The position numbers and the translations under genes were made by a program. Source: Caldifarciminota bacterium (GTDB lineage Bacteria; Hydrothermota; Tepidihabitantia; SM23-42). From it: DNA of 44,243 nt. Where the stretch lies: assembly GCA_020355325.1 (NCBI GenBank), contig CP070664.1, positions 2,347,539 to 2,391,781 on the forward strand. Direction: 5' to 3'. Positions 1 through 44,243 of this stretch are shown piece after piece (positions within the stretch are counted from its first letter, which is position 1; every line of letters begins with the position of its first letter). The notes under the pieces were generated by a model. That model saw only the letters and a program-made list of their open reading frames with translations. It searched no databases and was not told where the DNA came from.

Positions 1-121
1 AATCCGCTGTGTACCAGATATCCTCGATGACACCGTCAATCCTCGGTGCAACCTCTGTGAAGCGCACCTCAACAGTAGGGTTATTGTTTACTGTGAGAAA
101 AAAGAGTAATAAAAGATGCAT
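1..121 (-). CDS. N-terminal start of a secreted CBM9-like protein (partial)
   Basis: Only the first 40 codons lie in the window; the gene runs off the left edge. The ATG at 121 is preceded by a strong ribosome binding site, GGAGGTG, at 124-130. The protein opens with a short hydrophobic signal-like stretch (MHLLLLFFLTV), then a segment containing APRIDGVIEDIW. The pattern of IDG followed by a Trp a few residues later is typical of the start of carbohydrate-binding family 9-like (DOMON-type) domains, often found in large exported proteins of FCB-group bacteria. It follows the ABC permease gene on the same strand after 226 bases containing repeats, so it may not be in that operon. Function cannot be set from 40 residues. 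Confidence 0.6.
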   Translation of the reverse strand, partial: MHLLLLFFLTVNNNPTVEVRFTEVAPRIDGVIEDIWYTAD

Positions 122-148
122 TTCACCTCCCCATGTAGAAATACTAAA

Positions 149-212
149 TGCCTAAAATTCCAAAATACCTAAACACCCAAATTGCCTTAAATTGCCTCAA
201 TTTGCCCTATTT
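149..212. repeat. Degenerate TTGCC-type intergenic repeat cluster
   Basis: Short units built around AATTGCCT/TTGCCC recur about every 10-11 bases, ending in TTTGCCCTATTT. The same ending and unit occur at 29960-30019. The cluster lies between the ABC permease gene and the CBM9-like gene. It may be a dispersed intergenic element; no coding capacity is seen. Confidence 0.45.
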
Positions 213-261
213 AAAATGTATTACGTTAAAACCTCACAAAAGTTTCGCTCGTGTTGCAAAT

Positions 262-294
262 GATTACGGAGATTTCAAAAAAGATTACAGAGAT
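262..294. repeat. Two GATTACRGAGAT direct repeats
   Basis: GATTACGGAGAT (262-273) and GATTACAGAGAT (283-294) are spaced 21 bases apart. They resemble the CACAGATTACACAGAT-like repeat at 7393-7475. The rest of 213-347 shows nothing recognisable. Confidence 0.35.
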
Positions 295-347
295 ATTAAA
301 ATCTTCTTATCACCGTAATCTATATTTTATCGCTGTCATCATTGTTT

Positions 348-1130
348 TTAATAATGGCCAAGGAGACCGCGGTCCTTGGCAATCTTTTCACATGCCTTAA
401 ATAGTAAAAATCCTATTGTTAAATAAAATATTGCGTTCGCAATCAATATAAGTAAATCATAAACAGGCATGCTGTAAATCGGTAGTTCATCAATCATATT
501 TCGGGCAATGAGCTTCGTTCCGAGTGAGAATGGGAGAATCTTTAAAACAGGTAATGTATCCACTGGTGCTACAATGAATCCAACAAAGACAAACTGTAAT
601 ATTTGGAAAAATGCCTGAATTTTTTTAAAGACGAGACCGAGGCCACCGGTGATAAAACCAATACCATAACCGCCCGCAATAGTGAGTATTAAGAGAGGTA
701 TGAGTGTCATGAAATCGAAATGTAAGAATCTGCCAGTGGTGACCATCATTAAAATGAGTACGGGTAAAACCCACACCACACTCCAGATGAAATTAGCAAT
801 GACTGTGTATATTGATACAGTTTCGAAACCTAACGGTGTCATGTACAGCTGTTCCAGGGTTCCTGTTCTTGCCTCCTGAATAATACCCCAGGACAGCGTG
901 CTGTACGCGGCGATTGAATAGGTCCAGATAAAGAAACCGACGATGAATCCCTCTGTCGTTCTTGTGAAGGTTGATTGGTTACCACCAACAAACTTATAGC
1001 CGAGAAAAAAGAGGAGAAAAAGCATATAAACCGTGACGATGGCCGAAATTGTGTTGAATGGGTACCGTTTGAGTGATATCCATTCCTTGATGAAGATCGC
1101 CTTGAAGAGATTCCAGCTCCTATTTTTCAT
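348..1130 (-). CDS. ABC-2 type transporter permease
   Basis: A 260-residue integral membrane protein with six likely membrane segments (about residues 26-46, 64-84, 105-129, 140-165, 175-195 and 228-250). It fits the ABC2_membrane family, which forms the channel of drug, polysaccharide or lipid exporters. The conserved segment after the second helix (QEARTGTLEQLYMTPLGFE) is typical of the family and probably forms the coupling helix with the ATPase. The gene overlaps the end of the upstream ATPase gene by 11 bases, so the two are translationally coupled and form one exporter. The substrate cannot be told from the sequence. Confidence 0.88.
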   Translation of the reverse strand: MKNRSWNLFKAIFIKEWISLKRYPFNTISAIVTVYMLFLLFFLGYKFVGGNQSTFTRTTEGFIVGFFIWTYSIAAYSTLSWGIIQEARTGTLEQLYMTPLGFETVSIYTVIANFIWSVVWVLPVLILMMVTTGRFLHFDFMTLIPLLILTIAGGYGIGFITGGLGLVFKKIQAFFQILQFVFVGFIVAPVDTLPVLKILPFSLGTKLIARNMIDELPIYSMPVYDLLILIANAIFYLTIGFLLFKACEKIAKDRGLLGHY

Positions 1131-2070
1131 GGCGCACCAGTTTCAAATAAATGTCTTCAAAATCCGGTTCAATATTTTGGATGCTCAGCAGTTTCATGTT
1201 TCTCTGTTTCAAGATGTCGAGCACCTCATAGATTTTCATTGAATCCTTAAGGTCGACCGTGATATGCGTTTCTGTTTTGTCTGTGGAGAATTTGACGCCG
1301 AGGAATTTCTGTGTAAACTCTTCTTTTATCCCTTGATTAATCTCGCCTTCAACCTCGAACGTGTAGGTATTTACCTGAAAAAATTCTTTGATTTTCGTTA
1401 TCTCTTCATCGGCGACAATTTTTCCATGATTGATGATGATGACGCGCTGACAGACATCTTCGACGACGCCCATATTGTGCGAACTGAGGAGTATTGTCTT
1501 ACCCTCGTCAGATATCTTTTGTTTCAACAGATTACGCACTTCATGGGTCATCTCCACATCGAGGCCAAGGGTCGGTTCATCCAGCAAGAGGATGTCGGTG
1601 TTCTTAATGAGTGCGCAGGCGATGGCAAGCTTCTGCTGCATGCCACGCGAGAGAAAGCGCGCTTCTGTATTTATTTTGTCGTTTAATCCAAATACACCGA
1701 TTAATTCATCGATTCTATTCCTTACCTGTTTATAAGAATAGCCCTGAAGCCCGGCGAATAGTTTAAGATTTTCTATCGTGCTCATGCGCCAATAGACATT
1801 GCGGTTGCCTTCGAGGACGGCGGCGACCTTTTCAAAGGCGAAGTGTGGATACCGAACAACATCTTTTCCATCAATCATTATCTTTCCTGCGGTTGGATTG
1901 ATGAGCCTGCACAGACACTTGATTGTCGTGGTCTTTCCTGCACCGTTGGGTCCCAAGAGGCCGACGATTTCGCCCCTGTTGATTTCAAATGAAATACTGT
2001 CCACTGCTCGGACTTCTTGCTTTCTATGCTTGTACATCTTGGTTAAATGTTCACAGGACAAAATCTGCAT
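1120..2070 (-). CDS. ABC transporter ATP-binding protein
   Basis: This 316-residue ATPase energises the adjacent permease. The Walker A motif GPNGAGKT is at residues 40-47; further on are a variant signature LSRGMQQKLAIA and the Walker B/D-loop ILLLDEPTLGLD. After the nucleotide-binding domain there is a C-terminal extension of roughly 80 residues, as in CcmA/YadG/Nod-type exporter ATPases. The start at 2070 is the first Met before the usual N-terminal beta strand. A TTGCAG-N16-TATAAT promoter sits directly upstream with its -10 box eight bases from the ATG and no Shine-Dalgarno sequence, which suggests a nearly leaderless mRNA for this two-gene operon. Confidence 0.92.
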   Translation of the reverse strand: MQILSCEHLTKMYKHRKQEVRAVDSISFEINRGEIVGLLGPNGAGKTTTIKCLCRLINPTAGKIMIDGKDVVRYPHFAFEKVAAVLEGNRNVYWRMSTIENLKLFAGLQGYSYKQVRNRIDELIGVFGLNDKINTEARFLSRGMQQKLAIACALIKNTDILLLDEPTLGLDVEMTHEVRNLLKQKISDEGKTILLSSHNMGVVEDVCQRVIIINHGKIVADEEITKIKEFFQVNTYTFEVEGEINQGIKEEFTQKFLGVKFSTDKTETHITVDLKDSMKIYEVLDILKQRNMKLLSIQNIEPDFEDIYLKLVRHEK

Positions 2071-2078
2071 TAGTTTTC

Positions 2079-2106
2079 ATTATACACATATTGAGTAAGA
2101 CTGCAA
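2079..2106 (-). promoter_or_regulatory. Promoter of the ABC exporter operon
   Basis: On the minus strand: TTGCAG (2101-2106), a 16-base spacer and TATAAT (2079-2084). Eight bases separate the -10 box from the ATG at 2070, so transcription should begin at or within about two bases of the start codon. Confidence 0.7.
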
Positions 2107-2213
2107 GTATGAAGGTATACAACATCTACAATGCTGATTCTCGAAGAAACATGGCTTAACCCTTTCTAATGCGCACTATGCAAATTATCATTTTTACAAT
2201 TGCTTTCTTTGCC

Positions 2214-2241
2214 TTGACATCACAGGGTTTCACCTTATAAT
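2214..2241 (+). promoter_or_regulatory. Promoter of the DUF4159-DUF4175 operon
   Basis: TTGACA (2214-2219), 16-base spacer, TATAAT (2236-2241). The ATG at 2249 begins seven bases after the -10 box, the expected position of the first transcribed base, so the mRNA is probably leaderless. Confidence 0.78.
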
Positions 2242-2248
2242 TATGTAG

Positions 2249-2881
2249 ATGTATGTGTTGTTATTTTTAATTGTCATTCTTGGACAGTACGATTTCACGA
2301 TTGCACGGTTGAAATATCATGGTGGGGGAGACTGGTATTCGAATCCCTCTTCACTATCAAACTTACTTGCGGCGATCAATGAACGGACGAGTATCAGAGC
2401 TGCGCCGCGGGAAGATGTCGTTGAAATCACGGATCCGAAACTGTTCAACTACCCATATCTCTATATGAATGGCCATGGAAAAGTTCGCTTTTCTGATGTG
2501 GAGATAAAAATTCTCAGGAATTATTTTGCTGCCGGTGGATTTCTCCATGCCGATGATAACTACGGTATGGACTCATCGTTTCGCCATGAGATCGTAAAAG
2601 TCTTTCCTGATTCACCGCTCGTCGAATTGCCGTTTGACTATCCCATATACGGCTCATTTTATGATTTTCCGAACGGATTACCGAAAATTCATGAACATGA
2701 TGGAAAACCTTCCCAGGGCTTTGGTATCTTCTATGAAAATCGCCTCGTTGTCTTCTATACATATGAATGTGATTTAGGCGATGGCTGGGAAGACCCCGAT
2801 GTCCATAATGACCCGCCGGAAAAACGGGAGGCGGCGATTCAAATGGGCATTAATATTGTCGTTTATAGCCTCACTCATTGA
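2249..2881 (+). CDS. DUF4159 domain-containing exported protein
   Basis: A 210-residue protein with a short hydrophobic N-terminus (MYVLLFLIVIL), probably a signal peptide or anchor. The rest matches the DUF4159 family, whose members resemble class I glutamine amidotransferase-like folds: note YPYLYMNGHGKVRFSD, the GGFLHADDNYG segment, and the closing DPPEKREAAIQMGINIVVYSLTH. The family's biochemical role is unknown. In other phyla it sits beside membrane proteins with DUF4175 or von Willebrand domains and MoxR ATPases. Here it overlaps the DUF4175-like gene, supporting a shared envelope role. The start codon falls at the predicted transcription start of its promoter. Confidence 0.85.
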   Translation: MYVLLFLIVILGQYDFTIARLKYHGGGDWYSNPSSLSNLLAAINERTSIRAAPREDVVEITDPKLFNYPYLYMNGHGKVRFSDVEIKILRNYFAAGGFLHADDNYGMDSSFRHEIVKVFPDSPLVELPFDYPIYGSFYDFPNGLPKIHEHDGKPSQGFGIFYENRLVVFYTYECDLGDGWEDPDVHNDPPEKREAAIQMGINIVVYSLTH

Positions 2882-2883
2882 TT

Positions 2884-5800
2884 ATGTCGGCAATCGATAG
2901 TATTACGAAAAAAGTAAAGGGATATGCGTATCATCAACAATGGGTTGATTTTACTGCGTATTTCATTTTTACGATAGCAACACTGTTGATTTCTGCGAGC
3001 ATAGCTCTGTTTTTGTTGAAATCGCCACTCTACGGCCTCATCGGATTGATACCACTCTTGTTCTATCGACCAGTTTCTCTTATTGAACGGGCTCGTGAGT
3101 TAGAGAAGAAACTTAACTTAAAAAATGAAGTAGTGAGTAGCATACAACTTTCGCTTATTCCGAGAGATAACAAAGAAAAATATTCTCGAGAACTCATCTC
3201 TGCATTCATTGATGATGCGGCGAGGAGAATCGAGGGTATCGATGTTACAAAATTTATTAACTATCGTTCCCTGCACAAATCAGTTCAGTTTCTCTTGATT
3301 GTGCTTGTATTCGTGCTCATCCATCCAGCGGTGTTTCCAGCTCATTTCTGGTATTCGCTCAATCACGAGATAGAGTATCGTGTCGAGCCCGGTGATGGTG
3401 CATATCCGATGGACCAGGAGATTAATATAGCACTCAATCTTACGGGTGTGTATATGCCAGAAAACGTTGGGCTTATCATTTCGCAAGAGAAAGGATTCGT
3501 GACAGAAAAGATCGATGTTGAAAACAGTGTCGCTACAAAAAAAATGAGACTCGTAGAACCAGTGACCTATCGTTTTACGTTTCTCGATCATATAACAGAT
3601 GAATTTCGACTTATACCCATTGCACCGATTTATATCGAAGAACTTATTTTTCATTTAACATTTCCTCGCTCGACGAACTTGAAGGAGCAGATAAAAACCG
3701 GTAAGGAATTGATTGTACCGCGCGGTACGAGGGTGCATATGTACGGAAGGGCATCGACCCTCTTAGATTCTGCTTCTTTCGAGTATGGTGACACGATTAC
3801 GCTCCCCTGCGAAGGCGATGAGTTTTCCGGTGAGTATATCGTTCGGGAGAGCGGCATAGCACTCCTCCACCTTCATGCGCTGAGCTCACTAAAGGAACAG
3901 ATACGGATATATGCCATTCCCGATCTCGCACCACTCGTCGATATCTTTTACCCTGGCTATAACATAACCATGCCGAACGATATGAGAGTCACTGTCGGCA
4001 TACGGTGCAGCGACGACTATGGATTAGATAGAGCCACGTTCTATTACACATTCGATGAGGAACAAAAGCAAATGCTGCAAATAAACAGAGGCGCACTCGA
4101 AGATACACTTTTCTTTGAATGGAATCTCTCAGACTTGGGAATGCTTCCCGGCGATGAAGTTTACTATTTCGCTGATGTTGTCGATAACGCCGGCAACACC
4201 ACGCGTAGCAAGACATACTACATTTATTTTCCCACAATGGAGGAGATTTATGAAGAAGTGAGTCAGAAAGAGGAAAATCTTCTCCAAGACTTTCATGACT
4301 TGCACTCGGAGCATACCGATGAGATAGAAGAGGCAATGCGAATTCAACAGAAAATTATGAAAGAAAGAAAAATATCCTGGGCAGAGCAGGAGAAGTTGGC
4401 GGAGCTGATAAGAAAAGAAGAGAAAATTCTGGAAAAAATTGAAGAATGGCAGGCAGAGCTTGAAAAGACACTCGAACAATTGAGTGAAGGAATCATTCTT
4501 GATCAAAAATCGCTTGAACGGTTGCAAGAGATAATGAAAATCTTGCAAGAAATTGCTCCTGATGAATTGAGGGATGCATTAGAGCAGGTGCAGCTTCAGC
4601 TCGATCAGAGACCAGAAGTTATGCAACGATCTCTTCAAGCATTGAAAGATGCGCAAGAAGAATTAGCAAAGGCATTAGAGAGAACATTGGAACTCCTGGA
4701 GCGTTATCGACAAGAAGAGCGTTTAAAGGAACTTGCACAGTGGGCAGAGGAGTTGGCGCGAAGTGCTGAGGAACTGGAACAAGTAGTGAAAGAAGATAAA
4801 GATGTTGATATCAGTTCCGAAGTTACGGAGTTAAATGAAGACATAATGAGACTCGCCGATGCCATGGAAGAATTGGCCGAATCGAGGGGGCTCGAGCAGG
4901 AGATAAAAGATGCATTAGAAAATATGGCGCAAGAGACAACCGAAATTTCATCTGCTGAGCTCGGGGAGAAGAAAGAAGGACTCGATCGGCTCGCCGGTGA
5001 ATTGCAACAATGGTATGAGTCGGTAACAAAAAGTCGGGCCGCACAGGTGAGGAAAAAATTGCTGGAAATACTCAATCAGTTGATCGATATCTCTAAAACC
5101 GAAGAGCGTTTCTCTCAAGACACCATTGGTGTTGATATGGCTGTACAAGATCAGGTTATTACTGCTACAAAAATTGTTGCGGAAAGTCTCTATACCCAGC
5201 AAAGAAAGAGCATGTATGTAACACCGCACATGAGTAAGAATCTCGCGAGGGCGATTAAACACATGGAACAAGCGAAGAACATGAGGCAACAGAAGCACAT
5301 CGGTCAACAGAATTCCCAGGAGGCGATGAGACTCATTAATGTCGTTTGTTATGAGATGTTCAGAAATTTAGAGATCATTACCGGAGGCGGTTCTTCTACT
5401 GGCATGGATAAATTTATGCAGGGGCTCTCTGATATTACAAAAGGGCAGATGTCTTTCAATCAGTCGATGTTCAACATGTTACCGCTGCCGATGGGTGGTT
5501 TAAGCGGTGAGCAGATGGCACAACTGAGAAGGCTCGCGGGTCGGCAGCGTGCGTTGAGAGAGGCGTTAGAGGCCTTGCGGGCAGATGCAGGGGTCGGTCA
5601 ATATCAGGAATTGCTCGATGACGTTGTCCAGGACATGAAGGAAACCGAGGAAGAACTCTATCAATATAAGGTAACGAGAGAACTGATTGAGCGACAAAAG
5701 AAGGTGCTCTCACGGCTTCTTGATAGTCAGCGGTCAATTAGAAAAGAAGATTTTACAAAAGAACGGAAGAGCAAACCTGGTGAAGATATACTCGAACGAC

Positions 5801-5940
5801 TCAGTCCAAAACCTTTGACTGAACAGTTGGGCAGAGATGAATTACGCGAATTGATTCAACAGGCGCTCCGGGAATCATATCCAAAAGAATATGAACTTTA
5901 TATCAGAGAGTATTTCAAAACCTTGTTAGAAGAACGATGA
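2884..5940 (+). CDS. DUF4175-like large membrane protein with long coiled coil
   Basis: A protein of about 1018 residues. Hydrophobic helices near residues 23-60 and 128-150 anchor it; the next 250 or so residues look like beta-rich extracytoplasmic domains; from about residue 440 to 720 it is a highly charged Glu/Lys/Gln-rich coiled coil; and the C-terminal 250 residues are Gln/Met/Arg-rich helices. This architecture matches the DUF4175 family of unknown function. The ATG at 2884 is preferred; an in-frame TTG at 2878 overlaps the previous stop and is the alternative. The gene ends in an ATGA overlap with the TPR gene. A scaffold or surveillance role in the envelope is a guess. Confidence 0.78.
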   Translation: MSAIDSITKKVKGYAYHQQWVDFTAYFIFTIATLLISASIALFLLKSPLYGLIGLIPLLFYRPVSLIERARELEKKLNLKNEVVSSIQLSLIPRDNKEKYSRELISAFIDDAARRIEGIDVTKFINYRSLHKSVQFLLIVLVFVLIHPAVFPAHFWYSLNHEIEYRVEPGDGAYPMDQEINIALNLTGVYMPENVGLIISQEKGFVTEKIDVENSVATKKMRLVEPVTYRFTFLDHITDEFRLIPIAPIYIEELIFHLTFPRSTNLKEQIKTGKELIVPRGTRVHMYGRASTLLDSASFEYGDTITLPCEGDEFSGEYIVRESGIALLHLHALSSLKEQIRIYAIPDLAPLVDIFYPGYNITMPNDMRVTVGIRCSDDYGLDRATFYYTFDEEQKQMLQINRGALEDTLFFEWNLSDLGMLPGDEVYYFADVVDNAGNTTRSKTYYIYFPTMEEIYEEVSQKEENLLQDFHDLHSEHTDEIEEAMRIQQKIMKERKISWAEQEKLAELIRKEEKILEKIEEWQAELEKTLEQLSEGIILDQKSLERLQEIMKILQEIAPDELRDALEQVQLQLDQRPEVMQRSLQALKDAQEELAKALERTLELLERYRQEERLKELAQWAEELARSAEELEQVVKEDKDVDISSEVTELNEDIMRLADAMEELAESRGLEQEIKDALENMAQETTEISSAELGEKKEGLDRLAGELQQWYESVTKSRAAQVRKKLLEILNQLIDISKTEERFSQDTIGVDMAVQDQVITATKIVAESLYTQQRKSMYVTPHMSKNLARAIKHMEQAKNMRQQKHIGQQNSQEAMRLINVVCYEMFRNLEIITGGGSSTGMDKFMQGLSDITKGQMSFNQSMFNMLPLPMGGLSGEQMAQLRRLAGRQRALREALEALRADAGVGQYQELLDDVVQDMKETEEELYQYKVTRELIERQKKVLSRLLDSQRSIRKEDFTKERKSKPGEDILERLSPKPLTEQLGRDELRELIQQALRESYPKEYELYIREYFKTLLEER

Positions 5941-6653
5941 TACTACTCTGTTTGCTTATTTCCACGATAATCGAATCCACGGTTGATAGCCTCGAAATGG
6001 AGTTGACGCGCAATCCACAATTAGAGACAGTTTTGGCGTTGAATATGTGCTATCTTAAAATGGGTGATTATGAGCATGCCATTCAGCTCTTAAAAGAATA
6101 CGAAACAACGTTTACCGTAATCGAAATTCCTGGTATCCTCAGTGCCCTTGGTGATGATTACTTCTTTTGCGGCAAGATGCTCGAGGCACGAGAAACATAT
6201 TTGAAATTAGTAGCACGATTTCCACAATCGAATATTGCCAATGATGCACTCGAACGACTTTCCCTCATCGAGCGTGTACGCAAAGATACACTCTCACTCA
6301 AGAGGCTTGCCTTGGCAATCTGTCTCTATGAGACAGAACAATTCAACAGTGCGCAAGAGAGCCTGAAACAACTGTTGAAATCAGCAGCGGGTCCTTATGC
6401 ATACTACTACCTGGCTCTCCTCTATAGAAAAAAAGATGATTTATCATTGGCAGTCAGTGCGCTTGAGGAGTTAGAGCATTTTTTTGCTGAACATGAGGTA
6501 CATAACGCAACGCTTCTTCGCGCTGAAATTAATGCGCAGTTGAATAAAAAAGAAGAAGCACAAAAAATTTTGGAAGATCTCATCGTGAAAGAGCCAACGT
6601 CTATCTACGCGGTCCGTGCCCGCCAGATGTTGGGGTCAGGTCTTGACTTTTGA
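5937..6653 (+). CDS. Tetratricopeptide-repeat protein, C-terminus recruited from a repeat
   Basis: A 238-residue protein made of TPR-like helical pairs (for example LALNMCYLKMGDYEHAIQLL, ALGDDYFFCGKMLEARETYLKLV and AYYYLALLYRKKDDLSLAVSALEEL). TPRs mediate protein contacts, so it probably assists the DUF4159/DUF4175 pair, with which it is translationally coupled by a four-base overlap. The N-terminus MILLCLLISTII could be a short signal peptide. The last residues, GSGLDF, and the stop codon are encoded by the left arm of an inverted repeat starting at 6631, so the natural C-terminus was probably replaced when the repeat inserted. Confidence 0.8.
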   Translation: MILLCLLISTIIESTVDSLEMELTRNPQLETVLALNMCYLKMGDYEHAIQLLKEYETTFTVIEIPGILSALGDDYFFCGKMLEARETYLKLVARFPQSNIANDALERLSLIERVRKDTLSLKRLALAICLYETEQFNSAQESLKQLLKSAAGPYAYYYLALLYRKKDDLSLAVSALEELEHFFAEHEVHNATLLRAEINAQLNKKEEAQKILEDLIVKEPTSIYAVRARQMLGSGLDF

Positions 6654-6799
6654 CTGAAGCCTCGAACTGAGTAACAAACTAAACAATCTCATGAGTAGAA
6701 AAAACTCACCGTCAAAAACGTATCTCAGTCAAAGTCAAAAATCAAGACCTGACCCCATTGTGTGACAGTCAAGAGTCAAGGCCTGACCGCATTGTGTGA
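6631..6799. repeat. Inverted plus direct repeat element (GGGGTCAGGTCTTGA family)
   Basis: The left arm begins TGGGGTCAGGTCTTGA at 6631; its reverse complement ends at 6757, giving an inverted pair of about 25 bases with a loop of about 75 bases. A 32-base unit at 6734-6765 is repeated with few changes at 6768-6799, both ending ATTGTGTGA. No transposase lies within it, so it would be a non-autonomous or REP-like element. It lies between two convergent genes and encodes the last codons of both. Its long hairpin could also act as a two-way terminator. Confidence 0.75.
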
Positions 6800-7389
6800 A
6801 TATCTTCGGGTCCTGTGACTTCATGTATTTGCATGCCTAATTCTTTCGCTGGTGTTAAATCTATAGCGTAGCGGTCACCAACGACAAGACACTCGTTTGT
6901 TTCGACATCTAATTCCTCGGCTGCTTTTTTGAAAAATACGGGGTCTGGTTTGAGCAGGTTAAATGTGTTGTAGGTAAAGACTCGGTCAAAGATACCCTTC
7001 AGATTGAGTGCCTCGAGGATGCGTTCGGCCTGTATGGTGTTGTTATTCGTGAGAATTGCGAGTCGGTACTGTTTTTTTATATGAATGAGCGTCTCTCTCA
7101 GTTTTTGGTCTTCCGTGAGGTAATCGCGTGGATCAAAGAACGCTATGTTCTCTCTATGCCACTCTTCGATAGGGACGCCAAAAGAAAGCAATGTTAATGT
7201 ATAGGGGACAGCGCTGCCACTTTTTTTCTGTAATTCTTCTCTGCGTTCTTCAATGAGTTTCTGAGCCTTTTCGAGAGAGATATTTTTTAGCTTCGCAATA
7301 GTGGTGTAGGCAGCTTCAGCAAATTTTTTGCGTATCGTTTCACTCTTATAGAGCGTTCCGTCGAGGTCGAAGAGGATGGCTTTAATCAT
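6769..7389 (-). CDS. HAD-superfamily hydrolase (phosphatase)
   Basis: A 206-residue HAD hydrolase. Motif I is FDLDGTLY near the N-terminus, motif II is the LTNNN segment, and the motif III/IV region includes LKPDPVFFKKAAEEL and VVGDRYAIDLTPAKELGM. Such enzymes dephosphorylate small phosphometabolites; the substrate cannot be assigned. The ATG at 7389 (MIKAILFDLDGT) is chosen because an upstream in-frame start at 7419 would add only residues encoded by a CACAGATTACACAG-type repeat. The C-terminal residues MRSGLDS and the stop come from the repeat element at 6768-6799. It lies downstream of porB on the same strand but is separated by repeat sequence. Confidence 0.88.
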   Translation of the reverse strand: MIKAILFDLDGTLYKSETIRKKFAEAAYTTIAKLKNISLEKAQKLIEERREELQKKSGSAVPYTLTLLSFGVPIEEWHRENIAFFDPRDYLTEDQKLRETLIHIKKQYRLAILTNNNTIQAERILEALNLKGIFDRVFTYNTFNLLKPDPVFFKKAAEELDVETNECLVVGDRYAIDLTPAKELGMQIHEVTGPEDIHTMRSGLDS

Positions 7390-7392
7390 GAG

Positions 7393-7475
7393 GACACAGA
7401 GTACACAGATACATAGCACAGATTACACAGATGGAATTCACGGATTCACACGGATAAGAATGCGGATGTAAACAG
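7393..7475. repeat. ACACAGATTACACAG-type intergenic repeat
   Basis: Imperfect short units such as TACACAGATACATAG, CACAGATTACACAGAT and CACGGATTCACACGGAT recur between porB and the HAD gene. Related GATTACRGAGAT units occur at 262-294. They account for the falsely extended N-terminus of the HAD reading frame. Confidence 0.5.
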
Positions 7476-7493
7476 ATGATAATTTTTTAAGTA

Positions 7494-8435
7494 TTAACCT
7501 GGTTCCTTCGACTTCTGTACCTCGCTTCTCTTCAGTAATCGGTTCCAGATGAAATCGACTTCTGCTTGGTATTCTTTTATCGGTATATCATCCTTCCACT
7601 GGAAGAGGTGTCCGAATCTGCCTTGCACATTGAGAAACTCGGTAATCGGTTTTTTCTCCTTGGGTTTCACCGTAATGTGATATGTACCATCCTGATATTC
7701 ATAGAGCGGCCAGACGCATGTTTCAACCGCAAGCTTTGAGACCTTAATGGTCTTTTCTGGCGCATATGCCCAGCCGAGTCGACATGGAGAGTACACGTTG
7801 ATAAATGACGGACCGTCGGCATCCAGTGCTTTGCGCACCTTGGTGACCAGATCATTCCAGTAACCAATCGTCGCTTGAGCAGCATAGGCAGGTTCATGGG
7901 CAATCACGATTTCTGTGAGATTCTTTCTCAGTTGGAGCTTTCCTGGTATGACCTTCCCTGCTGGTGATGTTGTAGTATGTGCACCGCGCGGCGTCGCTGA
8001 TGAACGCTGTATACCCGTGTTCATATATGCCTCGTTGTTGTAACAGATATAGAGCACGCGATGTCTCCGCTCAATCATTCCTGAGAGTGCCTGCAGACCG
8101 ATATCGTAGGTTCCACCATCACCACCGAAGGCAATGAATCTGAGATCCTTCGTGATTTTTCCTTTCTTCTTGAGTGCCTTATATGCTGCCTCAACGCCAG
8201 ACATTGTTGCTGCGACATTTTCGAAGGCGTTGTGAATGTACGGAACGTTCCACGCCGAATAGGGAAAGATTGTTGAGATAACTTCTAAACAACCTGTCGC
8301 CGCACCGACGACCACGGGTTGCTCTGCTGCAAGCAGCACCTGCCGCGCAACGATTGTCGCACCACACCCTGCACAACCACGATGACCACCGACAAATTTC
8401 TCTTCCTGAGCCGCGAGATCTTTTAGTTTAGCCAT
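7494..8435 (-). CDS. porB: 2-oxoacid (pyruvate):ferredoxin oxidoreductase, beta subunit
   Basis: The 313-residue thiamine-diphosphate subunit. It oxidatively decarboxylates a 2-oxoacid, most likely pyruvate, to acyl-CoA with ferredoxin as electron acceptor. The N-terminal GHRGCAGCG carries cluster-binding cysteines. FGGDGGTYDIGLQALSG is the thiamine-diphosphate/Mg site, and YNNEAYMNTGIQRSSATPRGA is characteristic of PorB. The stop overlaps the porA stop/start junction at 8435. It is last in the order porC-porD-porA-porB, the usual order in archaea and deep-branching anaerobes. Related 2-oxoisovalerate enzymes cannot be fully excluded. Confidence 0.93.
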   Translation of the reverse strand: MAKLKDLAAQEEKFVGGHRGCAGCGATIVARQVLLAAEQPVVVGAATGCLEVISTIFPYSAWNVPYIHNAFENVAATMSGVEAAYKALKKKGKITKDLRFIAFGGDGGTYDIGLQALSGMIERRHRVLYICYNNEAYMNTGIQRSSATPRGAHTTTSPAGKVIPGKLQLRKNLTEIVIAHEPAYAAQATIGYWNDLVTKVRKALDADGPSFINVYSPCRLGWAYAPEKTIKVSKLAVETCVWPLYEYQDGTYHITVKPKEKKPITEFLNVQGRFGHLFQWKDDIPIKEYQAEVDFIWNRLLKRSEVQKSKEPG

Positions 8436-9607
8436 TACTCACCTCTCACTCCGTAGTATACTATATTTTTGTCAACCTGACCTGATTTCTGTATCGTAAG
8501 GAGTTCGTCGTACATCGCCTCGATTTCTTCGATGCTGATATCTCTGCCACCGAGACCATAGATATAGTTTTTCAGCAATGGTCGATTATCGGCATCATAG
8601 AGTATTGAACGACATTCGGTATAGAGATGACCGCCGAGTGTCGAGAGGGTGTCTGCTCGGTCCATGATGCCGACTACCTTGACCTTAGTCATTGCCTTGA
8701 GCATTGCGGTCTGGGGGAATGGTCGGTAAACTCTGCTCCGTATGAGCCCGACTTTTTTGCCCTGTTCTCTCAGTCGTTCGACTGCAACCTTTGCCGTACC
8801 AGCCGTGGAACCCATCGCAAGTATTGCTACATCGGCGTCGTCGAGCTTATACTCCTCAACCGTTGAGTAGTATCTGCCAAATTTGTCGCCATACTCTTTC
8901 TGTACCTTTTCGATGGTCGGCAAGACATGATTCATCGCATCAATTTCTGAACGCTTGTGTTCGAAGAAATAGTCCTGGAGATCTAACGGGCCAAGGGTCA
9001 CAGGATTATCGACGTCGAGCAATGAGTGTTTTACCTTCCGCTCTCCGAGAAATTTTGGAACCGCCTTATCATCGACCAGCTCAACGCGTTCCATACCGTG
9101 ACTGATAATAAAGGCATCCGTCGTCACCAATGCCGGGAGGAGCGCCTCTTCCGCAATCTTTACTGCTTGAATTGTCGTATCGTATGCCTCTTGGGCATTT
9201 TCCGCGTATATCTGTATCCATCCAGCATCGCGCGATGCCAGCGTGTCAGAGTGGTCACAGTGAATATTGATGGGGCTCGAAAGTGAACGATTAACGAGAC
9301 ATATGACGATCGGTGCTCGTAAACCGGCGGCGATGAAGAGTATCTCGTGCATCAAGGCAAGCCCCTGAGATGCAGTCGAGGTCATGACGCGCGCGCCAGC
9401 CGCTGCAGCACCTGCACAGGCACTGATTGCCGAGTGTTCACTCTCGGCCGGGACGAATTCCGTGTCGACGAGACCATCGTGAACAAAGCTCGAAAAGAGC
9501 TGCACGACCTCGGTTGCCGGTGTAATGGGATATGCAGCGACAACGTCTGGATTTATCTGCCTCATTGCCTCGGCCATTGCTTCGTTACCAGTTCTTGCAA
9601 CTATCAT
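8435..9607 (-). CDS. porA: 2-oxoacid (pyruvate):ferredoxin oxidoreductase, alpha subunit
   Basis: The 390-residue alpha subunit, containing the pyrimidine-binding domain I (NPDVVAAYPITPATEVVQ) and domain II (VAILAMGSTAGTAKVAVERL), with ESEHSAISACAGAAAAGARVMTS typical of PorA. The ATG at 9607 is chosen because GGGAGG lies just upstream and the protein then begins MIVARTGNEAMAEA; an in-frame start at 9682 would add 25 residues lying inside porD. The start overlaps the porD stop by four bases (ATGA). Confidence 0.93.
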   Translation of the reverse strand: MIVARTGNEAMAEAMRQINPDVVAAYPITPATEVVQLFSSFVHDGLVDTEFVPAESEHSAISACAGAAAAGARVMTSTASQGLALMHEILFIAAGLRAPIVICLVNRSLSSPINIHCDHSDTLASRDAGWIQIYAENAQEAYDTTIQAVKIAEEALLPALVTTDAFIISHGMERVELVDDKAVPKFLGERKVKHSLLDVDNPVTLGPLDLQDYFFEHKRSEIDAMNHVLPTIEKVQKEYGDKFGRYYSTVEEYKLDDADVAILAMGSTAGTAKVAVERLREQGKKVGLIRSRVYRPFPQTAMLKAMTKVKVVGIMDRADTLSTLGGHLYTECRSILYDADNRPLLKNYIYGLGGRDISIEEIEAMYDELLTIQKSGQVDKNIVYYGVRGE

Positions 9608-9894
9608 TTTTCCTCCCTTACCATGGTAATTGCCTTTATTTTTGGCGGACACTCCTCTGCGCAGATTCCACATCCTTTGCAATATCGATAATCAATGCCC
9701 TGTACCTTGCCATCTTTCACGATGATCGCCGAATCTGGACAGTATATCCAGCAAATCAGACAGTGGGTGCACTTCTTTTCATCCCAGATTGGTTTCTCAC
9801 TGCGCCAGTCACCGGTCTCAAATTCTAAACTACTCGCTGGTTCGGTGACCAAACCAATTGGTAATTCCTTCCATCCCTTTTTCTTTTTCTTCAT
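9604..9894 (-). CDS. porD: 2-oxoacid:ferredoxin oxidoreductase, delta subunit (ferredoxin-like)
   Basis: A 96-residue ferredoxin-like subunit with two classical [4Fe-4S] motifs, CTHCLICWIYCP and CKGCGICAEECP. It passes electrons from the thiamine site towards external ferredoxin. The N-terminal segment GWKELPIGLVTEPASS is typical of PorD. It overlaps both neighbours (porC stop, porA start) by four bases, so the four subunits are produced in step. Confidence 0.93.
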   Translation of the reverse strand: MKKKKKGWKELPIGLVTEPASSLEFETGDWRSEKPIWDEKKCTHCLICWIYCPDSAIIVKDGKVQGIDYRYCKGCGICAEECPPKIKAITMVREEK

Positions 9895-10463
9895 GCCATA
9901 ACCTCCTCATACGCCCGTTTTATTGCTTTAATATTACCCTCAACCACCTCTGGACGTGTCGGAAATTTGTGCTCTAACCGATGTTTCACTGATTCCAGCA
10001 TTGCCTTGAAGTCGAGCAGTTTAGAAACCTTTATCAGTGCACCGAGCATTGGCGTATTGGGGAGGTCGCGTTTCAGTATGTCTTTGGAGATCTTGCTTGC
10101 ATCGACGACGTAGACCGCTTGAGTGGTTAATTTCAGTTGCTTCTTAATATCTGCCGCAGTCTTCTGTGTGTTGACCAGTACGACGCCATCGTCTGGCAAT
10201 CCTTCGGTGACGTCGACCGTTTCCATGAGTGTTGGGTCGAGGACGACGACGATCTGAGGATTTTTAATTCCGCAGTGTTGCAGAATCGGTTCATTCGAGA
10301 TACGATTGAACGCAAAAACCGGTGCGCCCATTCGCTCGGGCCCGTACTCGGGAAATGCCTGAATATATTTACCAGTTTCAACGGCAGCATCACCAAAGAG
10401 TAGGGCTGCGGTCTTGGCACCCTGACCTCCTCTGCCATGCCACCTTATTTCAAGTAATGCCAT
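9891..10463 (-). CDS. porC: 2-oxoacid:ferredoxin oxidoreductase, gamma subunit
   Basis: The 190-residue gamma subunit, which binds CoA in this enzyme class. IRWHGRGGQGAKTAA near the N-terminus and FPEYGPERMGAPVFAFNRIS are family hallmarks. It is the first gene of porCDAB. The ATG at 10463 has an AAAGGAG ribosome binding site upstream and a 5' leader of about 105 bases from the promoter at 10577-10604. Confidence 0.93.
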   Translation of the reverse strand: MALLEIRWHGRGGQGAKTAALLFGDAAVETGKYIQAFPEYGPERMGAPVFAFNRISNEPILQHCGIKNPQIVVVLDPTLMETVDVTEGLPDDGVVLVNTQKTAADIKKQLKLTTQAVYVVDASKISKDILKRDLPNTPMLGALIKVSKLLDFKAMLESVKHRLEHKFPTRPEVVEGNIKAIKRAYEEVMA

Positions 10464-10576
10464 TGTTGTACTCCTTTCTCTTAATTTCTTAAATTATCTT
10501 GAGCTCGAGAAAACGTGAGCGAACTTATTGAATTGCAATCCGCATGTAAATATTCAGATTTTCGCTAACAGAAAGA

Positions 10577-10604
10577 AGTATAGCCAAAATTGGCTAAAAG
10601 TCAA
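10577..10604 (-). promoter_or_regulatory. porCDAB promoter
   Basis: On the minus strand TTGACT (10599-10604), 16-base spacer, TATACT (10577-10582). It directs transcription towards porC, diverging from guaB. The spacer is almost entirely filled by the inverted repeat at 10581-10596. Confidence 0.7.
10581..10596. promoter_or_regulatory. Candidate operator: 7-2-7 inverted repeat in the por promoter
   Basis: TAGCCAAAATTGGCTA has perfect seven-base arms around AA. It occupies the -35/-10 spacer of the porCDAB promoter and touches the -10 box, where a bound protein would block RNA polymerase. The regulator is not identified; the site does not match the Rex consensus. Confidence 0.55.
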
Positions 10605-10639
10605 GTAATGAGCCTGCTTGTACAAAATATTCTTGCTGC

Positions 10640-10667
10640 TTGACGGACGCCAAAAAATCATTATAAT
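10640..10667 (+). promoter_or_regulatory. guaB promoter
   Basis: TTGACG (10640-10645), 16-base spacer, TATAAT (10662-10667). Only five bases separate the -10 box from the guaB ATG at 10673, so the mRNA should start at or just inside the start codon (leaderless). Confidence 0.75.
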
Positions 10668-10672
10668 AATTA

Positions 10673-12136
10673 ATGGTAAACGTACAGTATAAAGAAGGAC
10701 TCACCTTTGATGATATTTTATTAATCCCCCAATATTCGACGATTTTGCCGCGGCAGTGTGCCGTCGAAACAAAATTCTCGCGACACATTAACTTGAATAT
10801 GCCCTTGGCGAGTGCTGCGATGGATACCGTTACCGAAGAGGCGATGGCGATTGCTCTTGCCCAAGAGGGTGGTATTGGTGTCATTCATAAGAATATGTCA
10901 ATCGACGAGCAACAGGCGCGGGTTCGGAAGGTAAAGCGTGCGGAGAGTGGAATGATTATTAATCCAATAACCGTGCAGGAAGATACGCCGATTGGATTAG
11001 CACAGGAACTGATGGAGAAGTATTCTATTTCTGGAGTTGTGGTTGTCGATAAAGAAAATAGAATCGTCGGTATTCTTACGAACCGCGATATCATATTCGA
11101 AAAAAATCTCGCGAAACCCGTCAGAGAAATAATGACCCATGAACGATTGATAACGGCACCAGAAGGAACGACTCTCGAACAGGCACAGAAAATATTAAAG
11201 AAGCATCGGATCGAGAAGTTGCCGATTGTGGACAAGTCTAGCCGGCTGAAGGGACTCATAACCATAAAAGATATTATAAAAAAGATGGAACATCCGAATG
11301 CGACGATTGATAAGATGGGAAGATTACGTTGTGCTGCGGCAATCGGCTTTGACAATACAACCGTGGAGCGCGCCGAAGCACTCATCGAAGGAGCGGTTGA
11401 TGCCATCGTCATCGATACTGCACATGCCCACTCGAAGAGTGTAATCGATATAGCGAAGAGAGTGAAGAAGAGATTTCCGGATATTGATCTGGTCGTTGGT
11501 AACATCGGTACTGCTGAGGCAGCAAAGGCGTTAATAAAGCTCGATGTTGACGCAATCAAGGTAGGTATTGGTCCAGGTTCAATATGCACGACCCGGGTCA
11601 TTGCTGGCGTCGGTATTCCACAAGTAACGGCAATCACTGAATGTGCACGCGTAGCACGGCAAGGAAATATACCTATCATTGCGGACGGTGGTATTCGGTA
11701 CTCTGGAGACATTGTCAAGGCACTCGCCTGTGGAGCGGCCAGTGTTATGGTCGGTAATCTCTTTGCCGGGACCGAGGAGAGTCCCGGCGCGCCAATTCTT
11801 CTCGAAGGACGACGGTACAAAGAATACCGGGCAATGGGATCGCTGGGCGCAATGCCGAGAGGATCCGCAGATCGGTATTTTCAGGAAGCGCAGAAAAAAT
11901 TTGTGCCAGAAGGTGTTGAAGGACGGGTGCCGTATCGTGGATTCGTCAAAGAGGTCATCTTTCAACTCATTGGCGGACTCAAATCGGGTATGGGCTACTG
12001 TGGTGCCAAAAATATCAAAGAATTACAACGAAAGGCACGTTTCATAAAGGTCAGTTCGGCCGGTCTCAGAGAGAGTCATCCCCATGACATCACTATTACA
12101 AAAGAGGCACCCAACTATGAAATCAGAGGTGTGTAG
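10673..12136 (+). CDS. guaB: IMP dehydrogenase
   Basis: A 487-residue enzyme that oxidises IMP to XMP with NAD+, the committed step of GTP synthesis. The N-terminus GLTFDDILLIPQYSTILPRQ is typical. A pair of CBS domains lies at about residues 95-205 (EIMTHERLITAPEGTTLEQA and following), inserted in the TIM barrel. The catalytic Cys loop is GPGSICTTRVIAGVG, and the flap carries MGSLGAMPRGSADRYFQ. Length is normal for bacteria. It has no Shine-Dalgarno sequence and probably a leaderless start. Its 3' end overlaps the methyltransferase gene. Confidence 0.97.
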   Translation: MVNVQYKEGLTFDDILLIPQYSTILPRQCAVETKFSRHINLNMPLASAAMDTVTEEAMAIALAQEGGIGVIHKNMSIDEQQARVRKVKRAESGMIINPITVQEDTPIGLAQELMEKYSISGVVVVDKENRIVGILTNRDIIFEKNLAKPVREIMTHERLITAPEGTTLEQAQKILKKHRIEKLPIVDKSSRLKGLITIKDIIKKMEHPNATIDKMGRLRCAAAIGFDNTTVERAEALIEGAVDAIVIDTAHAHSKSVIDIAKRVKKRFPDIDLVVGNIGTAEAAKALIKLDVDAIKVGIGPGSICTTRVIAGVGIPQVTAITECARVARQGNIPIIADGGIRYSGDIVKALACGAASVMVGNLFAGTEESPGAPILLEGRRYKEYRAMGSLGAMPRGSADRYFQEAQKKFVPEGVEGRVPYRGFVKEVIFQLIGGLKSGMGYCGAKNIKELQRKARFIKVSSAGLRESHPHDITITKEAPNYEIRGV

Positions 12137-12887
12137 TCGAGCTTTTACAGATATAGCACCATACTATGATACATTAATGTCGTTTATCAATTACCGAGGA
12201 TGGGTCGCGTATATTGAGAACATTCTTGCGTTCAATACTATCAGAGGAAAAAAAGTTTTAGATTTGGCCTGTGGAACCGGTGTTTGCGTGCTTTTGTGGT
12301 TAGAGAGGGGATATGATGTTATCGGTTTGGATGGATCGCTCCCCATGCTCGAGATATGCAGACAGAAACTTATCCGATCAGCGCCGCGAGTCCACAATAA
12401 CGTGTATCTCATAAATGGTGACATGAGGAATTTTAGGCTCGCACGAAAGGTACCCATCATGACATGTCTCTATGATAGCCTCAACTATCTCTTGCGTGAG
12501 GCCGATCTCGTATCTTGTTTTGAATGTGTGTATGACACGCTCAGCGATGATGGTATATTTATTTTCGACATCAATACGATTCACTGTTTACATGATGAAT
12601 GGGGGAATCAAACGTTCCATCGTCAGGATGGAGATATTTATTCTACGTGGACGAATACCTTTAATACATCTACTTTTGTCTCATCGTTGGATCTGACACT
12701 CGCTATTAAGAAAGATGGGAAAGAAACGATTATAAAAGAGTTTCATCAGGAACGTGCATATCCTTTATCAACAATCCGCGAACTTTTAACCAACGCCGGG
12801 TTTGATTGTTCATTCTATCGTCATCTGACGTTTACGCCGGCGCAAGAGCGTGATTTGAGAGTCATGGGAGTCGCGACGAAGAAATGA
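12117..12887 (+). CDS. Class I SAM-dependent methyltransferase
   Basis: A 256-residue methyltransferase with motif I VLDLACGTG, then VIGLDGSLPMLEICRQK (the acidic loop binding the SAM ribose), and LYDSLNYLL typical of small-molecule methyltransferases (Methyltransf_25/11). The substrate is unknown. The ATG at 12117 is preferred because AFTDIAPYYDTLMSF begins soon after it; an in-frame ATG at 12084 would add 11 residues. Either start lies within the guaB 3' end. The stop overlaps the next gene by four bases, so guaB, this gene and the endonuclease Q-like gene form one operon. Confidence 0.85.
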   Translation: MKSEVCSRAFTDIAPYYDTLMSFINYRGWVAYIENILAFNTIRGKKVLDLACGTGVCVLLWLERGYDVIGLDGSLPMLEICRQKLIRSAPRVHNNVYLINGDMRNFRLARKVPIMTCLYDSLNYLLREADLVSCFECVYDTLSDDGIFIFDINTIHCLHDEWGNQTFHRQDGDIYSTWTNTFNTSTFVSSLDLTLAIKKDGKETIIKEFHQERAYPLSTIRELLTNAGFDCSFYRHLTFTPAQERDLRVMGVATKK

Positions 12888-14104
12888 TTGCTGATTTACA
12901 CATCCATTCGCGCTATTCGCGCGCAACATCGCAGGATATGATTATTCCGAAAATTGCCGAGTATGCACGCATGAAGGGTATTGGTATGGTTGGAACCGGT
13001 GATTTCACCCACCCTGAATGGCTCAAAGAACTCAAAAAATATTTACAGTTTGTGGATGGCGTCTATGAGTATCAGGACATAAAATTTGTTCTTACTGCTG
13101 AAGTGAGTAATATTTATACTAAAAAAGGTAAACTTCGTCGTATCCATAACATCATCTTTGCGCCAGATTTTGAACATGTTGAGAAGATAAATAACTATTT
13201 AGGTCGTTATGGCAAGCTTGAGGCTGACGGAAGACCGATGCTGTCACTCGATACCTACGAAATGTTCAGAGCATTACTCGACATTTCACCCGATGTATTC
13301 CTCGTTCCTTCTCATATCTGGACGCCGTGGTTTTCATTATTTGGAGCAAATTCTGGATTCGATTCGATCGAAGAGTGTTTTGCTGATTTACAGGACAAAT
13401 TTTTTGCTGTCGAAACCGGGCTCTCATCAGATCCTCCAATGAACTGGCGTCTTTCAATTTTAGATAACTATACACTCGTGTCAAATTCTGATGCACATTC
13501 GCCGGCACGCCTCGGTCGAGAAGTGAATGTTTTTAAAGATAAGCTGAATTATTTTCAGCTACGGGATGTTCTTAAAAATGGAGACCGTGAGCAGTTCCTC
13601 TATACAATTGAATTTTATCCTCAGGAAGGGAAATACCACTTTGATGGCCACCGTAAATGTGGTGTGAGGCTCTCACCGAAGGAGGCGCGGTTTAATAATA
13701 ATCTCTGCCCAGTCTGTTCGCGTAATCTCACGATCGGCGTTCTGCACCGTGTCGAAACGCTTTCTGATAGAGAAGAAGGATTCACTCCTGAAAATCCAAT
13801 TCCCTTTAAAAATTTGATTCCCTTAGAAGAAATCATCGCTGAAGGAATGGGTGTTGGTCGTGATACGGTTGGTGTCAAAAATGAATATCGGAGACTGTGT
13901 GGCATTTTTGGTAACGAGTTTGAAATTTTACTCAATACACCTATCGATGATTTAAAAAATTCTACGCAAGAAAAAATCGCTATCGGTGTTGAACGAGCCC
14001 GACGCGGTGATGTCATTATCAATCCTGGTTTCGATGGAGAATTTGGGGAGATTAGATTGTTTGAGGGAGAGAAGGCTGCCGAGCCGCAGTTAGGACTGTT
14101 TTGA
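12884..14104 (+). CDS. Endonuclease Q-like PHP-domain nuclease
   Basis: A 406-residue protein opening with a PHP metal site, ADLHIHSRYSRATSQDM, and carrying VSNSDAHSPARLGRE further on. A zinc-finger-like segment follows, with a Cys in KCGVRL and then CPVC before LTIGVLHRVETLSDR. The C-terminal region (GMGVGRDTVGVKNEYRRL, then GDVIINPGFDGEFGEIRLF) matches the EndoQ family, which cleaves DNA 5' of deaminated bases (uracil, hypoxanthine) and abasic sites. EndoQ is best known in Thermococcales and some bacteria. The 3' end overlaps the convergent dprA gene by 15 bases. Confidence 0.82.
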   Translation: MIADLHIHSRYSRATSQDMIIPKIAEYARMKGIGMVGTGDFTHPEWLKELKKYLQFVDGVYEYQDIKFVLTAEVSNIYTKKGKLRRIHNIIFAPDFEHVEKINNYLGRYGKLEADGRPMLSLDTYEMFRALLDISPDVFLVPSHIWTPWFSLFGANSGFDSIEECFADLQDKFFAVETGLSSDPPMNWRLSILDNYTLVSNSDAHSPARLGREVNVFKDKLNYFQLRDVLKNGDREQFLYTIEFYPQEGKYHFDGHRKCGVRLSPKEARFNNNLCPVCSRNLTIGVLHRVETLSDREEGFTPENPIPFKNLIPLEEIIAEGMGVGRDTVGVKNEYRRLCGIFGNEFEILLNTPIDDLKNSTQEKIAIGVERARRGDVIINPGFDGEFGEIRLFEGEKAAEPQLGLF

Positions 14105-15175
14105 TTTTTTCACGAACATCATTCCCGGGAGTTGTTTGACGAGGCCCTTCATTTCAAGTCCAAGTAAAATATTGAGAATTGTGCCCGTGGAGATGTTGAT
14201 CTTCTCTGATAAAACATCGAGATACGTCGGTTCGAAGGAAAGCACCTCCCAAATAAGTTTCTCCTGGTCGGTGAACTCCATTTCCCGCGATGTCTGTTCC
14301 AGTTGTGCGTATTCTATATGTAACGATGCTAAAACCTCGTCTGCAGAGGTTACTGGTATTGCTCCATCCTTGATTAAACGATTTGTGCCGCGTGATGCCT
14401 TTGAATAGATGTTTCCAGGAATTGCATAAATATCTTTATTCTGTTGTAACGCCCAATTGATGGTATTCATGACACCAGATTTTTCCTTTGCTTCGATTGC
14501 AACGATCGCTTTTGACAGTCCAGATATGATTCGATTACGTTTTGGAAAATGCTGTGCCAGGGGTGGTGTGCCAATCGCAAACTCGGAAATGACGGCGCCG
14601 CTCTGTATTATATCATTCATCAGTTGTCGATTCTCCGGTGGATAACACCGATCAATACCACAACCGAGGACGGCGATCGTCCTTCCGTTTTGTTTGAGTG
14701 CGCTACGATGAGCTGCAGTATCAATCCCTCGTGCCAAGCCACTAACAATAGTGACCCCTGCTTTGACAAATTCAGCCGCGAAATTTTCAGCGATTCCTTT
14801 TCCGTACACCGTTGCACCCCTCGTACCAATCACCGCAATCGAGACCTCATCGTCCGGCTTGATACAACCGCGCACGAAAAGGACTGGAGGAAAGTGGTCG
14901 ATCGATGTAAGCCACTGCGGGTAGTCAGGATCGTAATAAGGGAGTATCGTAATGTTCAATTTTTCAATGAGGTCATACTGTCTTTTTATGCTATCGTCCT
15001 TTTTTAGTGAACAGATTTGATGCGCAATGTCTTTGCCAACCAGTGACTCTAAATGGTGTGGCCGTGCTTCTCTTATTGCTTGTGGTGTTTTGAAATGTTC
15101 TAATAGACAATAAAGTTTGTTCTCTGTGAGCTTACGAATTGATAAGAGGTCGATGAACTCAAGGTATTCACTCAT
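14090..15175 (-). CDS. dprA: DNA-processing protein DprA
   Basis: A 361-residue protein that loads RecA on incoming single-stranded DNA during natural transformation. An N-terminal helical region precedes the Rossmann-like core: IAVIGTRGATVYGKGIAENFA, TIVSGLARGIDTAAHRSAL, IAVLGCGIDRCYPPEN, then FPKRNRIISGLSKAIVAIEA and SGVMNTINWALQQNKDIYAIPGN. A C-terminal winged-helix-like domain (about residues 300-355) is present. The start overlaps the end of the HEAT gene by eight bases. With pilMNOPQ nearby, natural competence is possible but not shown. Confidence 0.94.
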   Translation of the reverse strand: MSEYLEFIDLLSIRKLTENKLYCLLEHFKTPQAIREARPHHLESLVGKDIAHQICSLKKDDSIKRQYDLIEKLNITILPYYDPDYPQWLTSIDHFPPVLFVRGCIKPDDEVSIAVIGTRGATVYGKGIAENFAAEFVKAGVTIVSGLARGIDTAAHRSALKQNGRTIAVLGCGIDRCYPPENRQLMNDIIQSGAVISEFAIGTPPLAQHFPKRNRIISGLSKAIVAIEAKEKSGVMNTINWALQQNKDIYAIPGNIYSKASRGTNRLIKDGAIPVTSADEVLASLHIEYAQLEQTSREMEFTDQEKLIWEVLSFEPTYLDVLSEKINISTGTILNILLGLEMKGLVKQLPGMMFVKKSKQS

Positions 15176-15692
15176 CGTGCAACGTATTTTTCAGCTCAAT
15201 GAAAAGGTCAGCATCTTCTCTTTTCACGACATTCAAAATTTTTTCCATCTGTACCTCATCGAGTTCTTTTGCCTGCAGCCGTGCGCAAAATTTATTCGGG
15301 TCTGCCTGTGCCAGCTTTACCAACGCCTTTGAGGCCTCGTGGAGGACAGTAGGGTTATTGTCGATCAAGAGGAGCGATACGATTTCATCCAATGCCTTCG
15401 TATTACCAATTTCACCCAGCGCAAGACATGCAGCAGCACGTGTATACCAATAGCCTTGAATGCTGAGCTTTTTTAATCTGGGGACGACGCGGCTCCCATA
15501 TGCAGCCAATTTATAGGCTGCCTTCTCACGGAGCATCCATGAACTATCTTCCAGTATCTTCATTAATATTTTGATTTTGTTTTTTTCAGGGAGTTCATCC
15601 AACCTCTCAAAAATTTTCAGCTTTTTGTTGACGTTGGATGTCCGGAGAAGTTTGAGGATCGCCCCCTTTTCTGGTTTAAATTTTATCGTCAT
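15168..15692 (-). CDS. HEAT-repeat protein
   Basis: A 174-residue, all-helical protein with HEAT/PBS-lyase-like repeats, e.g. SSWMLREKAAYKLAAYGSRVVPRL, YWYTRAAACLALGEIGNTKALDEIV and NPTVLHEASKALVKLAQADP. Such proteins are usually protein-binding scaffolds. It overlaps obg by four bases upstream and dprA by eight bases downstream, so it is co-translated with both. No catalytic motif is visible and its partner is unknown. Confidence 0.8.
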   Translation of the reverse strand: MTIKFKPEKGAILKLLRTSNVNKKLKIFERLDELPEKNKIKILMKILEDSSWMLREKAAYKLAAYGSRVVPRLKKLSIQGYWYTRAAACLALGEIGNTKALDEIVSLLLIDNNPTVLHEASKALVKLAQADPNKFCARLQAKELDEVQMEKILNVVKREDADLFIELKNTLHDE

Positions 15693-16633
15693 GCGTTTAT
15701 ATATCTGGTCAGTTCATCTATGCCGTCACCTGTGAGGGCGGATATATAAAACACCTTTTCCTCTAAGTTGTAGCGAGGAATTTCTGATAGAAGATCAATT
15801 TTGTTAAAAACAACGGCACGTGGTTTTTTGAGCAATGTAGCATCGTACTGTTTGAACTCGTTCAAAAGGCAGTCATACTGATGGAGTGGTTGTGGAGCAG
15901 AGAGGTCTATGAGTAACAGTAAGAGGTTTGTACGTTCGATGTGTCTCAGAAATTGTAGTCCCAATCCTTTGCCATGGTGTGCTCCCTCGATGATGCCAGG
16001 CATGTCAGCGATGATGATGCTCTTGACGGTGCTCCGTAGTACACCTAAATTAGGATTGAGCGTCGTAAAGGGATAAGCCCCAATTTTTGGCCGTGCGCTC
16101 GTGATATTCTTGAGGAGGGTCGATTTCCCTACGTTGGGAAGGCCAACAATTCCAATATCGGAGATCAGTTTTAGAATGATTTTCAGACGTTTCTTTTCGC
16201 CTACTGTCCCTTCTTCGGCATACCGTGGAGATTGGTTTGAGGGGCCTGCGAATCGGTAATTCCCACGGCCGCCCGTTCCTCCTTTTGCCACAATGAGCTT
16301 CTGTTTATCTTCGAGGATTTCACCCACTACAGTTTCTTCTTCTACGACAACGATGCCTAAGGGAACCTGAATGGAAACATCTTTGCCGATTTTTCCATGC
16401 ATCTTCTTGCCCTTGCCATGAAGACCGCGTCCTGCTTTGTAGTGTGGTCTTACCTTCAGATCGTAGAGTGTGCCGAGTTTCTTATTACCAATGAGGTTTA
16501 CCGATCCTCCGTCACCTCCGTCACCACCATCGGGTCCACCCTTGGGGACAAATTTTTCACGACGGAATGAGACGCATCCATTACCGCCTCGGCCTGCTTC
16601 AACCGATATTTTCGCTTCATCGACAAACTTCAT
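15689..16633 (-). CDS. obg: GTPase Obg (short form)
   Basis: A 314-residue ribosome-associated GTPase. The N-terminal glycine-rich Obg fold (GRGGNGCVSFRREKFVPKGG; GGDGGDGGSV) is followed by the G domain: GLPNVGKSTLL (G1), the G3 motif DMPGI and NKIDLL (G4). It ends soon after the G domain and so lacks the C-terminal OCT or acidic extension found in B. subtilis and E. coli Obg. The ATG at 16633 lies seven bases after a TATAAT box, so this first gene of the obg-HEAT-dprA operon is probably translated from a leaderless mRNA. Confidence 0.95.
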   Translation of the reverse strand: MKFVDEAKISVEAGRGGNGCVSFRREKFVPKGGPDGGDGGDGGSVNLIGNKKLGTLYDLKVRPHYKAGRGLHGKGKKMHGKIGKDVSIQVPLGIVVVEEETVVGEILEDKQKLIVAKGGTGGRGNYRFAGPSNQSPRYAEEGTVGEKKRLKIILKLISDIGIVGLPNVGKSTLLKNITSARPKIGAYPFTTLNPNLGVLRSTVKSIIIADMPGIIEGAHHGKGLGLQFLRHIERTNLLLLLIDLSAPQPLHQYDCLLNEFKQYDATLLKKPRAVVFNKIDLLSEIPRYNLEEKVFYISALTGDGIDELTRYINA

Positions 16634-16640
16634 GTATAGG

Positions 16641-16668
16641 ATTATATTAATTATTACAGAAGAGTCAA
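16641..16668 (-). promoter_or_regulatory. obg operon promoter
   Basis: On the minus strand TTGACT (16663-16668), 16-base spacer, TATAAT (16641-16646). The ATG at 16633 follows after seven bases. Confidence 0.75.
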
Positions 16669-16699
16669 TAATTGACAGGTCGAATTGCTGTAGAAAATA

Positions 16700-17173
16700 T
16701 TATGTGAGTTTTTTTCTTAGTATCTCTGCTACACCTTCTGGTACCAGGTGTGAGACATCACCATTGAGTGAAGCAATTTCTTTGGCCAATGATGATGAGA
16801 TAAAGATATACTGCTCCGAAGGCATTAAGAATATCGTTTCAATTTCCGGAGCAAGTTTACGATTCATGAGTGTTAACTGAAGTTCATAATCAAAATCAGA
16901 GACTGCCCTGATACCACGGATGATTGCTGTAGCACCTATTGAGTGAGCGAAATGGACTAATAACGTCGAGAAGCCGATCACTTCGATTTTTGTGTTACGA
17001 CGAAAGATGTCTTGAATTAATTTAATTCTTTCCTTTTGAGAAAAGAGCGTATTTTTTGGACCGGCGCTCACTCCGATAACTACTTTATCAAATATTTTTA
17101 CGGCTCTGGAGATGACATCGATATGGCCATACGTAATTGGGTCAAAGGTTCCAGCATATACCGCTTTTTTCAT
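16700..17173 (-). CDS. coaD: Phosphopantetheine adenylyltransferase
   Basis: A 157-residue enzyme transferring AMP from ATP to 4'-phosphopantetheine, the penultimate step of CoA synthesis. The nucleotidyltransferase motif is AGTFDPITYGHIDVI; IIRGIRAVSDFDYELQLTLMNRKL and FISSSLAKEIASLNGDVS are CoaD signatures. The ATG at 17173 is chosen because AAGGAG lies upstream at normal spacing; an in-frame start at 17197 would add eight residues inside the preceding rsmD stop region. The rsmD-coaD pairing is common in bacteria. Confidence 0.95.
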   Translation of the reverse strand: MKKAVYAGTFDPITYGHIDVISRAVKIFDKVVIGVSAGPKNTLFSQKERIKLIQDIFRRNTKIEVIGFSTLLVHFAHSIGATAIIRGIRAVSDFDYELQLTLMNRKLAPEIETIFLMPSEQYIFISSSLAKEIASLNGDVSHLVPEGVAEILRKKLT

Positions 17174-17196
17174 ATCACTCCTTCTTGTTGTGGACA

Positions 17197-17745
17197 TTAC
17201 ATCATGTCCTTTATACCATTTTCTGTAATGAATGAAACGACAGTATCGCGATAGTGCTTCTTTTTAATAAAACAAAGAGCGTCAGGTAATGTAAATTCTT
17301 CTCGAACGGAGTGCTCAGCCACGATAATGCCGCCTCTCTTGAGCAGTTTACGTTTGTCAATCAACGTCAGTGTTATCTCGATATACTTTTTGTTGTAGGG
17401 AGGGTCGACAAAGATAATGTCAAACTGTGTATTACTCATTCTTTTTAAACCGGACCGAAAATCTGCAGCGATGACTTTTGTTTTATTCACGAGAGAGAAG
17501 TTTTTGATATTTTGAAGTAACATGTTTGGTTTTTTTTCTATGAAAACACAATTCTGCGCGCCGCGTGAGACCGCTTCTAAGCCCAGCGCGCCACTTCCTG
17601 CAAAGATATCGAGTACGTGGGCATTTTGTAGTCGCTGTGCAATAATATTAAAAATTGCTCCTCTGATTATACCTTTCGTTGGTCGAATTCCCCTTTTCGA
17701 GACTTTAATTTTCCTCCCTTTATTCCGACCTCCAATAATTTTCAT
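17197..17745 (-). CDS. rsmD: 16S rRNA (guanine966-N2)-methyltransferase
   Basis: A 182-residue methyltransferase that modifies G966 (E. coli numbering) of 16S rRNA. Motifs: MKIIGGRNKGRKI at the N-terminus, RPTKGIIRGAIFNII, the SAM-binding VLDIFAGSGALGLEAVSRGA, and the catalytic FVDPPYNKK. Length and motifs are normal for the family. No clear promoter of its own is seen in the 63 bases after pilQ, so it may be read through from the pil operon. Confidence 0.94.
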   Translation of the reverse strand: MKIIGGRNKGRKIKVSKRGIRPTKGIIRGAIFNIIAQRLQNAHVLDIFAGSGALGLEAVSRGAQNCVFIEKKPNMLLQNIKNFSLVNKTKVIAADFRSGLKRMSNTQFDIIFVDPPYNKKYIEITLTLIDKRKLLKRGGIIVAEHSVREEFTLPDALCFIKKKHYRDTVVSFITENGIKDMM

Positions 17746-17753
17746 CGTGTGGT

Positions 17754-17776
17754 AACCGAAACTGAGAACTTCGGTT
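17754..17776. terminator. Hairpin between pilQ and rsmD
   Basis: AACCGAA (17754-17760) and TTCGGTT (17770-17776) can form a seven-base-pair stem with a nine-base loop. On the minus strand no T-run follows, so it is at best a weak terminator or attenuator between pilQ and rsmD. Confidence 0.35.
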
Positions 17777-17808
17777 TTATGAAGCTAGAAATAAATAATA
17801 CTGTCTGA

Positions 17809-19407
17809 CTACGTCCTTATTATTGTCGGCGTTATGAAAATAAGAAGTTCGCGATCCTCAAAGGTTGTCGTCGTTTCCCTGAAGAGCGCACCGAGGATTG
17901 GAATGCTCTTAAGAATTGGAATGCCGCGCACTGCTTGAGTTTCCTTCCTGCGAATAAAGCCGCCGATAACGACGGTATTGCCGTCTTTTACCAAGACTTT
18001 TGTATCGGCTTCGGATGTCGTAATGATCGGCCTGCCAGCAAGGGCTGATGCGCGATCGAGTTCACTAACTTCGGCATGGATGTCCATCGTGATTTCCTCT
18101 AGCGAGTTGATGTGTGGTGTTACTTCTAATTTCGTGCCGACCGTATAGAATTGGATCACCGTGTTACCGGCTATATCTCTCGTTGGGATACCGAATCGTT
18201 GACCACCGAGAATTGAGGCCTTTCGATTATCCACCGCAGAAACGCGTGGTGCAGATATCGTTTCCCCCTTTCCAGTTTCTTCGAGTATATTAATCGCAGC
18301 AGTAACCTGGGCGAGTGAGGGAACGGTTCCGACATTGAATATTCCATAACCAGCGATTGTTGGAACCGGATTCATTGAAACATCGGCTCTGACAATTCGA
18401 CTCTCCAATCCTCTGAGTGTCCAGTCTATACCTAATCCTTGTGATGCTGAGGCATCGATATCAACGACCTTCGCCATGATTTCAACCTGAGGCGTTGGTG
18501 TATCCAGGAGTCTTACTAACTGCTTGATCTTGTCGTGGACTGGTTGGACTTCAGTAACGACGACTGAATTCGTTCGTGTATCGATGTTTGCTTTTCCTTT
18601 TGGTGAGAGCATCGCCTGAATTTTACCTAACATCTCGCTTGGATCGGCAAATTCGAGTTTATAGATCTTTGAGCTTACCGGAAGATCGTAATCCTGTTTA
18701 TCGAGGTTTTCAGCGGTATCGACCCTTATGATGCCCGGGTCCTCGCGATAGGTATACCCCGCTGCCTTTAAGATTATTTCTAGTGCTCGACGCCACGGTA
18801 CATTATGCAGCCTGACCGTTACGGTTCCGCTCACATCCTTGCCAGCAACAATATTCACGCCAGCATATTCAGAGAGTGCCCTCAAGACGGTCAATATATC
18901 TGCATCTTCGAGGTCAAAGGAAATTGGACGGCCGGTCACCGTTACCGCTGGTTTTGGTGTGGGGACTGGTGGAGCAATTTCTTCAGAGACGGGTACAGCT
19001 ACTTCCACGCTGGTCGCTGCCTGCCACGCGGGAAAAGCAGAAACTAATCCAGTGAGTAAGTTGACTACAAAATTGTTATCCTCGACTGTCGTAAGAAAAG
19101 AGTAATCTCGGTCGAGTTTCCCCACAATTCTTATGAAACCGGGTTGTTCTTTGAAGCCCGTGACTGATAATTCTTTGATACCACCCCTATTCACAAGATA
19201 TGTTTTGCCCACAAGGTCGGTTATAACATCAGAGCAATCTATAACAATTCGTGCCGGGTCTTTCAAAGTAAAAGTATTGGCAACAAATGATGCATCTGCC
19301 TTAACGGTGAGTTTTGTATTAGCACCATCTGCCACCAGAATCAAATCTTGAATTTCTGCACCACCAACCAGAGAAATTAATAATGCGAATACAACTATAT
19401 TTCGCAT
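17809..19407 (-). CDS. pilQ: Type IV pilus secretin (PilQ-like)
   Basis: A 532-residue outer-membrane secretin through which a type IV pilus is extruded. Domains in order: signal peptide (about 1-17), AMIN domain (about 20-115, contacting peptidoglycan), Pro-rich linker, STN/N0 domain (about 165-240, FDLEDADILTVLRALSEYAGVN), N1 domain, then the secretin barrel with DTPTPQVEIMAKVVDID, ISAPRVSAVDNRKASI and the C-terminal VIGGFIRRKETQAVRGIPILK. It is shorter than proteobacterial PilQ (about 700), with a single AMIN domain. It is the last gene of pilMNOPQ. Confidence 0.92.
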   Translation of the reverse strand: MRNIVVFALLISLVGGAEIQDLILVADGANTKLTVKADASFVANTFTLKDPARIVIDCSDVITDLVGKTYLVNRGGIKELSVTGFKEQPGFIRIVGKLDRDYSFLTTVEDNNFVVNLLTGLVSAFPAWQAATSVEVAVPVSEEIAPPVPTPKPAVTVTGRPISFDLEDADILTVLRALSEYAGVNIVAGKDVSGTVTVRLHNVPWRRALEIILKAAGYTYREDPGIIRVDTAENLDKQDYDLPVSSKIYKLEFADPSEMLGKIQAMLSPKGKANIDTRTNSVVVTEVQPVHDKIKQLVRLLDTPTPQVEIMAKVVDIDASASQGLGIDWTLRGLESRIVRADVSMNPVPTIAGYGIFNVGTVPSLAQVTAAINILEETGKGETISAPRVSAVDNRKASILGGQRFGIPTRDIAGNTVIQFYTVGTKLEVTPHINSLEEITMDIHAEVSELDRASALAGRPIITTSEADTKVLVKDGNTVVIGGFIRRKETQAVRGIPILKSIPILGALFRETTTTFEDRELLIFITPTIIRT

Positions 19408-19410
19408 TTC

Positions 19411-19812
19411 TTACCTCCTTTCCTTCTCTTGAAGTCTCAATTCATATTTTGTTGTTACACCAGCATGAACTATTTCAAAAACGATACCCTGACGGTCAAT
19501 ATCGAGCACCTTACCACCAGCAACTTTGTCACCTTTCTTCAAAATGTATCCGTTATTCTGACCATCTTTCACTAGACCATAGTAGCCTCTATCGCCCCAT
19601 AAAATCCCAATCACTCGTAAATTTTCAACGCTCAGCTGGCTTACTGCACTCCCTGCGGTAAGCTCAGTTCCGATGAGCGGTACGAAGGGGTCTCGTCGTC
19701 CACCCGTCTTATAATCCCACTTCTCAATAGGGAACATCGAATCGGTTGTTGTTGGCGTTTGGTTGAAAATGACTACGGCACACAGAAGACTACCTACGAC
19801 GTGGAGCACCAC
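19411..19812 (-). CDS. pilP: Type IV pilus assembly protein PilP-like
   Basis: A protein of about 133 residues connecting the inner-membrane PilN/PilO complex to the secretin. After a hydrophobic N-terminus (MVLHVVGSLLCAVVIF) comes GGRRDPFVPL, the RDPF motif of PilP, then a small beta domain (LRVIGILWGDRGYYGLVKDG and following). The GTG at 19812 is chosen because AAAGGAGG (19818-19825) sits five bases upstream; a TTG at 19836 gives a longer frame but contains the Shine-Dalgarno sequence itself. It overlaps the end of pilO by 23 bases. Confidence 0.82.
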   Translation of the reverse strand: MVLHVVGSLLCAVVIFNQTPTTTDSMFPIEKWDYKTGGRRDPFVPLIGTELTAGSAVSQLSVENLRVIGILWGDRGYYGLVKDGQNNGYILKKGDKVAGGKVLDIDRQGIVFEIVHAGVTTKYELRLQEKERR

Positions 19813-20362
19813 TTGGCACCTCCTTTCCTCTCGCAACAGTATAGGTTATTGCACTCAATTCAGCCTCAATACTTCTATTGCCGCCGGCGGATATCTTAAC
19901 TTCAGGTACATTCACAATTCTTGAAAGGTTTCCGATGTTAGAGAGGAATCTGCCGAGTTGATGATATCCACTTTGAATCTTAATTTGGACTGGAATTTCT
20001 GAATAATTTTGTTTTGGATGCGGACCACTCGGTTTGAAGAGCAGGAAGCTCACGCCTGCTTTTGTGCCAGAATTTGATATTTGTTGAATTAATGAGGGAA
20101 TTTCTTTTTCTTTTGGCAACATTTCTTTTGCCTTTTCCCACTCGATCTCTAACCGTGCAATCTTTTCCTGAAGTTCTGGTAGACGTGCGCGCGCTGCCTC
20201 TGCCTTCTGAACCTCGATGCGAAGCGAATCCTGCGTTGATGTCAGTGTGTCGATTTTATTCTTACTTGAGCTATACGGAAAACGGAAGTACAGTATCAAC
20301 ACGATAATGAGGATAATAAAAAATATAACAGTTTGTTGAATCTTAGGTTCTCTGAGATTCAT
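19790..20362 (-). CDS. pilO: Type IV pilus assembly protein PilO
   Basis: A 190-residue bitopic inner-membrane protein: a membrane helix at about residues 10-28, a coiled coil (about 40-85, LRIEVQKAEAARARLPELQEK and following) and a periplasmic ferredoxin-like domain (VSFLLFKPSGP; IPVQIKIQSGYHQLGRFLSNIGNLSRIV is typical of PilO). It heterodimerises with PilN. It overlaps pilN by four bases and the start of pilP by 23 bases. Confidence 0.9.
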   Translation of the reverse strand: MNLREPKIQQTVIFFIILIIVLILYFRFPYSSSKNKIDTLTSTQDSLRIEVQKAEAARARLPELQEKIARLEIEWEKAKEMLPKEKEIPSLIQQISNSGTKAGVSFLLFKPSGPHPKQNYSEIPVQIKIQSGYHQLGRFLSNIGNLSRIVNVPEVKISAGGNRSIEAELSAITYTVARGKEVPSGAPRRR

Positions 20363-20961
20363 TGCTGCCTCCCAGCTTCTCCTTCATAGCCAACATTTGA
20401 GGTAAGTGTAAACTCCATCATTTCTTGTTTTCCAACCGGTCTTTTTTGTAGTACTGTTAAATCAACATTGTTTATGTATGGCGAATCTTCGAGACGATTC
20501 ATAAAATCTGCAACCAACAGATTAGAAGAAGTGATGCCCTTTAACCCCATGGTCGATTGATTCACGTTGAGCGATGTGAGCCAGGTAAATTCTGGTACAT
20601 TTTTTGATATTTCTTCGAGAACGTGAGCGATAAAGAACCGATTTTGGTTAAGTTCTTTGATCGGAGCAATCAGTATTCCAAGCTCTCGTTCTCTCATCTC
20701 TAGACTGTCAACCGTCGCTTTGTATATCTTGAGTTCATTGAGCTTCGTGTTGAGCTGTTCTATATTACTGCTGAGACCGCTGATCCTATTCTGCTGCATG
20801 AAGAATGTAATCGCAATTACTGCTACAACGACGATTATCCCAATGACGTAGAGAAATGTAGCCTGTACTGATATTTTTATGCCAGGACGAGGTGCCTTAA
20901 CTGCCTTTGGTTTGGGGGCTCGACCTTTCTTGGTGGGTAGTGCTAAATTTATTTTTATCAT
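20359..20961 (-). CDS. pilN: Type IV pilus assembly protein PilN
   Basis: A 200-residue bitopic inner-membrane protein. The cytoplasmic N-terminus MIKINLALPTKKGR carries the short INLLP-like motif that docks on PilM. A Lys/Pro-rich linker, a membrane helix (about 33-54), a coiled coil and a periplasmic domain (EEISKNVPEFTWLTSLNV and following) come next. Its start abuts the pilM stop (shared base at 20961), and the stop overlaps pilO. Confidence 0.91.
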   Translation of the reverse strand: MIKINLALPTKKGRAPKPKAVKAPRPGIKISVQATFLYVIGIIVVVAVIAITFFMQQNRISGLSSNIEQLNTKLNELKIYKATVDSLEMRERELGILIAPIKELNQNRFFIAHVLEEISKNVPEFTWLTSLNVNQSTMGLKGITSSNLLVADFMNRLEDSPYINNVDLTVLQKRPVGKQEMMEFTLTSNVGYEGEAGRQQ

Positions 20962-22001
20962 TATTCCCCCCTTAATGCTAAGCCAACGGCTTGAGCCAAA
21001 ATTGGTCCTACTACCTCAACTCCATCAGGTGTGAATATCGTAGGATCATAGGTGATGTTCTTGAATGGGTTGAGAAGCTCAATAGGTACACCAAGCCGTC
21101 TCTTTAAATATTCTAAAAGATTTGGTACGAGTGACCCACCACCGGAGAGGTACATGCGACTTACCTTATCTTCTCCGGTGACGCTCGAAAGAAATTGTAG
21201 ACTTCGTTCAATATGTGTCCCCAGATCGCCGACAAATGACTCAAAAACACCATGCACTGAATCCTCGGATGCGCCAACAGGAACCGTTCCCTTAGCAGCA
21301 TTTGCGGCATCCTCAAAATTGAAACCGACTTCCTTTTGAAGTTTGCTGATATATGCATTTACCCCATAGTACACATCACGGGCAGATAACGACGACCCTC
21401 CTTTAATGACATTCATAACGGTCATTCCAGCTCCGATGTGTATCAAGCAAACAATTTCATCCGGGACCGATGTATAATTATATTCGTAGACGTTTTGTAC
21501 TGCAAATGCAGTTGTGTCAACAACGATTGGATTCAGGTTGAGTTCTTTCAAGAGAGACACGAGATTATTTATGAGCTCATTTTTTGCGGCCACTAAAATC
21601 ACTTCTTGTTGATTTTCACCAAAGTGTGGATTTACAACATCAAAATCAAGCGTCACTTCATTGATATCAAAGGGAACATATTGTTCGGCTTCCCATTTAA
21701 TCTGTTCACGAGTATCAGATTCACTCATGCGGTCCATTGTGATTCTCTTTATGATGACATCACGACCCGCGAGACCAATGACTACATCTTTTGTCGTGAA
21801 CCCCTTGCCTTCGACCAAAGTCCTTATGCTATCTAAAACGGCTTCCCGATCAATAATTTCTCCTTCAACAATGGCATCAGGTAAGACCTTTGAGATTCCG
21901 TAGTTAACTAAACTCTTACTCTTACCTGCGCTAAGTTCCACCATTTTGGTTTGGCTTGAACCAATATCAAGCCCGAGAACCTTTTTCTTTTTTCGAAACA
22001 T
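20961..22001 (-). CDS. pilM: Type IV pilus assembly ATPase-like protein PilM
   Basis: A 346-residue cytoplasmic, actin-like (FtsA-like) protein binding the PilN N-terminus. Actin-fold phosphate loops: LGLDIGSSQTKMVELS at the N-terminus, CLIHIGAGMTVMNVIKGGS in the middle and YLSGGGSLVPNLLEYL near the C-terminus. GYGISKVLPDAIVEGEIIDRE-like spacing is typical of PilM. First gene of pilMNOPQ; unlike many operons here it has a normal leader of about 26 bases with an AAGGAGAAG ribosome binding site. Confidence 0.93.
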   Translation of the reverse strand: MFRKKKKVLGLDIGSSQTKMVELSAGKSKSLVNYGISKVLPDAIVEGEIIDREAVLDSIRTLVEGKGFTTKDVVIGLAGRDVIIKRITMDRMSESDTREQIKWEAEQYVPFDINEVTLDFDVVNPHFGENQQEVILVAAKNELINNLVSLLKELNLNPIVVDTTAFAVQNVYEYNYTSVPDEIVCLIHIGAGMTVMNVIKGGSSLSARDVYYGVNAYISKLQKEVGFNFEDAANAAKGTVPVGASEDSVHGVFESFVGDLGTHIERSLQFLSSVTGEDKVSRMYLSGGGSLVPNLLEYLKRRLGVPIELLNPFKNITYDPTIFTPDGVEVVGPILAQAVGLALRGE

Positions 22002-22034
22002 ACTCTTCTCCTTTTCACTTCTTAAATTTAAATT

Positions 22035-22062
22035 ATTATATACATAACTATTTATATGTCAA
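22035..22062 (-). promoter_or_regulatory. pilMNOPQ promoter
   Basis: On the minus strand TTGACA (22057-22062), 16-base spacer, TATAAT (22035-22040), followed by a 33-base gap to the pilM ATG at 22001 that contains the Shine-Dalgarno sequence. Confidence 0.8.
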
Positions 22063-22135
22063 GAGGTAATTTAAAATAACTGTAAAAAGTGATGAGTTTG
22101 CGAAAGTTTGAAAAGAATACAAGTACCTCTTTTGT

Positions 22136-23241
22136 CTAATCTCTGAAGTTGTAGTTCTTCTTAATCCTTTCCGCAAACGTTTTGTACGTGCCTTTCTGTA
22201 TATGTGCTCTCAGCTGTGCCATGAGGTTAATATAAAAATGTATGTTGTGGTAACTCACTAATCTGCCGGCTAATGGCTCACCGGCATTAAAAAGGTGCCG
22301 GAGATAGGCACGGGAGAAGTGACGGCATGTATAACACCTACATTTTTTATCGAGAGGAGCGTTATCAATCACAAATGTGCTGCCTTTAATCACTATTTTC
22401 CCTTCAGAAGTAAAGGCCATGCCCGTGCGTCCGTTCCTCGTCGGCAGTACACAGTCAAAGAGGTCAACACCGAGGCCAACGGCTTCTACTATGTCTTCGG
22501 GATAGCCACATCCCATGAGATAACGAACTTTTTTGTTGGGAATGATTTGATTAACTTCATAAACCATCTCGTTGGTGAGTGATGAAGGTTCACCAATCAT
22601 GAGACCGCCAATGCCATACCCATCAAACTTTAAATCGACAATTCTCTGGGAACACTCGGCTCGTAGATTTTTAAAGGTAGCGCCCTGAATTATCCCAAAT
22701 AACGGAAGTTTTTTTTTACGGCAATACTTCGCTGTGCCCAATTGACAGTACGTTCAACAGCGATTCGTGCCTCTAAAATTTGTGATGGATAGGGCGTAAA
22801 GAAATCAAGACACATGGCGATATCAGGGTCTAATTCAGATTGAATGGCAACGGCAATTTCCGGGTTGAGGAGATGCTTTGAACCATCTAAGTGCGAAGAA
22901 AATTCGATGCCCTCATCGTCCACTTTGCGTAGTTCACCGAGCGAATATGCTTGAAAACCTCCAGAATCGGTGAGGATAGCTCGGTCCCAACCGATGAATC
23001 GGTGTAGTCCGCCAAGTTTCTTTATGACAGATGATGTTGGGCGTAACATTAAGTGGTATGTATTACAGACAATAATTTCCACACCAATTTTTTCTAAATC
23101 TGCTGGAGAAAGAGTCTTTACCGTCCCCTGGGTAGCCACAGGCATAAAGTTTGGGGTCTTTACCTCATGGTGTTTTGTCTTGAGCACGCCACAACGCGCA
23201 TCAGTGTGAGGATCTTTCTTGATTACTTTAAATGAAATCAT
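22136..23241 (-). CDS. tgt: tRNA-guanine transglycosylase, split by a -1 frame change
   Basis: Tgt exchanges G34 of certain tRNAs for preQ1 on the way to queuosine. As written, the gene is in two overlapping frames: an N-terminal part from ATG 23241 to a stop at 22690 (LTDSGGFQAYSLG with the active-site Asp), and a C-terminal part ending at 22136 (LFGIIQG, FDCVLPTRNGRTG with the nucleophile Asp, zinc motif CRCYTC and its His). Together they give a full-length Tgt if the ribosome or mRNA shifts by -1 at an A9 run (22709-22717). All catalytic and zinc residues are intact, so the enzyme may be functional. The start overlaps the upstream oxidoreductase gene by four bases. Confidence 0.9.
22709..22717 (-). 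other. A9 slippery run at the tgt frame change
   Basis: The coding strand has nine consecutive A followed by C. Read in the first frame, this gives GTA AAA AAA AAC, including the heptamer A AAA AAC, a classical -1 slippage site. One additional A would restore a continuous frame. No clear downstream stem-loop or upstream Shine-Dalgarno-like stimulator is seen, so transcriptional slippage or an assembly error are equally plausible. Confidence 0.7.
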
Positions 23242-24368
23242 TTCATCACCTCACGGCGAGAAAAATCCCGTTTGAGTGCAAATTCCGAGATGTCATATGG
23301 TGTTTTCCCCTCGACAACATATTCGGCAGCAAGCCACCCAATTTCTGGGCCGAGCATAAAGCCGTGTCCACACATTCCACCAACAATCCAGAATCCTTCG
23401 ATGTCTGTTTTATCAAGAATTGGACTTCCATCTGGGGTCATTTCATAGCTCCCAGACCACTGGCGGATGATTTTAGTTGTACTCAATTTTGGTATGAGGC
23501 GTGCCATGCGCCTGCCCATTTCTTTTGCGAATTCAAATGATGCACCAGCGTCGAGTCCTGGCACATTTGGTATTGGGGTGTAGCATCCAATGATACTACC
23601 TTTCCCAATCTTTTGGTTGAAGTAACAACCATCTTCACGGTAGTCAACGATCATCGGATCGAAGAATCGTTCCATCGGTTCTGTAATCAGCGCCTCGTGA
23701 CGTTCGGGAAATATAGGGATATCGAGACCAACGAGCTCAGATACATTTCTTATAAATGGACCCGCAGCATTGATGATGATTGGCGCATAATACGTCTCAC
23801 CATCTGCAGTCCCTACAGATATTACCTTATCCGCGTTTACGTTTATTTTTGTAACTTCCTTATACGTTACTACCCTCCCCTTTTTTTCTATTGCTTTCGC
23901 ATAACCGTGTACGATCAGAAACGGATTTGCCTGACCGTCACTCGTACAGTGGGCACCGCCGAGAAGACCCTCCGTATTGATGCCGGGTACAATTTCTTGA
24001 ATATCATCGACGCCAACGAATCTGACGTCTAATCCCATCCGCTGTTGCAATTCGATGAGTTGTAAATAGGTTTTCTTCTTTTCTTCACTATGAGCAAGAA
24101 AGAGGTAGCCACCTCGGTGAAATTCAACATCCTGACCGAGTTCTTCCTTCATCGTCGCGAATTTCTTCGCCGATTCCATTGCTATTTTGATACTGAGTTC
24201 GGTGGAGAATTGCTGGCGTATACCACCGATACATCGACCAGTTGACCCAGCGGTGAGATAGTCTTTTTCAATGAGATACACCGTGAGTCCCTTTTCTGTT
24301 AAATAGTATCCAGTAGCAGCGCCGATAATGCCACCGCCGATCACGATTGCATCAGCAGTATTGTTCAT
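23238..24368 (-). CDS. FAD-dependent amine/amino-acid oxidoreductase (DAO family)
   Basis: A 376-residue flavoprotein with an N-terminal dinucleotide-binding motif IVIGGGIIGAATGYYLTEKG followed by the acidic VYLIEKD. TAGSTGRCIGGIRQQF and the C-terminal SPILDKTDIEGFWIVGGMCGHG are typical of the DAO family near the sarcosine oxidase beta subunit. It would oxidise a secondary or primary amine; candidates are sarcosine, glycine or proline, and the substrate is not resolved. Its stop overlaps the tgt start by four bases. A link with the neighbouring threonine/glycine genes is possible but the gene lies outside that operon. Confidence 0.85.
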   Translation of the reverse strand: MNNTADAIVIGGGIIGAATGYYLTEKGLTVYLIEKDYLTAGSTGRCIGGIRQQFSTELSIKIAMESAKKFATMKEELGQDVEFHRGGYLFLAHSEEKKKTYLQLIELQQRMGLDVRFVGVDDIQEIVPGINTEGLLGGAHCTSDGQANPFLIVHGYAKAIEKKGRVVTYKEVTKINVNADKVISVGTADGETYYAPIIINAAGPFIRNVSELVGLDIPIFPERHEALITEPMERFFDPMIVDYREDGCYFNQKIGKGSIIGCYTPIPNVPGLDAGASFEFAKEMGRRMARLIPKLSTTKIIRQWSGSYEMTPDGSPILDKTDIEGFWIVGGMCGHGFMLGPEIGWLAAEYVVEGKTPYDISEFALKRDFSRREVMK

Positions 24369-24404
24369 CGTTGCACGTTTTTTGTTTTACGGTTACGAGG
24401 CCCG

Positions 24405-24503
24405 CCCTGTTAGATACCGAAAGATGTATGTTTTTGATTTTGTCAACTATTTTATCTATCATTTAATTTCTTACCTTCATTAGGTTTTCTTTATCTAACA
24501 GGG
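24405..24503. repeat. Inverted-repeat element with CCCTGTTAGATA arms
   Basis: CCCTGTTAGATA (24405-24416) and TATCTAACAGGG (24492-24503) are perfect 12-base inverted repeats 75 bases apart. The AT-rich interior has no reading frame. Together with the palindrome at 24513-24533 it fills the 267-base gap between kbl and the oxidoreductase gene, and may be a small non-autonomous mobile element. Confidence 0.6.
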
Positions 24504-24512
24504 CTCGTATCG

Positions 24513-24533
24513 TCCGCCACACTGTGTGGCGGA
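24513..24533. terminator. Perfect GC-rich palindrome, possible kbl operon terminator
   Basis: TCCGCCACACTGTGTGGCGGA can fold into a stem of nine base pairs with a three-base loop. It lies about 100 bases after the kbl stop on the minus strand. No T-run follows, so it is a terminator-like or repeat-derived hairpin rather than a classical terminator. The downstream 24540-24635 also holds CGTCAT/ATGACG and ACGATTGACGAT short repeats. Confidence 0.45.
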
Positions 24534-24635
24534 TACGGCATCGTCATACAGTAAAGAATGACGTAACCAATCAACGATTGACGATACGGGTGGCGAAGCC
24601 TTATAACGTTTAACGATTACCATAGGCTGTGCCCA

Positions 24636-25883
24636 TTATAAACCATACATCTGTATGATTTCTTCTTTTTTCTTACCGAGGATTTTGTACTTTTCGCCGA
24701 TTTTCGTAAAGGCCGTGATTGCCGTGTCGAGATGTTCTTGCTCATGGGCTGCTGAAATCTGTACTCTGATGCGAGCCTGTCCTTTCGGAACAACGGGGAA
24801 CGAAAATCCAATGACGTAGATACCTTCTCCATACAGGTCGTGCGCCATGTCCTGCGCCAGCTTTGCGTTGTAGAGCATGATCGGCACAATCGGGTGTACA
24901 CCCTCTTTGATGTCAAAGCCTGCTTGAGTTATTTTCTCTCTGAAGTATTTTGTGTTTGCCTCGAGCTTATCGCGACGGTCAGTTGTTATGGAAATCACAT
25001 CAAGTACTTTACGTGCTGCCGCGACTATGACTGGTGGAACTGTGTTTGAAAAGAGATACGGTCGTGCTCTCTGACGACAGAGTTCAACAATTTCTCGTCT
25101 ACCACTGACACATCCGCCAGATGCACCACCGAGTGCCTTACCAAGGGTCGTTGTGATGACATCTATTTTGCCAACAACATTGTAGTACTCATGAGAGCCG
25201 CGGCCATGTTTTCCCATAAATCCTGTTGCATGAGAGTCATCAACCAGAATCATGGCTTCATATTTTTCAGCCAGTTCGACAATTTTATCGAGTTTTGCAA
25301 TATCACCATCCATCGAGAAAACACCATCAGTAATAATCATTCTGAGACGACAGCCCGAGGCCTCCTGAAGTTTTTCCTCCAAGTGTGCCATGTTTGAATG
25401 TTTGTAATTGTATAGTTGTGCCTTGCACAATTTTATACCATCAACGATCGAGGCATGAACCAGACGATCTGCAATCATTGCATCATCTTTATCGAGCACC
25501 ACATCAAAAATCGCGGCATTAGCATCCATGCACGATGCAAATAGTATGGTATCCTCGGTGCCGAGAAATTCGGTGAGTTTCTTCTCAAGTTCGTGGTGAA
25601 TATCTTGCGTACCACAGATGAAACGCACGGAGGACATTCCATATCCTCTCGTGTCGAGGCCTTTGTGTGCAGCCTCAACAACTTCTGGGTGACTGGAGAG
25701 GCCCAGGTAGTTGTTTGCGCAAAAATTGATTACTTCTTTTGGTGCGGCACCGAGTGGATACTCAACTTTTATGTTTGCCGCTTGGGGTGACTGAATATAC
25801 CGTTCTTCCTTGAACGTGCCACTGGCACGCATTCCCTTTAGCTCGCTGGTGTAAAATTCTTTTGCTTTCGTGCTGTATGCCAT
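24636..25883 (-). CDS. kbl: Glycine C-acetyltransferase (2-amino-3-ketobutyrate CoA ligase)
   Basis: A 415-residue PLP enzyme of the alpha-oxoamine synthase family. Lys249 in TTTLGKALGGASGG is the Schiff-base lysine, and VDDSHATG (Asp215, His218) grips the cofactor. The stretch HGRGSHEYYNVVGKIDVITTTLGK resembles KBL more than serine palmitoyltransferase or BioF. With threonine dehydrogenase (first gene of the same operon) it would split 2-amino-3-oxobutyrate to glycine and acetyl-CoA. About 20 residues longer than E. coli KBL at the N-terminus. AAGGAG precedes the ATG. Its immediate upstream neighbour is an acyl carrier protein, raising the question of an acyl-ACP substrate. Confidence 0.9.
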   Translation of the reverse strand: MAYSTKAKEFYTSELKGMRASGTFKEERYIQSPQAANIKVEYPLGAAPKEVINFCANNYLGLSSHPEVVEAAHKGLDTRGYGMSSVRFICGTQDIHHELEKKLTEFLGTEDTILFASCMDANAAIFDVVLDKDDAMIADRLVHASIVDGIKLCKAQLYNYKHSNMAHLEEKLQEASGCRLRMIITDGVFSMDGDIAKLDKIVELAEKYEAMILVDDSHATGFMGKHGRGSHEYYNVVGKIDVITTTLGKALGGASGGCVSGRREIVELCRQRARPYLFSNTVPPVIVAAARKVLDVISITTDRRDKLEANTKYFREKITQAGFDIKEGVHPIVPIMLYNAKLAQDMAHDLYGEGIYVIGFSFPVVPKGQARIRVQISAAHEQEHLDTAITAFTKIGEKYKILGKKKEEIIQMYGL

Positions 25884-25885
25884 TG

Positions 25886-26140
25886 CTACTCCTTGATAAA
25901 TTCCTTAAGTAGATTGATAATATTGTTGATGGTATCAAATGCATCTGTGGTTGCTTTTTCATCGGGGATTTTTATCTGGAGTTTTTTCTCAAGGAATGTC
26001 TTGAGTGAAACCATTGAGAACGAATCAACGATGCCACTCGATATGAGTGGTGTATTCTCGGTTATCTCCTGGTCTGCATCTTCTTCCAAATATTCTCGTT
26101 TCACATAATTTATAATCAACTGCTTTAAATCTTCACCCAC
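25886..26140 (-). CDS. Acyl carrier protein
   Basis: An 84-residue acidic carrier protein. Ser40 in GIVDSFSMVSL is the phosphopantetheine attachment site, within the typical four-helix ACP pattern. It differs from standard fatty-acid ACPs, which have DSLD at this site, and resembles discrete ACPs of secondary or lipid pathways. The GTG at 26140 follows AAGGAGG by five bases. It sits between an AMP-forming ligase and kbl, with a holo-ACP synthase two genes upstream, so a pathway-specific carrier is likely. Confidence 0.88.
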   Translation of the reverse strand: MGEDLKQLIINYVKREYLEEDADQEITENTPLISSGIVDSFSMVSLKTFLEKKLQIKIPDEKATTDAFDTINNIINLLKEFIKE

Positions 26141-26152
26141 GAATCCTCCTTT

Positions 26153-27853
26153 TCAATCGTTTTCCAATGTTGATGTATCACCTATGTCTTCTCCCCATTC
26201 CTGAGCGCGCAAGAGTCTACGCATAATCTTGCCGCTCCGTGTTTTAGGCAAGGAGTCGACAAACTCGATTTCTTGGGGCATCGCTAAGGGAGACAATTTT
26301 TTCCGTACGAAATTCATGATGTTGATCATGAGGTCGTCGCTCGGTTCATAGCCTGGCTTGAGTGCAATGAATGCCTTGACGACCTCTAAATTGATAGGGT
26401 CGGGCTTACCGACCGCTGCGGATTCGGCAACTGCTTCATGTTCGAGCAGCGCCGATTCAATCTCAAATGGACCGACGAGATGACCAGCCGTGTTGATAAC
26501 ATCATCATCACGGCCAACAAACCAGAAGTATCCTTCGTCATCGATACTCGATCGGTCCCCACATATGTACCAGTCGTTTTTGAACTTGCTGTCATATATT
26601 TCTTTGTTGTTCCAGTAGGTTCGAAACATTGAAGGCCAGCCTGGCTTCAAGGCGATGAGACCGACTGAACCAGGTTTTCTGATCGGTTCGAATGTTTGTT
26701 GATCGAGAACAGTGGCGATGATTCCAGGGAATGGTTTACCCATTGAGCCGGGTTTGATTTTCATCCCGGGGTAGTTTGTGATCACAATGGAACCGGTCTC
26801 GGTCTGCCAGTACGAATCATGGAATGGTTTGCCGAATGCCTGTTCCGACCAGAGGACTGCCTCGGCATTGAGCGGTTCACCGACACTGATGAGGTGTCTG
26901 AGCGATGAGAGATCGAATTTCTGTACAAGTTCGGTACCTTCTTTCATCAAGAGCCGAATTGCTGTGGGCGCACTATACCAGACCGTAATCTTGTGTTTCT
27001 CGATGAATGCATACCACTTTTGGGCATTGAAGCCGATGTCATATACTGCTTGCGTGATGCCATTCGACCATGGTCCAATGATGCCGTAAGATGTTCCTGT
27101 CACCCATCCTGGGTCGGCCGTGCACCAGTAGATATCGTCGGCCGTGAGATCGAGGACCCACTTCGTCGTTATGTACTGGGCGATGATCGATGAGTGGACA
27201 TGTAAGGCGCCCTTGGGTTTTCCGGTTGTTCCCGACGTATAGTGGAGAACCGATGGTACGTCTCTGTTGGCTTTGAAGATATCGAAGTGGTCAACGTTCG
27301 GTACGTTATCCATGTCAAAGGCAATTTCATCGTTCTCAAGCGGCTTATCTCCAGCATCCACGACGATGACCTTAGTGAGTTCGGGAAGTTGCGCTCGAAG
27401 TCTCCGTATCTTATGGATGTGTTTTTTCGTCGTGAGGATTGCTCGGGTCTTTGCATCGTCCAGTCTGGTGAGTAGTGCTTCTTCACCGAATGCTGAGAAG
27501 AGCGGCTGGGCAATACAACCCATTTTGAGAATGCCGAGAAATGAAATATAGAGTTCAGGAATGCGATCCATGAATATGCATACGCGTTCTTGGGCTCTTA
27601 CTCCGACCTCTTTCAAAAATGTTGCGAAGCAGTTACTGTAGATTCGTATATCGTTGTAGGTAAATGTCCTTACTTCACCAGTGAATCCTTGCCAGATGAG
27701 TGCACGTCTGTTGCCCAGTCCTTTTTCACATATTCGGTCACTACAGTAATAGCCGATGTTGTATATACTATTGTTACCATAGTCGAGTTCTTTCTCGGCT
27801 ATCGTCCAGTTAAAATTTTTGTACCTTTCGTCATATGAACCGATATGGCTCAT
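26153..27853 (-). CDS. AMP-forming acyl-CoA/acetyl-CoA synthetase-like ligase
   Basis: A 566-residue ANL-superfamily enzyme that activates a carboxylate as acyl-AMP and transfers it to a thiol. The P-loop is LHYTSGTTGKPKGALHVH; A5 is SYWQTETG; A7/A8 is WYICGDRSSIDDEGYFWFVGRDDDVINTAG (in part), and A10 is LPKTRSGKIMRRLLRA with the catalytic Lys. DPGWVTGTSYGIIGPW places it near acetyl-CoA synthetases of the Bacillus AcsA type. The neighbouring ACP makes acyl-ACP formation possible. Substrate (acetate or another short acid) is inferred, not proven. Confidence 0.85.
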   Translation of the reverse strand: MSHIGSYDERYKNFNWTIAEKELDYGNNSIYNIGYYCSDRICEKGLGNRRALIWQGFTGEVRTFTYNDIRIYSNCFATFLKEVGVRAQERVCIFMDRIPELYISFLGILKMGCIAQPLFSAFGEEALLTRLDDAKTRAILTTKKHIHKIRRLRAQLPELTKVIVVDAGDKPLENDEIAFDMDNVPNVDHFDIFKANRDVPSVLHYTSGTTGKPKGALHVHSSIIAQYITTKWVLDLTADDIYWCTADPGWVTGTSYGIIGPWSNGITQAVYDIGFNAQKWYAFIEKHKITVWYSAPTAIRLLMKEGTELVQKFDLSSLRHLISVGEPLNAEAVLWSEQAFGKPFHDSYWQTETGSIVITNYPGMKIKPGSMGKPFPGIIATVLDQQTFEPIRKPGSVGLIALKPGWPSMFRTYWNNKEIYDSKFKNDWYICGDRSSIDDEGYFWFVGRDDDVINTAGHLVGPFEIESALLEHEAVAESAAVGKPDPINLEVVKAFIALKPGYEPSDDLMINIMNFVRKKLSPLAMPQEIEFVDSLPKTRSGKIMRRLLRAQEWGEDIGDTSTLEND

Positions 27854-27871
27854 GCCGTCACCTCTTACTCA

Positions 27872-28228
27872 TTATTCCACGATGACAAAGGTGATCGCAT
27901 ACTTCTTCGAATGAACACATGAGCGGTGCACTTTTGATACTGATTTCTCTCGCGCGCGTTGTCTCATGAAGCGAAATAATCGAATGTTACAATATCTGTC
28001 TACCTCAATATCTCTCCAGAATGAACCATAGTGCAAACCGCAGCCCAATGCTTTGAATAACGCCTCCTTGAGTGAAAAGAGCATTGCTGCCATCGCAACG
28101 CTCTGTCTACTGTGTATCACACGGCTCATTTCTTTTTCGGTAAGAACTTGGTCAAGAAACTCACGCTTATTGCTCAGAGTTTGAAATCGTTGTTTCTCAA
28201 TGATGTCAATACCAACACCTCTAATCAT
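27872..28228 (-). CDS. acpS: Holo-[acyl-carrier-protein] synthase
   Basis: A 118-residue phosphopantetheinyl transferase that converts apo-ACP to holo-ACP with CoA. The first signature GVGIDIIEKQRF has Asp8, and the second FSLKEALFKALG has Glu55 with Lys54 and Lys59, as in AcpS. Length is normal. The start overlaps the tdh stop by four bases. Its placement beside an ACP gene suggests it serves that ACP, though it may be the cell's only AcpS. Confidence 0.9.
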   Translation of the reverse strand: MIRGVGIDIIEKQRFQTLSNKREFLDQVLTEKEMSRVIHSRQSVAMAAMLFSLKEALFKALGCGLHYGSFWRDIEVDRYCNIRLFRFMRQRAREKSVSKVHRSCVHSKKYAITFVIVE

Positions 28229-29286
28229 GTTTTAGACGTCTCGTCCTCTGGGTACAGGAGTACTTTACCACAGTTACCACTTCTCATCAACTCCATTCCC
28301 TTTTCAAATTCTGCGAGTCGCAGACGGTGTGTCACGATTGGTTCGATGTCGAGACGGCCCGAGCTCAAAAATTGTGTGGTCTTGTACCAGGTTGAAAACA
28401 TTAAGCGGCCATTAATTCCCTGCACAGTAATATATTTAAAAATGATGGACTTACCAAGGTCTATTTCCATTGGCTTGTCGGGTATGCCCAGAATCGAAAA
28501 TCGACCGCCAGGCCTCAGCGCATCAAAAGCTTCGCGAATTGCCTGGGGATTACCAGACATTTCAATGACGACATCGACACCCAATCCGTCAGTTTCTTCT
28601 AAGACCCGTTGCACAACGTTCTTTTTCCCTGGATTTAAAACAAGATCGGCGCCTATTTTTTTTGCAAGCTGTATCCTATATTCATTAATTTCGGTTGCAA
28701 TTATCTTTGTAGCACCCGAGAGTCGAGCTATTGCGATGCTCATCAAACCAATCGGACCACACCCGGTAATCAATACGGTGGTACCGACGATTTCGCCCGC
28801 CAAAACAGTGTGAACCGCATTACCCAAAGGTTCCATCACCGACGCATAGTCTCTAGGAATTTTTTTGTCCAGAACCCAGGCATTGGTGGCTGGCACGATT
28901 GCGTATTCAGCAAAGACACCATGAATATCGACACCAAATATGCTGCCGTTCATACAGATGTGGGCAAGACCAGTACGGCAGAGATAACAGTGACCGCATG
29001 CAATGTGGGTTTCTGCGGAAATGATATCACCCTTTTTTATGTTCTTGACATTCCTTCCTAACTCAACAACCTCACCACACAGTTCATGTCCCATTATTTG
29101 TGGTAGATTTTTAATGCGCTTTTGTGCCCATTCATTCCACTCATAGATATGTAAATCGGTGCCACAGATTGAGGTTGCTAAAACTTTAACCAGGACCTCG
29201 TCGGGTCCTGGTTTGGGAATTTCTACATGGCGGAGTTCAGCCCCGGGTCCGGGTTTTGTTTTCATGACCGCCATCATTGTCGCCAT
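28225..29286 (-). CDS. tdh: L-threonine 3-dehydrogenase
   Basis: A 353-residue zinc- and NAD-dependent medium-chain dehydrogenase oxidising L-threonine to 2-amino-3-oxobutyrate. Catalytic zinc ligands are Cys41 in SICGTDLHIYEW and His67/Glu68 in MGHELCGEV. The structural zinc set is CGHCYLCRTGLAHIC, and the NAD fold has VLITGCGPIGLMSIAIARLSG. GINGRLMFSTWYKTTQFLSSG is typical of Tdh. It leads the operon tdh-acpS-ligase-acp-kbl. The ATG lies 11 bases after the -10 box, so the leader is only about four bases, with no Shine-Dalgarno sequence. Confidence 0.95.
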   Translation of the reverse strand: MATMMAVMKTKPGPGAELRHVEIPKPGPDEVLVKVLATSICGTDLHIYEWNEWAQKRIKNLPQIMGHELCGEVVELGRNVKNIKKGDIISAETHIACGHCYLCRTGLAHICMNGSIFGVDIHGVFAEYAIVPATNAWVLDKKIPRDYASVMEPLGNAVHTVLAGEIVGTTVLITGCGPIGLMSIAIARLSGATKIIATEINEYRIQLAKKIGADLVLNPGKKNVVQRVLEETDGLGVDVVIEMSGNPQAIREAFDALRPGGRFSILGIPDKPMEIDLGKSIIFKYITVQGINGRLMFSTWYKTTQFLSSGRLDIEPIVTHRLRLAEFEKGMELMRSGNCGKVLLYPEDETSKT

Positions 29287-29297
29287 AGCTCAACATT

Positions 29298-29325
29298 ATT
29301 ATAGCCAGAAAGAGGTGAGAGTCAA
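29298..29325 (-). promoter_or_regulatory. tdh operon promoter
   Basis: On the minus strand TTGACT (29320-29325), 16-base spacer, TATAAT (29298-29303); ATG at 29286. Confidence 0.75.
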
Positions 29326-29364
29326 GAATATTGAGGGTCGTTCGCGGCGTTTTCTACGGCAATA

Positions 29365-29841
29365 CTATTCCCTAAAAACTTTCTTTGTCAGTGTGGCAAT
29401 CTTTTGACCGTACTTGATGCATGATTCCGTAACATCTGCATCAGGGGACTCGATTGAAACCGGTCCGTAGTGATAGGCTCCAGATTCACCGAGAATGATC
29501 ATCCCGTGAATCAGGAATGCCTGGAGAATGCCGATGATTGTTGTTTCAGCGCCGCCTCCGATGCCGCCACATGAGGTAAAGGCGCCACCGATTTTACCGG
29601 ATAGTTTGCCGTGGTATTTTACACTCTCATCGAGTAAGGTTTTCATCTCTGCAGCCATTTGACCGTAGTACGTTGGTGAACCGAGGATGATTGCATGATA
29701 ATCTAATAGATCCTCGGTTTTGATGTCTTTAACATTTTTTACATCGACGGTGAGTCCGGCTTTTTTGACGCCTTCGGCAATTGCCTGAGCCATTTTCTCC
29801 GTGTTGCCACTTCTCGAATAGTAACCGACTAATGCTTTCAT
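29365..29841 (-). CDS. Flavodoxin/WrbA-like NAD(P)H:quinone oxidoreductase
   Basis: A 158-residue FMN protein. The FMN phosphate loop is YYSRSGNTEKMAQAIAEG; LGSPTYYGQMAAEMKTLLDE and FTSCGGIGGGAETTI match the WrbA/flavodoxin-like fold. It could reduce quinones by two electrons or carry electrons as a flavodoxin. The ATG at 29841 has AAGGAGA upstream. Its 3' end is close to the tdh promoter on the same strand; repeats at 29861-29893 lie just upstream of it. Confidence 0.85.
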   Translation of the reverse strand: MKALVGYYSRSGNTEKMAQAIAEGVKKAGLTVDVKNVKDIKTEDLLDYHAIILGSPTYYGQMAAEMKTLLDESVKYHGKLSGKIGGAFTSCGGIGGGAETTIIGILQAFLIHGMIILGESGAYHYGPVSIESPDADVTESCIKYGQKIATLTKKVFRE

Positions 29842-29860
29842 GATGTCTCCTTAAAGAACA

Positions 29861-29893
29861 GGGCAATGTAAGGCAATTTGAGGTAATGTAAGG
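29861..29893. repeat. GGCAAT-type repeat, arm 1
   Basis: Units GGGCAATGTA, AGGCAATTTG and AGGTAATGTAAGG recur with a ten-base period. They are in inverted orientation to the cluster at 29960-30019 and related to the cluster at 149-212. Confidence 0.45.
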
Positions 29894-29959
29894 TTATAAA
29901 CAGAGGCAACAAGATAATGTGCGGCGATACAGGTTTTTTTATTTCTCGAATGACCTGTC

Positions 29960-30019
29960 TGCCTTGTATTGCCATTTTTGTCCTGCATTGCCTTTATATG
30001 CCCTCATTTGCCCTATTTT
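29960..30019. repeat. TTGCC-type repeat, arm 2
   Basis: Units such as TGCCTTGTATTGCC, TGCATTGCCTTTATATG and TTTGCCCTATTTTA. The last unit reaches into the stop codon of the S9 peptidase gene (30013-30015) and nearly matches 195-212. Confidence 0.45.
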
Positions 30020-31950
30020 AATAAATATTTTTCCAGAAACAGAGCGCTCGCTGCCCGGTAAAAATCCCAGTTTGATTTCTTCCCAAATCCATGTCCTTCA
30101 TCTTCGGCAAGGAGATACCAGACATCCACTCCATTTTTTCGCACCGCCGCGATGATTTGTTCTGCTTCGGTGACTGGAACCCTTGGGTCGTGCAATCCCT
30201 GGACAATGAACATTGATTTTCTAATGTTGTGCGCATTGGTCAATGGCGAAATTTCATTTAAAAATTTACGCATCTGGGGATCACGTTCGTCACCATATTC
30301 TGTTCTGCGTACATCCTGTCGATATTCCCCAGTATTCTTCAAAAAGGTAACAAAATTACTTATTCCCCACTCATCGATACCACATCTCAAGCGATCGCCA
30401 TAGTGCACCATCGAGGCGAGTACCATATAGCCACCGTACGAGCCACCAGTAATACCAACACGCCCCGCATTCAGTTCTGGCTGTTGTTCAATCCAGTCGA
30501 GCAGTGCGCCGATATCTCGAATCGCGTCCTCTCGTTTGTAAAAATCGTCGAGTTTCAAATATTTTTTGCCATAACCTGAAGAACCCCTGAAATTTGGCGC
30601 GATATAAGCGATGCCCAATTCGTTCACGATAACCTGAACAGTTGTTGAAAAGTAGGGGTCATATTGTGACGAAGGACCACCGTGGCAGTAAATTAATACG
30701 GGATACGGCGGTTTAAATTTAGTCGGTTTGTAATAAAATGCAGGAATCATGCGCGGCTTTCCTTCGATACTGTCGAATGTTGGATAATGAACGAGTTCTG
30801 GTTGAACGAACGCGCTCGTATCAAGATTGCCCACCTCACTATAGGTCCAGCGCATCAATGTATTTTTTTGCAGATTAATACTATATACATCACTCGGAGA
30901 CGTTGGTGTGTTGAGGACAAAGCCTAATTCCTCTTCATGAGGCTTGAACTTCAGATAGTAAATCTGTCCGTTGGGTAAACGCGCTTGAGTAATATTACGT
31001 GTTTTCGTGTCCATAAAGTATAACCTGCTCCAGCCGTTTTCGTTGCTGATAAAAGCAATCGTGTTACCAGAAGCAGAGAGTTCAAACTCCTTAATGTCCC
31101 AGAGGATCTGTTTTGTTAACACCTCGAATTTTTGCGAGTCGAGGTCATAGTACAGAAGCTGCAGAAAATCACTGAATGCATCAGACGTTATAAAGATTCC
31201 TTTACCATCGTGAGACCATCGTGCACTGCCGTAGGAAATCTTCTGCTCGGTCGGATTGATTTGCTTTACATCTTTTGTCGTAATGTTGACAATGTAGTAG
31301 TAAGATTCGGTTGAGGAGACATATTTTTCTACGAGCAAACTCTGGTCATCGGGAGAGAAGTCTACTGCGAGCCAATAACCACCTTGCTCGACGATTCGGC
31401 GGAAGCTCTTTGTACCGGCCAAAGTGCCTGTGTAAATATCAAAATCCCTGTTGTTGCGCATGGTGCTTGCAAAGGCGAATTTATCTCCGCGATGCGACCA
31501 CACGAGTGACCTATGTCGAGACACACCGTCGGTTAACAACTGATACTCTTTTGTCCGTAGGTTGTAGTTGTATATTTGCTCGATCTCATTTCCGGCAGAA
31601 TCTTTGGTGAAAAGAAAAAAGGGTTTCTCCTTGTCGGGGCAGACATACGCATAGTCGACAGGGTCTTCAAAAAATGTCAGTTGCTGACGGGCTCCCTTTG
31701 GACTTTCGACCAAATGGATCTGGTTTGTATTGCCAAATCGCGTCCTGATGAGTATGCCTTGATTATCGGGTAACCAATCTCGGAAAAGGGCACTCCGTAC
31801 ATTCCTGTAGAGCATGAGTTTTGTCATAAACGTGTCTGGTATTTCGGGTATATTTTCAATTACTAAATTCCCTCTACGGTATCGATTAACCGTAGAAAAG
31901 GCTTGGCTTACAATGATGAGTAGTACAAAAATAAAAGTTTTTTTATTCAT
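30013..31950 (-). CDS. S9-family (prolyl oligopeptidase-like) exported peptidase
   Basis: A serine peptidase of about 645 residues. A signal peptide (MNKKTFIFVLLIIVSQAFS) is followed by a WD40-like/PD40 beta-propeller (about 40-390), then the alpha/beta hydrolase domain: ILIYCHGGPSSQYDPYFST (oxyanion region), VGITGGSYGGYMVLASM (nucleophile Ser in GGSYGG), GLHDPRVPVTEAEQ (Asp) and EDEGHGF (His). It would trim peptides outside the cytoplasm. The ATG at 31950 is chosen because it begins the signal peptide and overlaps the uppP stop; an in-frame start at 32067 would lie inside uppP. Confidence 0.92.
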   Translation of the reverse strand: MNKKTFIFVLLIIVSQAFSTVNRYRRGNLVIENIPEIPDTFMTKLMLYRNVRSALFRDWLPDNQGILIRTRFGNTNQIHLVESPKGARQQLTFFEDPVDYAYVCPDKEKPFFLFTKDSAGNEIEQIYNYNLRTKEYQLLTDGVSRHRSLVWSHRGDKFAFASTMRNNRDFDIYTGTLAGTKSFRRIVEQGGYWLAVDFSPDDQSLLVEKYVSSTESYYYIVNITTKDVKQINPTEQKISYGSARWSHDGKGIFITSDAFSDFLQLLYYDLDSQKFEVLTKQILWDIKEFELSASGNTIAFISNENGWSRLYFMDTKTRNITQARLPNGQIYYLKFKPHEEELGFVLNTPTSPSDVYSINLQKNTLMRWTYSEVGNLDTSAFVQPELVHYPTFDSIEGKPRMIPAFYYKPTKFKPPYPVLIYCHGGPSSQYDPYFSTTVQVIVNELGIAYIAPNFRGSSGYGKKYLKLDDFYKREDAIRDIGALLDWIEQQPELNAGRVGITGGSYGGYMVLASMVHYGDRLRCGIDEWGISNFVTFLKNTGEYRQDVRRTEYGDERDPQMRKFLNEISPLTNAHNIRKSMFIVQGLHDPRVPVTEAEQIIAAVRKNGVDVWYLLAEDEGHGFGKKSNWDFYRAASALFLEKYLLK

Positions 31951-32699
31951 GATAGTAATAACACTATTAAGCTTATAACCAAACAATAGATACCGAAAAG
32001 ATGGAATCTCCTTCGCACCATATCTCGAAGAATTCGCAGGGCAATGAGTCCAAAGATAAAGCTGCACACGAGACCTATAATCATAGTAGTTGGCTTATCA
32101 ATGGTTGAAATATTCGCCAATTCGACAAGATTGGCACCGAGAATTGCGGGAAGGGATAGGAGAAATGAGAAGGTAAATGATTCTTCAGGACTGACCCCTG
32201 AAAAGAGACCCGCAGATATAGTGAGGCCAGAGCGTGAGAGTCCAGGCAATGCGGCAAACATCTGGGCAATACCGATGACCAGTGCACGTAGATAGCTTAC
32301 CTTCATCTCCTGTTTTCTCATAACGCCAGTCACGAGAAGTACAATACCCGTAACGCCGAGTAAAATGGTTACTAGCGTGAAGTCTGTAAATGATGTTTCG
32401 ATCCATGATTTGAAGACCAGGGCAAAAATGACTATGGGTATGGAGCCGATGATGATGTTTATGGTATAGGAAATGCTCTCGCGTTTTCCCTTGATCAACC
32501 CTCTGATAAGGGAGCTTATTTTTTTAAAGAAAAAGACGATCGTCGCGAGGAGTGTGCCGAGATGCAGAAAAGCGGTAAGAGCCACAGGTTCTGTAATGCC
32601 GAAGAATCCCTCGAGGATTGCAAGATGTCCTGAACTCGATATCGGCAAGAATTCGGTTAGCCCTTGGACGACACCGAGAATGATGACGTGCAGTATCAT
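31947..32699 (-). CDS. uppP: Undecaprenyl-diphosphatase
   Basis: A 250-residue polytopic membrane enzyme that dephosphorylates undecaprenyl diphosphate, recycling the lipid carrier for peptidoglycan. Motifs are GLTEFLPISSSGHLAI near the N-terminus and LPGLSRSGLTISAGL in the second half, both with catalytic residues. Length is slightly below the usual 265-275. It overlaps the ubiA-like gene by four bases and the peptidase gene by three bases, so the three form one operon from the promoter at 33511-33538. Confidence 0.94.
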   Translation of the reverse strand: MILHVIILGVVQGLTEFLPISSSGHLAILEGFFGITEPVALTAFLHLGTLLATIVFFFKKISSLIRGLIKGKRESISYTINIIIGSIPIVIFALVFKSWIETSFTDFTLVTILLGVTGIVLLVTGVMRKQEMKVSYLRALVIGIAQMFAALPGLSRSGLTISAGLFSGVSPEESFTFSFLLSLPAILGANLVELANISTIDKPTTMIIGLVCSFIFGLIALRILRDMVRRRFHLFGIYCLVISLIVLLLS

Positions 32700-33505
32700 G
32701 CGATCATTGCGATGAGGCCAACAACCATGGTGATTTTTATGAGATTACTCAAAGTCCGTAACTCGCCTTTGACGGGTTTCTGGAGTAAACGCAGGATAGT
32801 GTAGATAATCATCGGATATGCGATAATGAGGATGATTACTATATAGGAAACATTGAGTGTTTCGAAGATGAATGGCAATGGTAATAGTATACATAAGATG
32901 CCTAATGATAAAGCACCGATATGACAGGCGCGCTCGACACCGAATACGATCGGCAGAGAATTCACTCCAACAGCCCTGTCTCCTTCGATATCGATGACAT
33001 CCTTAATGACCTCGCGTGTATAATGAATACACAGAGAAAAGAGGAAGGGAAAGAAACACGCTGAATTCTTTGCAACGGCTCCTCCGAAGAGAAAACTAAG
33101 TCCTGTAAGCAGGGCAACGACAAAATTGCCCCAGAGCGTTTTTTTGAAATACGATGCATAGACAAAGAGTAGCAACATTGTTGCGAGTACAATGATAAAT
33201 GGGAAACCTCCGAGACGTATGGAGAAACCGAGAGCGATGACAAAGAAAAGTATGGCCATGAGTGAAACGATTTTTTTATCAACGCGACCCGAGGGGAGTG
33301 GTCTCGTTGGATTGTTTATTTTGTCGATTTCAATATCTTTGAGATCATTGACAATATTACCAAAGGCGCACCCGACAAAGCCAATCATTGCTGCAATAAG
33401 GAATGGTGGTGAAAAAAGAATTTGTCTGCCTATCCAGGTCCCTACAAGTACAGAAAAGAATGCTATCAAGCAATTGACCGGCCGGATAATGGTAAAATAG
33501 CCCAC
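32696..33505 (-). CDS. UbiA-family prenyltransferase, resembling (S)-2,3-di-O-geranylgeranylglyceryl phosphate synthase
   Basis: A 269-residue membrane prenyltransferase with about eight helices. The first Asp-rich motif is NDLKDIEIDKINNPTRPLPSG, the second KDVIDIEGDRAVGVNSLP. NxPxRPLPSG with a short N-terminus resembles the archaeal DGGGP synthase branch of UbiA, which adds the second geranylgeranyl chain to glycerol-1-phosphate lipids; menaquinone or heme branches remain possible. The start is GTG at 33505, five bases after a TAAAAT box, so the mRNA appears leaderless. Confidence 0.8.
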   Translation of the reverse strand: MGYFTIIRPVNCLIAFFSVLVGTWIGRQILFSPPFLIAAMIGFVGCAFGNIVNDLKDIEIDKINNPTRPLPSGRVDKKIVSLMAILFFVIALGFSIRLGGFPFIIVLATMLLLFVYASYFKKTLWGNFVVALLTGLSFLFGGAVAKNSACFFPFLFSLCIHYTREVIKDVIDIEGDRAVGVNSLPIVFGVERACHIGALSLGILCILLPLPFIFETLNVSYIVIILIIAYPMIIYTILRLLQKPVKGELRTLSNLIKITMVVGLIAMIA

Positions 33506-33510
33506 ACCTT

Positions 33511-33538
33511 ATTTTATTTAAATTAGAATCGAAGTCAA
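33511..33538 (-). promoter_or_regulatory. Promoter of the ubiA-uppP-peptidase operon
   Basis: On the minus strand TTGACT (33533-33538), 16-base spacer, TAAAAT (33511-33516), GTG start at 33505. Confidence 0.65.
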
Positions 33539-33650
33539 TGACAGGTAGTAGAGGCTGTGGTGAGACATGATTTGCCGTTCCTCACGTGGGGTCGGGATGA
33601 GCTTTAGGATGGTCATTGAGAGACGTTGGGCGGGTTGCTGTAGTAAAATA

Positions 33651-33678
33651 TTGACATATTCAGATAATTAGTTATAAT
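33651..33678 (+). promoter_or_regulatory. Promoter of the ruvX-mltG-cyclase-GGDEF operon
   Basis: TTGACA (33651-33656), 16-base spacer, TATAAT (33673-33678). A leader of about 24 bases with CGGGGG (33698-33703) precedes the ATG at 33709. The remaining 33539-33650 shows nothing recognisable. Confidence 0.8.
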
Positions 33679-33708
33679 AATACTTAGACAGACTAGTCGG
33701 GGGTAATA

Positions 33709-34125
33709 ATGAGAATTATGGCGCTTGATTACGGCAAAAGCAAGGTTGGTATTGCACTTACCGACCCACTCGGTGTGATTTCTCAGCCCTTTGTAACGCT
33801 TAAGGTATCATCTCAAAAAGAGCTTATTAAACGACTTAAGTTTATAATTCGAGAAAATAACGTTGGGCTTGTCCTCATCGGTCACCCCGTTGCGTCGAGT
33901 GGTGAGGCCACCATAATGTCTCAGGAAGTTACCCGTTTCATGAAGAAGTTAAAAAAAGCAATTCGTGTGGATGTGAAACTCTGGGACGAGCGATATACAA
34001 GCAAGTATGCTGAACAGATACTACGGGACAGGGGACTCAAGGGAAAGAAGTTCAAGCTCGATCAGATTGCGGCATCAATACTGTTGGACGAATACCTCAA
34101 ATCACAGTCTATGAGTGTCTCATGA
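33709..34125 (+). CDS. ruvX: Holliday-junction resolvase-like protein RuvX/YqgF
   Basis: A 138-residue RNase H-fold nuclease, implicated in 16S/23S rRNA 5'-end processing and in Holliday-junction resolution. Motifs: MALDYGKSKVGIALTDPLG (first catalytic Asp), VGLVLIGHPV, LWDERYTSKYAEQIL (catalytic Glu) and DQIAASILLDEYL (last Asp). It leads a long operon and overlaps mltG by four bases; ruvX-mltG adjacency is common in bacteria. Confidence 0.94.
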   Translation: MRIMALDYGKSKVGIALTDPLGVISQPFVTLKVSSQKELIKRLKFIIRENNVGLVLIGHPVASSGEATIMSQEVTRFMKKLKKAIRVDVKLWDERYTSKYAEQILRDRGLKGKKFKLDQIAASILLDEYLKSQSMSVS

Positions 34126-35081
34126 AGAGAACACACATTGCACTGCTCGTTTTAGCAATACTGTTTTTGATTTGGTTGCAGCCAATTGATTTTGGTACTG
34201 CAGAGATCACCATACAAAAAGGTGCAAATGCTCGGGAGATTGCGGAATACCTCTCTGCCCGTGGAGTGGTGCGTGACAAGAATGAATTTCTCTTTTGGCT
34301 GAAGATTTCTGGAAAAGGCAAGCATCTGAGATCAGGTAACTATGAGCTCAGAAGGTATTCCAATCCGCTCTTCTTGATTAACGAGCTCACCTTAGGCGGT
34401 ACGTCTGATGTTGTGGTTACTATACCAGAAGGTATAACCTTACATGAAACTGCTACAATGCTGGCCAATCATGAACTCGTCACTCAAGAACATTTTGTAG
34501 CTCTGTGTAACGATCGCAATTTTATTGCAGAATTCGGGTTGCCAGGTTCATCTTTGGAAGGCTATCTTTTCCCTGATACATACTCGTTCAGCAGTACACA
34601 GAGTGATTCTAGCATTGTTAAAACATTTGTTGAAAATTTTAAAAATCATATCATGAAATATGGCATAACCAATCGAGATTCAGTGTATATGATTGTAACC
34701 CTTGCTTCACTCGTTGAAAAGGAAGCAAAGTACGAAGACGAACGGCCCATTATTGCTCAGGTATTCATCAATAGGCTAAAAACACGTCGTCCCTTGGAAT
34801 CATGTGCCACCATTCTGTATGTATTAAAGAACAGAAATATTCATAAAACGAACCTTACCGAGAACGATTTGAAGATAGATTCACCATACAATACATACCT
34901 CCATATTGGACTTCCACCAGGACCGATCTGTTCTCCTGGTGAAAGCTCAATCAAAGCCGTCGTCGCACCTGCTGATGTGGATTATCTGTACTTCGTATCG
35001 AAAGGAGATGGTCGTCACTATTTTTCAAGAACATACCAAGAACATTGTGCAGCAAAGGAACGGTACAATGCGACGAAGTGA
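34122..35081 (+). CDS. mltG: Endolytic peptidoglycan transglycosylase MltG
   Basis: A 319-residue inner-membrane lytic transglycosylase that cuts nascent glycan strands. An N-terminal membrane helix (MKRTHIALLVLAILFLIWLQ) is followed by a LysM-like region (ITIQKGANAREIAEYL, then VVTIPEGITLHETATML) and the YceG catalytic domain: LEGYLFPDTYSF, LASLVEKEAKYEDERPIIAQV with catalytic Glu, and IDSPYNTYLHIGLPPGPI. Its 3' end overlaps the first cyclase-like gene by 14 bases. Confidence 0.95.
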   Translation: MKRTHIALLVLAILFLIWLQPIDFGTAEITIQKGANAREIAEYLSARGVVRDKNEFLFWLKISGKGKHLRSGNYELRRYSNPLFLINELTLGGTSDVVVTIPEGITLHETATMLANHELVTQEHFVALCNDRNFIAEFGLPGSSLEGYLFPDTYSFSSTQSDSSIVKTFVENFKNHIMKYGITNRDSVYMIVTLASLVEKEAKYEDERPIIAQVFINRLKTRRPLESCATILYVLKNRNIHKTNLTENDLKIDSPYNTYLHIGLPPGPICSPGESSIKAVVAPADVDYLYFVSKGDGRHYFSRTYQEHCAAKERYNATK

Positions 35082-37485
35082 ATTTGAAGATATCTTAATT
35101 CAAGAAACGCCATTCTATAAGGAACTGCAGAAAGAATATCGTGACACAGCAACATTTAGTCGTTATATTACAGTGCTCAAGACCATTACAAAGAGTGATG
35201 GTTTCGTAAAATTATTGGAGCAGCGTGGCGCTAAAGCATTGATTTTTCTAGGTAGAAAAGTTCTTTCACTCCAAGAAGAATTCGTTGTCAACTATCAAAA
35301 TTTTCTGATTGACGAATCAAGAAGAGATAAGTGGGAAGAATTTTTTGAACGCTACAGTAAGAATCTATTTGAAATTTACGAGAAATTCGTAGATGGAAGT
35401 AGTGAGAGAGCGCTTATATTTGAAATTGTGAATCGAAAGTTGCTTCGCGATCTTTTAACGAAACACATTGGAAATGTGCCCCGCGAGAGCAAAATGTTGA
35501 TCGCAGAACGCTTTGGATTAGTTATTAATCAACTCTTCAATTATTTTAGGAATTCGCTGGCCCGAAGTGTCCATATAGTTGATTCATTGATTATCGATGT
35601 CTATAATAAAATCCCTCTCTTGCCGATCTGTAGTCGTAAAGAGACGATGCAACTCCTCAGCAAAAATTTTCTCCAAAACGGTTTGCCCGAACCCCTCTTC
35701 ACTGCTATGTTCAAGAGCATGGTAGATTTCTTGTACACAGAGGAATGGAATAAAATTGTAGATACAATCAATAGAAAGACAACATTAAGTAAGGATGAAA
35801 TTCATAATCTCTTTAAATCATACTTCTTTTTTCCCGATGATGACCATCTCTCGGAGATATTAAAATTGCTCAAGAAAAAATCTCGAGAGTTGGTTGGAGC
35901 ACTCGGAACGAGAAAAAAATTGATTGAAGACAAGATTGTGGAAATTAAGAAAAGAATGAGAATGACGGCACATGACCTCAGCAAAAATCTGATTGACCTG
36001 GCAAACGATTTTTCAACAGAAGAACCAATCGATACCATGATAAAAAGACTTCGTCGAGCTTTTTTAAAAGATGCGCATAGTCTCAAGAACTTGAAGCATG
36101 ATCATCAAGAATGTGTAAGAATAGAAACTGAATTGTATAGTATCATGAAATTTAATGTGGATGATTTGTCAAAATTTGTTGTAAAAAACGAATGGGATCC
36201 ATATTTAATTCTCATACTCAACGAAAAAACAAAGATTGATGAAGCGCAGTTTCAAACGATTTTGAAAGATGTGATGGCTGAAATCAGAAATGACAAAGAA
36301 GCCTCAAGTGTTCTCAATAAGTACCGAACTGGAGGTTTCTTAAAAGAAAAATACGATATTGAAACAATAAATATAAAATTCCATGCGATCATGAAAGGCA
36401 TAATTGTGTCGCTCCTTAAATCATTTCTTTTAGAAGAATTAATGGAATACTATCCCAAATTGTCTCGTGTCGTGTCTCCAGAAGGTATTCGGTATGTTGC
36501 AGAAGAAACCACTGCAGGCAGAGTTTTAATGATCGATAAAGATATCGATGTCATTAAGGAATCTGAAGAAGTAGCAAATATGGATGTATCGCGATTTAAA
36601 AATTTAGTATCTGTTCTTATTTATGATATTCGTGGTTCGACATTTATGGGCACTAAGTTGAAGGACGCCAAAAAGGAGAGTGAGATAAGAAATCTCTTCC
36701 AGGAATCTATGCTTGCAATTGTCGAAAAACACGGCGGTGTTCCTATAAAAGACACGGGCGATGGTGGTATTGTGTTGTTTACAGAAAATAGCTATGACAT
36801 AAGGAATCATAAAACAACAAAGATGGAATCAGGGAGTACATTATCAGCAGTACGAAGTGGCATTGAAATGATTCAAGAAACCAAGAATTTCGTACAGGAA
36901 AACATCACCAAATATCAAGATTGGTTTCGTGAAGCTGAAGAACGGAAAATAAACTTTGAGGGTGTAACATATGCGAAACTGCCACCTTCTTATCAAGCTA
37001 TTTTTCAGGTGGGTGTCGGTATTGCTTCGGGGTCTTATCCGAAAGAGGTATATTTAGAGAAAAATGCATTTGGTGAGTATGATCTCGCAGGTATGCTTGT
37101 CAGAGAAGCAAATCTTTATTCTAAAGTTAAGGCAAAAGAGAAGTCGACTGTAATATGCGATGATGTCACTGTTTATAATCTCTTATTGAATGTGAATAAA
37201 TTTTCTTTTCTCGGTGAAGCAGGACTCAAGGTGGATGCGCTGTCAAATGATATTGAGCAGGGCCTCAAGTACTGGATAACCCAGAAAACGACACGTCGAG
37301 GTTTTGTATTCGACCTGTATAAAGTGTTTGCGACGCAGTTGGGCCAGGAAGTATCGCATCCTGGAAGTATCAAAATTGTGTTAGGGCTTTTTGATATTTC
37401 AATCAATGAAGCAGGTGAAATAAAAGATGAGAAGGGTGGTCGGGGGAAATTTCTCTATGAACTGTCGTCAGAGGCATTGGGATGA
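35068..37485 (+). CDS. Divergent class III nucleotide-cyclase-like protein A (805 aa)
   Basis: About 500 N-terminal residues are all-helical and match no family I recognise. They precede a class III adenylyl/guanylyl cyclase-like domain. VLIYDIRGST holds metal Asp520, and IKDTGDGGIVLF holds Lys561 and Asp565, matching the adenine-selecting Lys and second metal Asp. In the last motif Asp672 and Gly675 are kept, but the transition-state Asn and Arg positions read Arg679 and Leu683. An insertion of about 90 residues before VGVGIASG is shared with the next gene. No membrane segment is seen. ATG at 35068 with AAAGGA upstream; a longer frame from 34906 lies inside mltG. The stop overlaps its paralogue by four bases. 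Confidence 0.75.
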   Translation: MRRSEFEDILIQETPFYKELQKEYRDTATFSRYITVLKTITKSDGFVKLLEQRGAKALIFLGRKVLSLQEEFVVNYQNFLIDESRRDKWEEFFERYSKNLFEIYEKFVDGSSERALIFEIVNRKLLRDLLTKHIGNVPRESKMLIAERFGLVINQLFNYFRNSLARSVHIVDSLIIDVYNKIPLLPICSRKETMQLLSKNFLQNGLPEPLFTAMFKSMVDFLYTEEWNKIVDTINRKTTLSKDEIHNLFKSYFFFPDDDHLSEILKLLKKKSRELVGALGTRKKLIEDKIVEIKKRMRMTAHDLSKNLIDLANDFSTEEPIDTMIKRLRRAFLKDAHSLKNLKHDHQECVRIETELYSIMKFNVDDLSKFVVKNEWDPYLILILNEKTKIDEAQFQTILKDVMAEIRNDKEASSVLNKYRTGGFLKEKYDIETINIKFHAIMKGIIVSLLKSFLLEELMEYYPKLSRVVSPEGIRYVAEETTAGRVLMIDKDIDVIKESEEVANMDVSRFKNLVSVLIYDIRGSTFMGTKLKDAKKESEIRNLFQESMLAIVEKHGGVPIKDTGDGGIVLFTENSYDIRNHKTTKMESGSTLSAVRSGIEMIQETKNFVQENITKYQDWFREAEERKINFEGVTYAKLPPSYQAIFQVGVGIASGSYPKEVYLEKNAFGEYDLAGMLVREANLYSKVKAKEKSTVICDDVTVYNLLLNVNKFSFLGEAGLKVDALSNDIEQGLKYWITQKTTRRGFVFDLYKVFATQLGQEVSHPGSIKIVLGLFDISINEAGEIKDEKGGRGKFLYELSSEALG

Positions 37486-39749
37486 ATAAATTTTTGATAA
37501 ACGAAATTCAGCGCTACTGTGAGGAAAATAGTCAATACTGTCAGCTTTTGAAAAAGCGTTATATTAATGAGATAGAGTACGTTCAGAAATTAGCTGCAAT
37601 CAAACAGGGACTTACGTGCTTAGGAATTTCAAATGATACGATAAAGGCATTTGAGGAAAAGACACATCTCGTTCTCTGGCTAAGCCATATGCCGACGAAC
37701 TACGAAGGCGATGAACTATTGTTCTACATCGGCCATAAGAAAATGGGAATACCGATATCCGAGTCTTTGGCGATGAAATGTCCCACACAAATTACTTCAT
37801 TGATTGACCAGGTGTCACGAAAAGAATATATTCATGAGTTCAATAAAGAATTGAAGAAGAACTCATTCTCACTCGATATCTTCTTATATGTCCATAAGAG
37901 TTTCATGGAGGCACGGGTCGAAAATCTCTTGCCAAATTTATTCTCTGATATTGAGCGGTCAGGGTTTGCAGACCTACAGGATGTAATAAACAAAATTCCT
38001 TCCTTTTATTTAAAATATCTCTCTCCAGCATCGCTTGCAAAATTGGTGAAGAAAGTGTCCCTTCTTTTGCGCGAAGCGAAGAGTCGATTAATGGAAGAAC
38101 TGAAAAGTATCGATCTCTATTCGCTCCGTGTGAAAGAACAACTTCAAGGGCTCTATCTTGAGACCGATAAAGGTCTAAAGGATATCATGGAAAGAAATGT
38201 TGAACAGGGAGATGATATACATGCTATTACTCAAAGGATTTCAAATTTATTCTCCCGGACAGAACGGCTATTTCTCGGCAATATTTATCACCTGAAAGAC
38301 TATGAAAATAAACGAGCAGAGATAGAGCAGGTTCTCGCACAGGAAGAGGAGTTAAAATATTATGCAGATAAAAGAGTTTTAAATAAAAGAATAAAAATCA
38401 GTGATGTTTATGATGACTATATGTTTCTTAATAAATACGGATCATTAACCGGAGACGAGGATAAAATATTTTTAAGGGCATTGACACAAGATTTTGAACA
38501 GCTTCACCGAAAGAGGACGAAAGATATCCCCTTGCTGCAAAAATTTGAGACGAGGGGTCTCTTGTCAGTTGGTCTCGATTGTGAGGGCATCAAGGAAGCA
38601 TACCATTCGTTTATGAAAGCAGTTATTATCCCACAGTATATCGGTCAAAGTCTACTCGATATCGTACCATGCCTTCCTCCTACAAATAAAGAGCCTCAGC
38701 GGGTAGTGCGCGACCTGGCGCACTTAAAGATCTTCGCCCTCGATGGTAAAAATGTATTAGGATTGACTGATAGAAAACAAAATTATTCAAAAAATTTGAC
38801 GAAATATGCAGAAACATATCAAAAATGTATCACAATACTTGTGTATGATATTAGAGGATCTTCGTATATGGGCATCAAATTGCATAATGCTATTAAAGAA
38901 CAGAGGATCAAGTATAAATTTGCCGCGGAAATGGCGGGTATTGTTAAAAAATACAATGGATTTCTATTGAAAGATACCGGCGACGGTGGCATTGTTTGGT
39001 TTGCTGAAAATTCAGGTTCCCTCTATAACCACCTCTATACCGAATCTGTAACGGGTCGAGGGATGAAGCTTCGTTACTCGATATTTTCAGGAGCTGAGTT
39101 TGATCTTATCCCTGCAGCTGATGCAACAAAGAGAGCCATTCTCTGCGCACGTGATATGGTTCAAAAAGCAGAAGAGTTTATTAAAGCAAATTTCATGCAT
39201 TACCGCGAATGGTTTGCTGAAGTTGCTGAACGAACACTCGAACTCGACGGTATTACCTATGCTCTTTTGCCACCAGAATTTAAGAGTCTTTTCAGAATTG
39301 GAGTTGGTATTGCATCTGGGATACCAGATAAGGATGTCGTTTTCTCGGCTAACTCATACGGTGATCCGGATTTGGTTGGTCCTATTCTTGCCGATGCACA
39401 CCTCTATGCCATGAAAAAGCAGCCGGATCGTTCACTCATCGTATGCGATTTACCGAGTCTTGTTAATTTGATTCTCAATATTGAAAATTTCGAGTACGCA
39501 ATTGATGAGAGTGATTTCCAAAAATATATAGGGATGGCAGAAGATTTGAGAAAAGAAGATTATGGATATACATTAGCAGACCATAAAATTTCAATTGTTC
39601 CACGAGGGATTCATTTTCTCGAGGAATTGAATAAAATGAAGGCCCTCGTCGATCTACAACCGTCGCATTTCGTTATCGATGATAATGGAATTGTCTACGA
39701 TGAACACCATAAGAAGGTAAAATTCATATACGAAGTCCTCAATATCTAA
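37482..39749 (+). CDS. Divergent class III nucleotide-cyclase-like protein B (755 aa)
   Basis: Paralogue of the preceding gene: an unrecognised helical region (about 1-400, with coiled-coil stretches) then the same cyclase-like domain. ILVYDIRGSS has Asp456; LLKDTGDGGIVWF has Lys497 and Asp501; DLVGPILADAHLYA has Asp630, Gly633 and Ala639. The transition-state Asn is Ala637 and the Arg is Leu641. The shared insertion contains YREWFAEVAERTLELDGITYALLPPE. The N-terminal regions of the two proteins align poorly by eye, so each may sense a different input. The stop and the next start overlap (TAATG at 39747). The pair may act as a heterodimer, the usual assembly for class III cyclase domains. Confidence 0.75.
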   Translation: MNKFLINEIQRYCEENSQYCQLLKKRYINEIEYVQKLAAIKQGLTCLGISNDTIKAFEEKTHLVLWLSHMPTNYEGDELLFYIGHKKMGIPISESLAMKCPTQITSLIDQVSRKEYIHEFNKELKKNSFSLDIFLYVHKSFMEARVENLLPNLFSDIERSGFADLQDVINKIPSFYLKYLSPASLAKLVKKVSLLLREAKSRLMEELKSIDLYSLRVKEQLQGLYLETDKGLKDIMERNVEQGDDIHAITQRISNLFSRTERLFLGNIYHLKDYENKRAEIEQVLAQEEELKYYADKRVLNKRIKISDVYDDYMFLNKYGSLTGDEDKIFLRALTQDFEQLHRKRTKDIPLLQKFETRGLLSVGLDCEGIKEAYHSFMKAVIIPQYIGQSLLDIVPCLPPTNKEPQRVVRDLAHLKIFALDGKNVLGLTDRKQNYSKNLTKYAETYQKCITILVYDIRGSSYMGIKLHNAIKEQRIKYKFAAEMAGIVKKYNGFLLKDTGDGGIVWFAENSGSLYNHLYTESVTGRGMKLRYSIFSGAEFDLIPAADATKRAILCARDMVQKAEEFIKANFMHYREWFAEVAERTLELDGITYALLPPEFKSLFRIGVGIASGIPDKDVVFSANSYGDPDLVGPILADAHLYAMKKQPDRSLIVCDLPSLVNLILNIENFEYAIDESDFQKYIGMAEDLRKEDYGYTLADHKISIVPRGIHFLEELNKMKALVDLQPSHFVIDDNGIVYDEHHKKVKFIYEVLNI

Positions 39750-41143
39750 TGCAAGCTTTAATCTACGATCCAGATCGTTTAAGACTAGCTACGTTGACAC
39801 GTAACGTACAAGATCTCGGTTTGCAGTGTACTACATTGATAAAAGTCGATGATATAAAAAAAACAATAAGAAAACAAAAATGCGACTTATTGATTGTCGA
39901 TCGCACCGCCATTAAAATTCTTGATAAACTCAAAAGATTGGATTCTACATTACCGATCGTCGTCGTCGCTGATCGAAAATCAAAAACTGACTACGAGAAG
40001 ATTATTTTTGCCGATATAGAAGGATTTATACTCAGACCGTATCGGAACGATTTTTTCAAGAAGGTTATTAAAAAAGCAGTTCAAAAGAGACAAGAGATAC
40101 TCTCTAATGTTATAACAGTTACGTCATTGAAACAAAAAATTCAAGAACTCCAAACACTCAATGAAGTTGTTCAAGCAATTAATTCATCACTGCGGCCCCA
40201 AGAAATTATGCGTGTCATTATGGAAAAAACCGCAGACCTCATAAAAGCTGAGGGATGGTCTGTGTTACTTCTTGACGACAACCGGCGTGATCTCGTGTTT
40301 GTGGCTGCGGCTGGTGAGGCAGGTAAAAAAATTATGGGTATGAGGTTAAAAGTAGGACAGGGTGTTGCGGGATGGGTTGCACGGTATGGACAGTCGTTAA
40401 TTGTTCCCGATGTGACAAAAGATCCACGTTTCTATTCGGGTATCGATAAGAAGAGTAAGTTTATAACAAAATCGGTGCTTTGTGTTCCAATGAAAAGCCG
40501 TAATAAGATAATTGGCGTGGTGGAAGTCGTGAACAAAATTGATGGTGAGCCATTTAGCAAAGATGATCTTGAAATATTTGAAAATCTCGTTGCACATATT
40601 ACGATTGCTTTGGAAAACGCTAATATGTATCGCAAGATGGAGGAGGCGAGTCAGATTGATACGTTGACAAACTTATACAATAGTCACTACTGTAATCAAT
40701 TTCTTGATAATTTTTTATTAAACCGAAAAAATGTGCGTGGCACGATTTCATTAATATTCCTCGATATCGATTTTTTCAAACTCGTCGATGATAACTTCGG
40801 TCATCTTGTGGGGAGTGAAACATTACGGCTGCTCGGCGATCGAATAAAGAATGTCGTACGGAGTGGTGATGTTGTTGCGCGTTACGGCGGTGATGAATAT
40901 ATTGTTATTCTACCAAATACCGATAAAAAGACAGCAGCCGTGATTGCGGAAAGAATACGGAGGGAAATTAATCAAGAACCCTTTTATGCCTTCAAGAATA
41001 AAAAATTTAATATCTCGGTTACCCTGGGGGTTGCAACATATCCTGGCGATGCAAAAAACCGTGATGAACTTATCGGCAAGGCGGATAAAGCAATGTATGA
41101 AGGTAAACTCTCGGGTCGAGACAAGGTGGTACTAGCCAGTTAA
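39749..41143 (+). CDS. Receiver-GAF-GGDEF protein (probable diguanylate cyclase)
   Basis: A 464-residue protein that should make cyclic di-GMP. Residues 1-115 form a receiver-like domain with Asp51 (DLLIVDR) kept, but the usual Thr/Ser and Lys are Ala74 and Arg96, so classical phosphotransfer signalling is doubtful. A GAF domain follows (about 145-295, GVAGWVARYGQSLIVPDVTKD). The GGDEF domain (about 310-460) has GGDEY at 380-384 and an intact product-inhibition site RSGD at 371-374. It is last in the ruvX operon, coupled to cyclase-like gene B, suggesting joint control of nucleotide second messengers. Confidence 0.9.
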   Translation: MQALIYDPDRLRLATLTRNVQDLGLQCTTLIKVDDIKKTIRKQKCDLLIVDRTAIKILDKLKRLDSTLPIVVVADRKSKTDYEKIIFADIEGFILRPYRNDFFKKVIKKAVQKRQEILSNVITVTSLKQKIQELQTLNEVVQAINSSLRPQEIMRVIMEKTADLIKAEGWSVLLLDDNRRDLVFVAAAGEAGKKIMGMRLKVGQGVAGWVARYGQSLIVPDVTKDPRFYSGIDKKSKFITKSVLCVPMKSRNKIIGVVEVVNKIDGEPFSKDDLEIFENLVAHITIALENANMYRKMEEASQIDTLTNLYNSHYCNQFLDNFLLNRKNVRGTISLIFLDIDFFKLVDDNFGHLVGSETLRLLGDRIKNVVRSGDVVARYGGDEYIVILPNTDKKTAAVIAERIRREINQEPFYAFKNKKFNISVTLGVATYPGDAKNRDELIGKADKAMYEGKLSGRDKVVLAS

Positions 41144-41152
41144 GCGAGCCTC

Positions 41153-41180
41153 TTGAAAACAACGTAATTTTATATATAAT
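41153..41180 (+). promoter_or_regulatory. Promoter of the CBS-antiporter operon
   Basis: TTGAAA (41153-41158), 16-base spacer, TATAAT (41175-41180). The ATG at 41187 follows after six bases, so the mRNA is probably leaderless. Confidence 0.72.
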
Positions 41181-41186
41181 TAAACC

Positions 41187-41678
41187 ATGGACGTTGAAAA
41201 ATTATCGGTTGCGAGTGTGATGAGCAGAAATGCCCCTACAGTCAGGCCTTCAACAACGTTGTCACAACTAATACGATTGATGCAAAAAACAAACCAGCAT
41301 ATGCTTCCTGTCGTTGACGATGAGAACTATCTTCTCGGAATTGTCAATTATCGCGGCATCTTGAATATCTTTCGGCCATTTTCCAAATCCATGAGTGAGA
41401 TTGTTGAACGAATGCCGTTTGTTGAGAAAGTGGCTGATGAGGATCTGAACCTTGCTCTTTCTCCAGAAATGGGCACGTTGATTCTCGTCGACGATATTAT
41501 CAATACAAACTACATTTCCGTTAAAGAAACTGATACCGTTCACGAGGCGCGTCGGCTTATGAGACTCCATAATGTTGAAATGCTACCGGTTGTTTCTGAG
41601 AAAAAACTCGTTGGAGTATTATCCTTACTCGATATTCTTGTATACATATTTAAAGAACATGCTATCATCAAAAAGTGA
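41187..41678 (+). CDS. CBS-domain-pair protein
   Basis: A 163-residue stand-alone Bateman module with two CBS domains: VASVMSRNAPTVRPSTTLSQ with HMLPVVDDENYLLGIVNYRG, and TNYISVKETDTVHEARRLM with VEMLPVVSEKKLVGVLSLLD. CBS pairs bind adenine nucleotides. Its stop overlaps the GTG start of the first antiporter, so a role as a nucleotide-sensing regulator of the transporters is a reasonable inference. Confidence 0.88.
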   Translation: MDVEKLSVASVMSRNAPTVRPSTTLSQLIRLMQKTNQHMLPVVDDENYLLGIVNYRGILNIFRPFSKSMSEIVERMPFVEKVADEDLNLALSPEMGTLILVDDIINTNYISVKETDTVHEARRLMRLHNVEMLPVVSEKKLVGVLSLLDILVYIFKEHAIIKK

Positions 41679-42853
41679 ATAGTCTCCTGAGCGCCGGTCT
41701 CATTCTTTTGTTAGGATTTATCGGCGCGCGCCTCTTAAGATTTATCCGACTTCCAAACGTTACCGCATTTCTCATTGTTGGTATCATCATCGGTCCCCAC
41801 GCTTGTAATCTCGTTACTGAAGAGATATTTACCGCATCTGAATTTTTTTCAAATTTGGTCTTGGGTGTTATTGCATTCAGCCTCGGTGAAAGCTTTCGTT
41901 TCGATAAACTACGGGAAGGCATGAAACAGGTTATGTGGATTTCTATTATTGCTGCCCTGGGTGCTTGGCTATTGGTTTCGACCGCATTAATTGTTTACTT
42001 CATCATTATGAAATTTCCAATCTATCCAGCGATTGTGCTCGGTGCTGCTGCTTCGGCAACGGCGCCGGCTGCTACTGTTTTGGTAATCAGAGAATACCGT
42101 GCAGGAGGTTTGCTCACCGAACTACTCTTGAAGGTCGTCGCAATCGATGATGCGTGGTGTCTTATATTCGCTGCTATGGCGATCGCTGTTGCTAATGCCA
42201 TGCGTGCTGAGACATTTCAAATGTCAATCATTTTCGCGGGGCTCGGAGAGATTTTTGGCGCACTGCTCATTGGCGCGCTCTTGGGCTATCTTTCCTCGCT
42301 TTTAAGTAAATTTGTAAAAACGAGAGAAGAACTCTTGATATACACCTTAGGGTTGTTGCTCTTTAATGTTGGACTATCACTTGCTCTCCACATTTCTGTG
42401 CTGTTATCCTCGATGATGATGGGACTCGTAATCATCAATGTTGCTCACGAAAATTATAAATTCTTTGAAGTGCTGAGATCTATCGATACTCCGCTGTATC
42501 TCATTTTCTTTATATTATCAGGTGCGCATCTGGATTTTGACATCCTCCTTACAATGGGAATAGCTGGTATTCTCTACATTGTATTTCGAACACTCGGAAA
42601 GATTTACGGAGCGAAAATAGGAGCCAAAATAAGTAATGCACCAAAAACTGCCGGCGACTGGCTCGGATTGGGCTTGGCGCCACAAGCCGGTGTTGCCCTC
42701 GGTATCGGGCTTGTCGCGAAATCGGCATTTCCCGAGTACGGTAACTATATCTTTACGATTATAGCAGCAACCTCGGTTATCTTTGAATTAGCAGGCCCAC
42801 TATTAACCAAGTACAGCCTCATGAAAGCTGGGGAGATAGCATCAACTGAATAG
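41675..42853 (+). CDS. Cation:proton antiporter A (CPA/PF00999-type)
   Basis: A 392-residue membrane protein with about 11-12 helices. LGAAASATAPAATVLVIREYRAG and KVVAIDDAWCLIF carry the discontinuous-helix and Asp-Asp region typical of Na+/H+ and K+/H+ exchangers of the CPA group, with LGLAPQAGVALGIGL near the end. The start is GTG at 41675 (protein MNSLLSAGLIL), overlapping the CBS stop by four bases. No cytoplasmic TrkA domain is present; the CBS protein may take that role. The ion cannot be assigned. Confidence 0.87.
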   Translation: MNSLLSAGLILLLGFIGARLLRFIRLPNVTAFLIVGIIIGPHACNLVTEEIFTASEFFSNLVLGVIAFSLGESFRFDKLREGMKQVMWISIIAALGAWLLVSTALIVYFIIMKFPIYPAIVLGAAASATAPAATVLVIREYRAGGLLTELLLKVVAIDDAWCLIFAAMAIAVANAMRAETFQMSIIFAGLGEIFGALLIGALLGYLSSLLSKFVKTREELLIYTLGLLLFNVGLSLALHISVLLSSMMMGLVIINVAHENYKFFEVLRSIDTPLYLIFFILSGAHLDFDILLTMGIAGILYIVFRTLGKIYGAKIGAKISNAPKTAGDWLGLGLAPQAGVALGIGLVAKSAFPEYGNYIFTIIAATSVIFELAGPLLTKYSLMKAGEIASTE

Positions 42854-44012
42854 CATATTAGGCATTGCAGTCATTCTCCTCAGTACCTATGTCGGTGCAA
42901 AAGTTCTCCGTAGGATTCATTTTCCTGCAGTTACTTCCTATCTCCTCATCGGCATTCTGATTGGTCCCCGACTCCTCAATCTCATACCCTTAAAAATAAT
43001 GGGCTCTTCTGATTTTATTTCGAATTTTGTCCTGGGCGTCATTGCGTTTTCACTCGGTGCATATTTTACCATGGGAAACCTGAGGACCGCAGGTAAGCCA
43101 GTCATCTGGGTTTCTGTTTTGGAAGCAGGTCTTGCTTGGATGACGGTGACTACTATTATGATTGTCTATTGTATTGGGCGCCATATACCAATACATCCAG
43201 CGTTTGTCTTGGGAGCCGCTGCTTCGGCAACTGCACCGGCAGCGACCGTCATGGTTATGAGAGAGTATCGGGCAAGTGGTCCGGTTACAAACATGCTCCT
43301 GCGAGTTGTCGCAATCGACGATGCTTGGTGCCTCATCTTTTCGGCGCTGGGAATAACGACAGCGAGTGCATTGGCTATCGGTGATTTTAACCTCACCGTG
43401 TTGTTCAAAGCTTTATTCGAAATTTTCGGAGCACTGCTTTTGGGTGGTATCTTGGGACTCGGATTGTATGTGCTTGCGCGTTTCATTAATACTACAGAAG
43501 AAGTACTCATTATCACCGTTGGATTCATTCTCTTGGCCGTTGGACTCTCGATGAAACTGAGATTATCTCCACTGTTAACGAACATCGCATTGGGATTGGT
43601 TATCGCCAATATTGTAAGCGAGAGCGAATTGTTTTTTGAAACCTTGAGAAATGTTGATATGATATTCTTCTTAGGTTTTTTTGTGCTCGTGGGGGCAAAC
43701 CTCGAGTTGAATCTTATTCCTAAAGTAGGCATCATAGGGCTGCTCTATATTGTCTTCAGGGTTATTGGCAAGTTTATCGGTGTAAAACTTGGAGCATGGA
43801 TATCGAAGGCTGATCCCAAAGTCGGGCGATATCTTGCCTGGGGACTGGTTCCGCAGGCCGGCGTTGCCTTGGGTGTTGCGCTCTCTGCTAAGTCACTCTA
43901 TCCCGTCTATGGTGAAATGATATTTACCACTATTGCCGCGACGACAATTATCTATGAATTAGTCGGACCATTGTGTACAAAGTATGGGCTACAAAAGGCA
44001 GGAGAAATATAA
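42846..44012 (+). CDS. Cation:proton antiporter B, paralogue with probable CTG start
   Basis: A 388-residue paralogue of antiporter A, sharing AAASATAPAATVMVMREYRASG, VVAIDDAWCLIF and LVPQAGVALGVAL. The first in-frame ATG (42999) would delete the first helix and begin in the middle of the homologous sequence. Reading back, the frame is open to a TAG at 42837, and the CTG at 42846 gives (M)NSILGIAVILL, which lines up with the (M)NSLLSAGLIL start of antiporter A. GGGGAG at 42830-42835 lies ten bases before this CTG. No ATG, GTG or TTG exists in the interval. It overlaps the end of gene A by eight bases. Confidence 0.85.
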   Translation: MNSILGIAVILLSTYVGAKVLRRIHFPAVTSYLLIGILIGPRLLNLIPLKIMGSSDFISNFVLGVIAFSLGAYFTMGNLRTAGKPVIWVSVLEAGLAWMTVTTIMIVYCIGRHIPIHPAFVLGAAASATAPAATVMVMREYRASGPVTNMLLRVVAIDDAWCLIFSALGITTASALAIGDFNLTVLFKALFEIFGALLLGGILGLGLYVLARFINTTEEVLIITVGFILLAVGLSMKLRLSPLLTNIALGLVIANIVSESELFFETLRNVDMIFFLGFFVLVGANLELNLIPKVGIIGLLYIVFRVIGKFIGVKLGAWISKADPKVGRYLAWGLVPQAGVALGVALSAKSLYPVYGEMIFTTIAATTIIYELVGPLCTKYGLQKAGEI

Positions 44013-44047
44013 ATTTATAGCTTTGGATTGAGGATTTAAAAAAAATA

Positions 44048-44122
44048 TCGGGGCGATCGGATTTGAACCGACGACCTCCAGCACCCCAAGCTGGCGCGCT
44101 AAACCAACTGCGCCACGCCCCG
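44048..44122 (-). tRNA. tRNA-Pro (anticodon GGG)
   Basis: Acceptor stem CGGGGCG/CGCCCCG with discriminator A, D arm GCGC/GCGC, anticodon stem CCAGC/GCTGG with loop TTGGGGT (anticodon GGG), and T arm with TTCGAAT. The 3' CCA is not encoded. A run of eight T follows on the minus strand and may end transcription. Confidence 0.96.
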
Positions 44123-44130
44123 ACAACGTT

Positions 44131-44158
44131 ATTATACCAACACCGTCATCTCTGTCAA
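44131..44158 (-). promoter_or_regulatory. tRNA-Pro promoter
   Basis: On the minus strand TTGACA (44153-44158), 16-base spacer, TATAAT (44131-44136). Eight bases separate the -10 box from the mature tRNA 5' end, so the primary transcript would have almost no 5' leader. Confidence 0.8.
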
Positions 44159-44172
44159 GCCTGATCCCAGAT

Positions 44173-44243
44173 TCATAATTTAGAGCGTATCTCGTAAGGG
44201 ATTGATCTATACACGAGTACAGCGAAGGCGAGTACGACAAAGA
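44173..44243 (-). CDS. C-terminal end of a probable membrane-protein gene (partial)
   Basis: An open frame enters from the right edge and ends at a TGA at 44173-44175. Its last 22 residues, FVVLAFAVLVYRSIPYEIRS plus KL, look like a final membrane helix with a basic tail. This could equally be chance over such a short length. The family cannot be named. Confidence 0.4.
   Translation of the reverse strand, partial: FVVLAFAVLVYRSIPYEIRSKL

Follow-up and report, generated by a model that had tools for sequence, protein, structure and literature searches.

The C-terminal domains of two adjacent proteins, A and B, encoded in the window (the whole 44,243-nucleotide stretch of Caldifarciminota DNA analysed here) are divergent class III cyclase homology domains (CHDs), which keep the metal- and adenine-binding residues and lack the transition-state Asn/Arg pair. 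The chances appear evenly balanced that A and B together form, each as one subunit, a divergent protein of the class III nucleotidyl cyclase type, which would probably be heterodimeric, bind Mg-ATP and signal to the adjoining diguanylate cyclase (DGC). The source genome is a single contig of 2.85 Mb, and in the window the genes ruvX, mltG, A, B and DGC follow each other in one direction, overlapping or touching: A starts 14 bases before the end of mltG, B 4 bases before the end of A, and the DGC gene 1 base before the end of B (Table 1). The open reading frames, coordinates and residue numbers given for A and B in an earlier sequence-only reading were all correct on recheck. A longer A of 859 aa, starting from an upstream TTG (window positions 34906-35067), was rejected since the extension would overlap mltG, and the ATG at 35068 is preferred because it fits the 805-aa length common to many close relatives.

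Table 1. Positions, key residues and basis of the features of the A/B locus, in window coordinates.
Feature	Position	Strand	Content	Basis
A, A-type cyclase-like protein	35068..37485	+	805 aa; helical N-terminal half about 1-490, CHD about 495-805	ORF call, hhalign, AF2, Foldseek
CHD of A	36550..37482	+	metal Asps D520 and D565; R522; adenine K561 and D672; R679 (Asn position); L683 (Arg position)	
B, B-type cyclase-like protein	37482..39749	+	755 aa	ORF call, N-terminal homology, AF2, Foldseek
CHD of B	38772..39746	+	metal Asps D456 and D501; R458; adenine K497 and D630; A637 (Asn position); L641 (Arg position)	
Diguanylate cyclase (DGC)	39749..41143	+	degenerate receiver-like domain, GAF, GGDEF (RYGGDEY)	Pfam, neighbourhood

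An hmmscan gave no credible Pfam or NCBIfam match for A or B, and a PF00211 search of their own genome at the curated cut-off missed both proteins and retained five other class III cyclase domains. A comparison with PDB sequences matched the profile of the family, made from 43 relatives, to CyaB (3r5g, E 8.6e-5). Using hhalign, the family CHD profile was aligned to 34 canonical cyclase domains from related genomes with a probability of 97.8% (E 8.9e-13), in an alignment that pairs the DIRG, K..GD and D..G motifs and in which R679 falls on the Asn position and L683 on the Arg position. The controls (a GGDEF profile, N-terminal profiles and column-shuffled cyclases; n=5 shuffled and n=3 unrelated) all stayed at a probability of <=0.5%, and another homology for the CHD was rejected since none of them gave a match. 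AlphaFold (AF2) models of the single chains had a pLDDT of 85 for B and of 72, with a poor C-terminus, for A, and Foldseek matched both models to CyaC, CyaB and Cya2. Thus, hhalign, the PDB-sequence match and Foldseek agree on the class III homology that had been proposed for both C-terminal halves.

The long insertion noticed earlier before the G-x-G strand is real, as the second metal Asp and this strand lie 84 residues apart in A and 106 apart in B, compared with about 40-54 in canonical WOR-3 cyclases once a few longer values due to motif-match errors are left out. The N-terminal halves had been described as different, a description that has to be abandoned: those of A-types and B-types are homologous even with the CHD excluded (hhalign 99.9%, E 1.6e-31). 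A and B are therefore paralogues over their full length. Their N-terminal helical half, of roughly 430-490 residues, belongs to no recognised family, and the top rows of fold searches with the A and B models are CHD matches.

The roles of the Asn, Arg, Lys and Asp positions in class III cyclases are established (PMC4886424). We counted the residues found at these positions in 86 CHDs of homologues across the WOR-3 phylum. Five residues never vary (86/86 each), namely the two metal Asps, the YDIRGS Arg, and the adenine-binding Lys and Asp, so that the retention of metal and adenine residues first seen in A and B holds for the family. At the position of Arg1029 of mammalian adenylyl cyclase we found Leu, Phe, Ile, Thr, Met, Tyr, Val or Ala, and neither Arg nor Lys in any CHD (0/86). 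The Asn1025 position is occupied by Arg in 37 CHDs, Asn in 19, Ala in 16, Ser in 8, Asp in 5 and Gly in 1. All A-types (37/37) have this Arg, one helical turn before the Arg1029 position, and B-types have Asn, Asp, Ala, Ser or Gly, the Asn being retained only in 19 B-type relatives. Basal members of the family read NLASIL at the place where canonical cyclases read NLASRL, which makes the residue register secure; together with the hhalign register, they uphold the absence of the Asn/Arg pair from A and B. With metal and adenine residues that never change and an Arg1029 position that is never Arg or Lys among the 86 CHDs, this pattern is not due to chance. A relocation of the Arg elsewhere was considered and rejected, as no basic residue of the helix or of the next loop is conserved across both types. 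That the metal and adenine residues are so strictly conserved suggests Mg-ATP binding by A/B.

The family is present in about a third of WOR-3/Stahlbacteria genomes, and a contig scan of public genomes with B-specific patterns returned matches only in WOR-3, Stahlbacteria or TA06 records. Searches of plasmids, phages and viral contigs yielded no relative, and a mobile or viral origin of A/B was therefore rejected. In a tree built without the columns of the active-site helix, a single branch (SH-aLRT 99) separates all 37 Arg-bearing proteins from the rest, so that A-type and B-type are ancient paralogues. Among the genomes with full enough CHDs to enter the tree, both types occur in 33. Four have only an A-type, which a scaffold gap or contig ends explain in G004, G003 and G005, leaving G067 as the one real exception; another four (G007, G013, G016 and G022) enter the tree with a B-type alone, and a genome search found an A-type match in all of them. 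With seven genomes explained in this way by contig ends, gaps or partial matches, the proposal that A and B go together gains support, and they are a probable obligate pair. The families f18 and f23, with nine genomes between them, as well as f29 and f35, are B-only and keep the Asn; two of the B-only families comprise four or more genomes. G136, which is 80% complete, has a B-type only and its sister genome G137 has both types. The split of B in G004 and G022 is not a domain split, since the breaks coincide with runs of N (scaffold gaps).

Whole-gene dN/dS between close genomes was about 0.03-0.11 where dS was measurable, and the CHD gave 0.02-0.08 in the two pairs with the least saturation (dS 0.6-1.2); as dS is saturated in several pairs, these values are used as orders of magnitude only. 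In close genome pairs, the CHD has a lower dN/dS than the N-terminal half. Purifying selection on A/B is strong, with the CHD under tighter constraint than the N-terminal half. The A and B distances are correlated (r 0.96, and 0.91 between families), a correlation that we set aside as a sign of contact since shared ancestry alone yields such values.

The best functional clue, missed in the sequence-only reading, is a conserved GGDEF gene that comes immediately after B. By hand count, a GGDEF gene lies directly 3' of the B-type in roughly 34 of 41 B-type contexts, including families whose gene orders differ. The f13 copy comes after the A-type instead, and f17, f18 and G088 have no such gene. 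All full-length copies of the neighbouring DGC have an intact GGDEF motif. Most are GAF-GGDEF proteins with one or two GAF domains; those of f23 and f29 have no recognised GAF. The receiver-like domain at the N-terminus of the window DGC scores below the Pfam cut-off (21.8 vs 30.2 bits), and the copies in f12, f13 and f22 are devoid of it.

Other neighbours recur as well. In f12, f18 and f22, the B-type lies directly behind pyrR-pyrB-pyrC (loci L045, L050, L055, L056, L061 and L068); in f12, a GGDEF gene and a uridine kinase-like gene often come next. The A-type of f12 and f15 is directly before valS, encoding valine-tRNA ligase (L046, L051, L057, L066, L069 and L073; L049, L054, L058 and L063), and in f12 it is behind rpoA. 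The source genome also encodes five cNMP-binding and thirteen GGDEF domains, which makes it likely to have cAMP-type as well as c-di-GMP signalling.

We compared A/B with known systems. They share the fold, the two metal Asps and the adenine Lys and Asp with canonical class III cyclases (PF00211; CyaB 3r5g, CyaC 1wc1), but they lack the Asn/Arg pair, carry extra insertions, fall below Pfam detection and come as paired paralogues with a helical N-terminal half of no recognised family. XC_0250 of Xanthomonas campestris, which has Leu and Ala at the Asn and Arg positions, nevertheless produces cGMP, which in turn stimulates the GGDEF protein XC_0249 encoded next to it (PMC3770947). A missing Asn/Arg pair therefore does not prove a dead enzyme, nor does it by itself establish the non-catalytic sensor or the variant reaction that the sequence-only reading had put forward. 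As in A/B, a class III CHD with its metal residues kept and both Asn and Arg replaced has a GGDEF neighbour, whereas XC_0250 is a single TPR protein using GTP rather than ATP (PMC3770947). XC_0249 moreover has a CRP-like cNMP-binding domain, in place of which the window DGC has a GAF and a receiver-like domain. The mycobacterial DUF2652 proteins, which keep the Arg and have Ile in place of the Asn, are likewise cyclase-like with a transition-state residue replaced (PMC4886424); neither A nor B has a DUF2652 Pfam match.

Two different CHD subunits with shared interface sites make up the mammalian adenylyl cyclase C1/C2 pair and soluble guanylate cyclase, and the same is expected of A/B, whose paralogous subunits co-occur in 33 genomes on the two sides of the split with SH-aLRT 99. 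In a C1/C2-type division the losses are complementary, the metals being absent from one subunit and the Asn/Arg from the other, whereas A and B both keep the metals and both lack the Arg. Elsewhere in the source genome, on the minus strand of locus L123 (3940-7775; G000:C1, about 2497939-2501774), two adjacent class III CHD genes do show complementary, mammalian C1/C2-like losses: the N-terminal CHD of a 1057-aa protein has no metal Asps (FVNFLGF, IIPDS) and keeps GDTVNTAARL, and in a 219-aa protein the metal motifs (RADLSGFT, IIGDE) are retained and the Asn/Arg motif is lost. With PycC of Pycsar systems, A/B share a divergent CHD and fold similarity (7r65), and A has a weak HMM match. The PycC profile covers only residues 490-575 of A, around the metal motif (E 2.2e-5), and did not match B; no Pycsar effector adjoins A/B, the neighbours being mltG, DGC, CBS and antiporter genes. 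Unlike PycC, A/B keep the adenine residues and their chromosomal contexts are conserved. We thus rejected A/B as a Pycsar PycC, the HMM match being partial, weak and confined to A, with no adjacent effector.

By analogy with class III enzymes, the CHDs of A and B would dimerise head to tail and form two interface ATP sites. The site made of B's metals and A's base-binding helix (Lys561, Asp672, Arg679) is where catalysis would more likely take place, since Arg679 precedes the missing Arg by one helical turn on the same helix face and may replace it. The other site, with no transition-state residue, would more likely serve regulatory ATP binding. One working and one regulatory site are suggested because, if the dimer is head to tail, Arg679 is present only at the site that draws its metals from B. 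The CHDs would receive signals through the paired helical N-terminal halves, and the product or the ATP-bound state would act on the co-operonic GAF-GGDEF protein and set c-di-GMP, as the conserved gene order and the XC_0250/XC_0249 precedent (PMC3770947) suggest.

The CHD assignment, the ligand residues kept in 86/86 members, purifying selection, the A/B split, the GGDEF linkage and the XC_0250 precedent all count for such a two-subunit, DGC-coupled protein. Against it count the absence of the canonical Arg from 86/86 members, the five other class III domains of the genome, with which cAMP supply needs no A/B, the location of A and B in separate operons in several families together with the two B-only families of four or more genomes, and the DGC GAF domains, in which cNMP binding would be hypothetical and which are not recognised in f23 and f29. 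Loss of the transition-state Arg in class III cyclases normally costs most of the activity. It is possible, though somewhat less probable than an even chance, that the A-B dimer is a catalytically silent ATP (energy) sensor, which binds Mg-ATP uncyclised and signals to the DGC by protein contact. The invariance of the metal and adenine residues alongside an Arg count of 0/86, the conserved GGDEF neighbour and the growth-related genes (pyr, rpoA, valS) adjoining in other families would suit such a sensor, and so would the canonical cyclases of the same genome. Active class III cyclases without Asn/Arg exist, however (PMC3770947), and single-copy B-types keep an Asn that a pure binder would not need.

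It is quite improbable that the A/B pair makes a product other than 3',5'-cAMP from ATP or another nucleotide. The consistent, clade-wide replacement of transition-state residues, the B-types in pyrimidine operons of three families and the weak PycC match of A would fit a variant reaction, but the invariant adenine-type Lys and Asp speak against pyrimidine substrates and the PycC match is limited to the metal motif of A. Decay into former cyclases, with the nucleotide function gone and the CHD left over as a dimerisation scaffold, seems very improbable: the Arg is lost in all members, and the Asn in A-types and in the window's B, but the low CHD dN/dS of the unsaturated pairs and the ligand residues invariant across the phylum argue against it. 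Returning to the two-subunit cyclase-type protein, its most specific form, a phylum-specific heterodimeric cyclase with the Arg moved one helical turn on one subunit, the other half ATP-sensing, and a DGC in the same operon through which a mononucleotide signal or ATP occupancy would set c-di-GMP, is in our view unlikely.

A/B would represent a divergent cyclase pair linked to c-di-GMP in an understudied phylum, in a family that current Pfam and NCBIfam models fail to detect. The usual explanation of class III catalysis is the Asn/Arg pair; in this ancient conserved family the Arg never occurs while all other active-site residues are kept, and one of the two paired paralogues consistently has Arg in place of Asn. 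The family is thus a natural test of whether the class III Arg is dispensable or replaceable.
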